From a virus, in IMG/VR virus record IMGVR_UViG_3300042184_000003, positions 1 through 41,591 of that record: 41,591 bases of DNA; one strand, 5' to 3'. Below, piece by piece: positions 1 through 41,591 of the stretch. Made by a program: the position numbers and the translations under genes. Every line of letters starts with the position of its first letter. Within the stretch, counting starts at the first letter, position 1. The notes beneath the pieces were generated by a model, which was not told where the DNA came from, did not search any database, and saw nothing but the letters and a program-made list of their open reading frames with translations.

Positions 1-194
1 ATAGGCAGCGGTGCGGCCAGTGTCGTGACGTAAGATGTTCATCACATCAGGGTCATCTTGGAGATGTAGGGTGCCAGCCTCAATGGCCTCTCGACGTTGC
101 GTGAGGGTCATCGATCGAATGATCTTGTCGGATTCAGCCTGAGCGTTCTTCGACTTGTTGTCAGCGTAGGCACCGTAGATGCTCGTACCGGCCT
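1..194. repeat. Left copy of the 194-bp window-end duplication
   Basis: Identical to 41398-41591 except T at 67 against C at 41464. The difference is silent in gene 15 (CTA against CTG, Leu). It lies in mid-gene, so it is an assembly overlap of a circular map and not the packaged terminal repeat. Confidence 0.95.
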
Positions 195-348
195 TGACGA
201 AATTCGCCATGGAATCAGCGAAGCCACTGGACCCTACATCAGCTTGTTGCCGAGAAGCTTGAAAGTTGATGGTTGCAGTGGAACCCCTTAGGCGCTCCTT
301 ACCGCCCATCTCGGTTGACGCCAGAGCATTAGCAATCTCGTTAGCCAT
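1..348 (-). CDS. 15: Internal virion protein gp15, N-terminal part (continues at the other end of the window)
   Basis: These 116 codons start at ATG 348-346 and run off the left edge of the window; the reading frame continues at 41397 and below, because the window ends overlap by 194 bp. Joined, the product is about 735 residues, against 747 for T7 gp15. In T7, gp15 is an internal core protein that is ejected with gp14 and gp16 and helps form the periplasmic tube for DNA entry. The start overlaps the stop of gene 14 (TAATG), so translation is probably coupled. The N-terminal segment is polar and Ala/Ser rich. The family assignment rests on gene order, length and T7-like stretches such as LTQRREAIEAGTL and QDDPDVM. 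Confidence 0.9.
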   Translation of the reverse strand, partial: MANEIANALASTEMGGKERLRGSTATINFQASRQQADVGSSGFADSMANFVKAGTSIYGAYADNKSKNAQAESDKIIRSMTLTQRREAIEAGTLHLQDDPDVMNILRHDTGRTAAY

Positions 349-932
349 TAAGTTGTACCTCCTTGGGCGGTGCCATTGGATTGGCCGGTGGCCTTGTTAG
401 CTTTCATCTGACCCGTCATGGCAGACCCTTGGGCGTACCCATTGGCACCCGAAGAGACGACCCCGAGGGCATGACTCAGGCCACTGGTCTTGATCACTTG
501 AGCCTGACCACGGATGGCAGACTTGGTGTTCTCGACGTTGGCAATCTGGTTCGTAAAGATGGACGCATAGTCGCGCTTGTAGTTGTCGGTGATAGCCATC
601 CGTTGTTGGGATGCCTCGTTGTCCACCGAGTTGGCGATACGCTTCATTGAGTTGCCCGACATGCCCGACTCACCGATAGCCGCTCGGATCGTCCCTTTGT
701 TCTTAAGGGCCTGCATGTTCACCTCAGCGAGCTGCGAACGGGCCTCCTCTTGGCGGTCCATGGCGGTCAGGTTGAGGTTGGCGTTAGCCATGTTGGTCTC
801 TTTGAGCTGCTCACGAGCGGTGCGCCGCTGACCATCCACGGCATTACCTTCGCCCTTGGCTTTATCCTTGGCAGCCATTACGCCACCGACCACAGCCACA
901 GCCGCCATGGCGATGCTTACTGGTTCACACAT
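348..932 (-). CDS. 14: Internal virion protein gp14
   Basis: A 194-residue protein (T7 gp14 is 196) lying between genes 13 and 15. It begins MCEPVSIAMAAVAVVGGVMA, a Cys-containing hydrophobic N-terminus as expected of gp14, followed by a long Ala/Gln/Asn-rich helical region. In T7, gp14 is ejected first and forms the outer-membrane part of the DNA translocation channel. The start ATG at 932 has a GGAGG ribosome binding site about 5 bases upstream. The stop overlaps the start of gene 15 by one base. The C-terminus is Gly/Thr/Gln rich and looks flexible. Assignment is by synteny, length and N-terminal character. Confidence 0.9.
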   Translation of the reverse strand: MCEPVSIAMAAVAVVGGVMAAKDKAKGEGNAVDGQRRTAREQLKETNMANANLNLTAMDRQEEARSQLAEVNMQALKNKGTIRAAIGESGMSGNSMKRIANSVDNEASQQRMAITDNYKRDYASIFTNQIANVENTKSAIRGQAQVIKTSGLSHALGVVSSGANGYAQGSAMTGQMKANKATGQSNGTAQGGTT

Positions 933-941
933 GAGAACCTC

Positions 942-1376
942 CTATAGCCAGAATTGACGAAACCGACACCCGGCAGGGCTCACCTCATGGTCACTGGAGA
1001 ACGTGGCACCAAGAGAATTGAGGAGACGGATGTGGGAATGATTGTCCACCGATACAAAGTTAGTCATGTACTGGTGGCCCTCCTTGCGGAGACCTTCGAG
1101 ATGTTCCTTGAGCAGCCGATAGAATCGGAACCGCTCGGCCTTGGTCAGAGTGCTCACCACGTTGGTGGTCACAAACCAAAGGCAATTCTTGGAACCACCT
1201 ACAGCTAAAACCAAATTGCCCAACATGATCGCCCGAGAGGTCTCGTCGAGGTAGTTGGGCATGATCTTACGTGGGTCTCTCCCAGCGATGTGGGAATGGA
1301 ACTCTTCGAGGTCACCTTTAGAAAGGTCATTTGCGGCTGTTTCAAGGTGCCACTTGTTTGCTTTAACGATGATCAT
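942..1376 (-). CDS. 13: Internal virion protein gp13-like
   Basis: A protein of about 144 residues in the gene 13 slot (T7 gp13 is 138). The pieces CLWFVTTNVV and NHSHIRLLNSLGATF resemble T7 gp13 CWFVTSDQVW and TSHIRFLKTIGAVF. In T7, gp13 is needed for correct assembly of the internal core. The fold looks related to N-acetyltransferases, but no acetyl-CoA loop is obvious, so a structural role is more likely. The first in-frame ATG is at 1388. I prefer ATG 1376 because the G run just upstream fits a ribosome binding site and T7 gp13 starts at the equivalent place; the choice is not certain. It is the first gene after the promoter at 1391. Confidence 0.85.
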   Translation of the reverse strand: MIIVKANKWHLETAANDLSKGDLEEFHSHIAGRDPRKIMPNYLDETSRAIMLGNLVLAVGGSKNCLWFVTTNVVSTLTKAERFRFYRLLKEHLEGLRKEGHQYMTNFVSVDNHSHIRLLNSLGATFSSDHEVSPAGCRFRQFWL

Positions 1377-1390
1377 AAAACCCCCCATAG

Positions 1391-1413
1391 GTAGCCATAG
1401 TGAGGGGTTTTAA
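1391..1413 (-). promoter_or_regulatory. Phage RNAP promoter for genes 13-16 (phi13-like)
   Basis: The minus strand reads TAAAACCCCTCACTATG followed by GCTAC; by alignment to T7, +1 is 1395. It differs from the main consensus by C instead of A at -12, a variant shared only with the promoter before gene 17. It lies in the 45-bp gap between genes 12 and 13 and is class III-like (A at -3). Confidence 0.93.
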
Positions 1414-1433
1414 TCCCCACCATGGTTTGCCTG

Positions 1434-3836
1434 TCAGATGCCGCTTGAACGGCGAATGTAGTTGCCCTCCCAGCCACATCCGATGATGTTGAGAGGGTTT
1501 GGATTTGAACTGGTGATCGTCACTCGTTGTGCCTGGGCGTTGCCCGTGACCGGGAACTTGAATTGACCAGTGCCCAGCGCCAGCTCACCCAGAATGGTCT
1601 GAGTACCCAAGCGTCCACCAGACATCGGATAGACGTACTCAGTGGAGCCGTTGTTGACGTTCACCTCGAAGGCCCCAGAGAACTCATAGTTCAACCAAGC
1701 ACGGCGAAGCTGTAGACGACCAATGTCCTCGGTTGAGGTTGAGCCATCGTCAGCGGTCTGCTTGATGAGGAACTTGGAGAACTCGTATTGGAACTCATAC
1801 TCACGTCCGAAGACCACGTACTCACCAGCGCGGTCACCATTGAAGGATAACTTGGAGCCGGATGGCCATGGACCCTCAAAGCGCTGAGTGACGCCTTGAG
1901 CATCAATTGTGTAGAACACTGAGTCACTCGAAGGAAGGCCCCCAAGGATGCTCTCGATGGTCACGCTGGAGGTGTTCAAGTCCGCATCATAGGCACCAAT
2001 CTGAATGAGCTTCTTCTGGTCCATGTAGGTCCGATAAGGTTCCATTGAGATGTCGATGGTGTTCTGAGTGAACTCGATGCGCTCCATCATGATGCCCTCA
2101 GGGCGATCCAACATCAGGTACAGGTAGGAGCCGATTGAGGCCGCTGCGAGGATCTTAACGTCAGGCCCAAAGGTCCAGTGAGAGAATGATTGTTGCTGAA
2201 GGGTCTCATCCAGATAGAGGAACTTGTAGACGTACAGGTTCTGAGGAGCGCCACTGGAGATGAGCGTGACAAAGTTCTCGGTCCCAGACCCATGGATGTT
2301 GAACACGGTGTTCGGGATGTAGCTCGGAACGTGGGCGGATACGTCCTCAGCGGACTTCACGTTGCTCACGTCTTGGATCGCGTAGTAGCGCTTGAGGCTC
2401 GTATAGGATGCGCGAGGTGCAGCGAAGTAAACGCCACGGCCAATCCCGAAAGGACGGGCACCATCGCTCACGTCAAACTCAGTGGTCAGGTCCAGCTCCA
2501 CGGTCTTCGATGAGAGAATCCCAGAGGACGACAACACGAACTGAGCTTGGTCACTCCAGAGGAGCAGTTGCTCAGCGAACGGAACGGCATACTTCAGGAT
2601 CGAGACCCGGTTGTGAGATACCGCCACGTCAATCGGATCGTCATCACTGAGGGCGCTCACAGAGGACGGGAAGAAGTTGAAGTATTTGGATGTCCTCGAC
2701 ATGATCACGTTCTCGCCTGAGATGAACCCCAAGCGGTTGCGGAAGAAAAAGATGTCATTGACTGGGTAGCCCACAAAGCTGGGCATTGGGTTGGTCGTAT
2801 CGTCGCCGCAAGTCCGGCCATTCCAAGTCAACGTAGTCCAATCGAATTGGCCATCGGATGCCCGGATGAGCGCGTGAGGCATGGTCGTTGCGCTGAGTCC
2901 CGAGATGATCCCCGGCTTAGCGATTTCCTTCCAGACCTTCGATCCGAGACTGTACTTGACCCAGTAGTTATCACCTGTTCGAGCAGACTCCCCGGTGACC
3001 TCAACGATGTATCCATCAGGGGCCTGAGCTGGCAGCTTGTTGAAGGTCTGGACTTGATAGACAAACCCATTCATGAGCGTGTCGCCGTAGCCATCCTTGG
3101 TCTGGATTGAGTACACAGCGTCAGTCACAGGGGCGGTGATGAGGACCCAGCCAGCACCTGATGATGCAGACCAACCAGCACCACCAAGGTTCGTGTTGAT
3201 CTGGCTCGCCATTTGACCGGCAATCCAGTTGGCGTCCGTCATGTCCACTTGGTTCATGCCCGCATAGGGCTGACCAGCCGGGACTTTCTCAGCGGAACCG
3301 TTGGGCATCTGAATGGACGCATGAACACCACCGTTGATGAGGATCTGCATGAGCCGGCCATACTGACCACCACGAATGTTGATCAAGGCCCGTCGAGTCA
3401 GTGGCGTGTAGCCAGCCTCTGTCAGAGTTGAGTTCATTGCTGTGTTGGTCTTGCGGTTGGTCACAAACGTATAGTCAGCCACCGTCACCAGACGCAGGTC
3501 ATTTCGAGGGTCTGAGCAGTTGGCATAACCGTTGTAACCACGCACCGTGTAGGCGTTCCCAGCGAGGTCGTGAACGTGAATACCGCCACCAGTGAAGGTC
3601 ACAAAGTATTGCTCAGAAGAGTCACGGTTGATCATGTGGACCAGAGGCTTAACGCCCAGTGCGCCAGTCCCAAAGAGCCTCTTAAGGAACTTGGTAGGCG
3701 GGCGCTTCTGTAGACCCTGAGTCTCCGAAGAGAGCCCATTGATCTGTACGGCACCTTGGTTGGAAAACCGAAGGATGTCCGGTTGCTGCGAGATACCTCC
3801 TTTGAGGTTCTTGACGCTTTGCGAAACGAGTCCCAT
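1434..3836 (-). CDS. 12: Tail tubular protein B (nozzle) gp12
   Basis: An 800-residue protein (T7 gp12 is 794) in the standard position after gp11. It starts with MGLVSQSVKNLKGGISQQP, the typical start of this family, and has aromatic-rich beta segments such as FFFRNRLGF and LLWSDQAQFVLS. In T7, six copies form the conical nozzle at the end of the tail and carry the tail fibres. The start ATG 3836 has an AAGGAGG ribosome binding site 6 bases upstream, and the gene follows gene 11 by 9 bases. Nothing suggests truncation. Confidence 0.95.
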   Translation of the reverse strand: MGLVSQSVKNLKGGISQQPDILRFSNQGAVQINGLSSETQGLQKRPPTKFLKRLFGTGALGVKPLVHMINRDSSEQYFVTFTGGGIHVHDLAGNAYTVRGYNGYANCSDPRNDLRLVTVADYTFVTNRKTNTAMNSTLTEAGYTPLTRRALINIRGGQYGRLMQILINGGVHASIQMPNGSAEKVPAGQPYAGMNQVDMTDANWIAGQMASQINTNLGGAGWSASSGAGWVLITAPVTDAVYSIQTKDGYGDTLMNGFVYQVQTFNKLPAQAPDGYIVEVTGESARTGDNYWVKYSLGSKVWKEIAKPGIISGLSATTMPHALIRASDGQFDWTTLTWNGRTCGDDTTNPMPSFVGYPVNDIFFFRNRLGFISGENVIMSRTSKYFNFFPSSVSALSDDDPIDVAVSHNRVSILKYAVPFAEQLLLWSDQAQFVLSSSGILSSKTVELDLTTEFDVSDGARPFGIGRGVYFAAPRASYTSLKRYYAIQDVSNVKSAEDVSAHVPSYIPNTVFNIHGSGTENFVTLISSGAPQNLYVYKFLYLDETLQQQSFSHWTFGPDVKILAAASIGSYLYLMLDRPEGIMMERIEFTQNTIDISMEPYRTYMDQKKLIQIGAYDADLNTSSVTIESILGGLPSSDSVFYTIDAQGVTQRFEGPWPSGSKLSFNGDRAGEYVVFGREYEFQYEFSKFLIKQTADDGSTSTEDIGRLQLRRAWLNYEFSGAFEVNVNNGSTEYVYPMSGGRLGTQTILGELALGTGQFKFPVTGNAQAQRVTITSSNPNPLNIIGCGWEGNYIRRSSGI

Positions 3837-3845
3837 AGGCCCTCC

Positions 3846-4427
3846 TTAGCGGTTGGAGATACCACCGACGAATGAGTCGCCTGTGATCATGTTGAAGCCA
3901 CCAAAGTCCAGCTCGTACTCCTGAATGGCAGCCCAAGCATCGTTCTCTTGTTCCTGAAGGGAGCCCTCAAGTTCACCGGCACCGAAGAACCGGATGTTGA
4001 AACGTCGAGACGCCTTAACAACGATGTACGAGCGGAAGCACTCAGGCATCTCGGAGAACTGCTTGAGGCGAATCAGATCGACTTGGATAGGCAGGGTGAA
4101 GATGTCTGTCTTGGCGGTGCGGTCATAGACGTAGCCACCACGGTTGATGTAGATGGTCCCACCTGAAGTGGTCATCCTTAGATAATCCGGGAGGTACTCG
4201 ATGAGGTTCGAGAAGGAGTCAGGTTGCAGCTCAGCGGCCTCCTCGATGTTGAACGTCCAGCCCTTCGACTGGATCTCCCGGTTAACCTGAGCGAGGATTC
4301 GGCGGCAGTTCGCCACGTCAGCGTTAGGGTCACCTTCGAGGGAACTTACAGGTGACTCACCGATGGCCCCAAGCATGTCATTGACAGCATTGAGTTCATC
4401 GTCAAAGTCCAATACGGATTCAGACAT
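3846..4427 (-). CDS. 11: Tail tubular protein A (gatekeeper) gp11
   Basis: A 193-residue protein (T7 gp11 is 196). Motifs such as [30 protein letters not shown] and [10 protein letters not shown]-like segments are typical of T7 tail tubular protein A. Twelve copies form the adaptor ring between portal and nozzle. It has an AAAGGAG ribosome binding site before ATG 4427. It is the first gene after the terminator downstream of the capsid gene, so, as in T7, it probably depends on read-through past that terminator. Confidence 0.95.
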
Positions 4428-4450
4428 TTAGATCTCCTTTACGAGGGACG

Positions 4451-4490
4451 AAAAAAACCCCAAAGAACCCTTGAGGGCCCTGAGGGGTTT
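4451..4490 (-). terminator. Intrinsic terminator after the capsid gene (T7 Tphi position)
   Basis: On the minus strand, AACCCC (around 4490-4484) pairs with GGGGTT (around 4462-4456), with the inner pair AGGGCCCT, and is followed by a run of seven T. It sits between gene 10 and gene 11, where T7 has its phage-RNAP terminator Tphi, and has the same CCCCT...GGGGTTTTTTT pattern. It would give excess capsid mRNA with partial read-through to genes 11 and 12. Confidence 0.9.
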
Positions 4491-4540
4491 GTGTTGAGCC
4501 GTTTACTTGAGTGAGCCGCTCGGTCTCTTACATCAGTGCC

Positions 4541-5569
4541 TTAGGCAGCAGGGGTGAAGACCAATGCGCCAGCAGCTTCAGGACGCAGGCCACCGTGACC
4601 CATCGCATACTTGCCGATGATCTGGTCAGCTTGGTATTCAGGACGGCGAGCACGTTCCAGCGCCATGTCCTTCAGCTTCACGGTGCCGACAGCCGAACGG
4701 TGAACCAGCAGGCCGATCACGTTGTTCATTGCGACCAGTACGTCACCACCAGCAGTTGCCGGGAAGACGTGCTTTTGGTTGGCTCCATCAGCGTCAGTAC
4801 CAGCACCACCAGCGACCAGATGTGGAACCTCGATGATCTCGAAGCCCATAACGTTGCGGATGTTGCCAGTCTCTGGGTCGATCAAAGCGCTGTAGTTAGC
4901 AGCGTTTGGCATCAGAGCGGACAGGATCGCGCTGTAGTCGTCAGGCGAAGTGAAGAAGCGACGATCCGAAGCCGGAACGTAGTTCTTGGTGAAGCGACCA
5001 CGAGCCAAAGTCAGACCCTTCAGGATCGCCTTACCGCGCAGCTCAACGTCAACGAGGTCAGCAGCAGCACCGATGTTCAACACAACGGCAGTACCCAGAC
5101 CAGCGATGTTCTCGTTGGAAGCGGCTGGCAGGTTGCACAGGTTCGCCATCTCGGCCAGTACAGCACCGTCAGCGGCCAGAGCCAGAGCTTCACCCAGTTG
5201 CGCCGAGTATTCAGCACGAACGTCGTAGTGGTTCATGGCGTCCTCGATGTCGTAGATCAGCACGTCGCTGGTCAGCAGGCCATCGATCTGGATCACTTTC
5301 TCGGAGTGCTTGATGTCTTTACGCTTGTCATCAAGACTCTCACCGGCTGCCAAGTAGTAACCCTTGGTGCGGCCCATGACAGGGAAGGAAGCGGACTTAC
5401 CGTTTTGAATGGTACGGACCATATGCTTGTCCATGGTTACCGAACGACGCACGAATGCAGTCAGAACTTCACCACCGAACAGCTTCAGGAAGTTGGCCAG
5501 TTTGTCAGCAGGGTTTTGACCTTTACCTTGGTTCGAGCCAATTTGTTGACCGCCAGTCATAGTTGCCAT
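4541..5569 (-). CDS. 10A: Major capsid protein gp10A
   Basis: A 342-residue protein (T7 10A is 345). The N-terminus MATMTGGQQIGSNQGKG is nearly the T7 tag MASMTGGQQMG, and is followed by LFGGEVLTAF as in T7. It forms the icosahedral shell around the scaffold gp9. It has its own promoter (5640), a leader hairpin and an AAAGGAG ribosome binding site, and it is closed by a terminator, so it should be the most abundant late product. The last codons and the alternative frames behind the stop give no long frameshift extension, so there is no equivalent of T7 gp10B. Confidence 0.98.
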   Translation of the reverse strand: MATMTGGQQIGSNQGKGQNPADKLANFLKLFGGEVLTAFVRRSVTMDKHMVRTIQNGKSASFPVMGRTKGYYLAAGESLDDKRKDIKHSEKVIQIDGLLTSDVLIYDIEDAMNHYDVRAEYSAQLGEALALAADGAVLAEMANLCNLPAASNENIAGLGTAVVLNIGAAADLVDVELRGKAILKGLTLARGRFTKNYVPASDRRFFTSPDDYSAILSALMPNAANYSALIDPETGNIRNVMGFEIIEVPHLVAGGAGTDADGANQKHVFPATAGGDVLVAMNNVIGLLVHRSAVGTVKLKDMALERARRPEYQADQIIGKYAMGHGGLRPEAAGALVFTPAA

Positions 5570-5598
5570 GTAGTAGTTCTCCTTTATGAGTTTCTGAT

Positions 5599-5625
5599 AG
5601 GCACAAGGAGTCCTCCACGATTAGT
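5599..5625 (-). promoter_or_regulatory. Leader hairpin of the capsid mRNA
   Basis: Shortly after the transcription start at 5644, the minus strand has an imperfect stem in which AGTTCACCAC pairs with GTGGAGGACT around a TAATC loop, with one A-A mismatch and one G-T pair. It precedes the gene 10 ribosome binding site. A 5' hairpin of this kind is known to stabilise T7 late mRNAs; that role here is an inference. Confidence 0.5.
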
Positions 5626-5639
5626 GGTGAACTCTCTCT

Positions 5640-5663
5640 GTAGCCATAGTGAGGGTTTTTAAA
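5640..5663 (-). promoter_or_regulatory. Phage RNAP promoter for the capsid gene (phi10-like)
   Basis: The minus strand reads TAAAAACCCTCACTATG then GCTACA, with +1 at 5644. It is an exact consensus copy with A at -3. It sits 8 bp after the scaffold gene stop and about 75 bp before the capsid start. Confidence 0.96.
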
Positions 5664-5671
5664 TCAGGGAC

Positions 5672-6550
5672 TTACCAGTTCGAGCGGAGCACTTTGGCTT
5701 CCACTTCGGAACGGTATTGGGCGTCATTCTGATAACGCGCATCGCTCATCGCCTTGACCATCTCACGCTGCGAAGAGAAGCCTTGAGGGGCTTGACGCTG
5801 CGATTGAGGGGCGCTGGCAGGAGCACGCTTAGTGACCGAACGCTCAGGCGATTTACCGAACTTCTTGGTTCGACTCGCCATGCCCAGATTGATCAGGGTC
5901 TTGATGGCCTTCAGGTCTTGATTCTGAATGGCGTTCTCAAGGGCCTCGACAGCATCTGGAGAGTTTGCAGTCATGTGGGCAACGATGGATTTGAACTTCT
6001 CAGGACCACCGGCATACGCTTGGATCTGCGCAACGTAGGTCTGAGCGAGCGCTTCTTGTCCACTGATAAAGGACTTGACGAAGCCACGACTAAAGCCAGC
6101 CTTTTCGAGCGCCTTCAAGGACGCCTCGGAGAGCTTGTTGTCGGCCTCATACTCGGCTTCGATCTGGTCAGCAATCTCAACTGGGAGACCACCTTTGATC
6201 GCCTGAGCGCGCATTTGCTGGAAGCCATCAGCGTACTCATCGACAGCCTCTGAGGCTTCTACGAGGTCAGCATCAGGATCGCCCAAAGGAGTGAACTCAT
6301 CGGAGTCAGCGCCTTCTTCGGCACCCTCCTCATTCTCTTCTTGGCCTTCCTCATTGAGTTCGTTCAGTTCCAGCTCTTGACGTTCTTCCTGATCGTCAGA
6401 TTGGAGAACAATGGAGTCATCACCATCACGGACATCGACTGGCAGAGACAGCATGTTCTGTTCGTGTTCCTCAATGGAACTACCAGACATCACAGCGCTG
6501 TTCGCACCGAAGGACGCATAGACATCTGCTTGGGATTGGTTATCGGACAT
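5672..6550 (-). CDS. 9: Capsid scaffolding protein gp9
   Basis: A 292-residue, very acidic and Gln/Glu-rich protein (T7 gp9 is 307) between portal and capsid genes. The middle holds long Glu runs (around residues 60-85), and the C-terminal third is basic, ending in KVLRSNW. This is the usual layout of T7-type scaffolds, whose basic C-terminal helix binds the inner capsid surface. It is expected to be lost from the mature head. ATG 6550 follows a GGAGA site, and the gene has its own promoter at 6632. Confidence 0.93.
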   Translation of the reverse strand: MSDNQSQADVYASFGANSAVMSGSSIEEHEQNMLSLPVDVRDGDDSIVLQSDDQEERQELELNELNEEGQEENEEGAEEGADSDEFTPLGDPDADLVEASEAVDEYADGFQQMRAQAIKGGLPVEIADQIEAEYEADNKLSEASLKALEKAGFSRGFVKSFISGQEALAQTYVAQIQAYAGGPEKFKSIVAHMTANSPDAVEALENAIQNQDLKAIKTLINLGMASRTKKFGKSPERSVTKRAPASAPQSQRQAPQGFSSQREMVKAMSDARYQNDAQYRSEVEAKVLRSNW

Positions 6551-6631
6551 TGGGTCTCCTTAAAGAATTGGGTTGGCTACAGGCACGGGCAATCTATCCG
6601 TGCTTTCTCGGATGTACTCGCTAAGCAAGCT

Positions 6632-6653
6632 GTAGCCATAGTGAGGGTTTTTA
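6632..6653 (-). promoter_or_regulatory. Phage RNAP promoter for the scaffold gene (phi9-like)
   Basis: Exact consensus on the minus strand, with +1 at 6636 and A at -3. Its upstream end overlaps the stop codon of the portal gene (TAA at 6653-6651). Confidence 0.95.
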
Positions 6654-8276
6654 ACTACCGGGCATCCCCGGCTCTAAGCCAGCAGTGTCCATAGCGCCTT
6701 GGATGGCATCTGGACTTGCGGTGGCTTGTTGCGCCAATCCCTGACCAATGCCAGCGGCAGCGTTGAGACCACCTTGCTTGAGCATCTCTTGGGACTGAAG
6801 CTGTGCCTTCTCGGTTTCCGTGAGGAGCAGACCGGACGTGTCGAGGCCTATAGCGTTCGCCAGTCTCAACTTGATGTTGCTCATGTTGAGGTCTGGATCA
6901 GCCTGTAGCTGACTCACGTTAGCCATTGCGCTCAGGAATTGATTGAGCTTGTCGAGATCCTGGCCCCGACCCAACGCTTCGACACCAGTGCTCACAGTCG
7001 GCTCTACGGCTTCCTTAGGCATGTCAGGGATCTGACTGGTAGCCTGAAGCTGATTGAGCAGGATGCGGACGATGGGAAGCTGGAGTTCCTGAGAGAGGAT
7101 CGAATAGACACCACCAAGGGTGTCCTCAAGTTCACTCGCCACGTAACGGATCTCTTCGGCGGTCACACGTTCACCCTTGCGTTGTACCGCAGAGTTCAAC
7201 ATGAAGACGTAGGAGAGGCGTTGCTCGATGGCGTCAGCGACAGACTTAGCGACTGTGAAGTCAGCGGTCTTCTCCAACTGGAGGAACTCAATGTCAGACT
7301 TGCGGCCAGCCACAAAGTCACCCGTCTGGGCTTTAACTAAGCGACGAACCTGAGTGACCCCATTAGGGTTCACCAAGCCGATCACCTTCGAGGCGACCAT
7401 TGAGAACTTGATCATGGCCTCATGGAGGCTCTCAAGGGAGTTCAGATCCCCGAGGTATTCCTCAACATGGGAACGGCCATAATGTTCACCATCGCGCTTG
7501 GTCCACCGAACGGCAATCCAAGGGCAGGCGTCAAGAGGGTACTGACCATCAGAGCCATCCACTTCGACACCATCCACCTCCTGATAGGAGAGGAACTCAC
7601 CGGACTCATCATCCAGATAGATGTGCGTGTAGACTTCGATCTCTTGGTCAGGCTTCTTCTCACCGTCAGTGCCCAGAGTATTCCGAACGTCCTCAGGGAG
7701 TGCCGCAAAGGCGACCTTATCCAGAGTGACGATCTGTAAGACGTTCCCGAAGGCATCCCGCTGAACAACATGGTTGTGGAGCGTGTAGAGCTTCATTGGG
7801 TTGTAAGCAGTCGAGCTTGCATCAGGTGGCGGAAGGTAGATCAACGCAGAGCCTGCAAGGGCCAACTGACGGATCAACTCAAAGAGCGTCACGCGGTACG
7901 AGTTGGCTTCCATGTAGGACATCAGGATACGTTCAACCATGCCCAGACCTTGCTCCACGACAGCCAGTTGCGACGGGTCAGCGACCAGTTGCTTTGCTTG
8001 CCATTCGGACACCTTCAGCTTCATCCACGCTTGGAGCGGGAACAGAGCGAGCATCACCTTGGCTGACAGGTTGTTGAGACCACGAGCGCCTACTGCTTGC
8101 CACGGAGTGGAGTAGTCAGTGGAGGCGTTGTCGGAGTCTTTAGGGAACAGGGAGGGGATAGTGACCTTCGCGCAGTTTTCAGCACGGGTCTCGTATGGAA
8201 CTCGGTCGTTTTTCAGCCGTTCGTAAACAGCTTTGGCGCCTCCTTCAGCGAGCCCGGTGCGAGTAGAATCAGCCAC
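6651..8276 (-). CDS. 8: Portal (head-tail connector) protein gp8
   Basis: A 541-residue protein (T7 gp8 is 536). It contains YETRAENCAKVTIPSLFP, KVMLALFPLQAWMKLKV and SYVFMLNSAVQRKGERVTAE, typical of T7-type portals. Twelve copies form the ring through which the terminase gp18/gp19 packages DNA. The start codon is GTG at 8276, preceded by a strong AAGGAGGTGA site 4 bases away; no ATG fits better. The C-terminus is Ala/Gln/Gly rich, as in T7. Confidence 0.96.
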   Translation of the reverse strand: MADSTRTGLAEGGAKAVYERLKNDRVPYETRAENCAKVTIPSLFPKDSDNASTDYSTPWQAVGARGLNNLSAKVMLALFPLQAWMKLKVSEWQAKQLVADPSQLAVVEQGLGMVERILMSYMEANSYRVTLFELIRQLALAGSALIYLPPPDASSTAYNPMKLYTLHNHVVQRDAFGNVLQIVTLDKVAFAALPEDVRNTLGTDGEKKPDQEIEVYTHIYLDDESGEFLSYQEVDGVEVDGSDGQYPLDACPWIAVRWTKRDGEHYGRSHVEEYLGDLNSLESLHEAMIKFSMVASKVIGLVNPNGVTQVRRLVKAQTGDFVAGRKSDIEFLQLEKTADFTVAKSVADAIEQRLSYVFMLNSAVQRKGERVTAEEIRYVASELEDTLGGVYSILSQELQLPIVRILLNQLQATSQIPDMPKEAVEPTVSTGVEALGRGQDLDKLNQFLSAMANVSQLQADPDLNMSNIKLRLANAIGLDTSGLLLTETEKAQLQSQEMLKQGGLNAAAGIGQGLAQQATASPDAIQGAMDTAGLEPGMPGS

Positions 8277-8288
8277 GGGTCACCTCCT

Positions 8289-8594
8289 TTAAATGTTGAT
8301 GCCAGTACCAGCAGCACGCGCCACTTGAAGACCACGTTTACCTTTGGCACGGGCAGCCTTCTTGGCAGCTTCCGAGTCGGAATCATCCTCACCCTCAGTG
8401 GTGTCCTTTGGGGCTTCAACGTTTGCAGCAGCCACAGGAGCCGGTGCAGCAGCAGCCACAGGAGTTGGGGTCGGAGCGGCTGCCTCAGGGGCTGCCTTTT
8501 CGGAATCGTTCTTACCCAGTACGTTGGCCGGGTCAGCGATCTTGGTGACCGACTTGGTGACTTTCTTGATGGCCTTCTTAATTTTCTTGCCCAT
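8289..8594 (-). CDS. 7.3: Virion/tail assembly protein gp7.3-like
   Basis: A 101-residue protein whose ends match T7 gp7.3 (99 residues): MGKKIKKAIKKVTKSVTK at the start and a basic block ending in AAGTGINI, against SSGGGINI in T7. The middle is an Ala/Pro/Thr low-complexity linker, which differs from T7. T7 gp7.3 is a minor virion protein needed for host adsorption and tail assembly. The start ATG 8594 has an AAGGAGA site 7 bases upstream, and the frame lies 17 bp inside the end of the preceding gene. Confidence 0.92.
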   Translation of the reverse strand: MGKKIKKAIKKVTKSVTKIADPANVLGKNDSEKAAPEAAAPTPTPVAAAAPAPVAAANVEAPKDTTEGEDDSDSEAAKKAARAKGKRGLQVARAAGTGINI

Positions 8595-9015
8595 GTAGGT
8601 TCTCCTTAAGTTGTTTGTAATTGATCTCGTAGCGGCCAACGCCTAAGCGCTTGGTATACGCCACGGTTTTGAACCCGAACAAACGGGCCTGCTTGAGGAT
8701 CTCCCTAAGGATCATTCGACCCACAAGGCCCCTGTGGTCTGGGCGTACCCAATGCCACTGAGTACCAAGGCATGTGCCAACATGGTCATCCTCATCAGGA
8801 GTGATCACAGCGAAGCCAACGAGGACGCTATTGGAATCCCTTACGGTGATCTCAATGCGCTCATCAAGCTCCTCGGTTGATTGGCAGATGCGGGCCATGG
8901 ACTCGACCCTTGAGCTTCCCCAAGTCAACTCATCGAGTTCATTGAGAATTTCCCCAAGCACCTCACGAAAGCAGGCCGGTGAGCCCGCTCGGAGATGCGT
9001 TGAGGCCAGGTTCAC
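8578..9015 (-). CDS. GNAT-type acetyltransferase-like protein in the gene 7 position
   Basis: A 145-residue protein. Residues around 65-125 look like a GNAT core: LVGFAVITPDEDD (beta strands), then WHWVRPDHRGLVGRMILREI, which has the R-G-x-x-G-type acetyl-CoA loop and following helix, then FGFKTVAYTK. T7 has gp7 here, a host-range protein I cannot align to this one. The start is GTG 9015, overlapping the gene 6.7 stop as GTGA, with AGAAGG upstream. A substrate cannot be read from the sequence. Like gp13, the fold may have become structural. Confidence 0.72.
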   Translation of the reverse strand: MNLASTHLRAGSPACFREVLGEILNELDELTWGSSRVESMARICQSTEELDERIEITVRDSNSVLVGFAVITPDEDDHVGTCLGTQWHWVRPDHRGLVGRMILREILKQARLFGFKTVAYTKRLGVGRYEINYKQLKENLHGQEN

Positions 9016-9305
9016 TGAGTGACCTTCTTAAGGGCCTTCTTGATGGAGGCCGTAGGTTTGGCCTTCTTGATGGTCCCGGTGCCAGTGTCAGCAGCGACAG
9101 CATCAGAGGTGCCGTCACCCTTATCGCTGGTAGAGACATCGGACTTGGCTACCTTCAGACCATCAATGCCCGACTCGTCATCGGACTTGTCATCCTCAGT
9201 AGCACCGAAGTCAACGCCTTTAGGTTCCTCAATAAGAACCGGGGTTGGTGCCTTGATGGCTTCTGGGTTGGTCCTTGGGACCTTCTGTTTGGACTTGAAG
9301 CACAT
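9012..9305 (-). CDS. 6.7: Virion protein gp6.7-like
   Basis: A 97-residue protein that aligns by eye with T7 gp6.7 (88 residues). Both start MCF with a basic segment (here MCFKSKQKVPRTNP) and have a PxxVEFG/GVDFG acidic middle, a GLKV motif and a basic C-terminus (here ASIKKALKKVTQ). T7 gp6.7 is a small protein in the virion that is ejected early with the DNA. The gene follows 6.5 closely, and its stop overlaps the next GTG start. Confidence 0.87.
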   Translation of the reverse strand: MCFKSKQKVPRTNPEAIKAPTPVLIEEPKGVDFGATEDDKSDDESGIDGLKVAKSDVSTSDKGDGTSDAVAADTGTGTIKKAKPTASIKKALKKVTQ

Positions 9306-9310
9306 AGGAA

Positions 9311-9553
9311 TCAGACCTCCTTGTTAAATTGACTCTCCTGCATCAGCTCCACAATCTCAGTGGCAGCGTTGCAGCCATCAATGAAGCCCAGAATGTGGCT
9401 CTCCGAGTAGCCCAGTTTCCTGAGTTCGTCGATGGCCCCAGTGGCAATCAAATAGGCAGCGTTAAGGCGGGCATTGAGATAGTCGGCAGACGCCGGGGAG
9501 ATGTCAGGGATGTCGTCAGGGTTGTGAATGAAGTGTTGAATCTGTTTGAGCAA
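9311..9553 (-). CDS. 6.5: gp6.5-like protein
   Basis: An 80-residue protein clearly related to T7 gp6.5 (84 residues): IQHFIHNPDDIPDI and LGYSESHILGFIDG match IQQLLKNPNDIPDV and NGCSEAHILGFIQG. Its function is not established in T7. The start codon is TTG at 9553, directly behind AAGGAGGAACT; no ATG or GTG is available nearby. It is the first gene after the promoter at 9595, so it opens the structural block. Confidence 0.9.
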   Translation of the reverse strand: MLKQIQHFIHNPDDIPDISPASADYLNARLNAAYLIATGAIDELRKLGYSESHILGFIDGCNAATEIVELMQESQFNKEV

Positions 9554-9594
9554 AGTTCCTCCTTAAGGGCTCTTAAAGGTAAGAACCCCTTACG

Positions 9595-9616
9595 GTAGCC
9601 ATAGTGAGGGTTTTTA
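9595..9616 (-). promoter_or_regulatory. Phage RNAP promoter before gene 6.5
   Basis: Exact consensus on the minus strand with +1 at 9599 and A at -3. Its upstream edge overlaps the exonuclease stop codon. The roughly 45-nt leader holds a small imperfect hairpin around AAGGGGTTCTTACCTT. Confidence 0.95.
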
Positions 9617-10558
9617 GACTCGGCCTGTTTCGTAAGCCCGAGGGGTCCACAGGATTGGCTTCTTGGTTTCCATGTCGAAGTCAGAGCCACGGCAGATGCG
9701 AGCGACTTGAGCTTGAACAATGAGTTCCTCTTCAGTCATCCCTTGCTTAGCGGCGAGACTCGCCATGCAGGCCCAGAGGGTTGGCGCTTGACGCAAGTCC
9801 CACTCCTCATCACCGGGCTTACAGGAAGTCCAGTAGGAACGCTCAAGACCCTTGTCCTTGCCGGACTTCATGATCTTGGTGGCCTCATAGAAGAACTCAG
9901 GATCTTGGAGCCACTCCCAGAGACCGGGACCGAACGCCTCGCCGACACCCGGCACTCCACCATAACCATCGGTGGTGTCACCTTTGAGGGTCTGATAGAA
10001 GTGATGTAGGTCAGCGGTGGCCTCATCGTTCTTCACGAGGTCCATCTCGGTCAGCCAGAAGAAGTATCCCGGCACCGTGTTGAAGTCCTTATCACAGCTC
10101 ACCGAGATCACGCGGTCACAGCCGACGATCTCAGGGTTGGTCATAAAGATCCCACAGAGGTCATCGCCTTCCATGCCGTGCCACTTGAAGGACATCTCAC
10201 CGTAGTGATCCATCACCTCTTGGCAGAACTTTGGATAGCCGACTGGCTTGCGCTTACCTTTGCGGTTGGCCTTATAGGTCTCAAGGACCTCCTTACGCCA
10301 GTTGTCATCACCACTCAGGATGCAGATATCCACGAACTCATACTTGTCGTCAGTGAGTTTGAACTTGCGCTTGAGTTGACCGGAAATGTCAGCCTTGATG
10401 GTCTTGATGGTGCCGAACAGAATGTCACGGGCTTTCTTGTGATCGCAGTACAGCGTCCACACGTCTTCGCCCCAGTCCTGTTCTTCCTCAGCGGCACTCA
10501 TGGCCGAGAAGATCAGATAGTCCATGTCGAGGGCGAGGCCGACTTTCAGTTTGCTCAT
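9614..10558 (-). CDS. 6: 5'-3' exonuclease gp6 (flap-endonuclease family)
   Basis: A 314-residue protein (T7 gp6 is 300) in the PIN/FEN exonuclease family. The N-terminal ALDMDYLIFSAM carries the first metal-binding Asp, KWHGMEGDDLCG holds the second acidic cluster, and SVSCDKDFNTVPG matches the D-K-D-F motif. GYGGVPGVGEAFGP is the helix-hairpin-helix-like segment. It removes RNA primers and degrades host DNA to nucleotides. The start overlaps the gp5.7 stop as ATGA. Confidence 0.96.
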   Translation of the reverse strand: MSKLKVGLALDMDYLIFSAMSAAEEEQDWGEDVWTLYCDHKKARDILFGTIKTIKADISGQLKRKFKLTDDKYEFVDICILSGDDNWRKEVLETYKANRKGKRKPVGYPKFCQEVMDHYGEMSFKWHGMEGDDLCGIFMTNPEIVGCDRVISVSCDKDFNTVPGYFFWLTEMDLVKNDEATADLHHFYQTLKGDTTDGYGGVPGVGEAFGPGLWEWLQDPEFFYEATKIMKSGKDKGLERSYWTSCKPGDEEWDLRQAPTLWACMASLAAKQGMTEEELIVQAQVARICRGSDFDMETKKPILWTPRAYETGRV

Positions 10559-10764
10559 ACAGCACCTCCATGTTCTGCGAGGAACAGTTGCCCCTCAGTG
10601 GTCAGGGTCCAGAGACCCATGTTCTTGCCCGCTGTAGAGAGGCACGAGATGTGGCCCCGAGAGGACGCCTCATTGACCAACGCAATGCGGGATCGAACGA
10701 AGTCGGATTGGTAAGAGCGGGCTTGCTTCTTGATCTCCCAGAGAACCTTTAGGTATTCGTTCAT
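10555..10764 (-). CDS. 5.7: gp5.7-like inhibitor of sigmaS-RNAP
   Basis: A 69-residue protein, exactly the length of T7 gp5.7. The pieces YLKVLWEIKKQ, QSDFVRSRIALVNEASSRGH and HISCLSTAGKNMGLW match YLKVLQAIKSC, QSNYVRNNASLVAEAASRGH and HISCLTTSGRNGGAW. T7 gp5.7 inhibits the stationary-phase sigmaS RNA polymerase late in infection. The same action on Pseudomonas RpoS is inferred. It is translationally coupled on both sides (ATGA overlaps) between the 5.5-like gene and exonuclease. Confidence 0.93.
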   Translation of the reverse strand: MNEYLKVLWEIKKQARSYQSDFVRSRIALVNEASSRGHISCLSTAGKNMGLWTLTTEGQLFLAEHGGAV

Positions 10765-11207
10765 ACCGTCTCAGTCCAGCGAGGACCGCCACACGCTTCA
10801 CGCAGGCCAGTCATCTTGAGAGGGCAGCCAGAACCAGTGAGTTTCTCAGGGCGACCACAGGTATCCTTGATGCAGCCATTGCAGCTACGGGGAACCATAG
10901 GGGCCTCAAAGGTCACCTTGATGTCACCCACACGGCAGGTCGATTCATTTCCTTGGATCTCACCCATGATCAGATCACGGACGCCTTCGCGCAGGCCCTG
11001 ACGGTAGATCACCTCAAGGACTTGCTCAGTGGTCTTGTCGCCAGCGAACAGCTCATAGCGGAACTTCTGGGCCCCTTTAAGGGCTGCGACTTTCTCAGCG
11101 GGCATCTGACGGATCTCCTCACGGGAAGCCTCCAGAGCAGTAATGGATTCAGTCTTCACGACTACAGTCAGAGGCAGGCTGATAGTCATTTTCAAAGTCT
11201 TTGACAT
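10761..11207 (-). CDS. 5.5: gp5.5-like protein with a Cys-rich C-terminal extension
   Basis: A 148-residue protein directly behind DNA polymerase, where T7 has gp5.5 (99 residues, binds and neutralises H-NS). Residues about 5-100 show a weak but ordered likeness: an initial K-x-x-S/T strand with V-ALE, then QGLREGVRDLIMGE against TSFREAIKDMHEE, then VGDIKVTF against SPATVREVF. Residues about 105-145 have no T7 counterpart and hold five Cys (SCNGC, TCG, GCP, ACGG), plausibly a metal site. In a Pseudomonas host the target would more likely be MvaT/MvaU. ATG 11207 follows AAGGAGA. Confidence 0.62.
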   Translation of the reverse strand: MSKTLKMTISLPLTVVVKTESITALEASREEIRQMPAEKVAALKGAQKFRYELFAGDKTTEQVLEVIYRQGLREGVRDLIMGEIQGNESTCRVGDIKVTFEAPMVPRSCNGCIKDTCGRPEKLTGSGCPLKMTGLREACGGPRWTETV

Positions 11208-11216
11208 AGGGTCTCC

Positions 11217-13355
11217 TTAGTGACACTCGCGCCACGTTGGGCCGATCTTGTAGTCGGTATCCAGTGGGCAGCGGAAGTTGAATGATTCACCTACGAGGCG
11301 AATAGCGGACTGGCAAATCTCAGCGATCTGCTCAGCGATCTCAGGGGTGCGGCAGGCGATCTGGAGTTCGTCGTGAACCCAAGCCATAAAGCAGAAGTCA
11401 CCGGGGTTTCCATCATCGTCATACCAACCGTGATAGAGCCCAGCCTCTTGGCAGAGACGCTCCACCTCGACGACCCACTTCTTGCACACGAGGGCGCCAG
11501 CGGACTGGAGCAACGAGTTCAATGCAGAGTGAGGGGAGCGAACATGGATCTTCCGGCCATCGAGGCCCTTGATCCAACGGCGCTTCCACTTGATGTCGTA
11601 CTTCTTGGTGACGTTGTTGTACTTCTGTTCCTTGATGAGTTGTTCCTCAAGGGCACCTCGCAGACCGCTAATGGCCGGGGTGTTTTCCATGAAGGCTTTC
11701 TTCAGGGCCTTGCCTTCCTTCTTTCCGCCACCTACGAACGACCCCACGAGTCCATCACCGGCCCCATAGAGGAACGCATAGATGAACGTCTTGGCGATGT
11801 CACGGTAGGCGTCATGCTCGTGGTTGGACTTGTCCCTTTCGAGACCAGCAGGAGTGATCCCAGCAGCCAGCCCGTTGACCCAGTGGATGTCACCATTGAG
11901 TACGGTGTCCACGTAGGAACCACCATCGAAGGGAACCCCAAAGTGTCCCAGGCAACGCAACTCAAGGCCGCTCGCATCGGAACCCAACTGAACGGCATTC
12001 TCCCATCCCTTCTTGAGTTTCCTCGCAAAGATCGCCCCGAAGAGAGCACGGCACGCAGGTCCATACCTCTTCTTGGCGCTGGGCACTTGGCCCATGTTCG
12101 GATGGCTATGGGTCGCACGTCCTGTAACGGCCCCATTGGGGTTCACAGAGCCATGGATGCAGCCATCCTCACGGACATACCGCAGCCACGCCTTGTCGCC
12201 CTCAGAGAGCATCCCAATGACCTTGGTGACCTCCATGAACTCACGCACAAGGTTGATACACGCTTGCTTCTTCTGGTCAGCCACCTTGACGAACTCAAGG
12301 GTCTCATCGTCCATCTTGGCAGCGCCAGTGTTGGTCAGCTCGGTCGGAACCCAGCCAGCATCACGTAGCACTTTCTCAATGTGGGCCCGAGATCCGGGGT
12401 TGAAGGTGACCAGCTCAATGGGCGTGTAAGGGGCATCCGCAAAATACTCACGGGTGTCCTTCTTGCCGCTCTTAAGGAAGACCCCACCGACCTTCGGATA
12501 GGTGACCTTGGGCATCGGGCGACCATCGGACCAGAAGTGAACCTCCTTGCCATCCCGAGGGTTGATCAGCGGTGACTTGCCACCTTTAGGGGCCCACCAA
12601 GACCCGAAGGTCTGGATGAGTTCCACGAGGAGATCACTGCGACGACCCGCCAGTTCACAATAGAGTTTCTCAGCGCCCTCGGTGTCGAAGGGGAAGCCGT
12701 TGCGTTCCATCTGGGCCAGCGTCCATGCAGCCGCGTGTTCCAAGCGAACAGCCTCAATGGCCTCGCCCTGATCGTTGAAGTAATGCAGATCTTCAAGGAG
12801 CTTACGGAACAACTTAGAGGTGACCCGAACGTCCTGCTCGCAGTAGTCCTCCATCGCTTGGTTGCATTCCAGCCACTCCATCCCATCGACATACTCAATG
12901 CCTTGGTCATCGAGCAGACGCTTGAAGTCGTGCTTGTACTCGCCCTTCATCTCACCCAGACGATAGCCCCACGCCTCAAGGGAGTGAGAGCCAAACATCT
13001 TGCCGGGGAGAATCCCAGAGCGCAGCAGACCCGAGTCGCGGTCACCCACGTTGGAGTAAACCAGACGGGTCATCACCAAGGTATCCATCACGCGCTTCCT
13101 TGGGATGTTCAAACGCTTACCGAAGTAGAGGCGCTTGAGCTTGTCCAGAACCGGGATGTCGTACTTGATGAAGTTGTGGCCCACGATCATGCCATCAGGC
13201 TTGGCAGCTTCTGCCTCAAGAGCCTTGATGTAGTCCGCAAAGGTGGCCTCGTTGTACCGAACGTATTGCCCGGTGAAGTAGTCTTGGATGGTGGCGCAGT
13301 GGAACCGGGTTACTTGTTCGTAGAGCCCGTTTGTTTCGATGTCAGAGATGAGCAT
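11217..13355 (-). CDS. 5: DNA polymerase gp5 (family A)
   Basis: A 712-residue protein (T7 gp5 is 704). The N-terminal 3'-5' exonuclease starts with SDIETNGLY (D5 and E7 motif) and has VGHNFIKYDIPVL. Polymerase motif A is LGSDASGLELR, motif B is KTFIYAFLYGAGDG and motif C is AWVHDELQIA. The thioredoxin-binding insertion is present around residues 250-320 (WWAPKGGKSPL through YFADAPYTPI), so it probably recruits host thioredoxin for processivity. ATG 13355 follows AAGGAGG. Confidence 0.98.
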   Translation of the reverse strand: MLISDIETNGLYEQVTRFHCATIQDYFTGQYVRYNEATFADYIKALEAEAAKPDGMIVGHNFIKYDIPVLDKLKRLYFGKRLNIPRKRVMDTLVMTRLVYSNVGDRDSGLLRSGILPGKMFGSHSLEAWGYRLGEMKGEYKHDFKRLLDDQGIEYVDGMEWLECNQAMEDYCEQDVRVTSKLFRKLLEDLHYFNDQGEAIEAVRLEHAAAWTLAQMERNGFPFDTEGAEKLYCELAGRRSDLLVELIQTFGSWWAPKGGKSPLINPRDGKEVHFWSDGRPMPKVTYPKVGGVFLKSGKKDTREYFADAPYTPIELVTFNPGSRAHIEKVLRDAGWVPTELTNTGAAKMDDETLEFVKVADQKKQACINLVREFMEVTKVIGMLSEGDKAWLRYVREDGCIHGSVNPNGAVTGRATHSHPNMGQVPSAKKRYGPACRALFGAIFARKLKKGWENAVQLGSDASGLELRCLGHFGVPFDGGSYVDTVLNGDIHWVNGLAAGITPAGLERDKSNHEHDAYRDIAKTFIYAFLYGAGDGLVGSFVGGGKKEGKALKKAFMENTPAISGLRGALEEQLIKEQKYNNVTKKYDIKWKRRWIKGLDGRKIHVRSPHSALNSLLQSAGALVCKKWVVEVERLCQEAGLYHGWYDDDGNPGDFCFMAWVHDELQIACRTPEIAEQIAEICQSAIRLVGESFNFRCPLDTDYKIGPTWRECH

Positions 13356-13364
13356 TGGGCCTCC

Positions 13365-13835
13365 TTAGTTACGAAAGGCGGCACAACTCAATGGCAGCCA
13401 AACGGTCTCCTTGCGATAAGGGTTTACGGCGAACTCGAAGTGGACCGCATAGCCTGTGTATTCCTTGAGCCGCATGTACTTGATCTCCTCAGCAGAGAAG
13501 AGGCGACCACGGAAGTGATTACCGCCATAGTTGGCCAGCTTGGAGAACCGTGGGATGTTCTCTTGGCGAACCTCAAAGTTACGACCAACCATCGGCGCAA
13601 CGAGGTGCCAGTTAGGGCCCTCTGGGGCGTCCTTCAGGCGGGCCTTAATGTCAGCGTCCACCTTCTCGGTGATCATCTTATTGAGGGCCTCAAGGATCGG
13701 GTCCATCGGATTCAAAGGGGCAACCCAATGAGGGTGCTCACCTTGCTTGGTGCTGTACGTGTAGCCCAGCTTGTTGAGAACCTCAGTGGCCTGCTCACCT
13801 TGCTTGATGAACTTGCGGACTTCAGAACCGTTCAT
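13365..13835 (-). CDS. Conserved-looking hypothetical protein before DNA polymerase
   Basis: A 156-residue protein I do not recognise with confidence. ATEVLNKLGYTYSTKQGEHP recalls the start of T7 gp4.7 (ILKNLGWTWTRQTGW), which lies at the same place, but the rest does not align by eye. The C-terminal half is rich in aromatic and basic residues (FRGRLFSAEEIKYM). It begins behind a terminator, with an AAGGGGG site before ATG 13835, and ends 9 bp before the polymerase start. It is probably co-transcribed with polymerase by read-through. Confidence 0.8.
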   Translation of the reverse strand: MNGSEVRKFIKQGEQATEVLNKLGYTYSTKQGEHPHWVAPLNPMDPILEALNKMITEKVDADIKARLKDAPEGPNWHLVAPMVGRNFEVRQENIPRFSKLANYGGNHFRGRLFSAEEIKYMRLKEYTGYAVHFEFAVNPYRKETVWLPLSCAAFRN

Positions 13836-13869
13836 GTTGTTTCCCCCTTGTTGATTTGTTTGAACTCAC

Positions 13870-13894
13870 TAAAAAGCCCTCCCGAAGGAAGGCT
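13870..13894 (-). terminator. Intrinsic terminator with UUCG tetraloop between the primase and polymerase genes
   Basis: On the minus strand, AGCCTTCC pairs with GGAGGGCT (eight pairs including one G-T) around the loop TTCG and is followed by TTTTA. It lies between the 64-residue ORF (ends 13914) and the 156-residue ORF (starts 13835). UUCG loops are very stable and typical of real hairpins. Termination efficiency cannot be judged, and read-through must occur because no promoter follows before polymerase. Confidence 0.85.
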
Positions 13895-13913
13895 CTTGGA
13901 TCAGCTCAAAGAC

Positions 13914-14108
13914 TCAGCTCACGCGGTTGATGTCTTGGCAGCGGAAGTTGGCATTGCAGCGAGCCTCAACGGTTGCCGCATAGGCGTTCCGAGTTGCCTC
14001 AATGGCAGCCAGCAAGTCAGCTTCACGCTGGACCAGCTTCTCGTGACGCTTGCGTTGAATACGGCCAGCCAGTTGGATCAGGAAAGTTACGAGGTCGAAG
14101 TTCTTCAT
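13914..14108 (-). CDS. Small helical hypothetical protein after primase-helicase
   Basis: A 64-residue protein. I take ATG 14108 as start because AAGGAGATCCAACTC precedes it with good spacing; a longer frame to 14204 has no such site. The N-terminus NFDLVTFLIQLAGRIQRKRH is amphipathic, followed by a charged Ala-rich helix that probably forms a coiled coil (about residues 22-50). T7 has a small gene 4.3 here, but I cannot show homology. It is the last gene before the terminator. Confidence 0.8.
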   Translation of the reverse strand: MKNFDLVTFLIQLAGRIQRKRHEKLVQREADLLAAIEATRNAYAATVEARCNANFRCQDINRVS

Positions 14109-14121
14109 GAGTTGGATCTCC

Positions 14122-16366
<2,245 letters not shown>

Positions 16367-16417
16367 ATTGACCTCCTTTTGTCAACGCAAAGGGGCCACA
16401 TAGAACAAGAGTCCTAT

Positions 16418-16441
16418 GCAGCCACAGTGAGGGTTTTTAAA
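16418..16441 (-). promoter_or_regulatory. Phage RNAP promoter before the nucleotidyltransferase/primase genes
   Basis: The minus strand reads TAAAAACCCTCACTGTG, with +1 at 16422. It has G at -3 (class II type) and a +1 region of GCTGC instead of GCTAC. Confidence 0.94.
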
Positions 16442-16885
16442 TCACCACTTGCCGGAATTGAGCCACTCAGCCACGTCAAAGGACGGACATGCTTTACCAG
16501 CATTGAGGTCTCGGTGACCCACAACCTTGGCTTCAGGGTATTGGCGCTGAGTGGCAATCAGCAGTAGCTCAAGGGCGTTCATCTGAGCCCCTGTGAAGTT
16601 GGACTCAGGGGCGCCCTTAGAGTTGATCCCACCAACGAGGCAGATACCCAACGAGCGAGAGTTGTAGCCCTCGACGTGAGCACCAATGACGTTATGTGGG
16701 CGACCATCTTCTACGGTGCCATTGCGGCGAATCACAAAGTGATACCCGATGTCCAGCCATCCACGCTCTTGAACGTGCCATTGGCGGATCTCTCGGACAC
16801 CGACATCCATGGTTGCCTTGGTGGCAGCACAGTGGACCACGATGTAGTCAGTAACTGGTCTCGGTTTGAATGCAACCTTAGGCAT
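16442..16885 (-). CDS. 3.5: N-acetylmuramoyl-L-alanine amidase gp3.5 (T7 lysozyme)
   Basis: A 147-residue zinc amidase (T7 gp3.5 is 151). The zinc ligands of T7 (H17, H122, C130) correspond to H18 in IVVHCAAT, H124 in VGHRD and C133 in KACPSF. The catalytic Tyr and Lys are Y48 in IGYHF and K131. VGVREIRQWH is identical in T7. It cleaves peptidoglycan and in T7 also binds and down-regulates phage RNAP. The start overlaps the endonuclease stop (TAATG), and its AAAGGAGGT site lies inside the endonuclease C-terminal codons. Confidence 0.97.
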   Translation of the reverse strand: MPKVAFKPRPVTDYIVVHCAATKATMDVGVREIRQWHVQERGWLDIGYHFVIRRNGTVEDGRPHNVIGAHVEGYNSRSLGICLVGGINSKGAPESNFTGAQMNALELLLIATQRQYPEAKVVGHRDLNAGKACPSFDVAEWLNSGKW

Positions 16886-17328
16886 TATTTACCTCCTTTC
16901 GGATGGAGAATTCCCTCAGGGATCTCCTTGCGTTTCTCCTGTAGCCATGCCTTAGGAATGAGTTTGTCCGCAAACATGATCCCGTGCTTCTGGCAGAAGT
17001 CGGCGTAGCTCGTTGGGGAGCCCTTATAGATCTTGCTTTTGGAGTTCGAGAAGACCAGACGGATGTCCAGCTCTGGGTATTGCTCACGGATCAGCAAGTG
17101 CTTCTTGCGGTCGTCAACTTCCCAGATGCCCTTGGTCTCGACAATGACCCCGTTGCGCAGAACGAAGTCAGGTGTGTACTTGGCCTCACGGGCCGGAACG
17201 ACGTACTTGATGTGGTACATCTCGAAGTCGAAAGGGACTCCGAGTTTGTCCATATGGGCAGCGTTGCGGTCTTCGAGGCCGGATCGAAAGGCACCTGTAC
17301 GAGCACCCTTCGGACCAGCGTAACCCAT
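16885..17328 (-). CDS. 3: Endonuclease I gp3 (Holliday-junction resolvase)
   Basis: A 147-residue protein (T7 gp3 is 149), strongly T7-like over AFRSGLED, YTPDF, VETKGIWEVDDRKKHLLIRE and YKGSPTSY. The catalytic residues E20, D55, E65 and K67 of T7 correspond to E19, D54, E64 and K66. It resolves junctions and debranches concatemers before packaging, and breaks down host DNA with gp6. Its ATG overlaps the SSB stop by one base (TGATG). Confidence 0.97.
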   Translation of the reverse strand: MGYAGPKGARTGAFRSGLEDRNAAHMDKLGVPFDFEMYHIKYVVPAREAKYTPDFVLRNGVIVETKGIWEVDDRKKHLLIREQYPELDIRLVFSNSKSKIYKGSPTSYADFCQKHGIMFADKLIPKAWLQEKRKEIPEGILHPKGGK

Positions 17329-18032
17329 CAGAAGTCCGAGGCAGCGTCAGGAATGTCTTCACCTGCATGGCCTTGGTCGCTGTCATGGTCATCCCACGAC
17401 TCTTCGCGCTCAGGGGCCACGTAGCCCTCCTCGGTCTCATCAGCCCAGTCATCATTGCCAGCGGCATATTCGACCAGTTTGATCAGCATCACGGAGTCCA
17501 GTTGCAGCTTGACGCTCGCACCAACAACGGCACCGAACGAGTAAGCGAACATGGAGAAGCGAACCTTCAGCTCGGAACCACCAGAGATGGCCGGAACAGC
17601 GTCAATACGCTTGCCCTTGGCGTCCACGACTTTGAGGGTCAGTGGCTTGGATTCTTTGGTTTCCTTGTCCTGATAGCTGGCGTAGCTGGAGAACTTGAAG
17701 GTCACAGTGCCGTCATCGTTCTCGAAGTAAGGCAGCTCACCCTCATAGGGTTCCAGCAGTTTCTTACCGCGACCCAGCGAGGCACGAGCCTTGGCTTCGC
17801 CACCGTTCGCCCAGTCCTCTTGGATCTGAGCCCAGTTGGCATCTTGCAGCTTGACGATGCGGTCGATGATTGGTTGGGCATCGGTACGGCTCACGGTCAG
17901 GTTGACCTTATAGACACCACGAGGGTTGCCGAAGCCTTTCTCAGGGTTGCCATAGTCCGGCTTCTGGATCGAGCAGTACGGCTCAGCGGTGCCCTTAGGG
18001 GTGAAGAAGAATTGCTTGGTGCTTTTAGCCAC
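17328..18032 (-). CDS. 2.5: Single-stranded DNA-binding protein gp2.5
   Basis: A 234-residue protein (T7 gp2.5 is 232). GTAEPYCSIQKPDYGN, KGFGNPRGVYKVNLT, KLLEPYEGELP and GASVKLQLDSVML closely follow T7. The C-terminal tail is strongly acidic and ends in aromatic F (DAASDF), the element that contacts polymerase and primase-helicase. I place the start at GTG 18032, behind CAGGAGACATACCC. A longer ATG frame (18074) would begin upstream of the ribosome binding site and overlap the promoter. Confidence 0.96.
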   Translation of the reverse strand: MAKSTKQFFFTPKGTAEPYCSIQKPDYGNPEKGFGNPRGVYKVNLTVSRTDAQPIIDRIVKLQDANWAQIQEDWANGGEAKARASLGRGKKLLEPYEGELPYFENDDGTVTFKFSSYASYQDKETKESKPLTLKVVDAKGKRIDAVPAISGGSELKVRFSMFAYSFGAVVGASVKLQLDSVMLIKLVEYAAGNDDWADETEEGYVAPEREESWDDHDSDQGHAGEDIPDAASDF

Positions 18033-18066
18033 GGGTATGTCTCCTGTACAAGTGGGAAGGTTGTGT

Positions 18067-18090
18067 GTAGCCACAGTGAGGGTTTTTAAA
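18067..18090 (-). promoter_or_regulatory. Phage RNAP promoter before SSB (phi2.5-like)
   Basis: The minus strand reads TAAAAACCCTCACTGTG then GCTAC, with +1 at 18071 and G at -3 (class II). It leaves a leader of about 39 nt before the GTG start of SSB. Confidence 0.95.
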
Positions 18091-18441
18091 TCAGTAGGTC
18101 AGCGAGTCACGCTCAGTGAAAAGCTTGCCCTTGAAGTTCTCGATCACGGGAATCCAAGTGGCCTTGGTCATCGCGTGGACGACCTCACGGAAGTTGTCCT
18201 TCAGGAAGCCCTTACGGAACCGCCAGCAGCCATGCTTGAAGTGATGGTTCTCAACGCCATCCAGATTGGAGAACGCAATGGCCCGCTCAATGAGCAGACC
18301 CTCAACAAGCATCCGTTGGTGGGCGTCCAGAATGTGGATGTAAACGACACCAGCCATGCCAGCGTGCTTGGTCACCGTGAAGTTCTGGATGTGAAGGAAG
18401 CCATCAGGCATCGAACGGGTGTTGCCTTGGGCCAGGTTCAT
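18091..18441 (-). CDS. Hypothetical protein between gene 2 and gene 2.5
   Basis: A 116-residue protein I do not recognise. It has several His and aromatic residues (VENHHFKHGCWRFRKGF) and short hydrophobic strands (AGVVYIHILD), suggesting a small globular alpha/beta fold. The start ATG overlaps the gp2 stop as ATGA, so it is translated with gp2, and the stop falls at the next promoter. No T7 gene of this size lies between 2 and 2.5. Confidence 0.82.
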   Translation of the reverse strand: MNLAQGNTRSMPDGFLHIQNFTVTKHAGMAGVVYIHILDAHQRMLVEGLLIERAIAFSNLDGVENHHFKHGCWRFRKGFLKDNFREVVHAMTKATWIPVIENFKGKLFTERDSLTY

Positions 18442-18608
18442 TGAGTGACCTCAGGGCGAATGCGCCGAACGTTGTCTTCACCGTACTCAAGGTCAGCCGC
18501 TTCAAGCGCTTCCTCAATGGTCCGGCCAAACATCGGCACCTCTTGAACTTCCTTGCGGTACTCAATGGTGACAAGGAACTTCTTCATTTTCTGCTTATCG
18601 GTGTTCAT
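18438..18608 (-). CDS. 2: gp2-like inhibitor of host RNA polymerase
   Basis: A 56-residue protein that aligns by eye with T7 gp2 (64 residues): KKFLVTIEYR to KKFWATVESS, EVPMFGRTIEEALEAADLEY to [20 protein letters not shown], and NVRRIRPEV to EVTRVRPCV. T7 gp2 binds the beta' jaw of host RNAP and blocks sigma70 transcription; its key Arg56 and Arg58 correspond to R49 and R51. I start at ATG 18608, which overlaps the kinase stop (ATGA) and follows AAGGAG; a longer frame to 18662 lies inside the kinase gene. Its position just before gene 2.5 agrees with T7. Confidence 0.9.
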   Translation of the reverse strand: MNTDKQKMKKFLVTIEYRKEVQEVPMFGRTIEEALEAADLEYGEDNVRRIRPEVTQ

Positions 18609-19252
18609 ACAATCACTCCTTGTTCTTTGAGTTGGTCGATCATCTCCGAGGCGTGGCCCCACTTGTTCACCACGATGGCGTCCATCTGGTGGTCACGCAG
18701 TTCAATGTCAGTGGCGTGCAACGGCTGGTCATCCACAGCAGGGATCGCCCAGTCGCGCTGAAGGCGAACGAGGTGTGCTTGACGGATCGACAGGGCTGCA
18801 TACTCGTTGGCTTGGCGCATGTCAGTGACGACTACAACGGAATCCTTAGGCGCCTTCTTGATCTCCTTGAGACCCTCCAGAAGCCACACGTCAGGGTTCT
18901 GCTTGTAGTTGCGACGGAAGCCTGTTCCGTATTGCTGAAGGTGCCAGCGAGGGCTTCGAGGAATGGTCACATCGAGGAACCCCGAGTCCATCAGCCAGTC
19001 CCGATACTCGGACTCTGGGATCTCATTTAGGGCCAGCTCCTCGAACTGAGCGTCCTTCAGGTCCGTGTGCATGTGGCTCTCCATGACGATGCGAGCGCAG
19101 CCATCAAGGACCAGCTCACGGGCACACTGTTTCTTCAGGACATCCCCGAAGGCGACCCGGTGAACCTTATGGCCCTCAAGGGTGAGCAGCTCGCAAAGGG
19201 TGTCCTTGCCGGAACGGCCTCGCTCAGAGGTCAGCGCAATGATGTCAGTCAT
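18605..19252 (-). CDS. Deoxynucleoside monophosphate kinase
   Basis: A 215-residue protein with a P-loop variant at residues 8-18 (TSERGRSGKDT) of the kind seen in T4 gp1-type dNMP kinases. Further features are WHLQQYGTGFRRN and a strand-Asp-Arg segment, VVVVTDMRQANE, resembling the LID/nucleotide-binding parts of that family. It would phosphorylate dNMPs from host DNA breakdown to dNDPs for phage synthesis. It occupies the place of T7 gene 1.7, an NMP kinase of a different fold, so function may be kept while the gene differs. The start overlaps the upstream ORF by 8 bp. Confidence 0.86.
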   Translation of the reverse strand: MTDIIALTSERGRSGKDTLCELLTLEGHKVHRVAFGDVLKKQCARELVLDGCARIVMESHMHTDLKDAQFEELALNEIPESEYRDWLMDSGFLDVTIPRSPRWHLQQYGTGFRRNYKQNPDVWLLEGLKEIKKAPKDSVVVVTDMRQANEYAALSIRQAHLVRLQRDWAIPAVDDQPLHATDIELRDHQMDAIVVNKWGHASEMIDQLKEQGVIV

Positions 19253-19436
19253 TCACGATGTCCTTGATCTTGGCCCAGAGGTTCTTGAAGAACGCCTTGG
19301 TGCGCTGCCAGAAGTCGGCCTTTGGCGCTGGGGTTGGAGCAGCCACGCCATTACGGCTCAGGAAGTAGGCCGCGTTACGTTGGCGGTCGATGTTGCTCTG
19401 ATGGATGCGATGGGCATACGAACGGTCTTTAGGCAT
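19245..19436 (-). CDS. Small hypothetical protein with amphipathic C-terminus
   Basis: A 63-residue basic protein with no family I recognise. The N-terminal half is Arg/His/Asn rich, then a Pro/Ala hinge (VAAPTPAPK), then an aromatic and Lys-rich amphipathic helix (FWQRTKAFFKNLWAKIKDI). Such a helix could bind membrane or a protein partner. ATG 19436 has an AAAGGAGAT site. It is the first gene downstream of the promoter at 19470. Confidence 0.8.
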   Translation of the reverse strand: MPKDRSYAHRIHQSNIDRQRNAAYFLSRNGVAAPTPAPKADFWQRTKAFFKNLWAKIKDIVND

Positions 19437-19469
19437 CGTTGTGATCTCCTTTCGGTGGGTTGTTGTGCT

Positions 19470-19493
19470 GTAGCCACAGTGAGGGTTTTTAAA
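19470..19493 (-). promoter_or_regulatory. Phage RNAP promoter opening the DNA-metabolism block
   Basis: Consensus with G at -3 (class II), +1 at 19474. It lies just downstream of the early terminator and a 27-residue ORF and restarts transcription for the kinase, gene 2 and following genes. Confidence 0.95.
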
Positions 19494-19577
19494 TCAGCTC
19501 ATGGCATCCCAGCAGGCCGCTATAAACAGCAGCACAGAGATGGTCGCAAAGGCGCCTATCAATCCAGCAATATCCAT
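19494..19577 (-). CDS. 27-residue membrane micropeptide
   Basis: A short frame with an ATAGGAGAA ribosome binding site 5 bases before ATG 19577. The predicted peptide is a single hydrophobic helix: MDIAGLIGAFATISVLLF, then IAACWDAMS. It lies between the early terminator and the promoter at 19470, so it would only be made by read-through. Coding is supported by the good ribosome binding site and the clean hydrophobic profile; no homologue is known to me. Confidence 0.55.
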   Translation of the reverse strand: MDIAGLIGAFATISVLLFIAACWDAMS

Positions 19578-19601
19578 AGATTTCTCCTATCGTTACAGGC
19601 G

Positions 19602-19635
19602 TAAAAAAGCCCCAAGGACCGAAGTCGATGGGGCT
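19602..19635 (-). terminator. Intrinsic terminator after the early block (T7 TE position)
   Basis: On the minus strand, AGCCCC (19635-19630) pairs with GGGGCT (19614-19609), with a partly paired 15-nt loop, followed by six T. It lies downstream of ligase and three small genes, like TE in T7, and would stop host RNAP at the end of the early transcript. Confidence 0.9.
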
Positions 19636-19642
19636 CGTTGAG

Positions 19643-20083
19643 TTAGGCGTAAGGCTTTAGCAGCCGGTGAATCTCGTTGATCTGACCCTTGAGATCCCTG
19701 ATGGTTTTCGCTTGGGCATCGAGGCGGGATTGCACGTCGAGGCTCTCGCTCTTATGGGACCGATGATCCTTCATGAACAGCGCCAGTTCTGCAAAGGCAG
19801 CCCAGCGATACTTACCACGAGACCCAGAGCCATAGCGCAGGTCCAGTAGATCCCTGTCAGGTGTCGCCAGAGCCTGCTCAATGTCGCTGTAGATCTTCAT
19901 TCGAAGCTCATCCCGTTGCAGCTTAGCGAAGGCTTCTTGGGCCTCCTTGAGTTCCTTGAGTTCCTTCTCTTTGGCTTCGGCCTTGGCCTTATCCCTGAGG
20001 GGCTTATTGGTCTTGTAGCAGACGAAGCAGAGCGCGGACAGAATCACAGTGGCAATCGGAAACAGGAACTGGAAGAACGACAT
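19643..20083 (-). CDS. Membrane-anchored coiled-coil protein
   Basis: A 146-residue protein. Residues about 4-23 (FQFLFPIATVILSALCFVCY) form one membrane helix. The next 40 residues are a Lys/Glu/Ala coiled coil (KAKAEAKEKELKELKEAQEA), and the C-terminal part holds a second heptad-like helix (about 115-140). It is the last gene before the early terminator and overlaps the previous stop (TAATG). The layout is that of a cytoplasmic coiled coil tethered to the inner membrane. Function unknown; not an Rz protein, since the lysis cassette lies elsewhere. Confidence 0.8.
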   Translation of the reverse strand: MSFFQFLFPIATVILSALCFVCYKTNKPLRDKAKAEAKEKELKELKEAQEAFAKLQRDELRMKIYSDIEQALATPDRDLLDLRYGSGSRGKYRWAAFAELALFMKDHRSHKSESLDVQSRLDAQAKTIRDLKGQINEIHRLLKPYA

Positions 20084-20358
20084 TAACGGATCTCCTTGCG
20101 AATGGGTTTGTTCATCATGATGTCGCGGGCAATCTCAAAGGCAATCTCAAAGGCAATCTGCTCGTGGTAATTGCCATCCATGCAGACCTCACGCGGTATG
20201 AAGGTGGTCTTGTCGCACATCTCAACTCCACCATTGGTCTGGATCATTACGGCGATCTGAGTGGCGAACAGTTCGGGTCGATTGGCCACGGTCACAGAGA
20301 CCTTTGGAAACAGACGCCCAAGGTAGCGGTCAACTTGAGAAGCAATGAATACGGACAC
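20083..20358 (-). CDS. Hypothetical protein with a short internal duplication
   Basis: A 91-residue protein, start GTG 20358, behind AAGGAATAACCT. It has a short exact repeat near the C-terminus (AFEIAFEIA, coded by a tandem 12-bp DNA repeat near 20135-20160). The rest looks globular with mixed strands (VSVTVANRPEL). No family recognised. It sits in the tightly packed stretch between ligase and the early terminator. Confidence 0.75.
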   Translation of the reverse strand: MSVFIASQVDRYLGRLFPKVSVTVANRPELFATQIAVMIQTNGGVEMCDKTTFIPREVCMDGNYHEQIAFEIAFEIARDIMMNKPIRKEIR

Positions 20359-20361
20359 AGG

Positions 20362-20457
20362 TTATTCCTTAGGTGGCTTGTTCGTGATGTTGATCAGAAC
20401 AGTCAGCAGCCCGAAGGCCACCGCTGTGAACATGCAGAATTCAATCAGTTCCTCCAT
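20362..20457 (-). CDS. 31-residue membrane micropeptide
   Basis: A short frame with AAGGAG 7 bases before ATG 20457; the ribosome binding site overlaps the ligase stop codon. The product has an acidic N-terminus (MEELIEF), a hydrophobic helix (CMFTAVAFGLLTVLINI) and a polar tail (TNKPPKE). It ends 3 bp before the next gene's GTG. Good spacing and coupling support expression; function unknown. Confidence 0.6.
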   Translation of the reverse strand: MEELIEFCMFTAVAFGLLTVLINITNKPPKE

Positions 20458-20461
20458 GGCC

Positions 20462-21520
20462 CTACTCCTTGATGAACGGCGAAGAGATACCACGGAACGA
20501 GTCGAACGAAGGGTGACGCAGAGACCCGTCAGGGTAGCGCTCCATGAACGTCACCTTGGCGGTGAAGCCATTAGCCCAGCCAGCACCTATGGTCTCGACC
20601 TTGGCGGTGAACTCATCCATGAGCTTCCTTGAGATCTTGCAGGCGTTGACTACATGGCCACTCTCAAGGAGGACCTCGAAGCCAATCACCTTGCCCTCAT
20701 TGGCCTTCCCAGCGGTGCCCCAAACGAGGCCCTGAATGATCCCATCCTCGTTGTCATCAGGAACCATCTTCCACCAGCCAGTCACCTTGGATCGACGGTA
20801 GTAGCCCATCGGGCTCTTGACCACCAAGCCTTCCTCACCACGCTCGCGTACAGCGTTGTACAGCGTCGTCAGGTCAGGAGGGGTCTCAGTGGGAATCTCG
20901 TTGCCTTCCCCATCCTTGATGATCAGTGGCTCGCAAGGGTCCATTGAGTAGATCTCATAGGACTCAGCTACGCGCCAGTCGATCTCTGGGAAGTATTCCT
21001 TGAGCTTGGCCACTTGGTACTCAACGTGCATCTTACGGACTGCCGTGAAGACCTCATATTCCTCACCAGAGATCACCACGTCCAGCGGCAGGATGTCGAA
21101 GACGTAGACCCGAACGTTACTCAGCGGCACCGACTCAGACTTACGGCGCAAGGTGCCCGAGGTGGTCTTGCAGGGGACCTCTTCGCCGTCCTCAAGGAGG
21201 ATCAGCTCAGCGTCCAGCATGAAGCCAGTCTCACGGAACATCGCCTCACCAGCATTTGGATGGAAGAACCTCGACCAGCGATCATCGAGACTCAGCGGGG
21301 CGTCCTTGGCGAGTGCCGGAAACATCTTTCCTTCACGACTCAGGAAGTCAACCTTGTGGGTTGTCCCGATGGGCTCCACGATCAGGTTCAACCGGACGCC
21401 ATCCTTCTTCACGTCAGCGATCACATAGGCCTCATCAAGAACCTCTTGGATGGCCTTAGCGTTGTAGTCAGTTGGGCGGTATGGCTTGGTGTTCAGAATG
21501 ACGGCTTCAACTTTGGACAC
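20462..21520 (-). CDS. 1.3: ATP-dependent DNA ligase gp1.3
   Basis: A 352-residue protein (T7 gp1.3 is 359). Motif I is ADVKKDGVRL with the adenylated Lys at K38. Motif III-like FMLDAELILLEDGEE, motif IV EEGLVVKSPMG and motif V GWWKMVPD are present, and the C-terminal domain contains DGIIQGLVWGT and GKVIGFEVLLESG, as in T7. It seals nicks between Okazaki fragments. The start codon is GTG 21520, 8 bases behind AAGGA. Confidence 0.97.
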   Translation of the reverse strand: MSKVEAVILNTKPYRPTDYNAKAIQEVLDEAYVIADVKKDGVRLNLIVEPIGTTHKVDFLSREGKMFPALAKDAPLSLDDRWSRFFHPNAGEAMFRETGFMLDAELILLEDGEEVPCKTTSGTLRRKSESVPLSNVRVYVFDILPLDVVISGEEYEVFTAVRKMHVEYQVAKLKEYFPEIDWRVAESYEIYSMDPCEPLIIKDGEGNEIPTETPPDLTTLYNAVRERGEEGLVVKSPMGYYRRSKVTGWWKMVPDDNEDGIIQGLVWGTAGKANEGKVIGFEVLLESGHVVNACKISRKLMDEFTAKVETIGAGWANGFTAKVTFMERYPDGSLRHPSFDSFRGISSPFIKE

Positions 21521-21531
21521 AGGATGGTTCC

Positions 21532-21942
21532 TTACTTAGCGGATTCGGTAGAGGTTTTGGTTTGACGCTTGGCCCGAGTCTTCACAGGTTTGGCCTGGGA
21601 CTCTTCAATGGCCTTATCGAGCTTCTCAACGAGAGCTTCAGCAGCACGCTTGCCGACCTCACTGAAAGGGCCCGTCACTTCGGTGACCTCAGGTTCCTTG
21701 TGCAAGATCTTCATGAGGGTCTTGAAGTGAATCTCAACGGCCTTGGTGGTGACCTTCTCGGCACCCATACGCAAGGCTTCGATGCGAGTCTCAAGGTCAC
21801 CCGAGAGGAAGCGGTTTTCCAGCAGCTCATCAGCGTTGTAGCCGACCCGGCTCGTGGTGGTCTGGTCACCGATGGTGGTAGAGGTTTCGATGAGGATCAG
21901 GTCGTCCACTTTGGAACTGGTAGCGGTCACAATAACTTGCAT
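21532..21942 (-). CDS. Hypothetical protein between gene 1.1-like and ligase
   Basis: A 136-residue protein with an AAGGAGATCCAAGA site before ATG 21942. The N-terminal 50 residues are beta-type (VIVTATSSKVDDLILIE), the middle is helical, and the C-terminal 30 residues are Lys/Thr/Arg rich (KPVKTRAKRQTKTST) and may bind nucleic acid. No T7 relative recognised. Confidence 0.8.
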   Translation of the reverse strand: MQVIVTATSSKVDDLILIETSTTIGDQTTTSRVGYNADELLENRFLSGDLETRIEALRMGAEKVTTKAVEIHFKTLMKILHKEPEVTEVTGPFSEVGKRAAEALVEKLDKAIEESQAKPVKTRAKRQTKTSTESAK

Positions 21943-21966
21943 TCTTGGATCTCCTTAAGGCTGGAA

Positions 21967-22122
21967 TTAGTAGGCGTTGCCGGTGCAGATTGGGACCCAC
22001 TCTTGGCGGGTGCCACGGGTTGGCTTGTGCAGCTTGCCCTTCTTGGTGCGGATGGCTTCCATCTCAGAGTCATCACGCAGGGTCTTACGGGTGTTCTTCA
22101 CGAAGTTCTGTGCAGCGTTCAT
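21967..22122 (-). CDS. Small basic protein after RNAP (gene 1.1 position)
   Basis: A 51-residue basic protein with ATG 22122 and an AAGGAA site that overlaps the RNAP stop codon. The middle is Arg/Lys rich (IRTKKGKLHKPTRGTRQEW). T7 has a small basic protein, gp1.1 (42 residues, also Lys/Arg rich), at exactly this place, but I cannot show true homology. It is probably translationally coupled to RNAP. Confidence 0.7.
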   Translation of the reverse strand: MNAAQNFVKNTRKTLRDDSEMEAIRTKKGKLHKPTRGTRQEWVPICTGNAY

Positions 22123-22133
22123 CAAGTAATTCC

Positions 22134-24788
22134 TTATGCAAATGCAAATTCAGATTTGAGGATTTCACGGATGTCCAGAGTTCCCTTGGCTGGGATCTCA
22201 GGCATCTTTTCAAGTTGGGTCGCGTGGAGTTGCTCCATGAACTGCTCACGGAAGTCCTCCAGTACATCGTTGTTCTCGTAGGTCTCGACCATCGTCTCTC
22301 GGACAGCGCGGAACATCGCCCCGGCTTTCGCTGGGATCGTCCCAAAGGAATCGTGAATCAGCGCGAAGAAGGTAATGCCGTAGTTCTCAGCGGAATGAAC
22401 CACTGTCTTCCGAAGGTGGCTCCCGTCTTGCGAGTGGACGAAGTTCGGGGAAATGCCCGACTCCTGTTTACGTGCATCAATCTTGTCGCTGTCTCGCACC
22501 GTCACAGTTGACTGGATGCGAATGTCACCGAGGAACATCAGGTCGATCCGTCGAGTTTCGGGGATCATGTACTCTTGCCACACAGGGAACCCATCAGGCG
22601 TGCACCAGTAGACTGGCATGGCCTTCTTCAGGATCTCCTTGGACTTCTTACACTTGACCTCAGAGCTGAGTAGCTTGGCTGCCTTCTGAAGCCAGTTCAT
22701 TGCTTCCACAGCGGCGACCACTACAACACTCACAGAGTCCCAGATGAGGCCAGCCATGAAGCGGCTCGCTTGACCGGGGTCGGTGAACATGGAGCCCTCA
22801 CCGTTGTCGATGGCTTTCTTTACGATGTCTTCACGAACCTGATCGGAGAACCCGTAGGCTTTCGATCCGTAGGCCAGTGTCATCACTGATCGCTTGGTAA
22901 CCTTTCGGGACATCCCGTAGGCCAGCCACGCCATAGCGAGGGTTTTTGTTCCGAGGACTTTTCGATCTCGTATCTCACCGGTCTTGTCATCAGCGATAGT
23001 TTCGATGGAGTCATCAGAACCAGTGGCTGCGAGAACGATGAGAGCCGCTTCGACTTCATCGGAGACCAGCTTGTAGATGTCTTGTACGGTTTCGCTTGGA
23101 AGAAGGTTGACCGCCCGACCGCCACGTTCATCGCGAAGCATCGCAGAGAAGTGTTGAATGCCGGAGCAACTCCCATCGAAAGCAATGGGTAAAGCTGAAA
23201 CATGGTTGACGCCATCGCGCTTAACTCCTTCCCACTCAAAGCAGAACGCTAAGAAACAGAATGGTGAATCCAGCCCCATCCAATCGATGTTGTTCAGCGG
23301 GTCTCTGGCAGTCGCAAGGATCATCTCCTCGTTGTCCATCACCCACTGTTTGCGTTCCTCAAAGGTGACCTTATCGACCCCGGCAGTGTTCGCCCCATGG
23401 ATCATCAGCCACTGAATCCCCTCCTCACCAACCGGCTCACCTTGGGCAGCGCAGAGCACGCCTTTGGTCATATCGTTGGACTGAGGGTTGAACGCAGGGA
23501 TCGCATAGACCCGGCCACGCCAATCCAAGTTGTACGGGAAGTAGATCGCATCGAAGTCAGCGAACTTGTTGGCTTGCTCAAGAGAGAACTCATAGGAGAG
23601 TCGTCGAGAGACCCTTGCAGCATCTTTGCGATATACCGCTGAGGCTGCCTTCTTCCATTCCTTCAGAGCCACCTCGTTGGTGTCGATGTCGTGAGGCTTC
23701 ACAGGGAGGTCTTCACGTTCCAACGTAGGGAACTCTTTGATTGGCACGTTGGCCCACTCCATGACCGTGTTGGCCACGTCGAGAACCCTCGTGTTGATGC
23801 GCCATGCGGTGTTCTGAGCGAGGTTCACAGCCTTGTAAACTTCAGGCATGTGAACATCACGGTAACGCTTGAGGGCCCGCTTAGAGGGCACCCGGATGAA
23901 CGTCACAGGCTTGCGACCCTTGGCCCAGTAGCCGCCACTGTGAGTCCCGACCCAAGGTTTAGGCTGGACAACGCAGGGCTGATACCGTGGGAAGATCCCA
24001 GAGAGGATGTAGGCCCGAGACTGGAGCTTTTCGGCCCACTCAGGTTTCAAGTAGACATACTCACCGTCCAGCTTCTTGATGCCCTTGTGCTCCCGGCGCA
24101 CCTCAATCAGTTGGGTCGATTCAATCAGCAACTCCAGCATACGAATGCCCATGTGATAGCGGACATCTGCATCCATCGAGTTCCAGTCGATCCACTCACT
24201 GGTCAGCTTCCCATCATCGACCATTTGCTGTTCGATGCGGGCCATGTACTCCACCTTGTAGGTGTTGCCATTGCGCTGAGCCAATGCCTTCTTAAGGTGC
24301 TTCTGGTAGTAGGCCTGTTCGGCTGCCCTTACTCGACCATAACGAGCCTCCTCTTCGAGGGCCCCACCGATGCTCACAGCCATCTCAGTGATGGTCGGAG
24401 CGCCATTGCGTTGAGCGATGCGGTTCATGGTCCAGCGGATGGTCACCGAAGCGATCACCTCAGGGTTCATCTGTTGGAACGCCCCGATGGCCACATGCTT
24501 GCGACGGACCTTGGTGACTTGATGGTCAATCCAGTTCTTGATCGCCTCAGTGAGCAGCGGAACGAGAGTCCCGAGGAGTGGCTTGGCCACTTGGTTCATC
24601 GAGAACTCTCCACGATCCATTGAGCGCTCAAGGGCCCTATTGAATCGTTCCTCACCCAAGGTATAGGCCTCATGTTCGAGCTTGAGTTGCTCGGCTGCGA
24701 GGGCTGGACCGTAGATGGCTGCGAGGGAATCGAAGGCGTGTGTCGAGGAGATGTCGCTAAAGTCGTGCTTCTTTGGAGCTTCGAGCAT
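22134..24788 (-). CDS. 1: Single-subunit phage RNA polymerase gp1
   Basis: An 884-residue protein (T7 883). The catalytic residues of T7 (D537, K631, Y639, H811, D812) have clear counterparts one position later, in FDGSCSGIQHF, KVTKRSVMTLAYGSK and ALIHDSFGT. The C-terminus FAFA is identical. In the specificity loop (RRIDLMFLGDIRIQ), R746, R756 and Q758 are kept but N748 is Asp (about residue 749), as in T3. It transcribes all genes behind the ten phage promoters. ATG 24788 has only a weak ribosome binding site (AAGTGA). Unlike in T7, a phage promoter lies upstream, at 24874. Confidence 0.98.
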   Translation of the reverse strand: MLEAPKKHDFSDISSTHAFDSLAAIYGPALAAEQLKLEHEAYTLGEERFNRALERSMDRGEFSMNQVAKPLLGTLVPLLTEAIKNWIDHQVTKVRRKHVAIGAFQQMNPEVIASVTIRWTMNRIAQRNGAPTITEMAVSIGGALEEEARYGRVRAAEQAYYQKHLKKALAQRNGNTYKVEYMARIEQQMVDDGKLTSEWIDWNSMDADVRYHMGIRMLELLIESTQLIEVRREHKGIKKLDGEYVYLKPEWAEKLQSRAYILSGIFPRYQPCVVQPKPWVGTHSGGYWAKGRKPVTFIRVPSKRALKRYRDVHMPEVYKAVNLAQNTAWRINTRVLDVANTVMEWANVPIKEFPTLEREDLPVKPHDIDTNEVALKEWKKAASAVYRKDAARVSRRLSYEFSLEQANKFADFDAIYFPYNLDWRGRVYAIPAFNPQSNDMTKGVLCAAQGEPVGEEGIQWLMIHGANTAGVDKVTFEERKQWVMDNEEMILATARDPLNNIDWMGLDSPFCFLAFCFEWEGVKRDGVNHVSALPIAFDGSCSGIQHFSAMLRDERGGRAVNLLPSETVQDIYKLVSDEVEAALIVLAATGSDDSIETIADDKTGEIRDRKVLGTKTLAMAWLAYGMSRKVTKRSVMTLAYGSKAYGFSDQVREDIVKKAIDNGEGSMFTDPGQASRFMAGLIWDSVSVVVVAAVEAMNWLQKAAKLLSSEVKCKKSKEILKKAMPVYWCTPDGFPVWQEYMIPETRRIDLMFLGDIRIQSTVTVRDSDKIDARKQESGISPNFVHSQDGSHLRKTVVHSAENYGITFFALIHDSFGTIPAKAGAMFRAVRETMVETYENNDVLEDFREQFMEQLHATQLEKMPEIPAKGTLDIREILKSEFAFA
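22930..22948 (-). promoter_or_regulatory. Promoter-like sequence inside the RNAP gene
   Basis: The minus strand reads CAAAAACCCTCGCTATG then GGC, matching the consensus at 15 of 17 positions (C for T at -17, G for A at -6), with predicted +1 at 22931. It codes for the segment TKTLAMA of the polymerase. The gene 1.1-like and ligase genes lie downstream, where T7 has phi1.1 and phi1.3 promoters. Activity is uncertain because -6 is normally invariant here. Confidence 0.4.
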
Positions 24789-24821
24789 CAGTCAGATTCA
24801 CTTATGAGAGTTGATGGCTCC

Positions 24822-24866
24822 CAGAGGCGATCTTTAAGATGATCTTTAAGGTTAAAACCCCCTCTG
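24822..24866 (-). promoter_or_regulatory. Leader hairpin and AT-rich repeats upstream of RNAP
   Basis: CAGAGG (24866-24861) pairs with CCTCTG (24827-24822) on the minus strand, enclosing an AT-rich stretch with two copies of CTTAAAGATC (24850-24841 and 24838-24829). It lies in the transcript from the promoter at 24874, before the RNAP start. A processing site (T7 R1-like) or an AT-rich origin element are possible; neither is shown. Confidence 0.45.
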
Positions 24867-24873
24867 AGTGTGT

Positions 24874-24898
24874 GTAGCCACAGTGAGGGTTTTTAAAT
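24874..24898 (-). promoter_or_regulatory. Phage RNAP promoter upstream of the RNAP gene
   Basis: Exact class II consensus (G at -3) with +1 at 24878, about 90 nt before the RNAP start and 6 bp after the stop of the preceding early gene. It would let the polymerase drive its own gene. Confidence 0.95.
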
Positions 24899-24904
24899 TG
24901 AGGC

Positions 24905-25312
24905 TTACTTCAGGACTTCGATTCGGCCATGAACGTCGGAGAGCTTGTAGACAAACTCTTTGATCTCGCAGGTATCGTACCAAGCGCCAACGGCCTTTCT
25001 GATTGCCATCTCAAGGCCTTGGTTATACTTGAAGGCAGCCTTACAACCAGCGAGGCCAAACCAGCGAGGCCTGTTCGCATAGGCCATCTCAGCAGTATCA
25101 CGGGCGGCATAAGGCGGGTATGGTCGAGGCGTTGCGTAGGACGTTTGGGTAATCGTGAGGAGCTGATCCGTCACACTGTAGGCCAGGGTTTCAACGTGCC
25201 GCCCACAGGGCCCTTCACCCAGCTTGAAGACCACCTCAGTGACCTTCATGAGGCCGTAACGCTCAGGCTCAGGGAACGAGGCGCGAAGCTTGATCTGCTT
25301 GACGTGGGTCAT
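24905..25312 (-). CDS. Early hypothetical protein, last gene before RNAP
   Basis: A 135-residue protein I do not recognise. It has a Tyr/Pro/Ala segment (TPRPYPPYAARDTAEMAY) flanked by beta-type stretches (VTEVVFKLGEG, IKEFVYKLSD) and six-odd aromatic residues in the C-terminal half. The start ATG directly follows the stop of the previous gene (TGAATG). It lies in the early block read by host RNAP, where T7-like phages keep host-takeover and anti-defence genes. Confidence 0.8.
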   Translation of the reverse strand: MTHVKQIKLRASFPEPERYGLMKVTEVVFKLGEGPCGRHVETLAYSVTDQLLTITQTSYATPRPYPPYAARDTAEMAYANRPRWFGLAGCKAAFKYNQGLEMAIRKAVGAWYDTCEIKEFVYKLSDVHGRIEVLK

Positions 25313-25507
25313 TCAGAAGCCTCCCCGGTAGCAGCGAGTGAAGTCGCCTTGGTCGCTGTAGCGCAGCTTCGAGTGCTGGCGCATCGCTTGCCCTGAGAAA
25401 CGCAGCTCAGGCACTTGCGGACCATTCTTCACAGCCCTGAGGACTTTTTGAGCACGAATGTACTCGTCAGTGAGACCCTTGCGAGCCGGTTGGTAGTTCG
25501 TGTGCAT
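25313..25507 (-). CDS. Small basic early protein
   Basis: A 64-residue protein rich in Arg, Lys and Gln (RKGLTDEYIRAQKVLRAVKN). ATG 25507 overlaps the dioxygenase stop (TGATG); a GTG one codon earlier is the alternative start. There is only a distant GGAG site, so expression probably depends on coupling. No family recognised. Confidence 0.72.
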   Translation of the reverse strand: MHTNYQPARKGLTDEYIRAQKVLRAVKNGPQVPELRFSGQAMRQHSKLRYSDQGDFTRCYRGGF

Positions 25508-26211
25508 CACTTAACTTCACTCCAATGAACAAGTAGGTGCCGCTCGCCTTCGGTGACGGGCAGGCCATAGTGCAGGGTTGTTTTGCCCTTGAAGAACATC
25601 GCCCAACCGGGCAGGTTCTGAGGGACTTCGATGGGCTCCACAAAGGGCCCTTGATGAACCATCGTGCCACCGCCCTCGTGGTCATCATTGAGAGCCACAA
25701 CGAGCGTCACATCCGAGTCCCGGTCAGTGTGCCAATGGCCTCTGGGAGTCTCTGAGGGGCTGTACAGGGCTGCTTGCACGCTGGTCAGCACATCCGGCTC
25801 AAGGTTGAACAGAACCTTCGCATAGGCCAGCCCCGCGTCAGCCCAGAAGGACCGGAAGACCTCATAGAGAACCTTGTGATCGTTCTGAAAGACCACCTCA
25901 GGGATCTGAGCCTCTAAGGGCTCCTCAAGGTTGGGCTCATGCTCGAACTTGGCGACCTCGTGCCTGATGTCCTTGCAATAGCCCGGATGCAGGTAGGCGA
26001 TGCTGTAGACGCCCGGTGCATGACAGACCACGCAATCATCAAGGAACTTTTGCCAAGAGCTGGACTCAGAGAAGTCGCTCGGTGCAATCCCGCCGTTGTC
26101 CTCAGCGTGCTTGGCCATCTCTTTGAGGGTCTCAAGGTGCTCTCTGAGGAGCGGGTGATACTTGTCCACACTGGCGATCCCGGTGGTGGCTTTGGTCAGC
26201 ACAGTGCTCAT
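25507..26211 (-). CDS. 2-oxoglutarate/Fe(II)-dependent dioxygenase-like early protein
   Basis: A 234-residue protein. The C-terminal half has the double-stranded beta-helix signature: H161-T-D163 (GHWHTDRDSDVTLVVALND), then EGGGTMV, the distal H214 (TTLHYGLPV) and R224 (EGERHLLVHW) for 2-oxoglutarate. All four expected residues are present, so an active enzyme of the prolyl-4-hydroxylase-like superfamily is likely. The N-terminal 100 residues are unassigned. Substrate unknown: protein, nucleic acid or a small molecule. It overlaps the genes on both sides (ATGA and TGATG). No T7 counterpart. Confidence 0.85.
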   Translation of the reverse strand: MSTVLTKATTGIASVDKYHPLLREHLETLKEMAKHAEDNGGIAPSDFSESSSWQKFLDDCVVCHAPGVYSIAYLHPGYCKDIRHEVAKFEHEPNLEEPLEAQIPEVVFQNDHKVLYEVFRSFWADAGLAYAKVLFNLEPDVLTSVQAALYSPSETPRGHWHTDRDSDVTLVVALNDDHEGGGTMVHQGPFVEPIEVPQNLPGWAMFFKGKTTLHYGLPVTEGERHLLVHWSEVK

Positions 26212-26690
26212 GCAAAGATCCCCGTGAGGTCCCTGAAGACACTGAATACAGCACCACCAGCGGCACCAAGAGCTGCTATTGTCAAGTGCTCGACCAGTGA
26301 TTTACCTCTTGATTTCAAAGGAATATATTCACCAGTGCTATTGCTTTCCGATTCAGCCTGTGAGTCCGCCCGTCGGGCTGTGATCAACGGATGCTCAAAA
26401 CGTGTATATAATTCGCTCAGCAACATTGAGAAGGCTGCCTCGGAGTCTCTCGGCCAGTGGAACGCAGCCTGTAGAATCAGGTGACCGACCTCTTGCCCAT
26501 CACCAGCGAGGAACTGGAAGGTATAGCCCCCAGAGCGATCACAAGGAATCACGTTCACACGAAGCCAGCGCTGCCCATGCCGGTTCTCGACATAGTGAGC
26601 GTAACCGTCAGACATACAGTCAGCCATTGCTCTCAAGAGGCGCTTAGCGAAGGACTCAGAGACAAAGTTAGTGCGGTTGAAGAGTTGCAT
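26208..26690 (-). CDS. Early hypothetical protein with C-terminal hydrophobic helix
   Basis: A 160-residue protein with no family I recognise. Residues 1-110 look globular (AMADCMSDGYAHYVE, CDRSGGYTFQFLAGDGQE). Residues about 134-151 (HLTIAALGAAGGAVFSVF) form a Gly/Ala hydrophobic helix that could anchor it in membrane. The segment coding for residues about 90-135 (26.28-26.42 kb) is more AT-rich than its surroundings. ATG 26690 follows AAGGGAA, and the stop overlaps the dioxygenase start (ATGA). Confidence 0.78.
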   Translation of the reverse strand: MQLFNRTNFVSESFAKRLLRAMADCMSDGYAHYVENRHGQRWLRVNVIPCDRSGGYTFQFLAGDGQEVGHLILQAAFHWPRDSEAAFSMLLSELYTRFEHPLITARRADSQAESESNSTGEYIPLKSRGKSLVEHLTIAALGAAGGAVFSVFRDLTGIFA

Positions 26691-26736
26691 ACTATTCCCT
26701 TACGGATGTTGGTGAGGTAGGACAGTGCGCCCAGCG

Positions 26737-26762
26737 GAGAACCCTCAGACGTGAAGGCTCTC
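26737..26762 (-). promoter_or_regulatory. Early-region intergenic hairpin
   Basis: On the minus strand, GAGAGCCTT pairs over nine positions with AGGGTTCTC (two G-T pairs) around an 8-nt loop. It lies in the 80-bp gap between the lipoprotein gene and the 160-residue ORF. It shares the GCCTTCA...GAGGGT pattern with the hairpin at 28085. A likely RNase III-type processing or stabilising site. Confidence 0.55.
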
Positions 26763-26770
26763 GACTTGGA

Positions 26771-26926
26771 TCACTTGCTTGCAGGAGTCTCAGAGGCCAC
26801 TGGACAGGTCACAGAGTCAACCATGAAGGTTGCATGAGGCGCGGTCACAACGTTGGTCTGACAGCCCGACAGAGCCAGCGAGAAGGCCAAGCACAGTGCA
26901 GCAGCGGTGAGGTTATGTACGGACAT
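26771..26926 (-). CDS. Small early lipoprotein
   Basis: A 51-residue protein with ATG 26926 and AAGGAAACC upstream. It has a textbook lipoprotein signal: short n-region (MSVHN), hydrophobic core (LTAAALCLAFSLA) and lipobox L-S-G-C with Cys22 as the lipidated residue, followed by Gln. The mature part is only about 30 residues (QTNVVTAPH...SETPASK), with one further Cys. Gln after the Cys favours the outer membrane. Early phage lipoproteins such as T5 Llp block receptors against superinfection; that role here is an inference. Confidence 0.72.
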   Translation of the reverse strand: MSVHNLTAAALCLAFSLALSGCQTNVVTAPHATFMVDSVTCPVASETPASK

Positions 26927-26956
26927 TGAGAGGTTTCCTTATGGTATGAACAGAGA

Positions 26957-26998
26957 GTTGTTCCCAATGGGCCCTGTGTGAGAAGGCCCATCAGTGAA
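26957..26998 (-). promoter_or_regulatory. Early-region hairpin element, copy 2
   Basis: On the minus strand, ATGGGCC pairs perfectly with GGCCCAT around an 11-nt loop (TTCTCACACAG). It lies just upstream of the lipoprotein gene and is similar over about 40 bases to the element at 28085-28126, including CACTG before and GGGAAC after the stem. Confidence 0.65.
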
Positions 26999-27002
26999 TC
27001 GC

Positions 27003-27101
27003 TCACAGTGGATACGTGTAGTGGAACGTGAAGAAGCCTATGAGACACCCAATGGCAGCCGCCACGCAGAACACAGCTGACAGGATGATGGCGAACTTCA
27101 C
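27003..27101 (-). CDS. 32-residue membrane micropeptide
   Basis: A GTG start at 27101, 8 bases behind AAGGAG and overlapping the previous stop (GTGA). The product is one hydrophobic helix (KFAIILSAVFCVAAAIGCLI) with a short aromatic tail (GFFTFHYTYPL). The good ribosome binding site, the coupling and the clean membrane profile support it. Function unknown. Confidence 0.6.
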   Translation of the reverse strand: MKFAIILSAVFCVAAAIGCLIGFFTFHYTYPL

Positions 27102-27421
27102 GATTGCGGCTCCTTAGGCTCCACAGTGGTGACGTGACCCTTGGTGTTCATGATGTTGAAGTGCAGGCCCTGAGACACTGCGACCCCGGAAGGCTGGAAC
27201 CATGCGATGTCGTACTTGGCAGATCGAGGCGCATCGACCCGGCAGGTCCAGCAGTACAGGCCGCCATGCTCCTTGACGTGACGCTTGATGAGGTCCGCAC
27301 CGGCCATCCTTGAGAGTTCGTTAAGAACCTCTTGGCGGGTCTCACCAACGACCCAGTGGTACGCAGTGGAGCCGAAGTAGTGGAATGGTTTCTCTTCAGG
27401 AGTAGCTGTAGGAGTGCTCAT
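27098..27421 (-). CDS. Early hypothetical protein
   Basis: A 107-residue protein of unknown family. It has a Pro/Thr-rich N-terminus (MSTPTATPEEKPF), a helical section (GETRQEVLNELSRMAG), a C-x2-C pair (LYCWTCRVDAP) and strands near the C-terminus. Start and stop both overlap the neighbouring frames by 4 bases, as is common in this early block. Confidence 0.8.
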   Translation of the reverse strand: MSTPTATPEEKPFHYFGSTAYHWVVGETRQEVLNELSRMAGADLIKRHVKEHGGLYCWTCRVDAPRSAKYDIAWFQPSGVAVSQGLHFNIMNTKGHVTTVEPKEPQS

Positions 27422-27645
27422 AGTTGCTTTGCCTCGATGAGTGTGGAGAGGTGCATGTAGAACAGCCGGCCTTGGCCCAGTGAGCTGTTACGAGAGCCCT
27501 TGAAGCGTACAGCGTCAGCCCAGTCCCTGAGTTCACCCGTTTGGCTCATGGAGAGCGTGTGAGGGTCATTCCCGAAGGTGATGCCTTGGGCCTTGAGGGA
27601 CTCAATGACGAACTTGAGGACCGCATCGCGTTGAGGAGTGTTCAT
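27418..27645 (-). CDS. Early hypothetical protein
   Basis: A 75-residue protein. I choose ATG 27645, which overlaps the preceding stop as ATGA; an ATG at 27660 would add five residues inside the upstream gene. It holds a helical N-terminus (QRDAVLKFVIESLKAQG) and a polar C-terminal half. No family recognised. Confidence 0.75.
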   Translation of the reverse strand: MNTPQRDAVLKFVIESLKAQGITFGNDPHTLSMSQTGELRDWADAVRFKGSRNSSLGQGRLFYMHLSTLIEAKQL

Positions 27646-28058
27646 TCTGGCACCGCCCATGCTTCGATGATCAGGCGTGCAGCTTCCTTGGTGATGCAGG
27701 TGTTCTGGCTTGGTGACCAGTACATGACACCCTTAGGAGCGTCCTCATAGGTGCAATCGGTGACCAGACGACCAACCATCTGCCTAACGTCGATGCGGTC
27801 CCATTGGGCCAGCTTGGTGCAGTCGTTGAGATACTTATCGCCGCCCTTGTAGGACTTGATCATCTCAGCCCATTGCTTGGCAGAGAAGGAGGCACGAACA
27901 GCAGCCATGACAGCCGGTGTGCAGAACTGTTCGTAGTACATGCAGTGACGATCGTAACCGTCCATGTCCTTGGCGCAGTTCATGTACCAATAGTGGGTCT
28001 TGAAGGTCTTCCCGTTGATCTCACAGGTTTCGGTAGTGCGTTGGTTTGGATAGGTCAT
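27642..28058 (-). CDS. Cys-rich early hypothetical protein
   Basis: A 138-residue protein with seven Cys (residues 12, 28, 39, 46, 80, 102, 121), unusual for a short cytoplasmic phage protein, and many aromatic residues (THYWYMNCAK, RHCMYYEQFC). There is no signal peptide and the spacing does not match a zinc finger I know. ATG 28058 follows TGGGAG. It opens the second early sub-block behind the hairpin at 28085. Function unknown. Confidence 0.8.
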   Translation of the reverse strand: MTYPNQRTTETCEINGKTFKTHYWYMNCAKDMDGYDRHCMYYEQFCTPAVMAAVRASFSAKQWAEMIKSYKGGDKYLNDCTKLAQWDRIDVRQMVGRLVTDCTYEDAPKGVMYWSPSQNTCITKEAARLIIEAWAVPE

Positions 28059-28084
28059 GGTGAATGCTCCCAGGCATTATGTGT

Positions 28085-28126
28085 GATGGTTCCCCGATGG
28101 ACCCTCAATGAAGGCCCAGCAGTGGA
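28085..28126 (-). promoter_or_regulatory. Early-region hairpin element, copy 1
   Basis: On the minus strand, TGGGCC pairs with GGTCCA (one G-T pair) around TTCATTGAG. It lies in the 71-bp gap between the 98-residue and 138-residue genes. It is related in sequence and position to the element at 26957-26998. A probable RNase III-type site or mRNA stabiliser. Confidence 0.62.
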
Positions 28127-28129
28127 TAG

Positions 28130-28426
28130 TCACGGTTTGATTTGGTCAGGCTCATAGACCGATGCAGAGCACAGCTTGATGAGGTCACGCAGTTCACGCA
28201 CTGAGGCGACCCTGAAGATGATCCCAGTAGTGTCCTCTACAAGCCAGTAGTGGCCTTCCCAGCCGCCCCAGTGCCCTACCGTGTAGCTCAGCTCCCTATG
28301 GGTCACCTTGAGGAACTTAGCGGGCTTCTGGAGGGTCAGAGCGAACTTAGAGAGACCCACAGCCTCCACAACGGAGTTGATGGCAGGCATTGCGAGGATT
28401 GCAGCGGTCAAGTCATGGATACGCAT
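28130..28426 (-). CDS. Early hypothetical protein
   Basis: A 98-residue protein. ATG 28426 has AAGGAG, which overlaps the previous stop codon. The N-terminus is hydrophobic-helical (LTAAILAMPAINSVVEAVGL) without a clear membrane span, and the middle has aromatic strands (YTVGHWGGWEGHYWLVED). No family recognised. Confidence 0.78.
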   Translation of the reverse strand: MRIHDLTAAILAMPAINSVVEAVGLSKFALTLQKPAKFLKVTHRELSYTVGHWGGWEGHYWLVEDTTGIIFRVASVRELRDLIKLCSASVYEPDQIKP

Positions 28427-28432
28427 GGTGCG

Positions 28433-28681
28433 TTACTCCTTGTCAGCGTTGAGGGCTTCGAGCAGGTCAGCCTTAGTGCGGTGCCATACGGCCTCAAGGA
28501 CCCTACAGCGCGTCAGAGTGCTATCCACCTCGTTGCGCAGCTTCTCCCACATAGGATGTGCAGCGGAGCCCTCAAAGCGCCCAAAGAGGACCTTAGCGGC
28601 ACGGTGTTCACCCTCAGCCGTGGCTATGCGTTGGTCGAGGTCAGCCAGCTCCTTACGGAGTCGATCAGTGCGATGGCTCAT
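28433..28681 (-). CDS. Early coiled-coil protein
   Basis: An 82-residue, highly charged, almost fully helical protein (RLRKELADLDQRIATAEGEH) that probably forms a coiled coil. Its start overlaps the stop of the first early gene (ATGA). Function unknown; size and position suit a host-protein-binding factor, but nothing proves it. Confidence 0.8.
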   Translation of the reverse strand: MSHRTDRLRKELADLDQRIATAEGEHRAAKVLFGRFEGSAAHPMWEKLRNEVDSTLTRCRVLEAVWHRTKADLLEALNADKE

Positions 28682-28887
28682 GGTTGTACCTTCATGCGGA
28701 TCATGTCGGATTCCCAGCGAGGCTCAATTACCGGCTTGAAGGCTGGCCAGATGTCGTGAGCCTTGCCATAAGTGTTGATCTCAGCAACATAACGCTTAGC
28801 TGATTTCTTAGTGCGAAACAGTTGGGGCTCAAAGTGAGGGCCTATTGAGCCCGTCACGATGTAGCAGTCACCAGTGCGATTGTCCAT
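28678..28887 (-). CDS. First early gene, hypothetical
   Basis: A 69-residue protein at the head of the early transcript, where T7 has gene 0.3 (Ocr). It is not Ocr-like: it is basic (RTKKSAKRY, MIRMKVQP) rather than strongly acidic. I start at ATG 28887, 5-7 bases behind GGTGA; an ATG at 28902 lies upstream of that site. No family recognised. Confidence 0.75.
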   Translation of the reverse strand: MDNRTGDCYIVTGSIGPHFEPQLFRTKKSAKRYVAEINTYGKAHDIWPAFKPVIEPRWESDMIRMKVQP

Positions 28888-28972
28888 GGTGTCACCTATC
28901 ATGTGTTTGGGTTTACAGTCGTAGGCTCTCTTTGTACTGCAAGTGAGCCCACTGCTTTAAATCCTTTCACTG

Positions 28973-29021
28973 CCACGCACCGGCCTCAACTCTTCCCAGA
29001 GGATGCTGTTTCAGTGCGTGG
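28973..29021 (-). promoter_or_regulatory. Leader hairpin of the early transcript
   Basis: CCACGCAC (29021-29014) pairs perfectly with GTGCGTGG (28980-28973) on the minus strand. A further short pair (CTCT/AGAG-type, 29002-28984) lies in the loop. It lies between boxA and the first early gene, like the T7 R0.3 processing site. Confidence 0.6.
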
Positions 29022-29034
29022 TGTTACGATCCGA

Positions 29035-29048
29035 GTTGTTAAAGAGCG
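29035..29048 (-). promoter_or_regulatory. boxA antitermination element
   Basis: The minus strand reads CGCTCTTTAACAAC. This equals the rrn boxA core (GCTCTTTAACAA) and the same motif in the T7 early leader after promoter A3. It lies downstream of the host-type promoters and upstream of the first early gene, as in T7. Confidence 0.8.
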
Positions 29049-29179
29049 TAAGGGTGCCGTTTAGGCCGTGTCTATCAGCCAATTCGTTGCCCTTTGGAAA
29101 CAAGCTGGAGACTTTGAACTCTCCCAGACCACCTACCCATGACATCTGTTCGGTGACCGTGTTGCTTGTCGATGGAGCC

Positions 29180-29208
29180 ATTTAATCGTGAATCAGTGTT
29201 GCTGTCAA
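29180..29208 (-). promoter_or_regulatory. Host sigma70-like promoter P2 for early genes
   Basis: A perfect -35 TTGACA (29208-29203), 17-bp spacer and a -10 of TTAAAT (29185-29180, four of six). It is oriented toward the early genes and lies upstream of boxA. Confidence 0.6.
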
Positions 29209-29351
29209 GCGTTTTGTTGCTGCCCTATGTGGTGATCTTTTCGACTCCCTTAGTGACTCTTGGCACCCGTAGGATCGCAAGTCAGGAGCTACTAACATCA
29301 CCACCAACTCAGAGACACCCGTTAGGCCGTGTTTCCTTGTTGATGTGGCTC

Positions 29352-29379
29352 ATTCTATAGACTTGAGACCATGAGTCAA
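29352..29379 (-). promoter_or_regulatory. Host sigma70-like promoter P1 for early genes
   Basis: -35 TTGACT (29379-29374), 16-bp spacer, -10 TAGAAT (29357-29352); each hexamer matches five of six, and the CTATAG run before the -10 recalls T7 A1. A weaker TTGACT lies at 29467-29462 with no good -10. Confidence 0.72.
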
Positions 29380-29399
29380 CCTGTTTATTCATCCAGTAT

Positions 29400-30205
29400 C
29401 TGAGAGACCCTTATAGGTGAACGAACCGGGAGCGCACGCGATAGCCTATAGACCCTCATTGAGTCAATACTGTATGGCTGACCAGTAGTATCATAGAGAT
29501 ACCCTTAGGAGGCCCTTAAAGATGCCCTAAGAGCCTTGAGTTAGAGCCTTGCAATCATAGAATCAACGATCACCCATAACCCTATACATTGGCCTACCTG
29601 ATAGCCTAACGAGTCCTATAGAGGCTCTCAGGGCCTTCCAGAGGGTCTTACCGTTGGTCTGGTGGCTACCATTAGGAGCGCTGCATTAAGAGGTCATTAG
29701 GGCCCTTAGAGGTGACCATTAGGAGGCCCTTATAGAGTCATTGCTCTAATGACCAAACAGATAGGGACACACAGACTACTGTATGAATCCACAGGTTGAC
29801 TATCAGCCCCTCATAGCCCATCATTAAGTCACCTCAACGGTAACCCAAAGGAGCCCACCATGTAGTCATCATCGAGTCACCTCATCGTATCCCTCAAGAG
29901 ATCATTGAGATGCCCTATGGGGATGAGAGGCCCTTAGGATGGCTGAGAGAGGCCCTACGGGGGGATTCGTCGGTGTTTGTCCATGAGAGGTGCCCCTTCA
30001 GATTTTTCTATCAGATTCTCATTAGGACTTCCTTGAGGATCAGTATCAGCCCTCATTAGGATATCGTCCAGTACCGTCTATCAGGTGACTCATGGGAGAC
30101 CCTAAGAGCCTTCTGAGGGACCATTAGGGTGTCCTTAGAGTTGTTGCTCTAATGGCTCAAGGAGGTAGAGTGGAACGATACCGAACTTGAGCGTGTTGGC
30201 CTTGG
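29400..30205. other. Gene-free concatemer-junction region, probable site of the terminal repeat
   Basis: No convincing coding frame or ribosome binding site is seen on either strand. The stretch is full of short motifs of the type GGCCCTTA, CATTAGG and CCTAAGAG. GGCCCTTA occurs in the same orientation at about 29511, 29701, 29725 and 29929, and a 14-mer TTAGGAGGCCCTTA occurs at 29505 and 29719. Two inverted repeats (GGTCATTAG/CTAATGACC at about 29692-29754 and CCATTAG/CTAATGG at about 30121-30155) flank the middle. T7 and T3 carry short-repeat arrays next to their terminal repeats, and this region lies exactly between gene 19.5 and the early promoters. A terminal repeat collapsed by assembly would lie here; its borders cannot be read. 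Confidence 0.65.
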
Positions 30206-30382
30206 CTATTCACCGCAGCCTCCTACAGCGACACACACGAGGGTCTCAACCCAGCCCATTACGCCTGAGCCTGAAGTGACCCCGAAGGTGACCAGAAGGA
30301 CACCGATGAGCTTGTAGGTTGACCGGGAGAGAGCCAAGCGCTTGATCACAAGGATGAGCACGGTGGCTTTCTCTCTGGTCAT
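30206..30382 (-). CDS. 19.5: gp19.5-like small membrane protein
   Basis: A 58-residue protein in the gene 19.5 position. It starts at ATG 30382 with AGAGGAGAC upstream. It has a basic N-terminus (MTREKATVLILVIKRLALSR), then a hydrophobic stretch resembling T7 gp19.5 (YKLIGVLLVTFGVTSGSG against YRFLVVLCAALGYAS), and ends VETLVCVAVGGCGE against LESVVCSILTCSD. It is the last gene before the right-end repeats; its function in T7 is not established. Confidence 0.82.
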   Translation of the reverse strand: MTREKATVLILVIKRLALSRSTYKLIGVLLVTFGVTSGSGVMGWVETLVCVAVGGCGE

Positions 30383-30505
30383 GGTTACTTGTCTCCTCTA
30401 ATGATGATAATCCTTAATCAGGGTCCGTCAATCATCCTTCGACTGACATGATGCTCATGATCCCGAAGGTTGTCTTTAAGGTAGATCCTATAAGACCCCC
30501 CTACG

Positions 30506-30530
30506 GTAGCCATAGTGAGGGTTTTTAAAT
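30506..30530 (-). promoter_or_regulatory. Phage RNAP promoter near the right end (phiOR-like)
   Basis: Exact consensus with A at -3 and +1 at 30510. It lies between terminase and gene 19.5 and reads across the concatemer junction, as phiOR does in T7, where it also serves replication and packaging. Confidence 0.94.
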
Positions 30531-30541
30531 TCGTATTGAGA

Positions 30542-30567
30542 GTGACCGGAATTCCTTCTCCAGTCAC
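30542..30567 (-). promoter_or_regulatory. Stem-loop after the large terminase gene
   Basis: GTGACTGGA pairs over nine positions with TCCGGTCAC (one G-T pair) on the minus strand, just behind the terminase stop. No T run follows, so it is more likely an mRNA 3'-end stabiliser or processing site than a terminator. Confidence 0.5.
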
Positions 30568-30579
30568 GTTCTCAGGTGC

Positions 30580-32319
30580 CTACCAGCCCATGTAGTTGCT
30601 CATGGACCCATCATCCTCGTAGTAGATATCCACCGACTCACTCACAGAGATCCTACGGATGTCCTCAAAGCCCATCAGTTGGTTCTCCATTTGAGCCTCA
30701 AGGAACTCCTGCATCATCTCCGACTCACCCACCTTCGAGTCCTTCTCCATGGATTCCACAAAGAACTGGACGCCGATAGCCAGAGCATCGAGTCGGTCAT
30801 CATGGGCCAGAGAGCCACGCTCACGGGTGATCCGGGTGAGCTGGTAAAGGAGGCTGTACTTGGTGTCAGTGGTACCATCGTTGTTGAGAGCCGTCCGGTA
30901 GTCCTTATCAATGAGGTCCTCGCTGAGTACCAGCTTATGGCTGCCCAGTACGGGCTCCAGAACGTCACAGATGCGCATTTCCTTCTGACCCTTGGACTTG
31001 ACCTCAGTGATTGCGCAAGGGTACGTAGCGGTCATCACAGGGCTGAATAACTTCAGGTACATACCGTCACCAAAGTTGCCCTCGATCACCACCTCGTTGA
31101 CCTTGAACATCTTGGCGATGTTCGCAAGGGATTGAAGAGTGGTGTCCTCATAGCCCCCACGGAAGCCCCCAGCGTCCATCAGGAAGATGTAGCCGTTGAG
31201 TTGGTACAGCACTGCATAGCCAGTCTCATCCTTACCACGGCCACTTGGGTCGATCACAAGGACCTTCTGAGCGTAGTGCGCAGTGGATTGACCGACACCC
31301 TCATAGCGATGGAAGCGGTCACCTTTGAGACCCACCAGAGGAACCCCTTTGACCTCGTTAGAGGCGTTGGGCATCCAAGTCAAGGTGGTTGGTCCCTTCA
31401 TCATGTCAAACGTGCCCACGATGAAGTCACGCAGTTTCAGAGGGTATTTCTCAGCGTCACTCAGGTTAGGGTTGAGCATGAACTGGAGGGCGAAGCCACC
31501 TTTCCCGTAGGAGAGTTCCCGCTCACGTAGATCCTTATCGTCGAAGCGAACCGGGTCGGTTGGTTGCCAGAAGAGGCCCTCATCCGTCATCAGCTCAGCT
31601 TGAAGCATAGGAGCCAGCCGGGGCCCGTAGGACTCCCAGTCCTTCTGATCCTTAGGGTATCTTGCAGGCCAGATGGTAGTGACGTAGCCACGGCCTTCCA
31701 GCTCCCTGTAGAGGGTCATCTCGGTCTGAGGGGTGCCCAGATAGATGATCGTTCCACCGGGCTTCAGGATCGCATCGAACTCCTTAACGAGTTCTCCGAG
31801 GTGATCGCGTGATGCCTGGGTCCCAGAGTTGTTCGGAACCTCCACGTCATCCGCGATGAGGATGTCAGCGCGACTACCTGTGAGCTGCCCGGTGATACCA
31901 ACCGACTTCACCGATGGTGAGTGGTCAGGCTTAGCGGGGCCCACGTCGAAGGCCAGAGCGGAGTCTCGTTGACCGGCTCGTGGCTTCAACTCATGGAGGA
32001 ATGGGAGAAGCTCAATGATGCGCTTAATGAAGATGCTGTTCGCATCCGCCCGCTCTTTGGAGGCAGACACAATCATGAACTTAAGGTCTGGGTTGCCCCA
32101 CAGCTTCCATACGACGAATGCGCAGGTGATGAAGGACTTGCCAATACCTCGGAATGCTTGAAGGATAAAGCGGCGCTGGTCACCACTGGAGAGCTTCGCA
32201 GCCATGTCGATTTGACACTTGGTTGGCTTGGGAAGATTCAGGGCTCGCCATAAAACAAAGAGGAACAGGATAAAGCTTTTCTTGATTCGTTCGAGGTCAT
32301 CGTCCTTTTGGTCGGTCAT
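30580..32319 (-). CDS. 19: Terminase large subunit gp19
   Basis: A 579-residue protein (T7 586). The ATPase part has [16 protein letters not shown] (P-loop), [15 protein letters not shown] and [12 protein letters not shown] (Walker B). The nuclease part has [25 protein letters not shown] and AHDDRLDAL with the metal-binding Asp residues. It packages concatemeric DNA into the prohead and cuts it to unit length. ATG 32319 has an AAGGAGG site and lies inside the end of the 61-residue ORF. Confidence 0.98.
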
Positions 32320-32482
32320 TAGGTTCCTCCTTGAAGTAAACCACAGTGAAACTATCGCGCCGATGGCGGATGTAGTGACTCCTGTATTGATCTGAATGAA
32401 ACTTCATTAAGGCCAGAGCTTCGACCTCACTGGAGCATTTATCGGTGAATGTCGGTCGCGGAAGTTTTCCCACTTTGGTCAT
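32297..32482 (-). CDS. Extra small protein between Rz and terminase
   Basis: A 61-residue basic protein ([32 protein letters not shown]) with an excellent AAGGAGAACCTA site before ATG 32482. It overlaps Rz by 44 bp and terminase by 23 bp in other frames. Its start region is almost a copy of the terminase start region (AAGGAG, then ACCTAATGACC). T7 has no gene here. Function unknown. Confidence 0.75.
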
Positions 32483-32933
32483 TAGGTTCTCCTTGCAGTG
32501 TTCTTACTACTCCTTGCAGATACGTCACTTGGGCGTCTGCTCTTTGGGCTTCTCCGATAAGAAATTCAGAAGAGTCTGTTCGTAGTTCGGCGCGACCATC
32601 GCTGAGGGATCTACCGTCACCTGTGACGCAACGGACGGTCTCATCAGCGAGGGCGACTGACAGCCGGATACCATCGCTACGCAAAGCATTAACAGTCCGA
32701 TTAGCAGATGCCTTGCTCGCTGCAAGATGGGCTTGCCAGTTGTTCGAGAGATCAGCGAGGGCTCTTTGGGTTGTTTCACGTTCCACCTCCAGTTGCCTTA
32801 CGGCTGCAAGTTGTTCGGTTTGGGACTTGATAGTCCATTGAGTGTTTTCGTCAGAGCGTCCTTTGGCGTAGACCAGTCCGAGACCGGCCAGAACCAAAAG
32901 GCCCCACATGACGAACTCTTTAAGGTTCAACAT
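32439..32933 (-). CDS. 18.5: i-spanin Rz-like (gp18.5)
   Basis: A 164-residue protein with one N-terminal membrane helix (FVMWGLLVLAGLGLVYA) and a periplasmic coiled coil of about 80 residues (Gln/Glu/Ala rich), the typical inner-membrane spanin layout (T7 gp18.5 is 143). It joins Rz1 to fuse the membranes at lysis. AAAGGAGG precedes ATG 32933. Rz1 is fully nested in another frame. Confidence 0.93.
   Translation of the reverse strand: MLNLKEFVMWGLLVLAGLGLVYAKGRSDENTQWTIKSQTEQLAAVRQLEVERETTQRALADLSNNWQAHLAASKASANRTVNALRSDGIRLSVALADETVRCVTGDGRSLSDGRAELRTDSSEFLIGEAQRADAQVTYLQGVVRTLQGEPNDQSGKTSATDIHR
32525..32779 (-). CDS. 18.7: o-spanin Rz1-like lipoprotein (gp18.7), nested in Rz
   Basis: An 84-residue protein, probable GTG start at 32779. 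It has a long basic n-region, a hydrophobic core (LLIGLLMLCVAM) and lipobox V-S-G-C with Cys40, matching T7 gp18.7 (IGLFLICVATISGC), then VDPSAMVAPN against VDSSLMVEPN. It is an outer-membrane spanin partner of Rz, encoded entirely within it. Confidence 0.92.
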   Translation of the reverse strand: MKQPKEPSLISRTTGKPILQRARHLLIGLLMLCVAMVSGCQSPSLMRPSVASQVTVDPSAMVAPNYEQTLLNFLSEKPKEQTPK

Positions 32934-32945
32934 ATAGGGCCTCCT

Positions 32946-33209
32946 TTAATGCGTGCTGTTAGAGCCGTAGAGTTCCGCATCGGACAACTCAGGGACCTCA
33001 TCGAGAGCAGCAGCCAGATCACCCAAGAGGGATGCGTTTGGCTTCAACTTAGCGATGGTGAACTTGTGTCGTTCGAGGAGTTTCTCAATGGCGTTGTAGA
33101 GTTGCGGTGTGCGCTTCTCAGGGTCCCGTAGGTCTTGAAGCATGTACTGAGCCTTCTCGGTGTCGATGGCCTCCAGTAGTTGCTCCAGAAGGTTCTCCAT
33201 GTTGCTCAT
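32946..33209 (-). CDS. 18: Terminase small subunit gp18
   Basis: An 87-residue protein (T7 89). MLQDLRDPEKRTPQLYNAIE and LERHKFTIAKLKP match T7 MLADLSDDERRSPQLYNAIN and LDRHKFQIGKLQP. It recognises the concatemer junction and starts packaging with gp19. The start overlaps the holin stop (ATGA). Confidence 0.96.
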   Translation of the reverse strand: MSNMENLLEQLLEAIDTEKAQYMLQDLRDPEKRTPQLYNAIEKLLERHKFTIAKLKPNASLLGDLAAALDEVPELSDAELYGSNSTH

Positions 33210-33421
33210 TCTTTGTTTACCTCCTTGTCCTTTCGGCGTTCTTCTTTAACGGTCTTGTAAACCACGATTACAGTCATCACGAGGGAGTACAAAACGGCGG
33301 ATGCGTAGAACCACTCTGAAGGTGACAGCCCCAAGAACAGGCGAGCTGCCACGTCAGTCACAGCGGCTCCTACAACGGGGGTCGCTTGAACCACGCCGTT
33401 GTTGAAGTCGATTTGAATCAT
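33206..33421 (-). CDS. 17.5: Class II holin gp17.5
   Basis: A 71-residue protein (T7 67) that follows T7 closely: DFNNGVVQATPVVGAAVTDV, ARLFLGLSPSEWFYASAV. It has two hydrophobic segments and a charged C-terminus (KEERRKDKEVNKE). It permeabilises the inner membrane to release the amidase and trigger lysis. AAAGGAGA precedes ATG 33421. Confidence 0.96.
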   Translation of the reverse strand: MIQIDFNNGVVQATPVVGAAVTDVAARLFLGLSPSEWFYASAVLYSLVMTVIVVYKTVKEERRKDKEVNKE

Positions 33422-33433
33422 TAAGGGTCTCCT

Positions 33434-35269
33434 TTAGAAGTCGGCGTGGAGTGAGATTTGCCAGTCCTGTGTTGAGGTTGGCCCTGAGGTCCATCTCCAA
33501 CCAGCGGGGTCAGCCGCCCATGAGGCACCACCTGTTCCACCGCTAAGGAAGCTGACGTTTGGAGTGAGCCTCTTAAGGGTGTTCCATTTCATCCAGAACC
33601 ACGCACCGTTGGCTGCGGTTGCAGTGCCCCAGATAGTTTCGTAGTAGCGAAGGCACATGGAGTACTCAACTGGATATAGGCGGGTCTCAAAAGGTGTCGA
33701 AAAGGCTCCACGCTCAAGTTGGACACGAGACAAATCCACCGTCCCGTTGACCTTCCCAAGGGCGTTGGTGCGTGCATCAAATGACGACCCAGCACTCATC
33801 CAGATGGTGAGAAACACGCAGCTTGTGACGCCGTTCGCAACCGTCTTACCGGCAATGCTTGGTAAGGTCACGGTGACCTCGTATTTCTGCCAAGATGTAG
33901 TGATGGCAATCTTAGTGACACCGATAGTGTTCACATCAGTAGAGCCACCAGTACCAAAGTTCTGGCCAAACTCAATCGCGATGTTCTTAGCAACGTCCGC
34001 CTTGGCCCAGAACGAGAGGGTCACAGTCCCAGTAAGGGTCCGAACATCCTCGTGGTGGTAGCGAATCATTGCGAAGTCAGTAGTTGCTGAGCCCGTAGTG
34101 GCGGTGGTGCGCATGAAGAAGATAGGGCCACCGGGGATCGTTGTGTCACCCAGCGTGTGATATTGCAGGGATCGGCTAATAGTCCCGGACGATGCGGTGC
34201 TGTACCAACGATCCGCCGAGTACGCTGAGCCCGCTGTGAATGGGCCAGCCCCACGCTGCCAGATGTTGAAGTCGCCATTGATGATCACATTACGGAATGA
34301 ACGATCAGCCGCAATGATCGACCCTACGGACGCAGCATAATCACCAGCCTCTACGGCGCTCGCAGCGGACGCATCAGCTTCAACTTCAGCGCGATCAGCC
34401 TGAGCAGTCGCAAGGGTAACCTGAGCGGCACCATTGGTGGTGGCGAGGCCAGCCTGAGTGGTTGCAATGCCAGCCTGAGTGGTCGCCAGAGCTACCTGAG
34501 CAGCCCCGTTAGTCGTCGCAAGACCGGCCTGAATCTCGGCCTTACGGCTGTAGTGGTAACTCGAATAGAGGCCACCAGAGACCACCGAGTCTTCAGCCTT
34601 CGAGGCCCAGTCTTTGGAGGACAGGTTGGACACCTCAGAGGCGTTCGCTGATGTCAGCGCGTTACCCTTGTAGGTGTTCGCCAAGTCACGAGCAGCCTCA
34701 GAGGCGATCCTTGCGGTAACCGAGAGATCCTTAGCGGCCACAGAGGCATCACGGGCAGCCTCAGAGGCCACCTTGTTGCCCAGCGTCGAGGCTGCATGAT
34801 CCAGCTCATAGCGAAGGGTCACAGCGTCACCCTCGTTGATTGGGTCTGCCACGTTCACGATGCGTCGAGCACGAGCGTCAAGGTTGCCATCGTTGTCCAC
34901 GCCGATTGTGTCAGCGGTCAAGTCACGGGCTTCCTCAGCGATGTGCAGGGATTGCACCTGAGAGGTGTTCAAATCGTAGGCCCGCAAGATCGAACCATCA
35001 GCGAAGTCAACCAGACGTTCCGTGGCGGAAGTCAGACGGCGAATCTCGATGAGGTCGTAGCTATCGGCAGGGCCCCAAGCAGAGCCACGCAAGGTGGTGA
35101 TCTGGGTTGGAGTGGAGAAACGGTAGTCGGTGTTCAGGATCAGCTCACGCCGGTCAACACCAATCAATGTGACGACCACGAACTTTCGAGCGAGATACTC
35201 GAAAGGGATCGTGAAGTCCTTGAGGGTGCCATTGAGCGTGTATGTCCGAACTGTCTTCGGGATAGCCAT
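33434..35269 (-). CDS. 17: Tail fibre protein gp17
   Basis: A 611-residue protein (T7 553). Residues 1-150 are the T7-type attachment domain (YTLNGTLKDFTIPFEYLARK, TSQVQSLHIAEEARDL). Residues about 165-315 are an Ala-rich helical shaft with tandem units such as LATTQAGIATTQAG. From about residue 325 (VIINGDFNIWQRG) a different C-terminal domain starts, with a beta-rich, carbohydrate-module-like character, which should bind the host receptor. It has AAGGAGA and its own promoter at 35317. Confidence 0.95.
   Translation of the reverse strand: MAIPKTVRTYTLNGTLKDFTIPFEYLARKFVVVTLIGVDRRELILNTDYRFSTPTQITTLRGSAWGPADSYDLIEIRRLTSATERLVDFADGSILRAYDLNTSQVQSLHIAEEARDLTADTIGVDNDGNLDARARRIVNVADPINEGDAVTLRYELDHAASTLGNKVASEAARDASVAAKDLSVTARIASEAARDLANTYKGNALTSANASEVSNLSSKDWASKAEDSVVSGGLYSSYHYSRKAEIQAGLATTNGAAQVALATTQAGIATTQAGLATTNGAAQVTLATAQADRAEVEADASAASAVEAGDYAASVGSIIAADRSFRNVIINGDFNIWQRGAGPFTAGSAYSADRWYSTASSGTISRSLQYHTLGDTTIPGGPIFFMRTTATTGSATTDFAMIRYHHEDVRTLTGTVTLSFWAKADVAKNIAIEFGQNFGTGGSTDVNTIGVTKIAITTSWQKYEVTVTLPSIAGKTVANGVTSCVFLTIWMSAGSSFDARTNALGKVNGTVDLSRVQLERGAFSTPFETRLYPVEYSMCLRYYETIWGTATAANGAWFWMKWNTLKRLTPNVSFLSGGTGGASWAADPAGWRWTSGPTSTQDWQISLHADF
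34409..34540 (-). repeat. Tandem repeats in the tail-fibre shaft
   Basis: Several imperfect 21- and 42-base units encode A-x-L/V-A-T-T-x-A/G repeats (LATTNGAAQV, LATTQAGIAT). The DNA shows recurrent GTGGT(T/C)GC and GCCTGAGTGGT blocks. Such units can expand or shrink and change shaft length. Confidence 0.75.
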
Positions 35270-35296
35270 ATGGTCTCCTTAAGTCAGAAATAGAAA

Positions 35297-35315
35297 GGGC
35301 CCCAAGAAGGAGCCC
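35297..35315 (-). promoter_or_regulatory. Leader hairpin of the tail-fibre mRNA
   Basis: GGGCTCC pairs with GGGGCCC (one G-T pair) around TTCTT on the minus strand, starting 6 nt after the transcription start and followed by TTTCTATTT. Because it lies behind a promoter, it more likely protects the 5' end than terminates. Confidence 0.5.
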
Positions 35316-35316
35316 G

Positions 35317-35339
35317 TTAGCCATAGTGAGGGGTTTTAG
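35317..35339 (-). promoter_or_regulatory. Phage RNAP promoter before the tail fibre gene (phi17-like)
   Basis: The minus strand reads TAAAACCCCTCACTATG then GCTAAC, with +1 at 35321. It shares C at -12 with the phi13-like promoter and overlaps the gene 16 stop codon. Confidence 0.93.
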
Positions 35340-38300
35340 CGACCTCGCTTCCCGTACTCCATGCCTTGTTCCTGCATGAGCGCATTGAGAGCCCGTTGCG
35401 ACACTGGGTCGTTGGGGATGAGGTTGCGTAAACCGTTGTAGAGGGAAGCCTTGTATTGCTGGTCCATGGAGCGGCCTTCTTCACGCATGAGCCCAGCGGT
35501 GCCGGAACCAGCCTGATAGATCGACCCAAGGACACCAACCCCAGGCACTTGCTCAAGGAGTCTCGACTGGAAGTCTTGAATGCCAGAGGAGCGCAATGGG
35601 GAATACTTCACGGCCTTGTTACGCTCGCTGTACTGAGGCCCACGAGGGAGCACAGAGGTACGCACAGCAGCAGCCGCATCGAAGCCCAGAGGGGCCATAG
35701 CGAAGTTCGCAATGCCCAGTGGGGAACCAACGTGAGAGCTACGCGATGCAGCGGCATAGGCAATCATGTTCATGTCCAGAGAGCGCTTGAGGAAGTCTCG
35801 GCGTTCTTCTTGAGGCATCCCCTGAGCTTGCACGTAGCGTTGCGCCACATAGAAGCTCGCAGCGAGGCCCAGAGAGATCCCCACTTGCATGGTCTGGTCG
35901 ATGGCCTGCTTGTTCTTGGTGGCGTTGTAGACACCTCTCACGAGGCGACCATTCACGGAACGGAAGACAAAGTTCTTGAATTGCATTGCCAGCTTCATCC
36001 AAGCGTTCTGAGCGATGGAGTCGGAGTTACTCAGCTTGTGAGGACGCAGCACGGTTTCATCCGCCACCTTGTCACCCATCCGCCAGATGTCCATCACCCG
36101 AGGGTCTTGCTGGAACTTCGCCCGGTCACGGACCTTAAAGCCACCTTTAGGATCAGCCACGAGATGCTCCTTGAGAGCGTTCCGCATGTCACCAAACTGA
36201 GCCTCGGTGATCGACATCGCGTGGAGCCGTTCCTTCGAGAACAACTTAGAGGGCTTCCCAGAGAGCGAGTGATTCACGAGGTCCACCAGAGCACCTTGAC
36301 GACCAGCGTCCATGATGTAGTTGGAGGTCTCAGTGAGGAACTTGGTGAATGGCGAACGAGCCGCTACCTCACCAGTGGCGAACTTCAAGGTGCCCACAGC
36401 GTTAGCCACGAGCTTGCCACTGCCTTGGTTCCGCAAGCGATCAACGATGTCACTGCGACGGGGGCGGATGAGGTCATCCAGTTCCCGCCCAAAGATCATG
36501 TTGTGCATGTCAGCCAGTTGCTCAGGCTTGATCTTGGTGCCCCAAGTGGTCATCTCACGCAGGAACGGGACACCCTTCATGAGCATCCGTGTGTGGCCCT
36601 TAGTGATCAACCCAGCGACCTCTGTGAGGTTCTGGACGCCCATGTAGGCGTTCTTGGTGGCGAACGATACGTCAGTCAAGGCACGAGCGAACGTTGCAGC
36701 GGCGCTGTCAGGGTCCCGTCGAGACCGCCCAGTGAGCAGCTTGATGGACTCCTGCAAGGCTTCCACTTCCATGGTGTTGCCATTCTTGGATTTGATCTTG
36801 AGGATCGCGTCCTTGAGGGACTTGGTGTCCTTACCAGTGGCAGCCATGATCCCAATGTCACCATTCACTCGACGGTTGTACGAGGAGGTGATCTGAGGAA
36901 CATCGAAGGTGCGCAGGTCATTCACAGAGAAGGTGGTCCCATCGCTGAGTTGAACAGCCATGTCGGAGTCAAAGAGGTGACGGCCTTCGAGGAAGTTATT
37001 CGCCTCCTGACCAACCAGACCTTCGAGGTTATCGTCGATCAGCGAGGAGCGGTTGAAGTCAGCCGTGTGGCTAATACCAAACGCCTTGTTATGGGCGTAC
37101 TCCACGACTGCCCTTTTGAGTTCCTCTGGGGTTGCCACTTTGCCGCCCTTCTCGATGCCCTCCTTGATCATCTTGTCGATCCGGGTGCGGACGGCAGGAC
37201 GACTCAGGTAGCTCGCCATCCAGCTCTCAACGATTGCCTTTTGGAGACCCTCAGGGCCACCGAAGCGTTGGATGTTGAGGAGCTTAATTGCATCGTCATA
37301 GATGTTCGGAATGTACCGACCAGAGTGACGGGTCGCTGGCATGATCGACACAGCATCCATGTTGCCGTACATCGCTGGGTTCTCAAGAGACTCCTCCTTG
37401 CGGATGAAGTGATCCTCAACAACCTTGGCGTAGTTCTTCTCGGCTTCGGTCAGCTTACCCATCTTGGCCCCGGTAGGGTCTTCGATAGCTTCAGCGATCC
37501 GACGATCCACATGCTCACGTTGAGCCTGACGACCACCGGGCAGGGACTTCACAGAGATGTCCTTCATGGCTTCTTGCTGAGCCTCCACCATGGCATTGAG
37601 GGCCACATGATCTTGGCCACGCTCACGCTCGATCACGTCAGCAGCCACAGCACCAAACTTACCGTTGGAACCTGACTCACCGCCCACAGGGGAGCGGAAC
37701 AGTTGGGCACCAATGCCACGCAACTCCTCATCCTCTGAGCGAGTCAACGTCAAGCCAATCTCAGTGAGACCACCAAGTCGGAACCCAGCAGCAGACCGCT
37801 CAGGTTCCAGCTCGGCCATCGCCTTGATCAGCTTTGGGTTGAGAGGGTTGGCAGCACCAAGGATGGAGCCATCACGTAGACGCACCGCACCGGGTTCCGA
37901 AGGGTGATCCACATAGTCAACCCCAAGGGCCTCCTGAGGCTCCTCATCGGTTTTCCAAGGCATGATGGTAGGGTCTTCAGTACCAGCTTGACGCGCTTGT
38001 TCACGGGCCTGTAAGCGGACGCTTGGACCCACGAATTCGTTCGGTTGGCTGGCCTCCATGTGGCGCGCAAGGATACCCTCAACGGTATCGTCAGGGAGTT
38101 CCTTACGGCCTTCTTGCTTATGGCTTCGCTCACCGTGCATCCCAAGGATCTTTTCGAGGTACTCATCGTCCATCTCATCCTCAGCCTTTGGCGCTTGTGG
38201 GAGCATGCCATCCTCAAGGTCCACTCGCTGGTTTGGCAAGGCAGAATCACCGTGCATTGCGAGCACCTTTTCGAGGTCATCATCGGACATCTCTTCACGG

Positions 38301-39520
38301 CCTGGCTTAACGAGTGACTTGGCGATCCACTTATCCAAGACAGCAGCCATGGTGCCACCAATCGCAGCACCGCCCACAGCAGCACCAAGGTAGTGACCCT
38401 CGATCCCAGTGGTGGCTTCCTTGATCCCTTCACCGGCTACAGCCATGCCACCAGAGAAGGCAGCTTGAGCACCCACACGAGCCCCAAAGGAGCCCAGAGC
38501 GGTGCCGGGGATGGGAACGTAGGTCAGTGGGTCAACCAGTGCGCCGACACCGCCAGCAGCCAACTGAGAAGCCCAGCCCGACTGACGCATAGTCTGGTCG
38601 TGAGCCATGTTCTCTTTGGCGAGAGCGATGGCCTCTGGGAGCTTCTTCTTGTCGTACCGTGTGTAGTCGCCAATGAACCCAAAGAACTGGGGATCGACAC
38701 CCTCCTTACGGATCTGGTCGTAGTCCTCACGGGACCACTCACGGTCGCCTGTGTCCTGCATCCATTCGATTGGGTCATGGTCTTCCACGGAGATGTTCCG
38801 ATAGATCTGACCCGGAAGGGATGTCGCAAGGGCAGACTTCATGGATTCGACAGAGTTGTACCAAGCGTCATGCTCAGGGTTCTGTTCAAGCTCCACCTCA
38901 CGGAACGACTTCTCTAATTGAGGGATCGCGCCGGGAGTCTGCATGTTCATCGTAGAGCGATCACCAAGGCTACCTCGCTCCACTTTAGAGGTCGCTGAGA
39001 TTCCTTGGGTAGCCTTGAAGAACTCAGCGGTTTGCTTTGGGGCATCAGGCCCATCGAACCATTTACGGGAAGGTGAGTCACCCGCCACGTCCAGAAGGTT
39101 CGCCATGTACTGACGACCCTCAGGGGCGATCTTGGAGAAGTCACCTTGATCCAGTGCAGCCAGTTGAGGGGCACCCAGTCGGCCATTCCCTTGGTTGTAC
39201 GCAAGGGCAGCCTTAAGGTAGTCCCCTTTGTAGGTCTTCAGGAGGTCAGCAGTGTGTTTCGCAGCGGCCCCGATAGACTTGGCAGGGTCAAAGAAGTCCT
39301 CATCTGTAACGAGCCCGTAGGCCTTCCCAGTGGCACGAGTGAACTGACCCAAGCCTCTTGGCCCCGTAGGGCTCTGAGCTTGTGGATTGAAGGACGACTC
39401 ATTGAAGATCTTCTTGTGCAGGTAGTCATAACTGACACCGTTGGCGTCCGCTGCCTCACGGATCATGCCATCGTATTCCGTACCAGTAGCCTTAACATCA
39501 GCGTAGGTTTTCTTAGCCAT
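35336..39520 (-). CDS. 16: Internal virion protein gp16 with lytic transglycosylase domain
   Basis: A 1394-residue protein (T7 1318). Residues about 28-130 are a lytic transglycosylase domain: LHKKIFNESSFNPQAQSPTG has the probable catalytic Glu41, followed by GLGQFT and ALAYNQGNGR. The rest is the very long core protein that is ejected and helps pull DNA into the cell; Gly/Ala-rich hydrophobic segments (GAAVGGAAIGGTMAA, around residue 385) could span membrane. A Met-Leu-Gly-Met-His-Gly-like motif repeats three times around residues 420-490. AGGAGGAACC precedes ATG 39520. Confidence 0.96.
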   Translation of the reverse strand: MAKKTYADVKATGTEYDGMIREAADANGVSYDYLHKKIFNESSFNPQAQSPTGPRGLGQFTRATGKAYGLVTDEDFFDPAKSIGAAAKHTADLLKTYKGDYLKAALAYNQGNGRLGAPQLAALDQGDFSKIAPEGRQYMANLLDVAGDSPSRKWFDGPDAPKQTAEFFKATQGISATSKVERGSLGDRSTMNMQTPGAIPQLEKSFREVELEQNPEHDAWYNSVESMKSALATSLPGQIYRNISVEDHDPIEWMQDTGDREWSREDYDQIRKEGVDPQFFGFIGDYTRYDKKKLPEAIALAKENMAHDQTMRQSGWASQLAAGGVGALVDPLTYVPIPGTALGSFGARVGAQAAFSGGMAVAGEGIKEATTGIEGHYLGAAVGGAAIGGTMAAVLDKWIAKSLVKPGREEMSDDDLEKVLAMHGDSALPNQRVDLEDGMLPQAPKAEDEMDDEYLEKILGMHGERSHKQEGRKELPDDTVEGILARHMEASQPNEFVGPSVRLQAREQARQAGTEDPTIMPWKTDEEPQEALGVDYVDHPSEPGAVRLRDGSILGAANPLNPKLIKAMAELEPERSAAGFRLGGLTEIGLTLTRSEDEELRGIGAQLFRSPVGGESGSNGKFGAVAADVIERERGQDHVALNAMVEAQQEAMKDISVKSLPGGRQAQREHVDRRIAEAIEDPTGAKMGKLTEAEKNYAKVVEDHFIRKEESLENPAMYGNMDAVSIMPATRHSGRYIPNIYDDAIKLLNIQRFGGPEGLQKAIVESWMASYLSRPAVRTRIDKMIKEGIEKGGKVATPEELKRAVVEYAHNKAFGISHTADFNRSSLIDDNLEGLVGQEANNFLEGRHLFDSDMAVQLSDGTTFSVNDLRTFDVPQITSSYNRRVNGDIGIMAATGKDTKSLKDAILKIKSKNGNTMEVEALQESIKLLTGRSRRDPDSAAATFARALTDVSFATKNAYMGVQNLTEVAGLITKGHTRMLMKGVPFLREMTTWGTKIKPEQLADMHNMIFGRELDDLIRPRRSDIVDRLRNQGSGKLVANAVGTLKFATGEVAARSPFTKFLTETSNYIMDAGRQGALVDLVNHSLSGKPSKLFSKERLHAMSITEAQFGDMRNALKEHLVADPKGGFKVRDRAKFQQDPRVMDIWRMGDKVADETVLRPHKLSNSDSIAQNAWMKLAMQFKNFVFRSVNGRLVRGVYNATKNKQAIDQTMQVGISLGLAASFYVAQRYVQAQGMPQEERRDFLKRSLDMNMIAYAAASRSSHVGSPLGIANFAMAPLGFDAAAAVRTSVLPRGPQYSERNKAVKYSPLRSSGIQDFQSRLLEQVPGVGVLGSIYQAGSGTAGLMREEGRSMDQQYKASLYNGLRNLIPNDPVSQRALNALMQEQGMEYGKRGR

Positions 39521-39537
39521 GGTTCCTCCTAAATGAA

Positions 39538-41591
39538 TTAGAGAGGGCCCTTGCCCCCTCGGATGAAGTCTTTGTACAGACCTTGATTGCGTTGTGCCTT
39601 GTCCACCGTCTCGCTCATCGCCTGCTCAGCAGCAGCACGCTTCCGCGCCTGATAGATCAGACCCAGTTGTTCACGAGTGATGGTGATGCGTTCGCCAGTC
39701 AATGCGGTGATCTGAATGTTCCCCGCTCGGTTGGCCTCGATGGTCACCGGGGATTCAGCCCAGTACGGACTTGCAGCCTTGATACCGGCCACAGTCTCAT
39801 CAACGATCTGCTTACCCTGCTCCCACGAGTTGGCGTCATCAGGGTCGGCCATCAGGTCCTTCTTGTTGACCATCCCTTGGTAGCCGTCTTGCACATCCTC
39901 ATCGGCACCCTTGAACGAGATGGTGTTCTTGTCCAGCCACTGCGACAGGCGCCGAGAGGCATCCGAAGCGTCACCAGTAGAGGCCACAAAGGAGTCATAG
40001 AGAGAGCGGGCCATCGTGTCCATCGTGTTGGGGATGGCCGAGAGGTTCTTGAACTCAGAGTCTCTCTTAAGGGCTTCCCATTGGATGTTCCTTTGGATCT
40101 GTTCTTCCTTGGGCAAGGCGTTGTTGCGCTTGTCCGCTTCAATCAGGACCGCTGGGTTAATCCCCGCGTGTTTCATCTGGTTCATCTTTTCAATGAAGCC
40201 AGCCTTGTCCGGGTAAAGGGATGCAATGAGCGATGGTTGCTGGCCGTAGATGCGGGTCAGTTGGTCGATCTTAGGGGTCTCCCCAAGTTCACCCAGAGCT
40301 ACCGCCCCGGTCCACTCATTGTTGGCGTCGTCGATCAGCGTTTGGAAGCCTCGACGGAACGGACCATCAGCATGGTCAAACTGCAAGAGCTTGCCGCGCA
40401 GGAGATCCTTCTGTTCCACCGGAACGTTCATCGCTTCGATCTGGCCCAGCTTCTTCTGAGCGTAGGTCGCCCAGTCGGATTCCTTGTACTCGCCAGTGTT
40501 GCCATCGACGGGCATATCCTTCTTAGCGGTGCCTGCAAGATCACCCTTCATGCGACCCTCGTAAGCCTCATCAATGCGAAGCAAACGGTTGTCAGTCATG
40601 GCAGCCTCTTCGGTGCCCTTGAGGGTCCGTTGAGTGTCCTGCTTGACCCGCTCCAGAAGGTTAATCTCAGCGTTGATCAGAGCTTGCTTCTGAGGGGTCA
40701 TGTGCTCAGTGTCCTGCACCCATTGGTTCTGGGTCTTGAGAGACTGGATCATGTCCCAACCACGAGCCGCATCGGTCTGATTGGTAGCCTCAGCGATGCC
40801 CAGTTGGAACTTCTCATAGCGTGGCTGGTTGCGCTCATAGGCAGCCTGAGAGGACTTGGCCAGAAGGTTGTCGTACTTGTCCTGACCAATGACATCCCCG
40901 ACCTTCTGCTCAACACCCATGACGGTGATCGTTTGGTCGCGGAAGGATTGCAGGAAGTTAGGTCCATGGTCCTTCTGGATTGCATCATTGAGGGTCAGGT
41001 TTACAGCGTCGATCAAAGCTTGGTCAGTGGGGATACCACCAGTCGCAGCCTTGCCCTTGAAATAGGCAGCCATCTGAGGACCAGAGTCGGTCCCCTTCAT
41101 GAACTCTGGGTCATCCAAAAGTCCACCGATGTCGCCCCGTGTGTTGACCACAGCTTGGGCAATCAGGCGCTTGGATCGACGTTGGTCATGGAGGTCAAAA
41201 AGGCCCGCATTCCGTTGCACGATGTCAGCGTTAAAGCCCCGCTGATAGTCCGGGTCAGTCGAGTCAATCCCAGCTTCCTCAGCGTAGGACTTCTGGACCA
41301 TCTCAAGGCGCGTCTGACGATACTCCTCAAGTTCCTTCCGGTCCTTCCCATCGAACTCCCCAGAGGCGATCTTGGTCTGCATCTCGTTTTCGACATCATA
41401 GGCAGCGGTGCGGCCAGTGTCGTGACGTAAGATGTTCATCACATCAGGGTCATCTTGGAGATGCAGGGTGCCAGCCTCAATGGCCTCTCGACGTTGCGTG
41501 AGGGTCATCGATCGAATGATCTTGTCGGATTCAGCCTGAGCGTTCTTCGACTTGTTGTCAGCGTAGGCACCGTAGATGCTCGTACCGGCCT
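39538..41591 (-). CDS. 15: Internal virion protein gp15, main part (N-terminus wraps to window start)
   Basis: The frame is open from the right window edge to the stop at 39538. Its first residues are coded at 348-195, because 41398-41591 duplicates 1-194. The whole protein would be about 735 residues. T7-like stretches include LTQRREAIEAGTL, EEYRQTRLEMVQKSYAEEAG and SDPDDANSWEQG-type segments near the C-terminus. It forms the middle layer of the internal core and is ejected at infection. An internal ATG at 41508 could be mistaken for the start. Confidence 0.92.
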   Translation of the reverse strand, partial: AGTSIYGAYADNKSKNAQAESDKIIRSMTLTQRREAIEAGTLHLQDDPDVMNILRHDTGRTAAYDVENEMQTKIASGEFDGKDRKELEEYRQTRLEMVQKSYAEEAGIDSTDPDYQRGFNADIVQRNAGLFDLHDQRRSKRLIAQAVVNTRGDIGGLLDDPEFMKGTDSGPQMAAYFKGKAATGGIPTDQALIDAVNLTLNDAIQKDHGPNFLQSFRDQTITVMGVEQKVGDVIGQDKYDNLLAKSSQAAYERNQPRYEKFQLGIAEATNQTDAARGWDMIQSLKTQNQWVQDTEHMTPQKQALINAEINLLERVKQDTQRTLKGTEEAAMTDNRLLRIDEAYEGRMKGDLAGTAKKDMPVDGNTGEYKESDWATYAQKKLGQIEAMNVPVEQKDLLRGKLLQFDHADGPFRRGFQTLIDDANNEWTGAVALGELGETPKIDQLTRIYGQQPSLIASLYPDKAGFIEKMNQMKHAGINPAVLIEADKRNNALPKEEQIQRNIQWEALKRDSEFKNLSAIPNTMDTMARSLYDSFVASTGDASDASRRLSQWLDKNTISFKGADEDVQDGYQGMVNKKDLMADPDDANSWEQGKQIVDETVAGIKAASPYWAESPVTIEANRAGNIQITALTGERITITREQLGLIYQARKRAAAEQAMSETVDKAQRNQGLYKDFIRGGKGPL
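41398..41591. repeat. Right copy of the 194-bp window-end duplication
   Basis: Copy of 1-194 with one base different (41464). It implies a unit length of 41,397 bp before counting any collapsed terminal repeat. Confidence 0.95.

Follow-up and report, generated by a model that had tools for sequence, protein, structure and literature searches.

A predicted Fe(II)/2-oxoglutarate oxygenase of the lysyl hydroxylase type ahead of the RNA polymerase gene in T7-like phages of Pseudomonas

The gene at positions 25507–26211 (minus strand) of the 41,591-base virus record analyzed here—referred to as the window—encodes a protein of 234 aa, which is predicted with high confidence to be a functional Fe(II)/2-oxoglutarate (2OG) oxygenase. 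The HxD...H triad, the 2OG-binding basic residue, and the double-stranded beta-helix that characterize this superfamily are all present, and the protein very probably belongs to a subfamily of the lysyl hydroxylase (LH) type known from the PLOD enzymes. We tentatively propose that, early in infection, it hydroxylates a host protein on a basic side chain. The same record encodes a T7-type RNA polymerase (RNAP), a DNA polymerase, a primase/helicase, a head–tail adaptor, a capsid protein, a tail protein, an internal virion protein, and a terminase.

The oxygenase frame runs on the minus strand from an ATG start at 26211 to a TGA stop at 25507; on the plus strand, the same frame contains stops and is not open. 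Overlaps of 4 nt join the gene to both flanking ORFs: the stop of the upstream ORF (160 aa, 26208–26690, minus) overlaps the oxygenase start within ATGA, and the GTG start of the downstream ORF (65 aa, 25313–25510, minus) overlaps the oxygenase stop within GTGA. These two neighbors belong to phrog_8679 and phrog_19243, respectively, both of which are families without assigned function. The gene for the single-subunit T7-type RNAP (884 aa, 22134–24788, minus; phrog_414, E=0) lies 718 bp downstream of the oxygenase gene, in agreement with a preliminary description of this DNA that had placed the oxygenase in the early block before the RNAP and between ORFs of no assigned function. Directly before the RNAP gene, an ORF of 135 aa (24905–25312, minus) is related to the T3 gene 1.05 protein (PF25755, E=1.8e-20). 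In T3, gene 1.05 presumably follows gene 1—the RNAP gene—as judged by its number, and its place would differ from that in the present genome.

Promoters of the gh-1 type for the phage RNAP occur 11 times in the window, all on the minus strand, with 0 expected by chance. One of them (24877–24895, minus) matches with 0 mismatches and separates the early block from the RNAP gene. The block at 24905–28902, which holds the oxygenase gene, contains no gh-1-type promoter; the nearest ones are those at 24877 and at 30509. The latter is located after the terminase gene and could also read into the oxygenase block. A scan for sigma-70 promoters yielded 5 sites against 3.0 expected, which is near chance and was not used as evidence. 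Judged by the position of the gene, early transcription is likely. The stretch of about 1.5 kb that separates the terminase gene from the first early ORF (28950–30500) is free of long ORFs on the minus strand and carries many short-word repeats like 'agggcctc' and 'taatgag'; it probably represents the genome-end region.

The assignment to the LH type is carried by the predicted fold. An AlphaFold2 model calculated from an alignment of 53 sequences reaches a pLDDT of 94.7 and a pTM of 0.91, and it contains the double-stranded beta-helix for which the preliminary description had suggested a structure prediction. In Foldseek, ranks 1–15 are all LH domains—of mimivirus L230 and human LH3—with E values from 5e-10 to 1.5e-8. 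LH domains also occupy VIA ranks 1–12 (Z 20.4–23.3, rmsd 1.7–2.7, 183–196 aligned residues within a model range of 1–233), with the model residues 1–233 being placed on LH3 521–738. The next VIA families are OGFOD1 (15.8), a PKHD-type oxygenase (15.5), and the P4Hs and PiuC (15.0). A profile of the 53 members leads to the same families, matching LH3 at E=7.4e-16 and L230 at 1.4e-10, with the next family at 0.3. Two 2OG oxygenases from a T4-like cyanophage served as controls in the profile comparison, and their first match is PiuC or P4H, not LH. TET-like chains appear by profile at E=0.71 over 33 residues and no stronger, and among the 50 VIA matches listed, there is no TET or AlkB chain.

On the level of family databases, the window protein matches phrog_61 at E=1.6e-50 across residues 1–232. 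Its match to PF13640 (1e-4) stays below the Pfam cut-off, a search of NCBIfam gave nothing near a cut-off, and phrog_2297 ('DNA endonuclease') is matched weakly (4.7e-8, residues 160–232). PF25238 (OGFOD2-like) is found in 17/18 members at E<=0.1, covering residues 54–91 of the window protein below the cut-off. A PADLOC match named '2OG' (6.9e-8) was considered as evidence for a defense role and rejected, as the underlying model is a generic CRISPR-associated one. The N-terminal 100 residues, previously described as unassigned, correspond in the alignment to the helices and strands that open the LH domain—the part of the protein in which PF25238 is also matched—and, hence, do not form a separate module of their own. 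In LH3, two short helices and the first strands precede the barrel (PMC6082870), to which the N-terminal part of the phage protein corresponds. The preliminary description is hereby retained in its overall reading, a T7-like phage with a conserved Fe(II)/2OG oxygenase among its early-block genes, while its unassigned N terminus is given up.

By homology, Fe(II) is bound by H161 and D163 of the HxD motif H161–T162–D163 (codons at 25723–25731, minus) and by H214 (25570–25572, minus). R224 (25540–25542, minus) is the counterpart of LH3 Arg729 and L230 Arg887, which contact the 2OG carboxylate, and Y150 (25762–25764, minus) that of LH3 Tyr656 and L230 Tyr814 in the 2OG pocket. All of these residues are identical in 53/53 full-length sequences. 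This bears out the complete site of H161, D163, H214, and R224 that had been read from the window sequence alone, as well as the retention of the H-D-H triad in relatives, broken copies notwithstanding. The 53 sequences consist of the window protein and 52 loci, the most divergent of which shares 29% identity with it; excluded from the set were partial ORFs, near-duplicates (similarity ratio >0.985), and phage-collection loci, and the broken copies of phi15, phiPstE, phiPstEGF, and phiGM22-3 (frameshift) stand outside this count. Besides the cofactor residues, N94, E97, E105, Q146, W160, S166, T169, and the GGGT motif at 180–183 are invariant. Three of these—N94, E97, and E105—are located in an acidic loop encoded by codons 86–105 (25897–25956, minus), which replaces the gating loop of LH3. 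Compared with ten relatives, the window gene has dN/dS ratios of 0.10–0.23, and four further oxygenase pairs give 0.07–0.25: the oxygenase gene is under purifying selection.

With the LH domains of PLOD enzymes, like human LH3 and mimivirus L230, the phage protein shares the fold over its full length, the HxD...H triad, the arginine and tyrosine of the 2OG pocket, the GGG motif, and the N-terminal helices. Unlike PLOD enzymes, it bears no glycosyltransferase domains, its 234 aa being LH domain throughout. Both LH3 and L230 are described to dimerize via a leucine (LH3 Leu715, L230 Leu873), and LH3 to bear a pocket cysteine (Cys691) and a gating loop with the substrate-mimicking Arg599 (PMC5802723, PMC6082870). 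None of these three elements is kept in the phage family. At the two candidate positions for the dimer leucine, a leucine is present in 0/53 (position 210) and 1/53 (position 211) sequences; Thr183 after the GGG replaces the cysteine in 53/53; and the loop 86–105 is shorter than the gating loop, acidic (on average 5.6 acidic and 0.74 basic residues), and without a conserved arginine, with any arginine found in 13/53 rows. With the dimer leucine gone, the phage enzyme may be a monomer. Hence, the phage family is predicted to work like an LH domain, yet it is not classed as a collagen lysyl hydroxylase. Prolyl hydroxylases (P4H, PHD2/EGLN, and Pseudomonas P4H/PPHD) have the superfamily, core fold, and cofactor residues in common with the phage protein (Z 13.6–15.0) but lie 5–8 Z units beyond the LH domains and reach E=0.3 by profile at best.

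Phage 2OG oxygenases of phrog_61, many of them from cyanophages, are known and widely annotated, and their similarity to human EGLN3 has been described before (PMC12774648). The window protein is a clear match to this family; unlike it, the two tested cyanophage members are closer to PiuC or P4H than to LH. The Pseudomonas branch of phrog_61 is a new variant inside a known phage 2OG-oxygenase family, and what is newly added here is its lysyl-hydroxylase-type assignment, the divergent lid, its spread, and its losses. A literature search, covering few subscription papers and preprints, found no study of the function of this gene.

A tblastn search of 50,697 phage records returned 281 matches at E<=1, of which 191 contain a place covering at least 80% of the protein. 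Named Pseudomonas phages likewise number 191 among the 281—a count separate from that of coverage—and one record belongs to a Stenotrophomonas phage. No Escherichia phage is named among the 281 matching records, though T7 records are part of the searched collection, so the earlier statement that T7 has nothing like this gene holds at the tblastn level. A profile search of viral contigs identified 62 loci, and 72,556 plasmids gave 0 matches. In bacterial genomes, matches are rare: 3/298 Pseudomonas genomes, in all three of which the gene adjoins a T7-type RNAP, and 3/398 Pseudomonadota genomes, consisting of P. rubra again and two weak partial matches (E 9e-10 and 3.5e-9). A host origin of the gene is not supported by these counts; the oxygenase gene is a phage gene, spread over T7-like lineages, prophages, and one siphovirus.

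Two of the three matching Pseudomonas genomes also carry a tyrosine-integrase gene near the oxygenase. The T7-like genomes in a Pseudomonas rubra contig (L010, 665–9891) and in a further Pseudomonas genome (L091, 3847–5313) appear to be integrated; the order in P. rubra is a bacA-like host gene, the tyrosine integrase (PF00589, 4.2e-12), the oxygenase, and the T7-type RNAP. Integrase relatives adjoin the oxygenase in the viral contigs L009, L033, L034, L035, L036, L038, and L080 as well.

Across 79 surveyed loci, a T7-type RNAP lies downstream of the oxygenase in 45, a DNA primase in 19, and neither in 15. The gene tree mostly tracks this context, with 8 label changes compared with a shuffled mean of 27.2, the long deep branches being uncertain. 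Other surroundings are found in the siphovirus Itty13, where the oxygenase is part of a recombination region with RdgC, NinB, and an HNH endonuclease; in the Warsawvirus 3MF5, where an anti-restriction gene (ORF04) precedes the oxygenase (ORF07) by a few genes; and in a distant cyanophage relative with an ssDNA-binding protein and a helicase alongside. The upstream neighbor phrog_8679 was detected by tblastn in 35/45 loci with a T7-type RNAP and in 0/34 without one, some loci ending at contig edges. Its C-terminal half is poorly conserved, its membrane-like tail is not kept, and its predicted fold (pLDDT 79.2) has no PDB match at E<=0.001. A two-gene module with phrog_8679 as a fixed partner or substrate was rejected, since other upstream families replace it.

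Some phages have lost the gene. In phi15 (L016, 3472–3888, ORF8), a deletion relative to Stalingrad (L026) joins oxygenase residues 1–102 to the tail end of a downstream gene. Two phages of P. syringae pv. tomato from one accession series are also affected: in phiPstEGF (L022, 2963–3067), about 35 oxygenase residues are left and most of the gene is lost, and in phiPstE (L081, 2537–3600), an insertion with duplication stops the frame before the arginine, with phiPst2111 retaining a 705-bp ORF. The frameshift in phiGM22-3 is possibly a sequencing error, and gh-1 has no gene listed before its RNAP. The broken copies, together with the situation in gh-1, imply that phages can do without the enzyme on some hosts.

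How the enzyme might serve the phage can be sketched as follows. The host RNAP would transcribe the gene early in infection; in the protein, H161, D163, and H214 would hold Fe(II), and R224 and Y150 would hold 2OG. The acidic loop with N94, E97, and E105 may then close over the site and favor a basic side chain, with lysine as the likeliest one, so that O2 and 2OG would be spent on hydroxylating a basic residue of a host protein. Such a modification might adjust or switch off a host function or a defense, and a host-dependent benefit would allow some phages to lose the gene. The preliminary description had raised a host protein, modified bases, and a defense as possible targets; a protein is the probable substrate, as the closest fold relatives—LH3, L230, OGFOD1, and P4H—modify proteins, and a basic target is suggested by the acidic lid; both are suggestions, as enzymes acting on metabolites and nucleic acids have the same core fold. 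For an early, host-directed role speak the position before the RNAP in 45/79 loci and the anti-restriction gene of 3MF5. Against the proposed chain of events speaks the absence of the leucine, cysteine, and arginine that LH3 has at its dimer contact, in its pocket, and in its gating loop. Taken as a whole, the chain—an early, acidic-lid, LH-type oxygenase hydroxylating a basic residue of a host protein—stays a tentative proposal, and its narrower form, in which the single-domain LH relative of Pseudomonas phages hydroxylates lysines of host proteins early as a means of takeover or counter-defense, is doubtful. We know of no lysine hydroxylation of a host protein by T7-like phages.

The residue that is modified might also be one other than lysine, for example, a proline on a host translation factor or ribosomal protein, by which the phage enzyme would copy or compete with PPHD, the prolyl hydroxylase of the host. 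The translation machinery is a frequent target of such enzymes, with PPHD hydroxylating EF-Tu (PMC4543633), and this counts for a non-lysine target, as does the core fold common to P4H, PHD2, P. putida P4H bound to EF-Tu, OGFOD1, and Tpa1 (Z 13.6–15.8). Since the LH domains are nearer by 5–8 Z units and far nearer by profile, such a hydroxylase is nevertheless unlikely. The structural neighbors PiuC, PolD, HalB, and BesD (Z 13.7–15.0) extend the range of possible substrates to small molecules—a free amino acid, a peptide, or a metabolite—or to a shift of the 2OG/succinate balance of the host. HalB and BesD bind lysine as the free amino acid, and their proximity, together with that of PiuC, makes a small-molecule substrate conceivable. 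It is quite unlikely, however, given that LH domains are clearly nearer and that the annotated loci have no metabolic gene beside the oxygenase.

Gene context bears on two further substrates. The loci with a DNA primase instead of an RNAP next to the oxygenase (19/79) could reflect a replication-linked role, and the contexts as a whole fit a role in early takeover or counter-defense but also a replication-linked one. A protein of the phage itself, like the product of the upstream ORF or the primase, might then be the target, for which the 4-nt overlaps with both neighbors and the primase as next gene can be cited; we regard this as improbable, because no neighbor is common to all contexts and the upstream family, with its poorly conserved C-terminal half, occurs in 35/79 loci. 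DNA, RNA, or nucleotides as substrate would agree with the adjoining primase, the recombination genes of Itty13, the ssDNA-binding protein and helicase of the distant cyanophage relative, and the weak match to phrog_2297. The nearest matches by fold and profile act on proteins, however, and TET-like chains are as distant as described above, which renders a nucleic acid substrate distinctly improbable. Finally, catalysis might have been lost, with the protein acting by binding only. Whereas the broken copies in four named phages could be taken in this direction, the invariance of the metal and 2OG residues in 53/53 intact copies and the dN/dS values of 0.07–0.25 make this reading very improbable.

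Takeover of the host by early proteins is classically illustrated by T7-like phages, in which the early enzyme known to modify proteins is a kinase. With the conserved early oxygenase being found in phages that grow on laboratory P. putida, its target is directly testable. A relative with 88.5% identity is encoded by Pseudomonas phage vB_PpuP-Kompost-2, against which prophage P1 of P. putida PaW85 is reported to give 1000-fold protection (PMC12894663). The assignment also extends to bacterial viruses an LH-type domain that is familiar mostly from animal collagen.

In addition, it calls for a correction of annotations, as the gene is named 'glycosyltransferase', 'prolyl 4-hydroxylase', 'hydroxylase', or 'hypothetical protein' in GenBank. 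The label 'glycosyltransferase' covers the oxygenase gene in the records H4, H6, H10, H86, and H98 and came probably from the PLOD enzymes, which combine both domains. In phi15, ORF7 carries the label 'virion structural protein'. For phi-2 of P. fluorescens SBW25 (L082, 4442–5161), the annotated 121-aa SBWP25_0008 apparently corresponds to the C-terminal half of a relative of the oxygenase; in contig L072, the corresponding oxygenase frame is open from about 4442 and encodes 239 aa.
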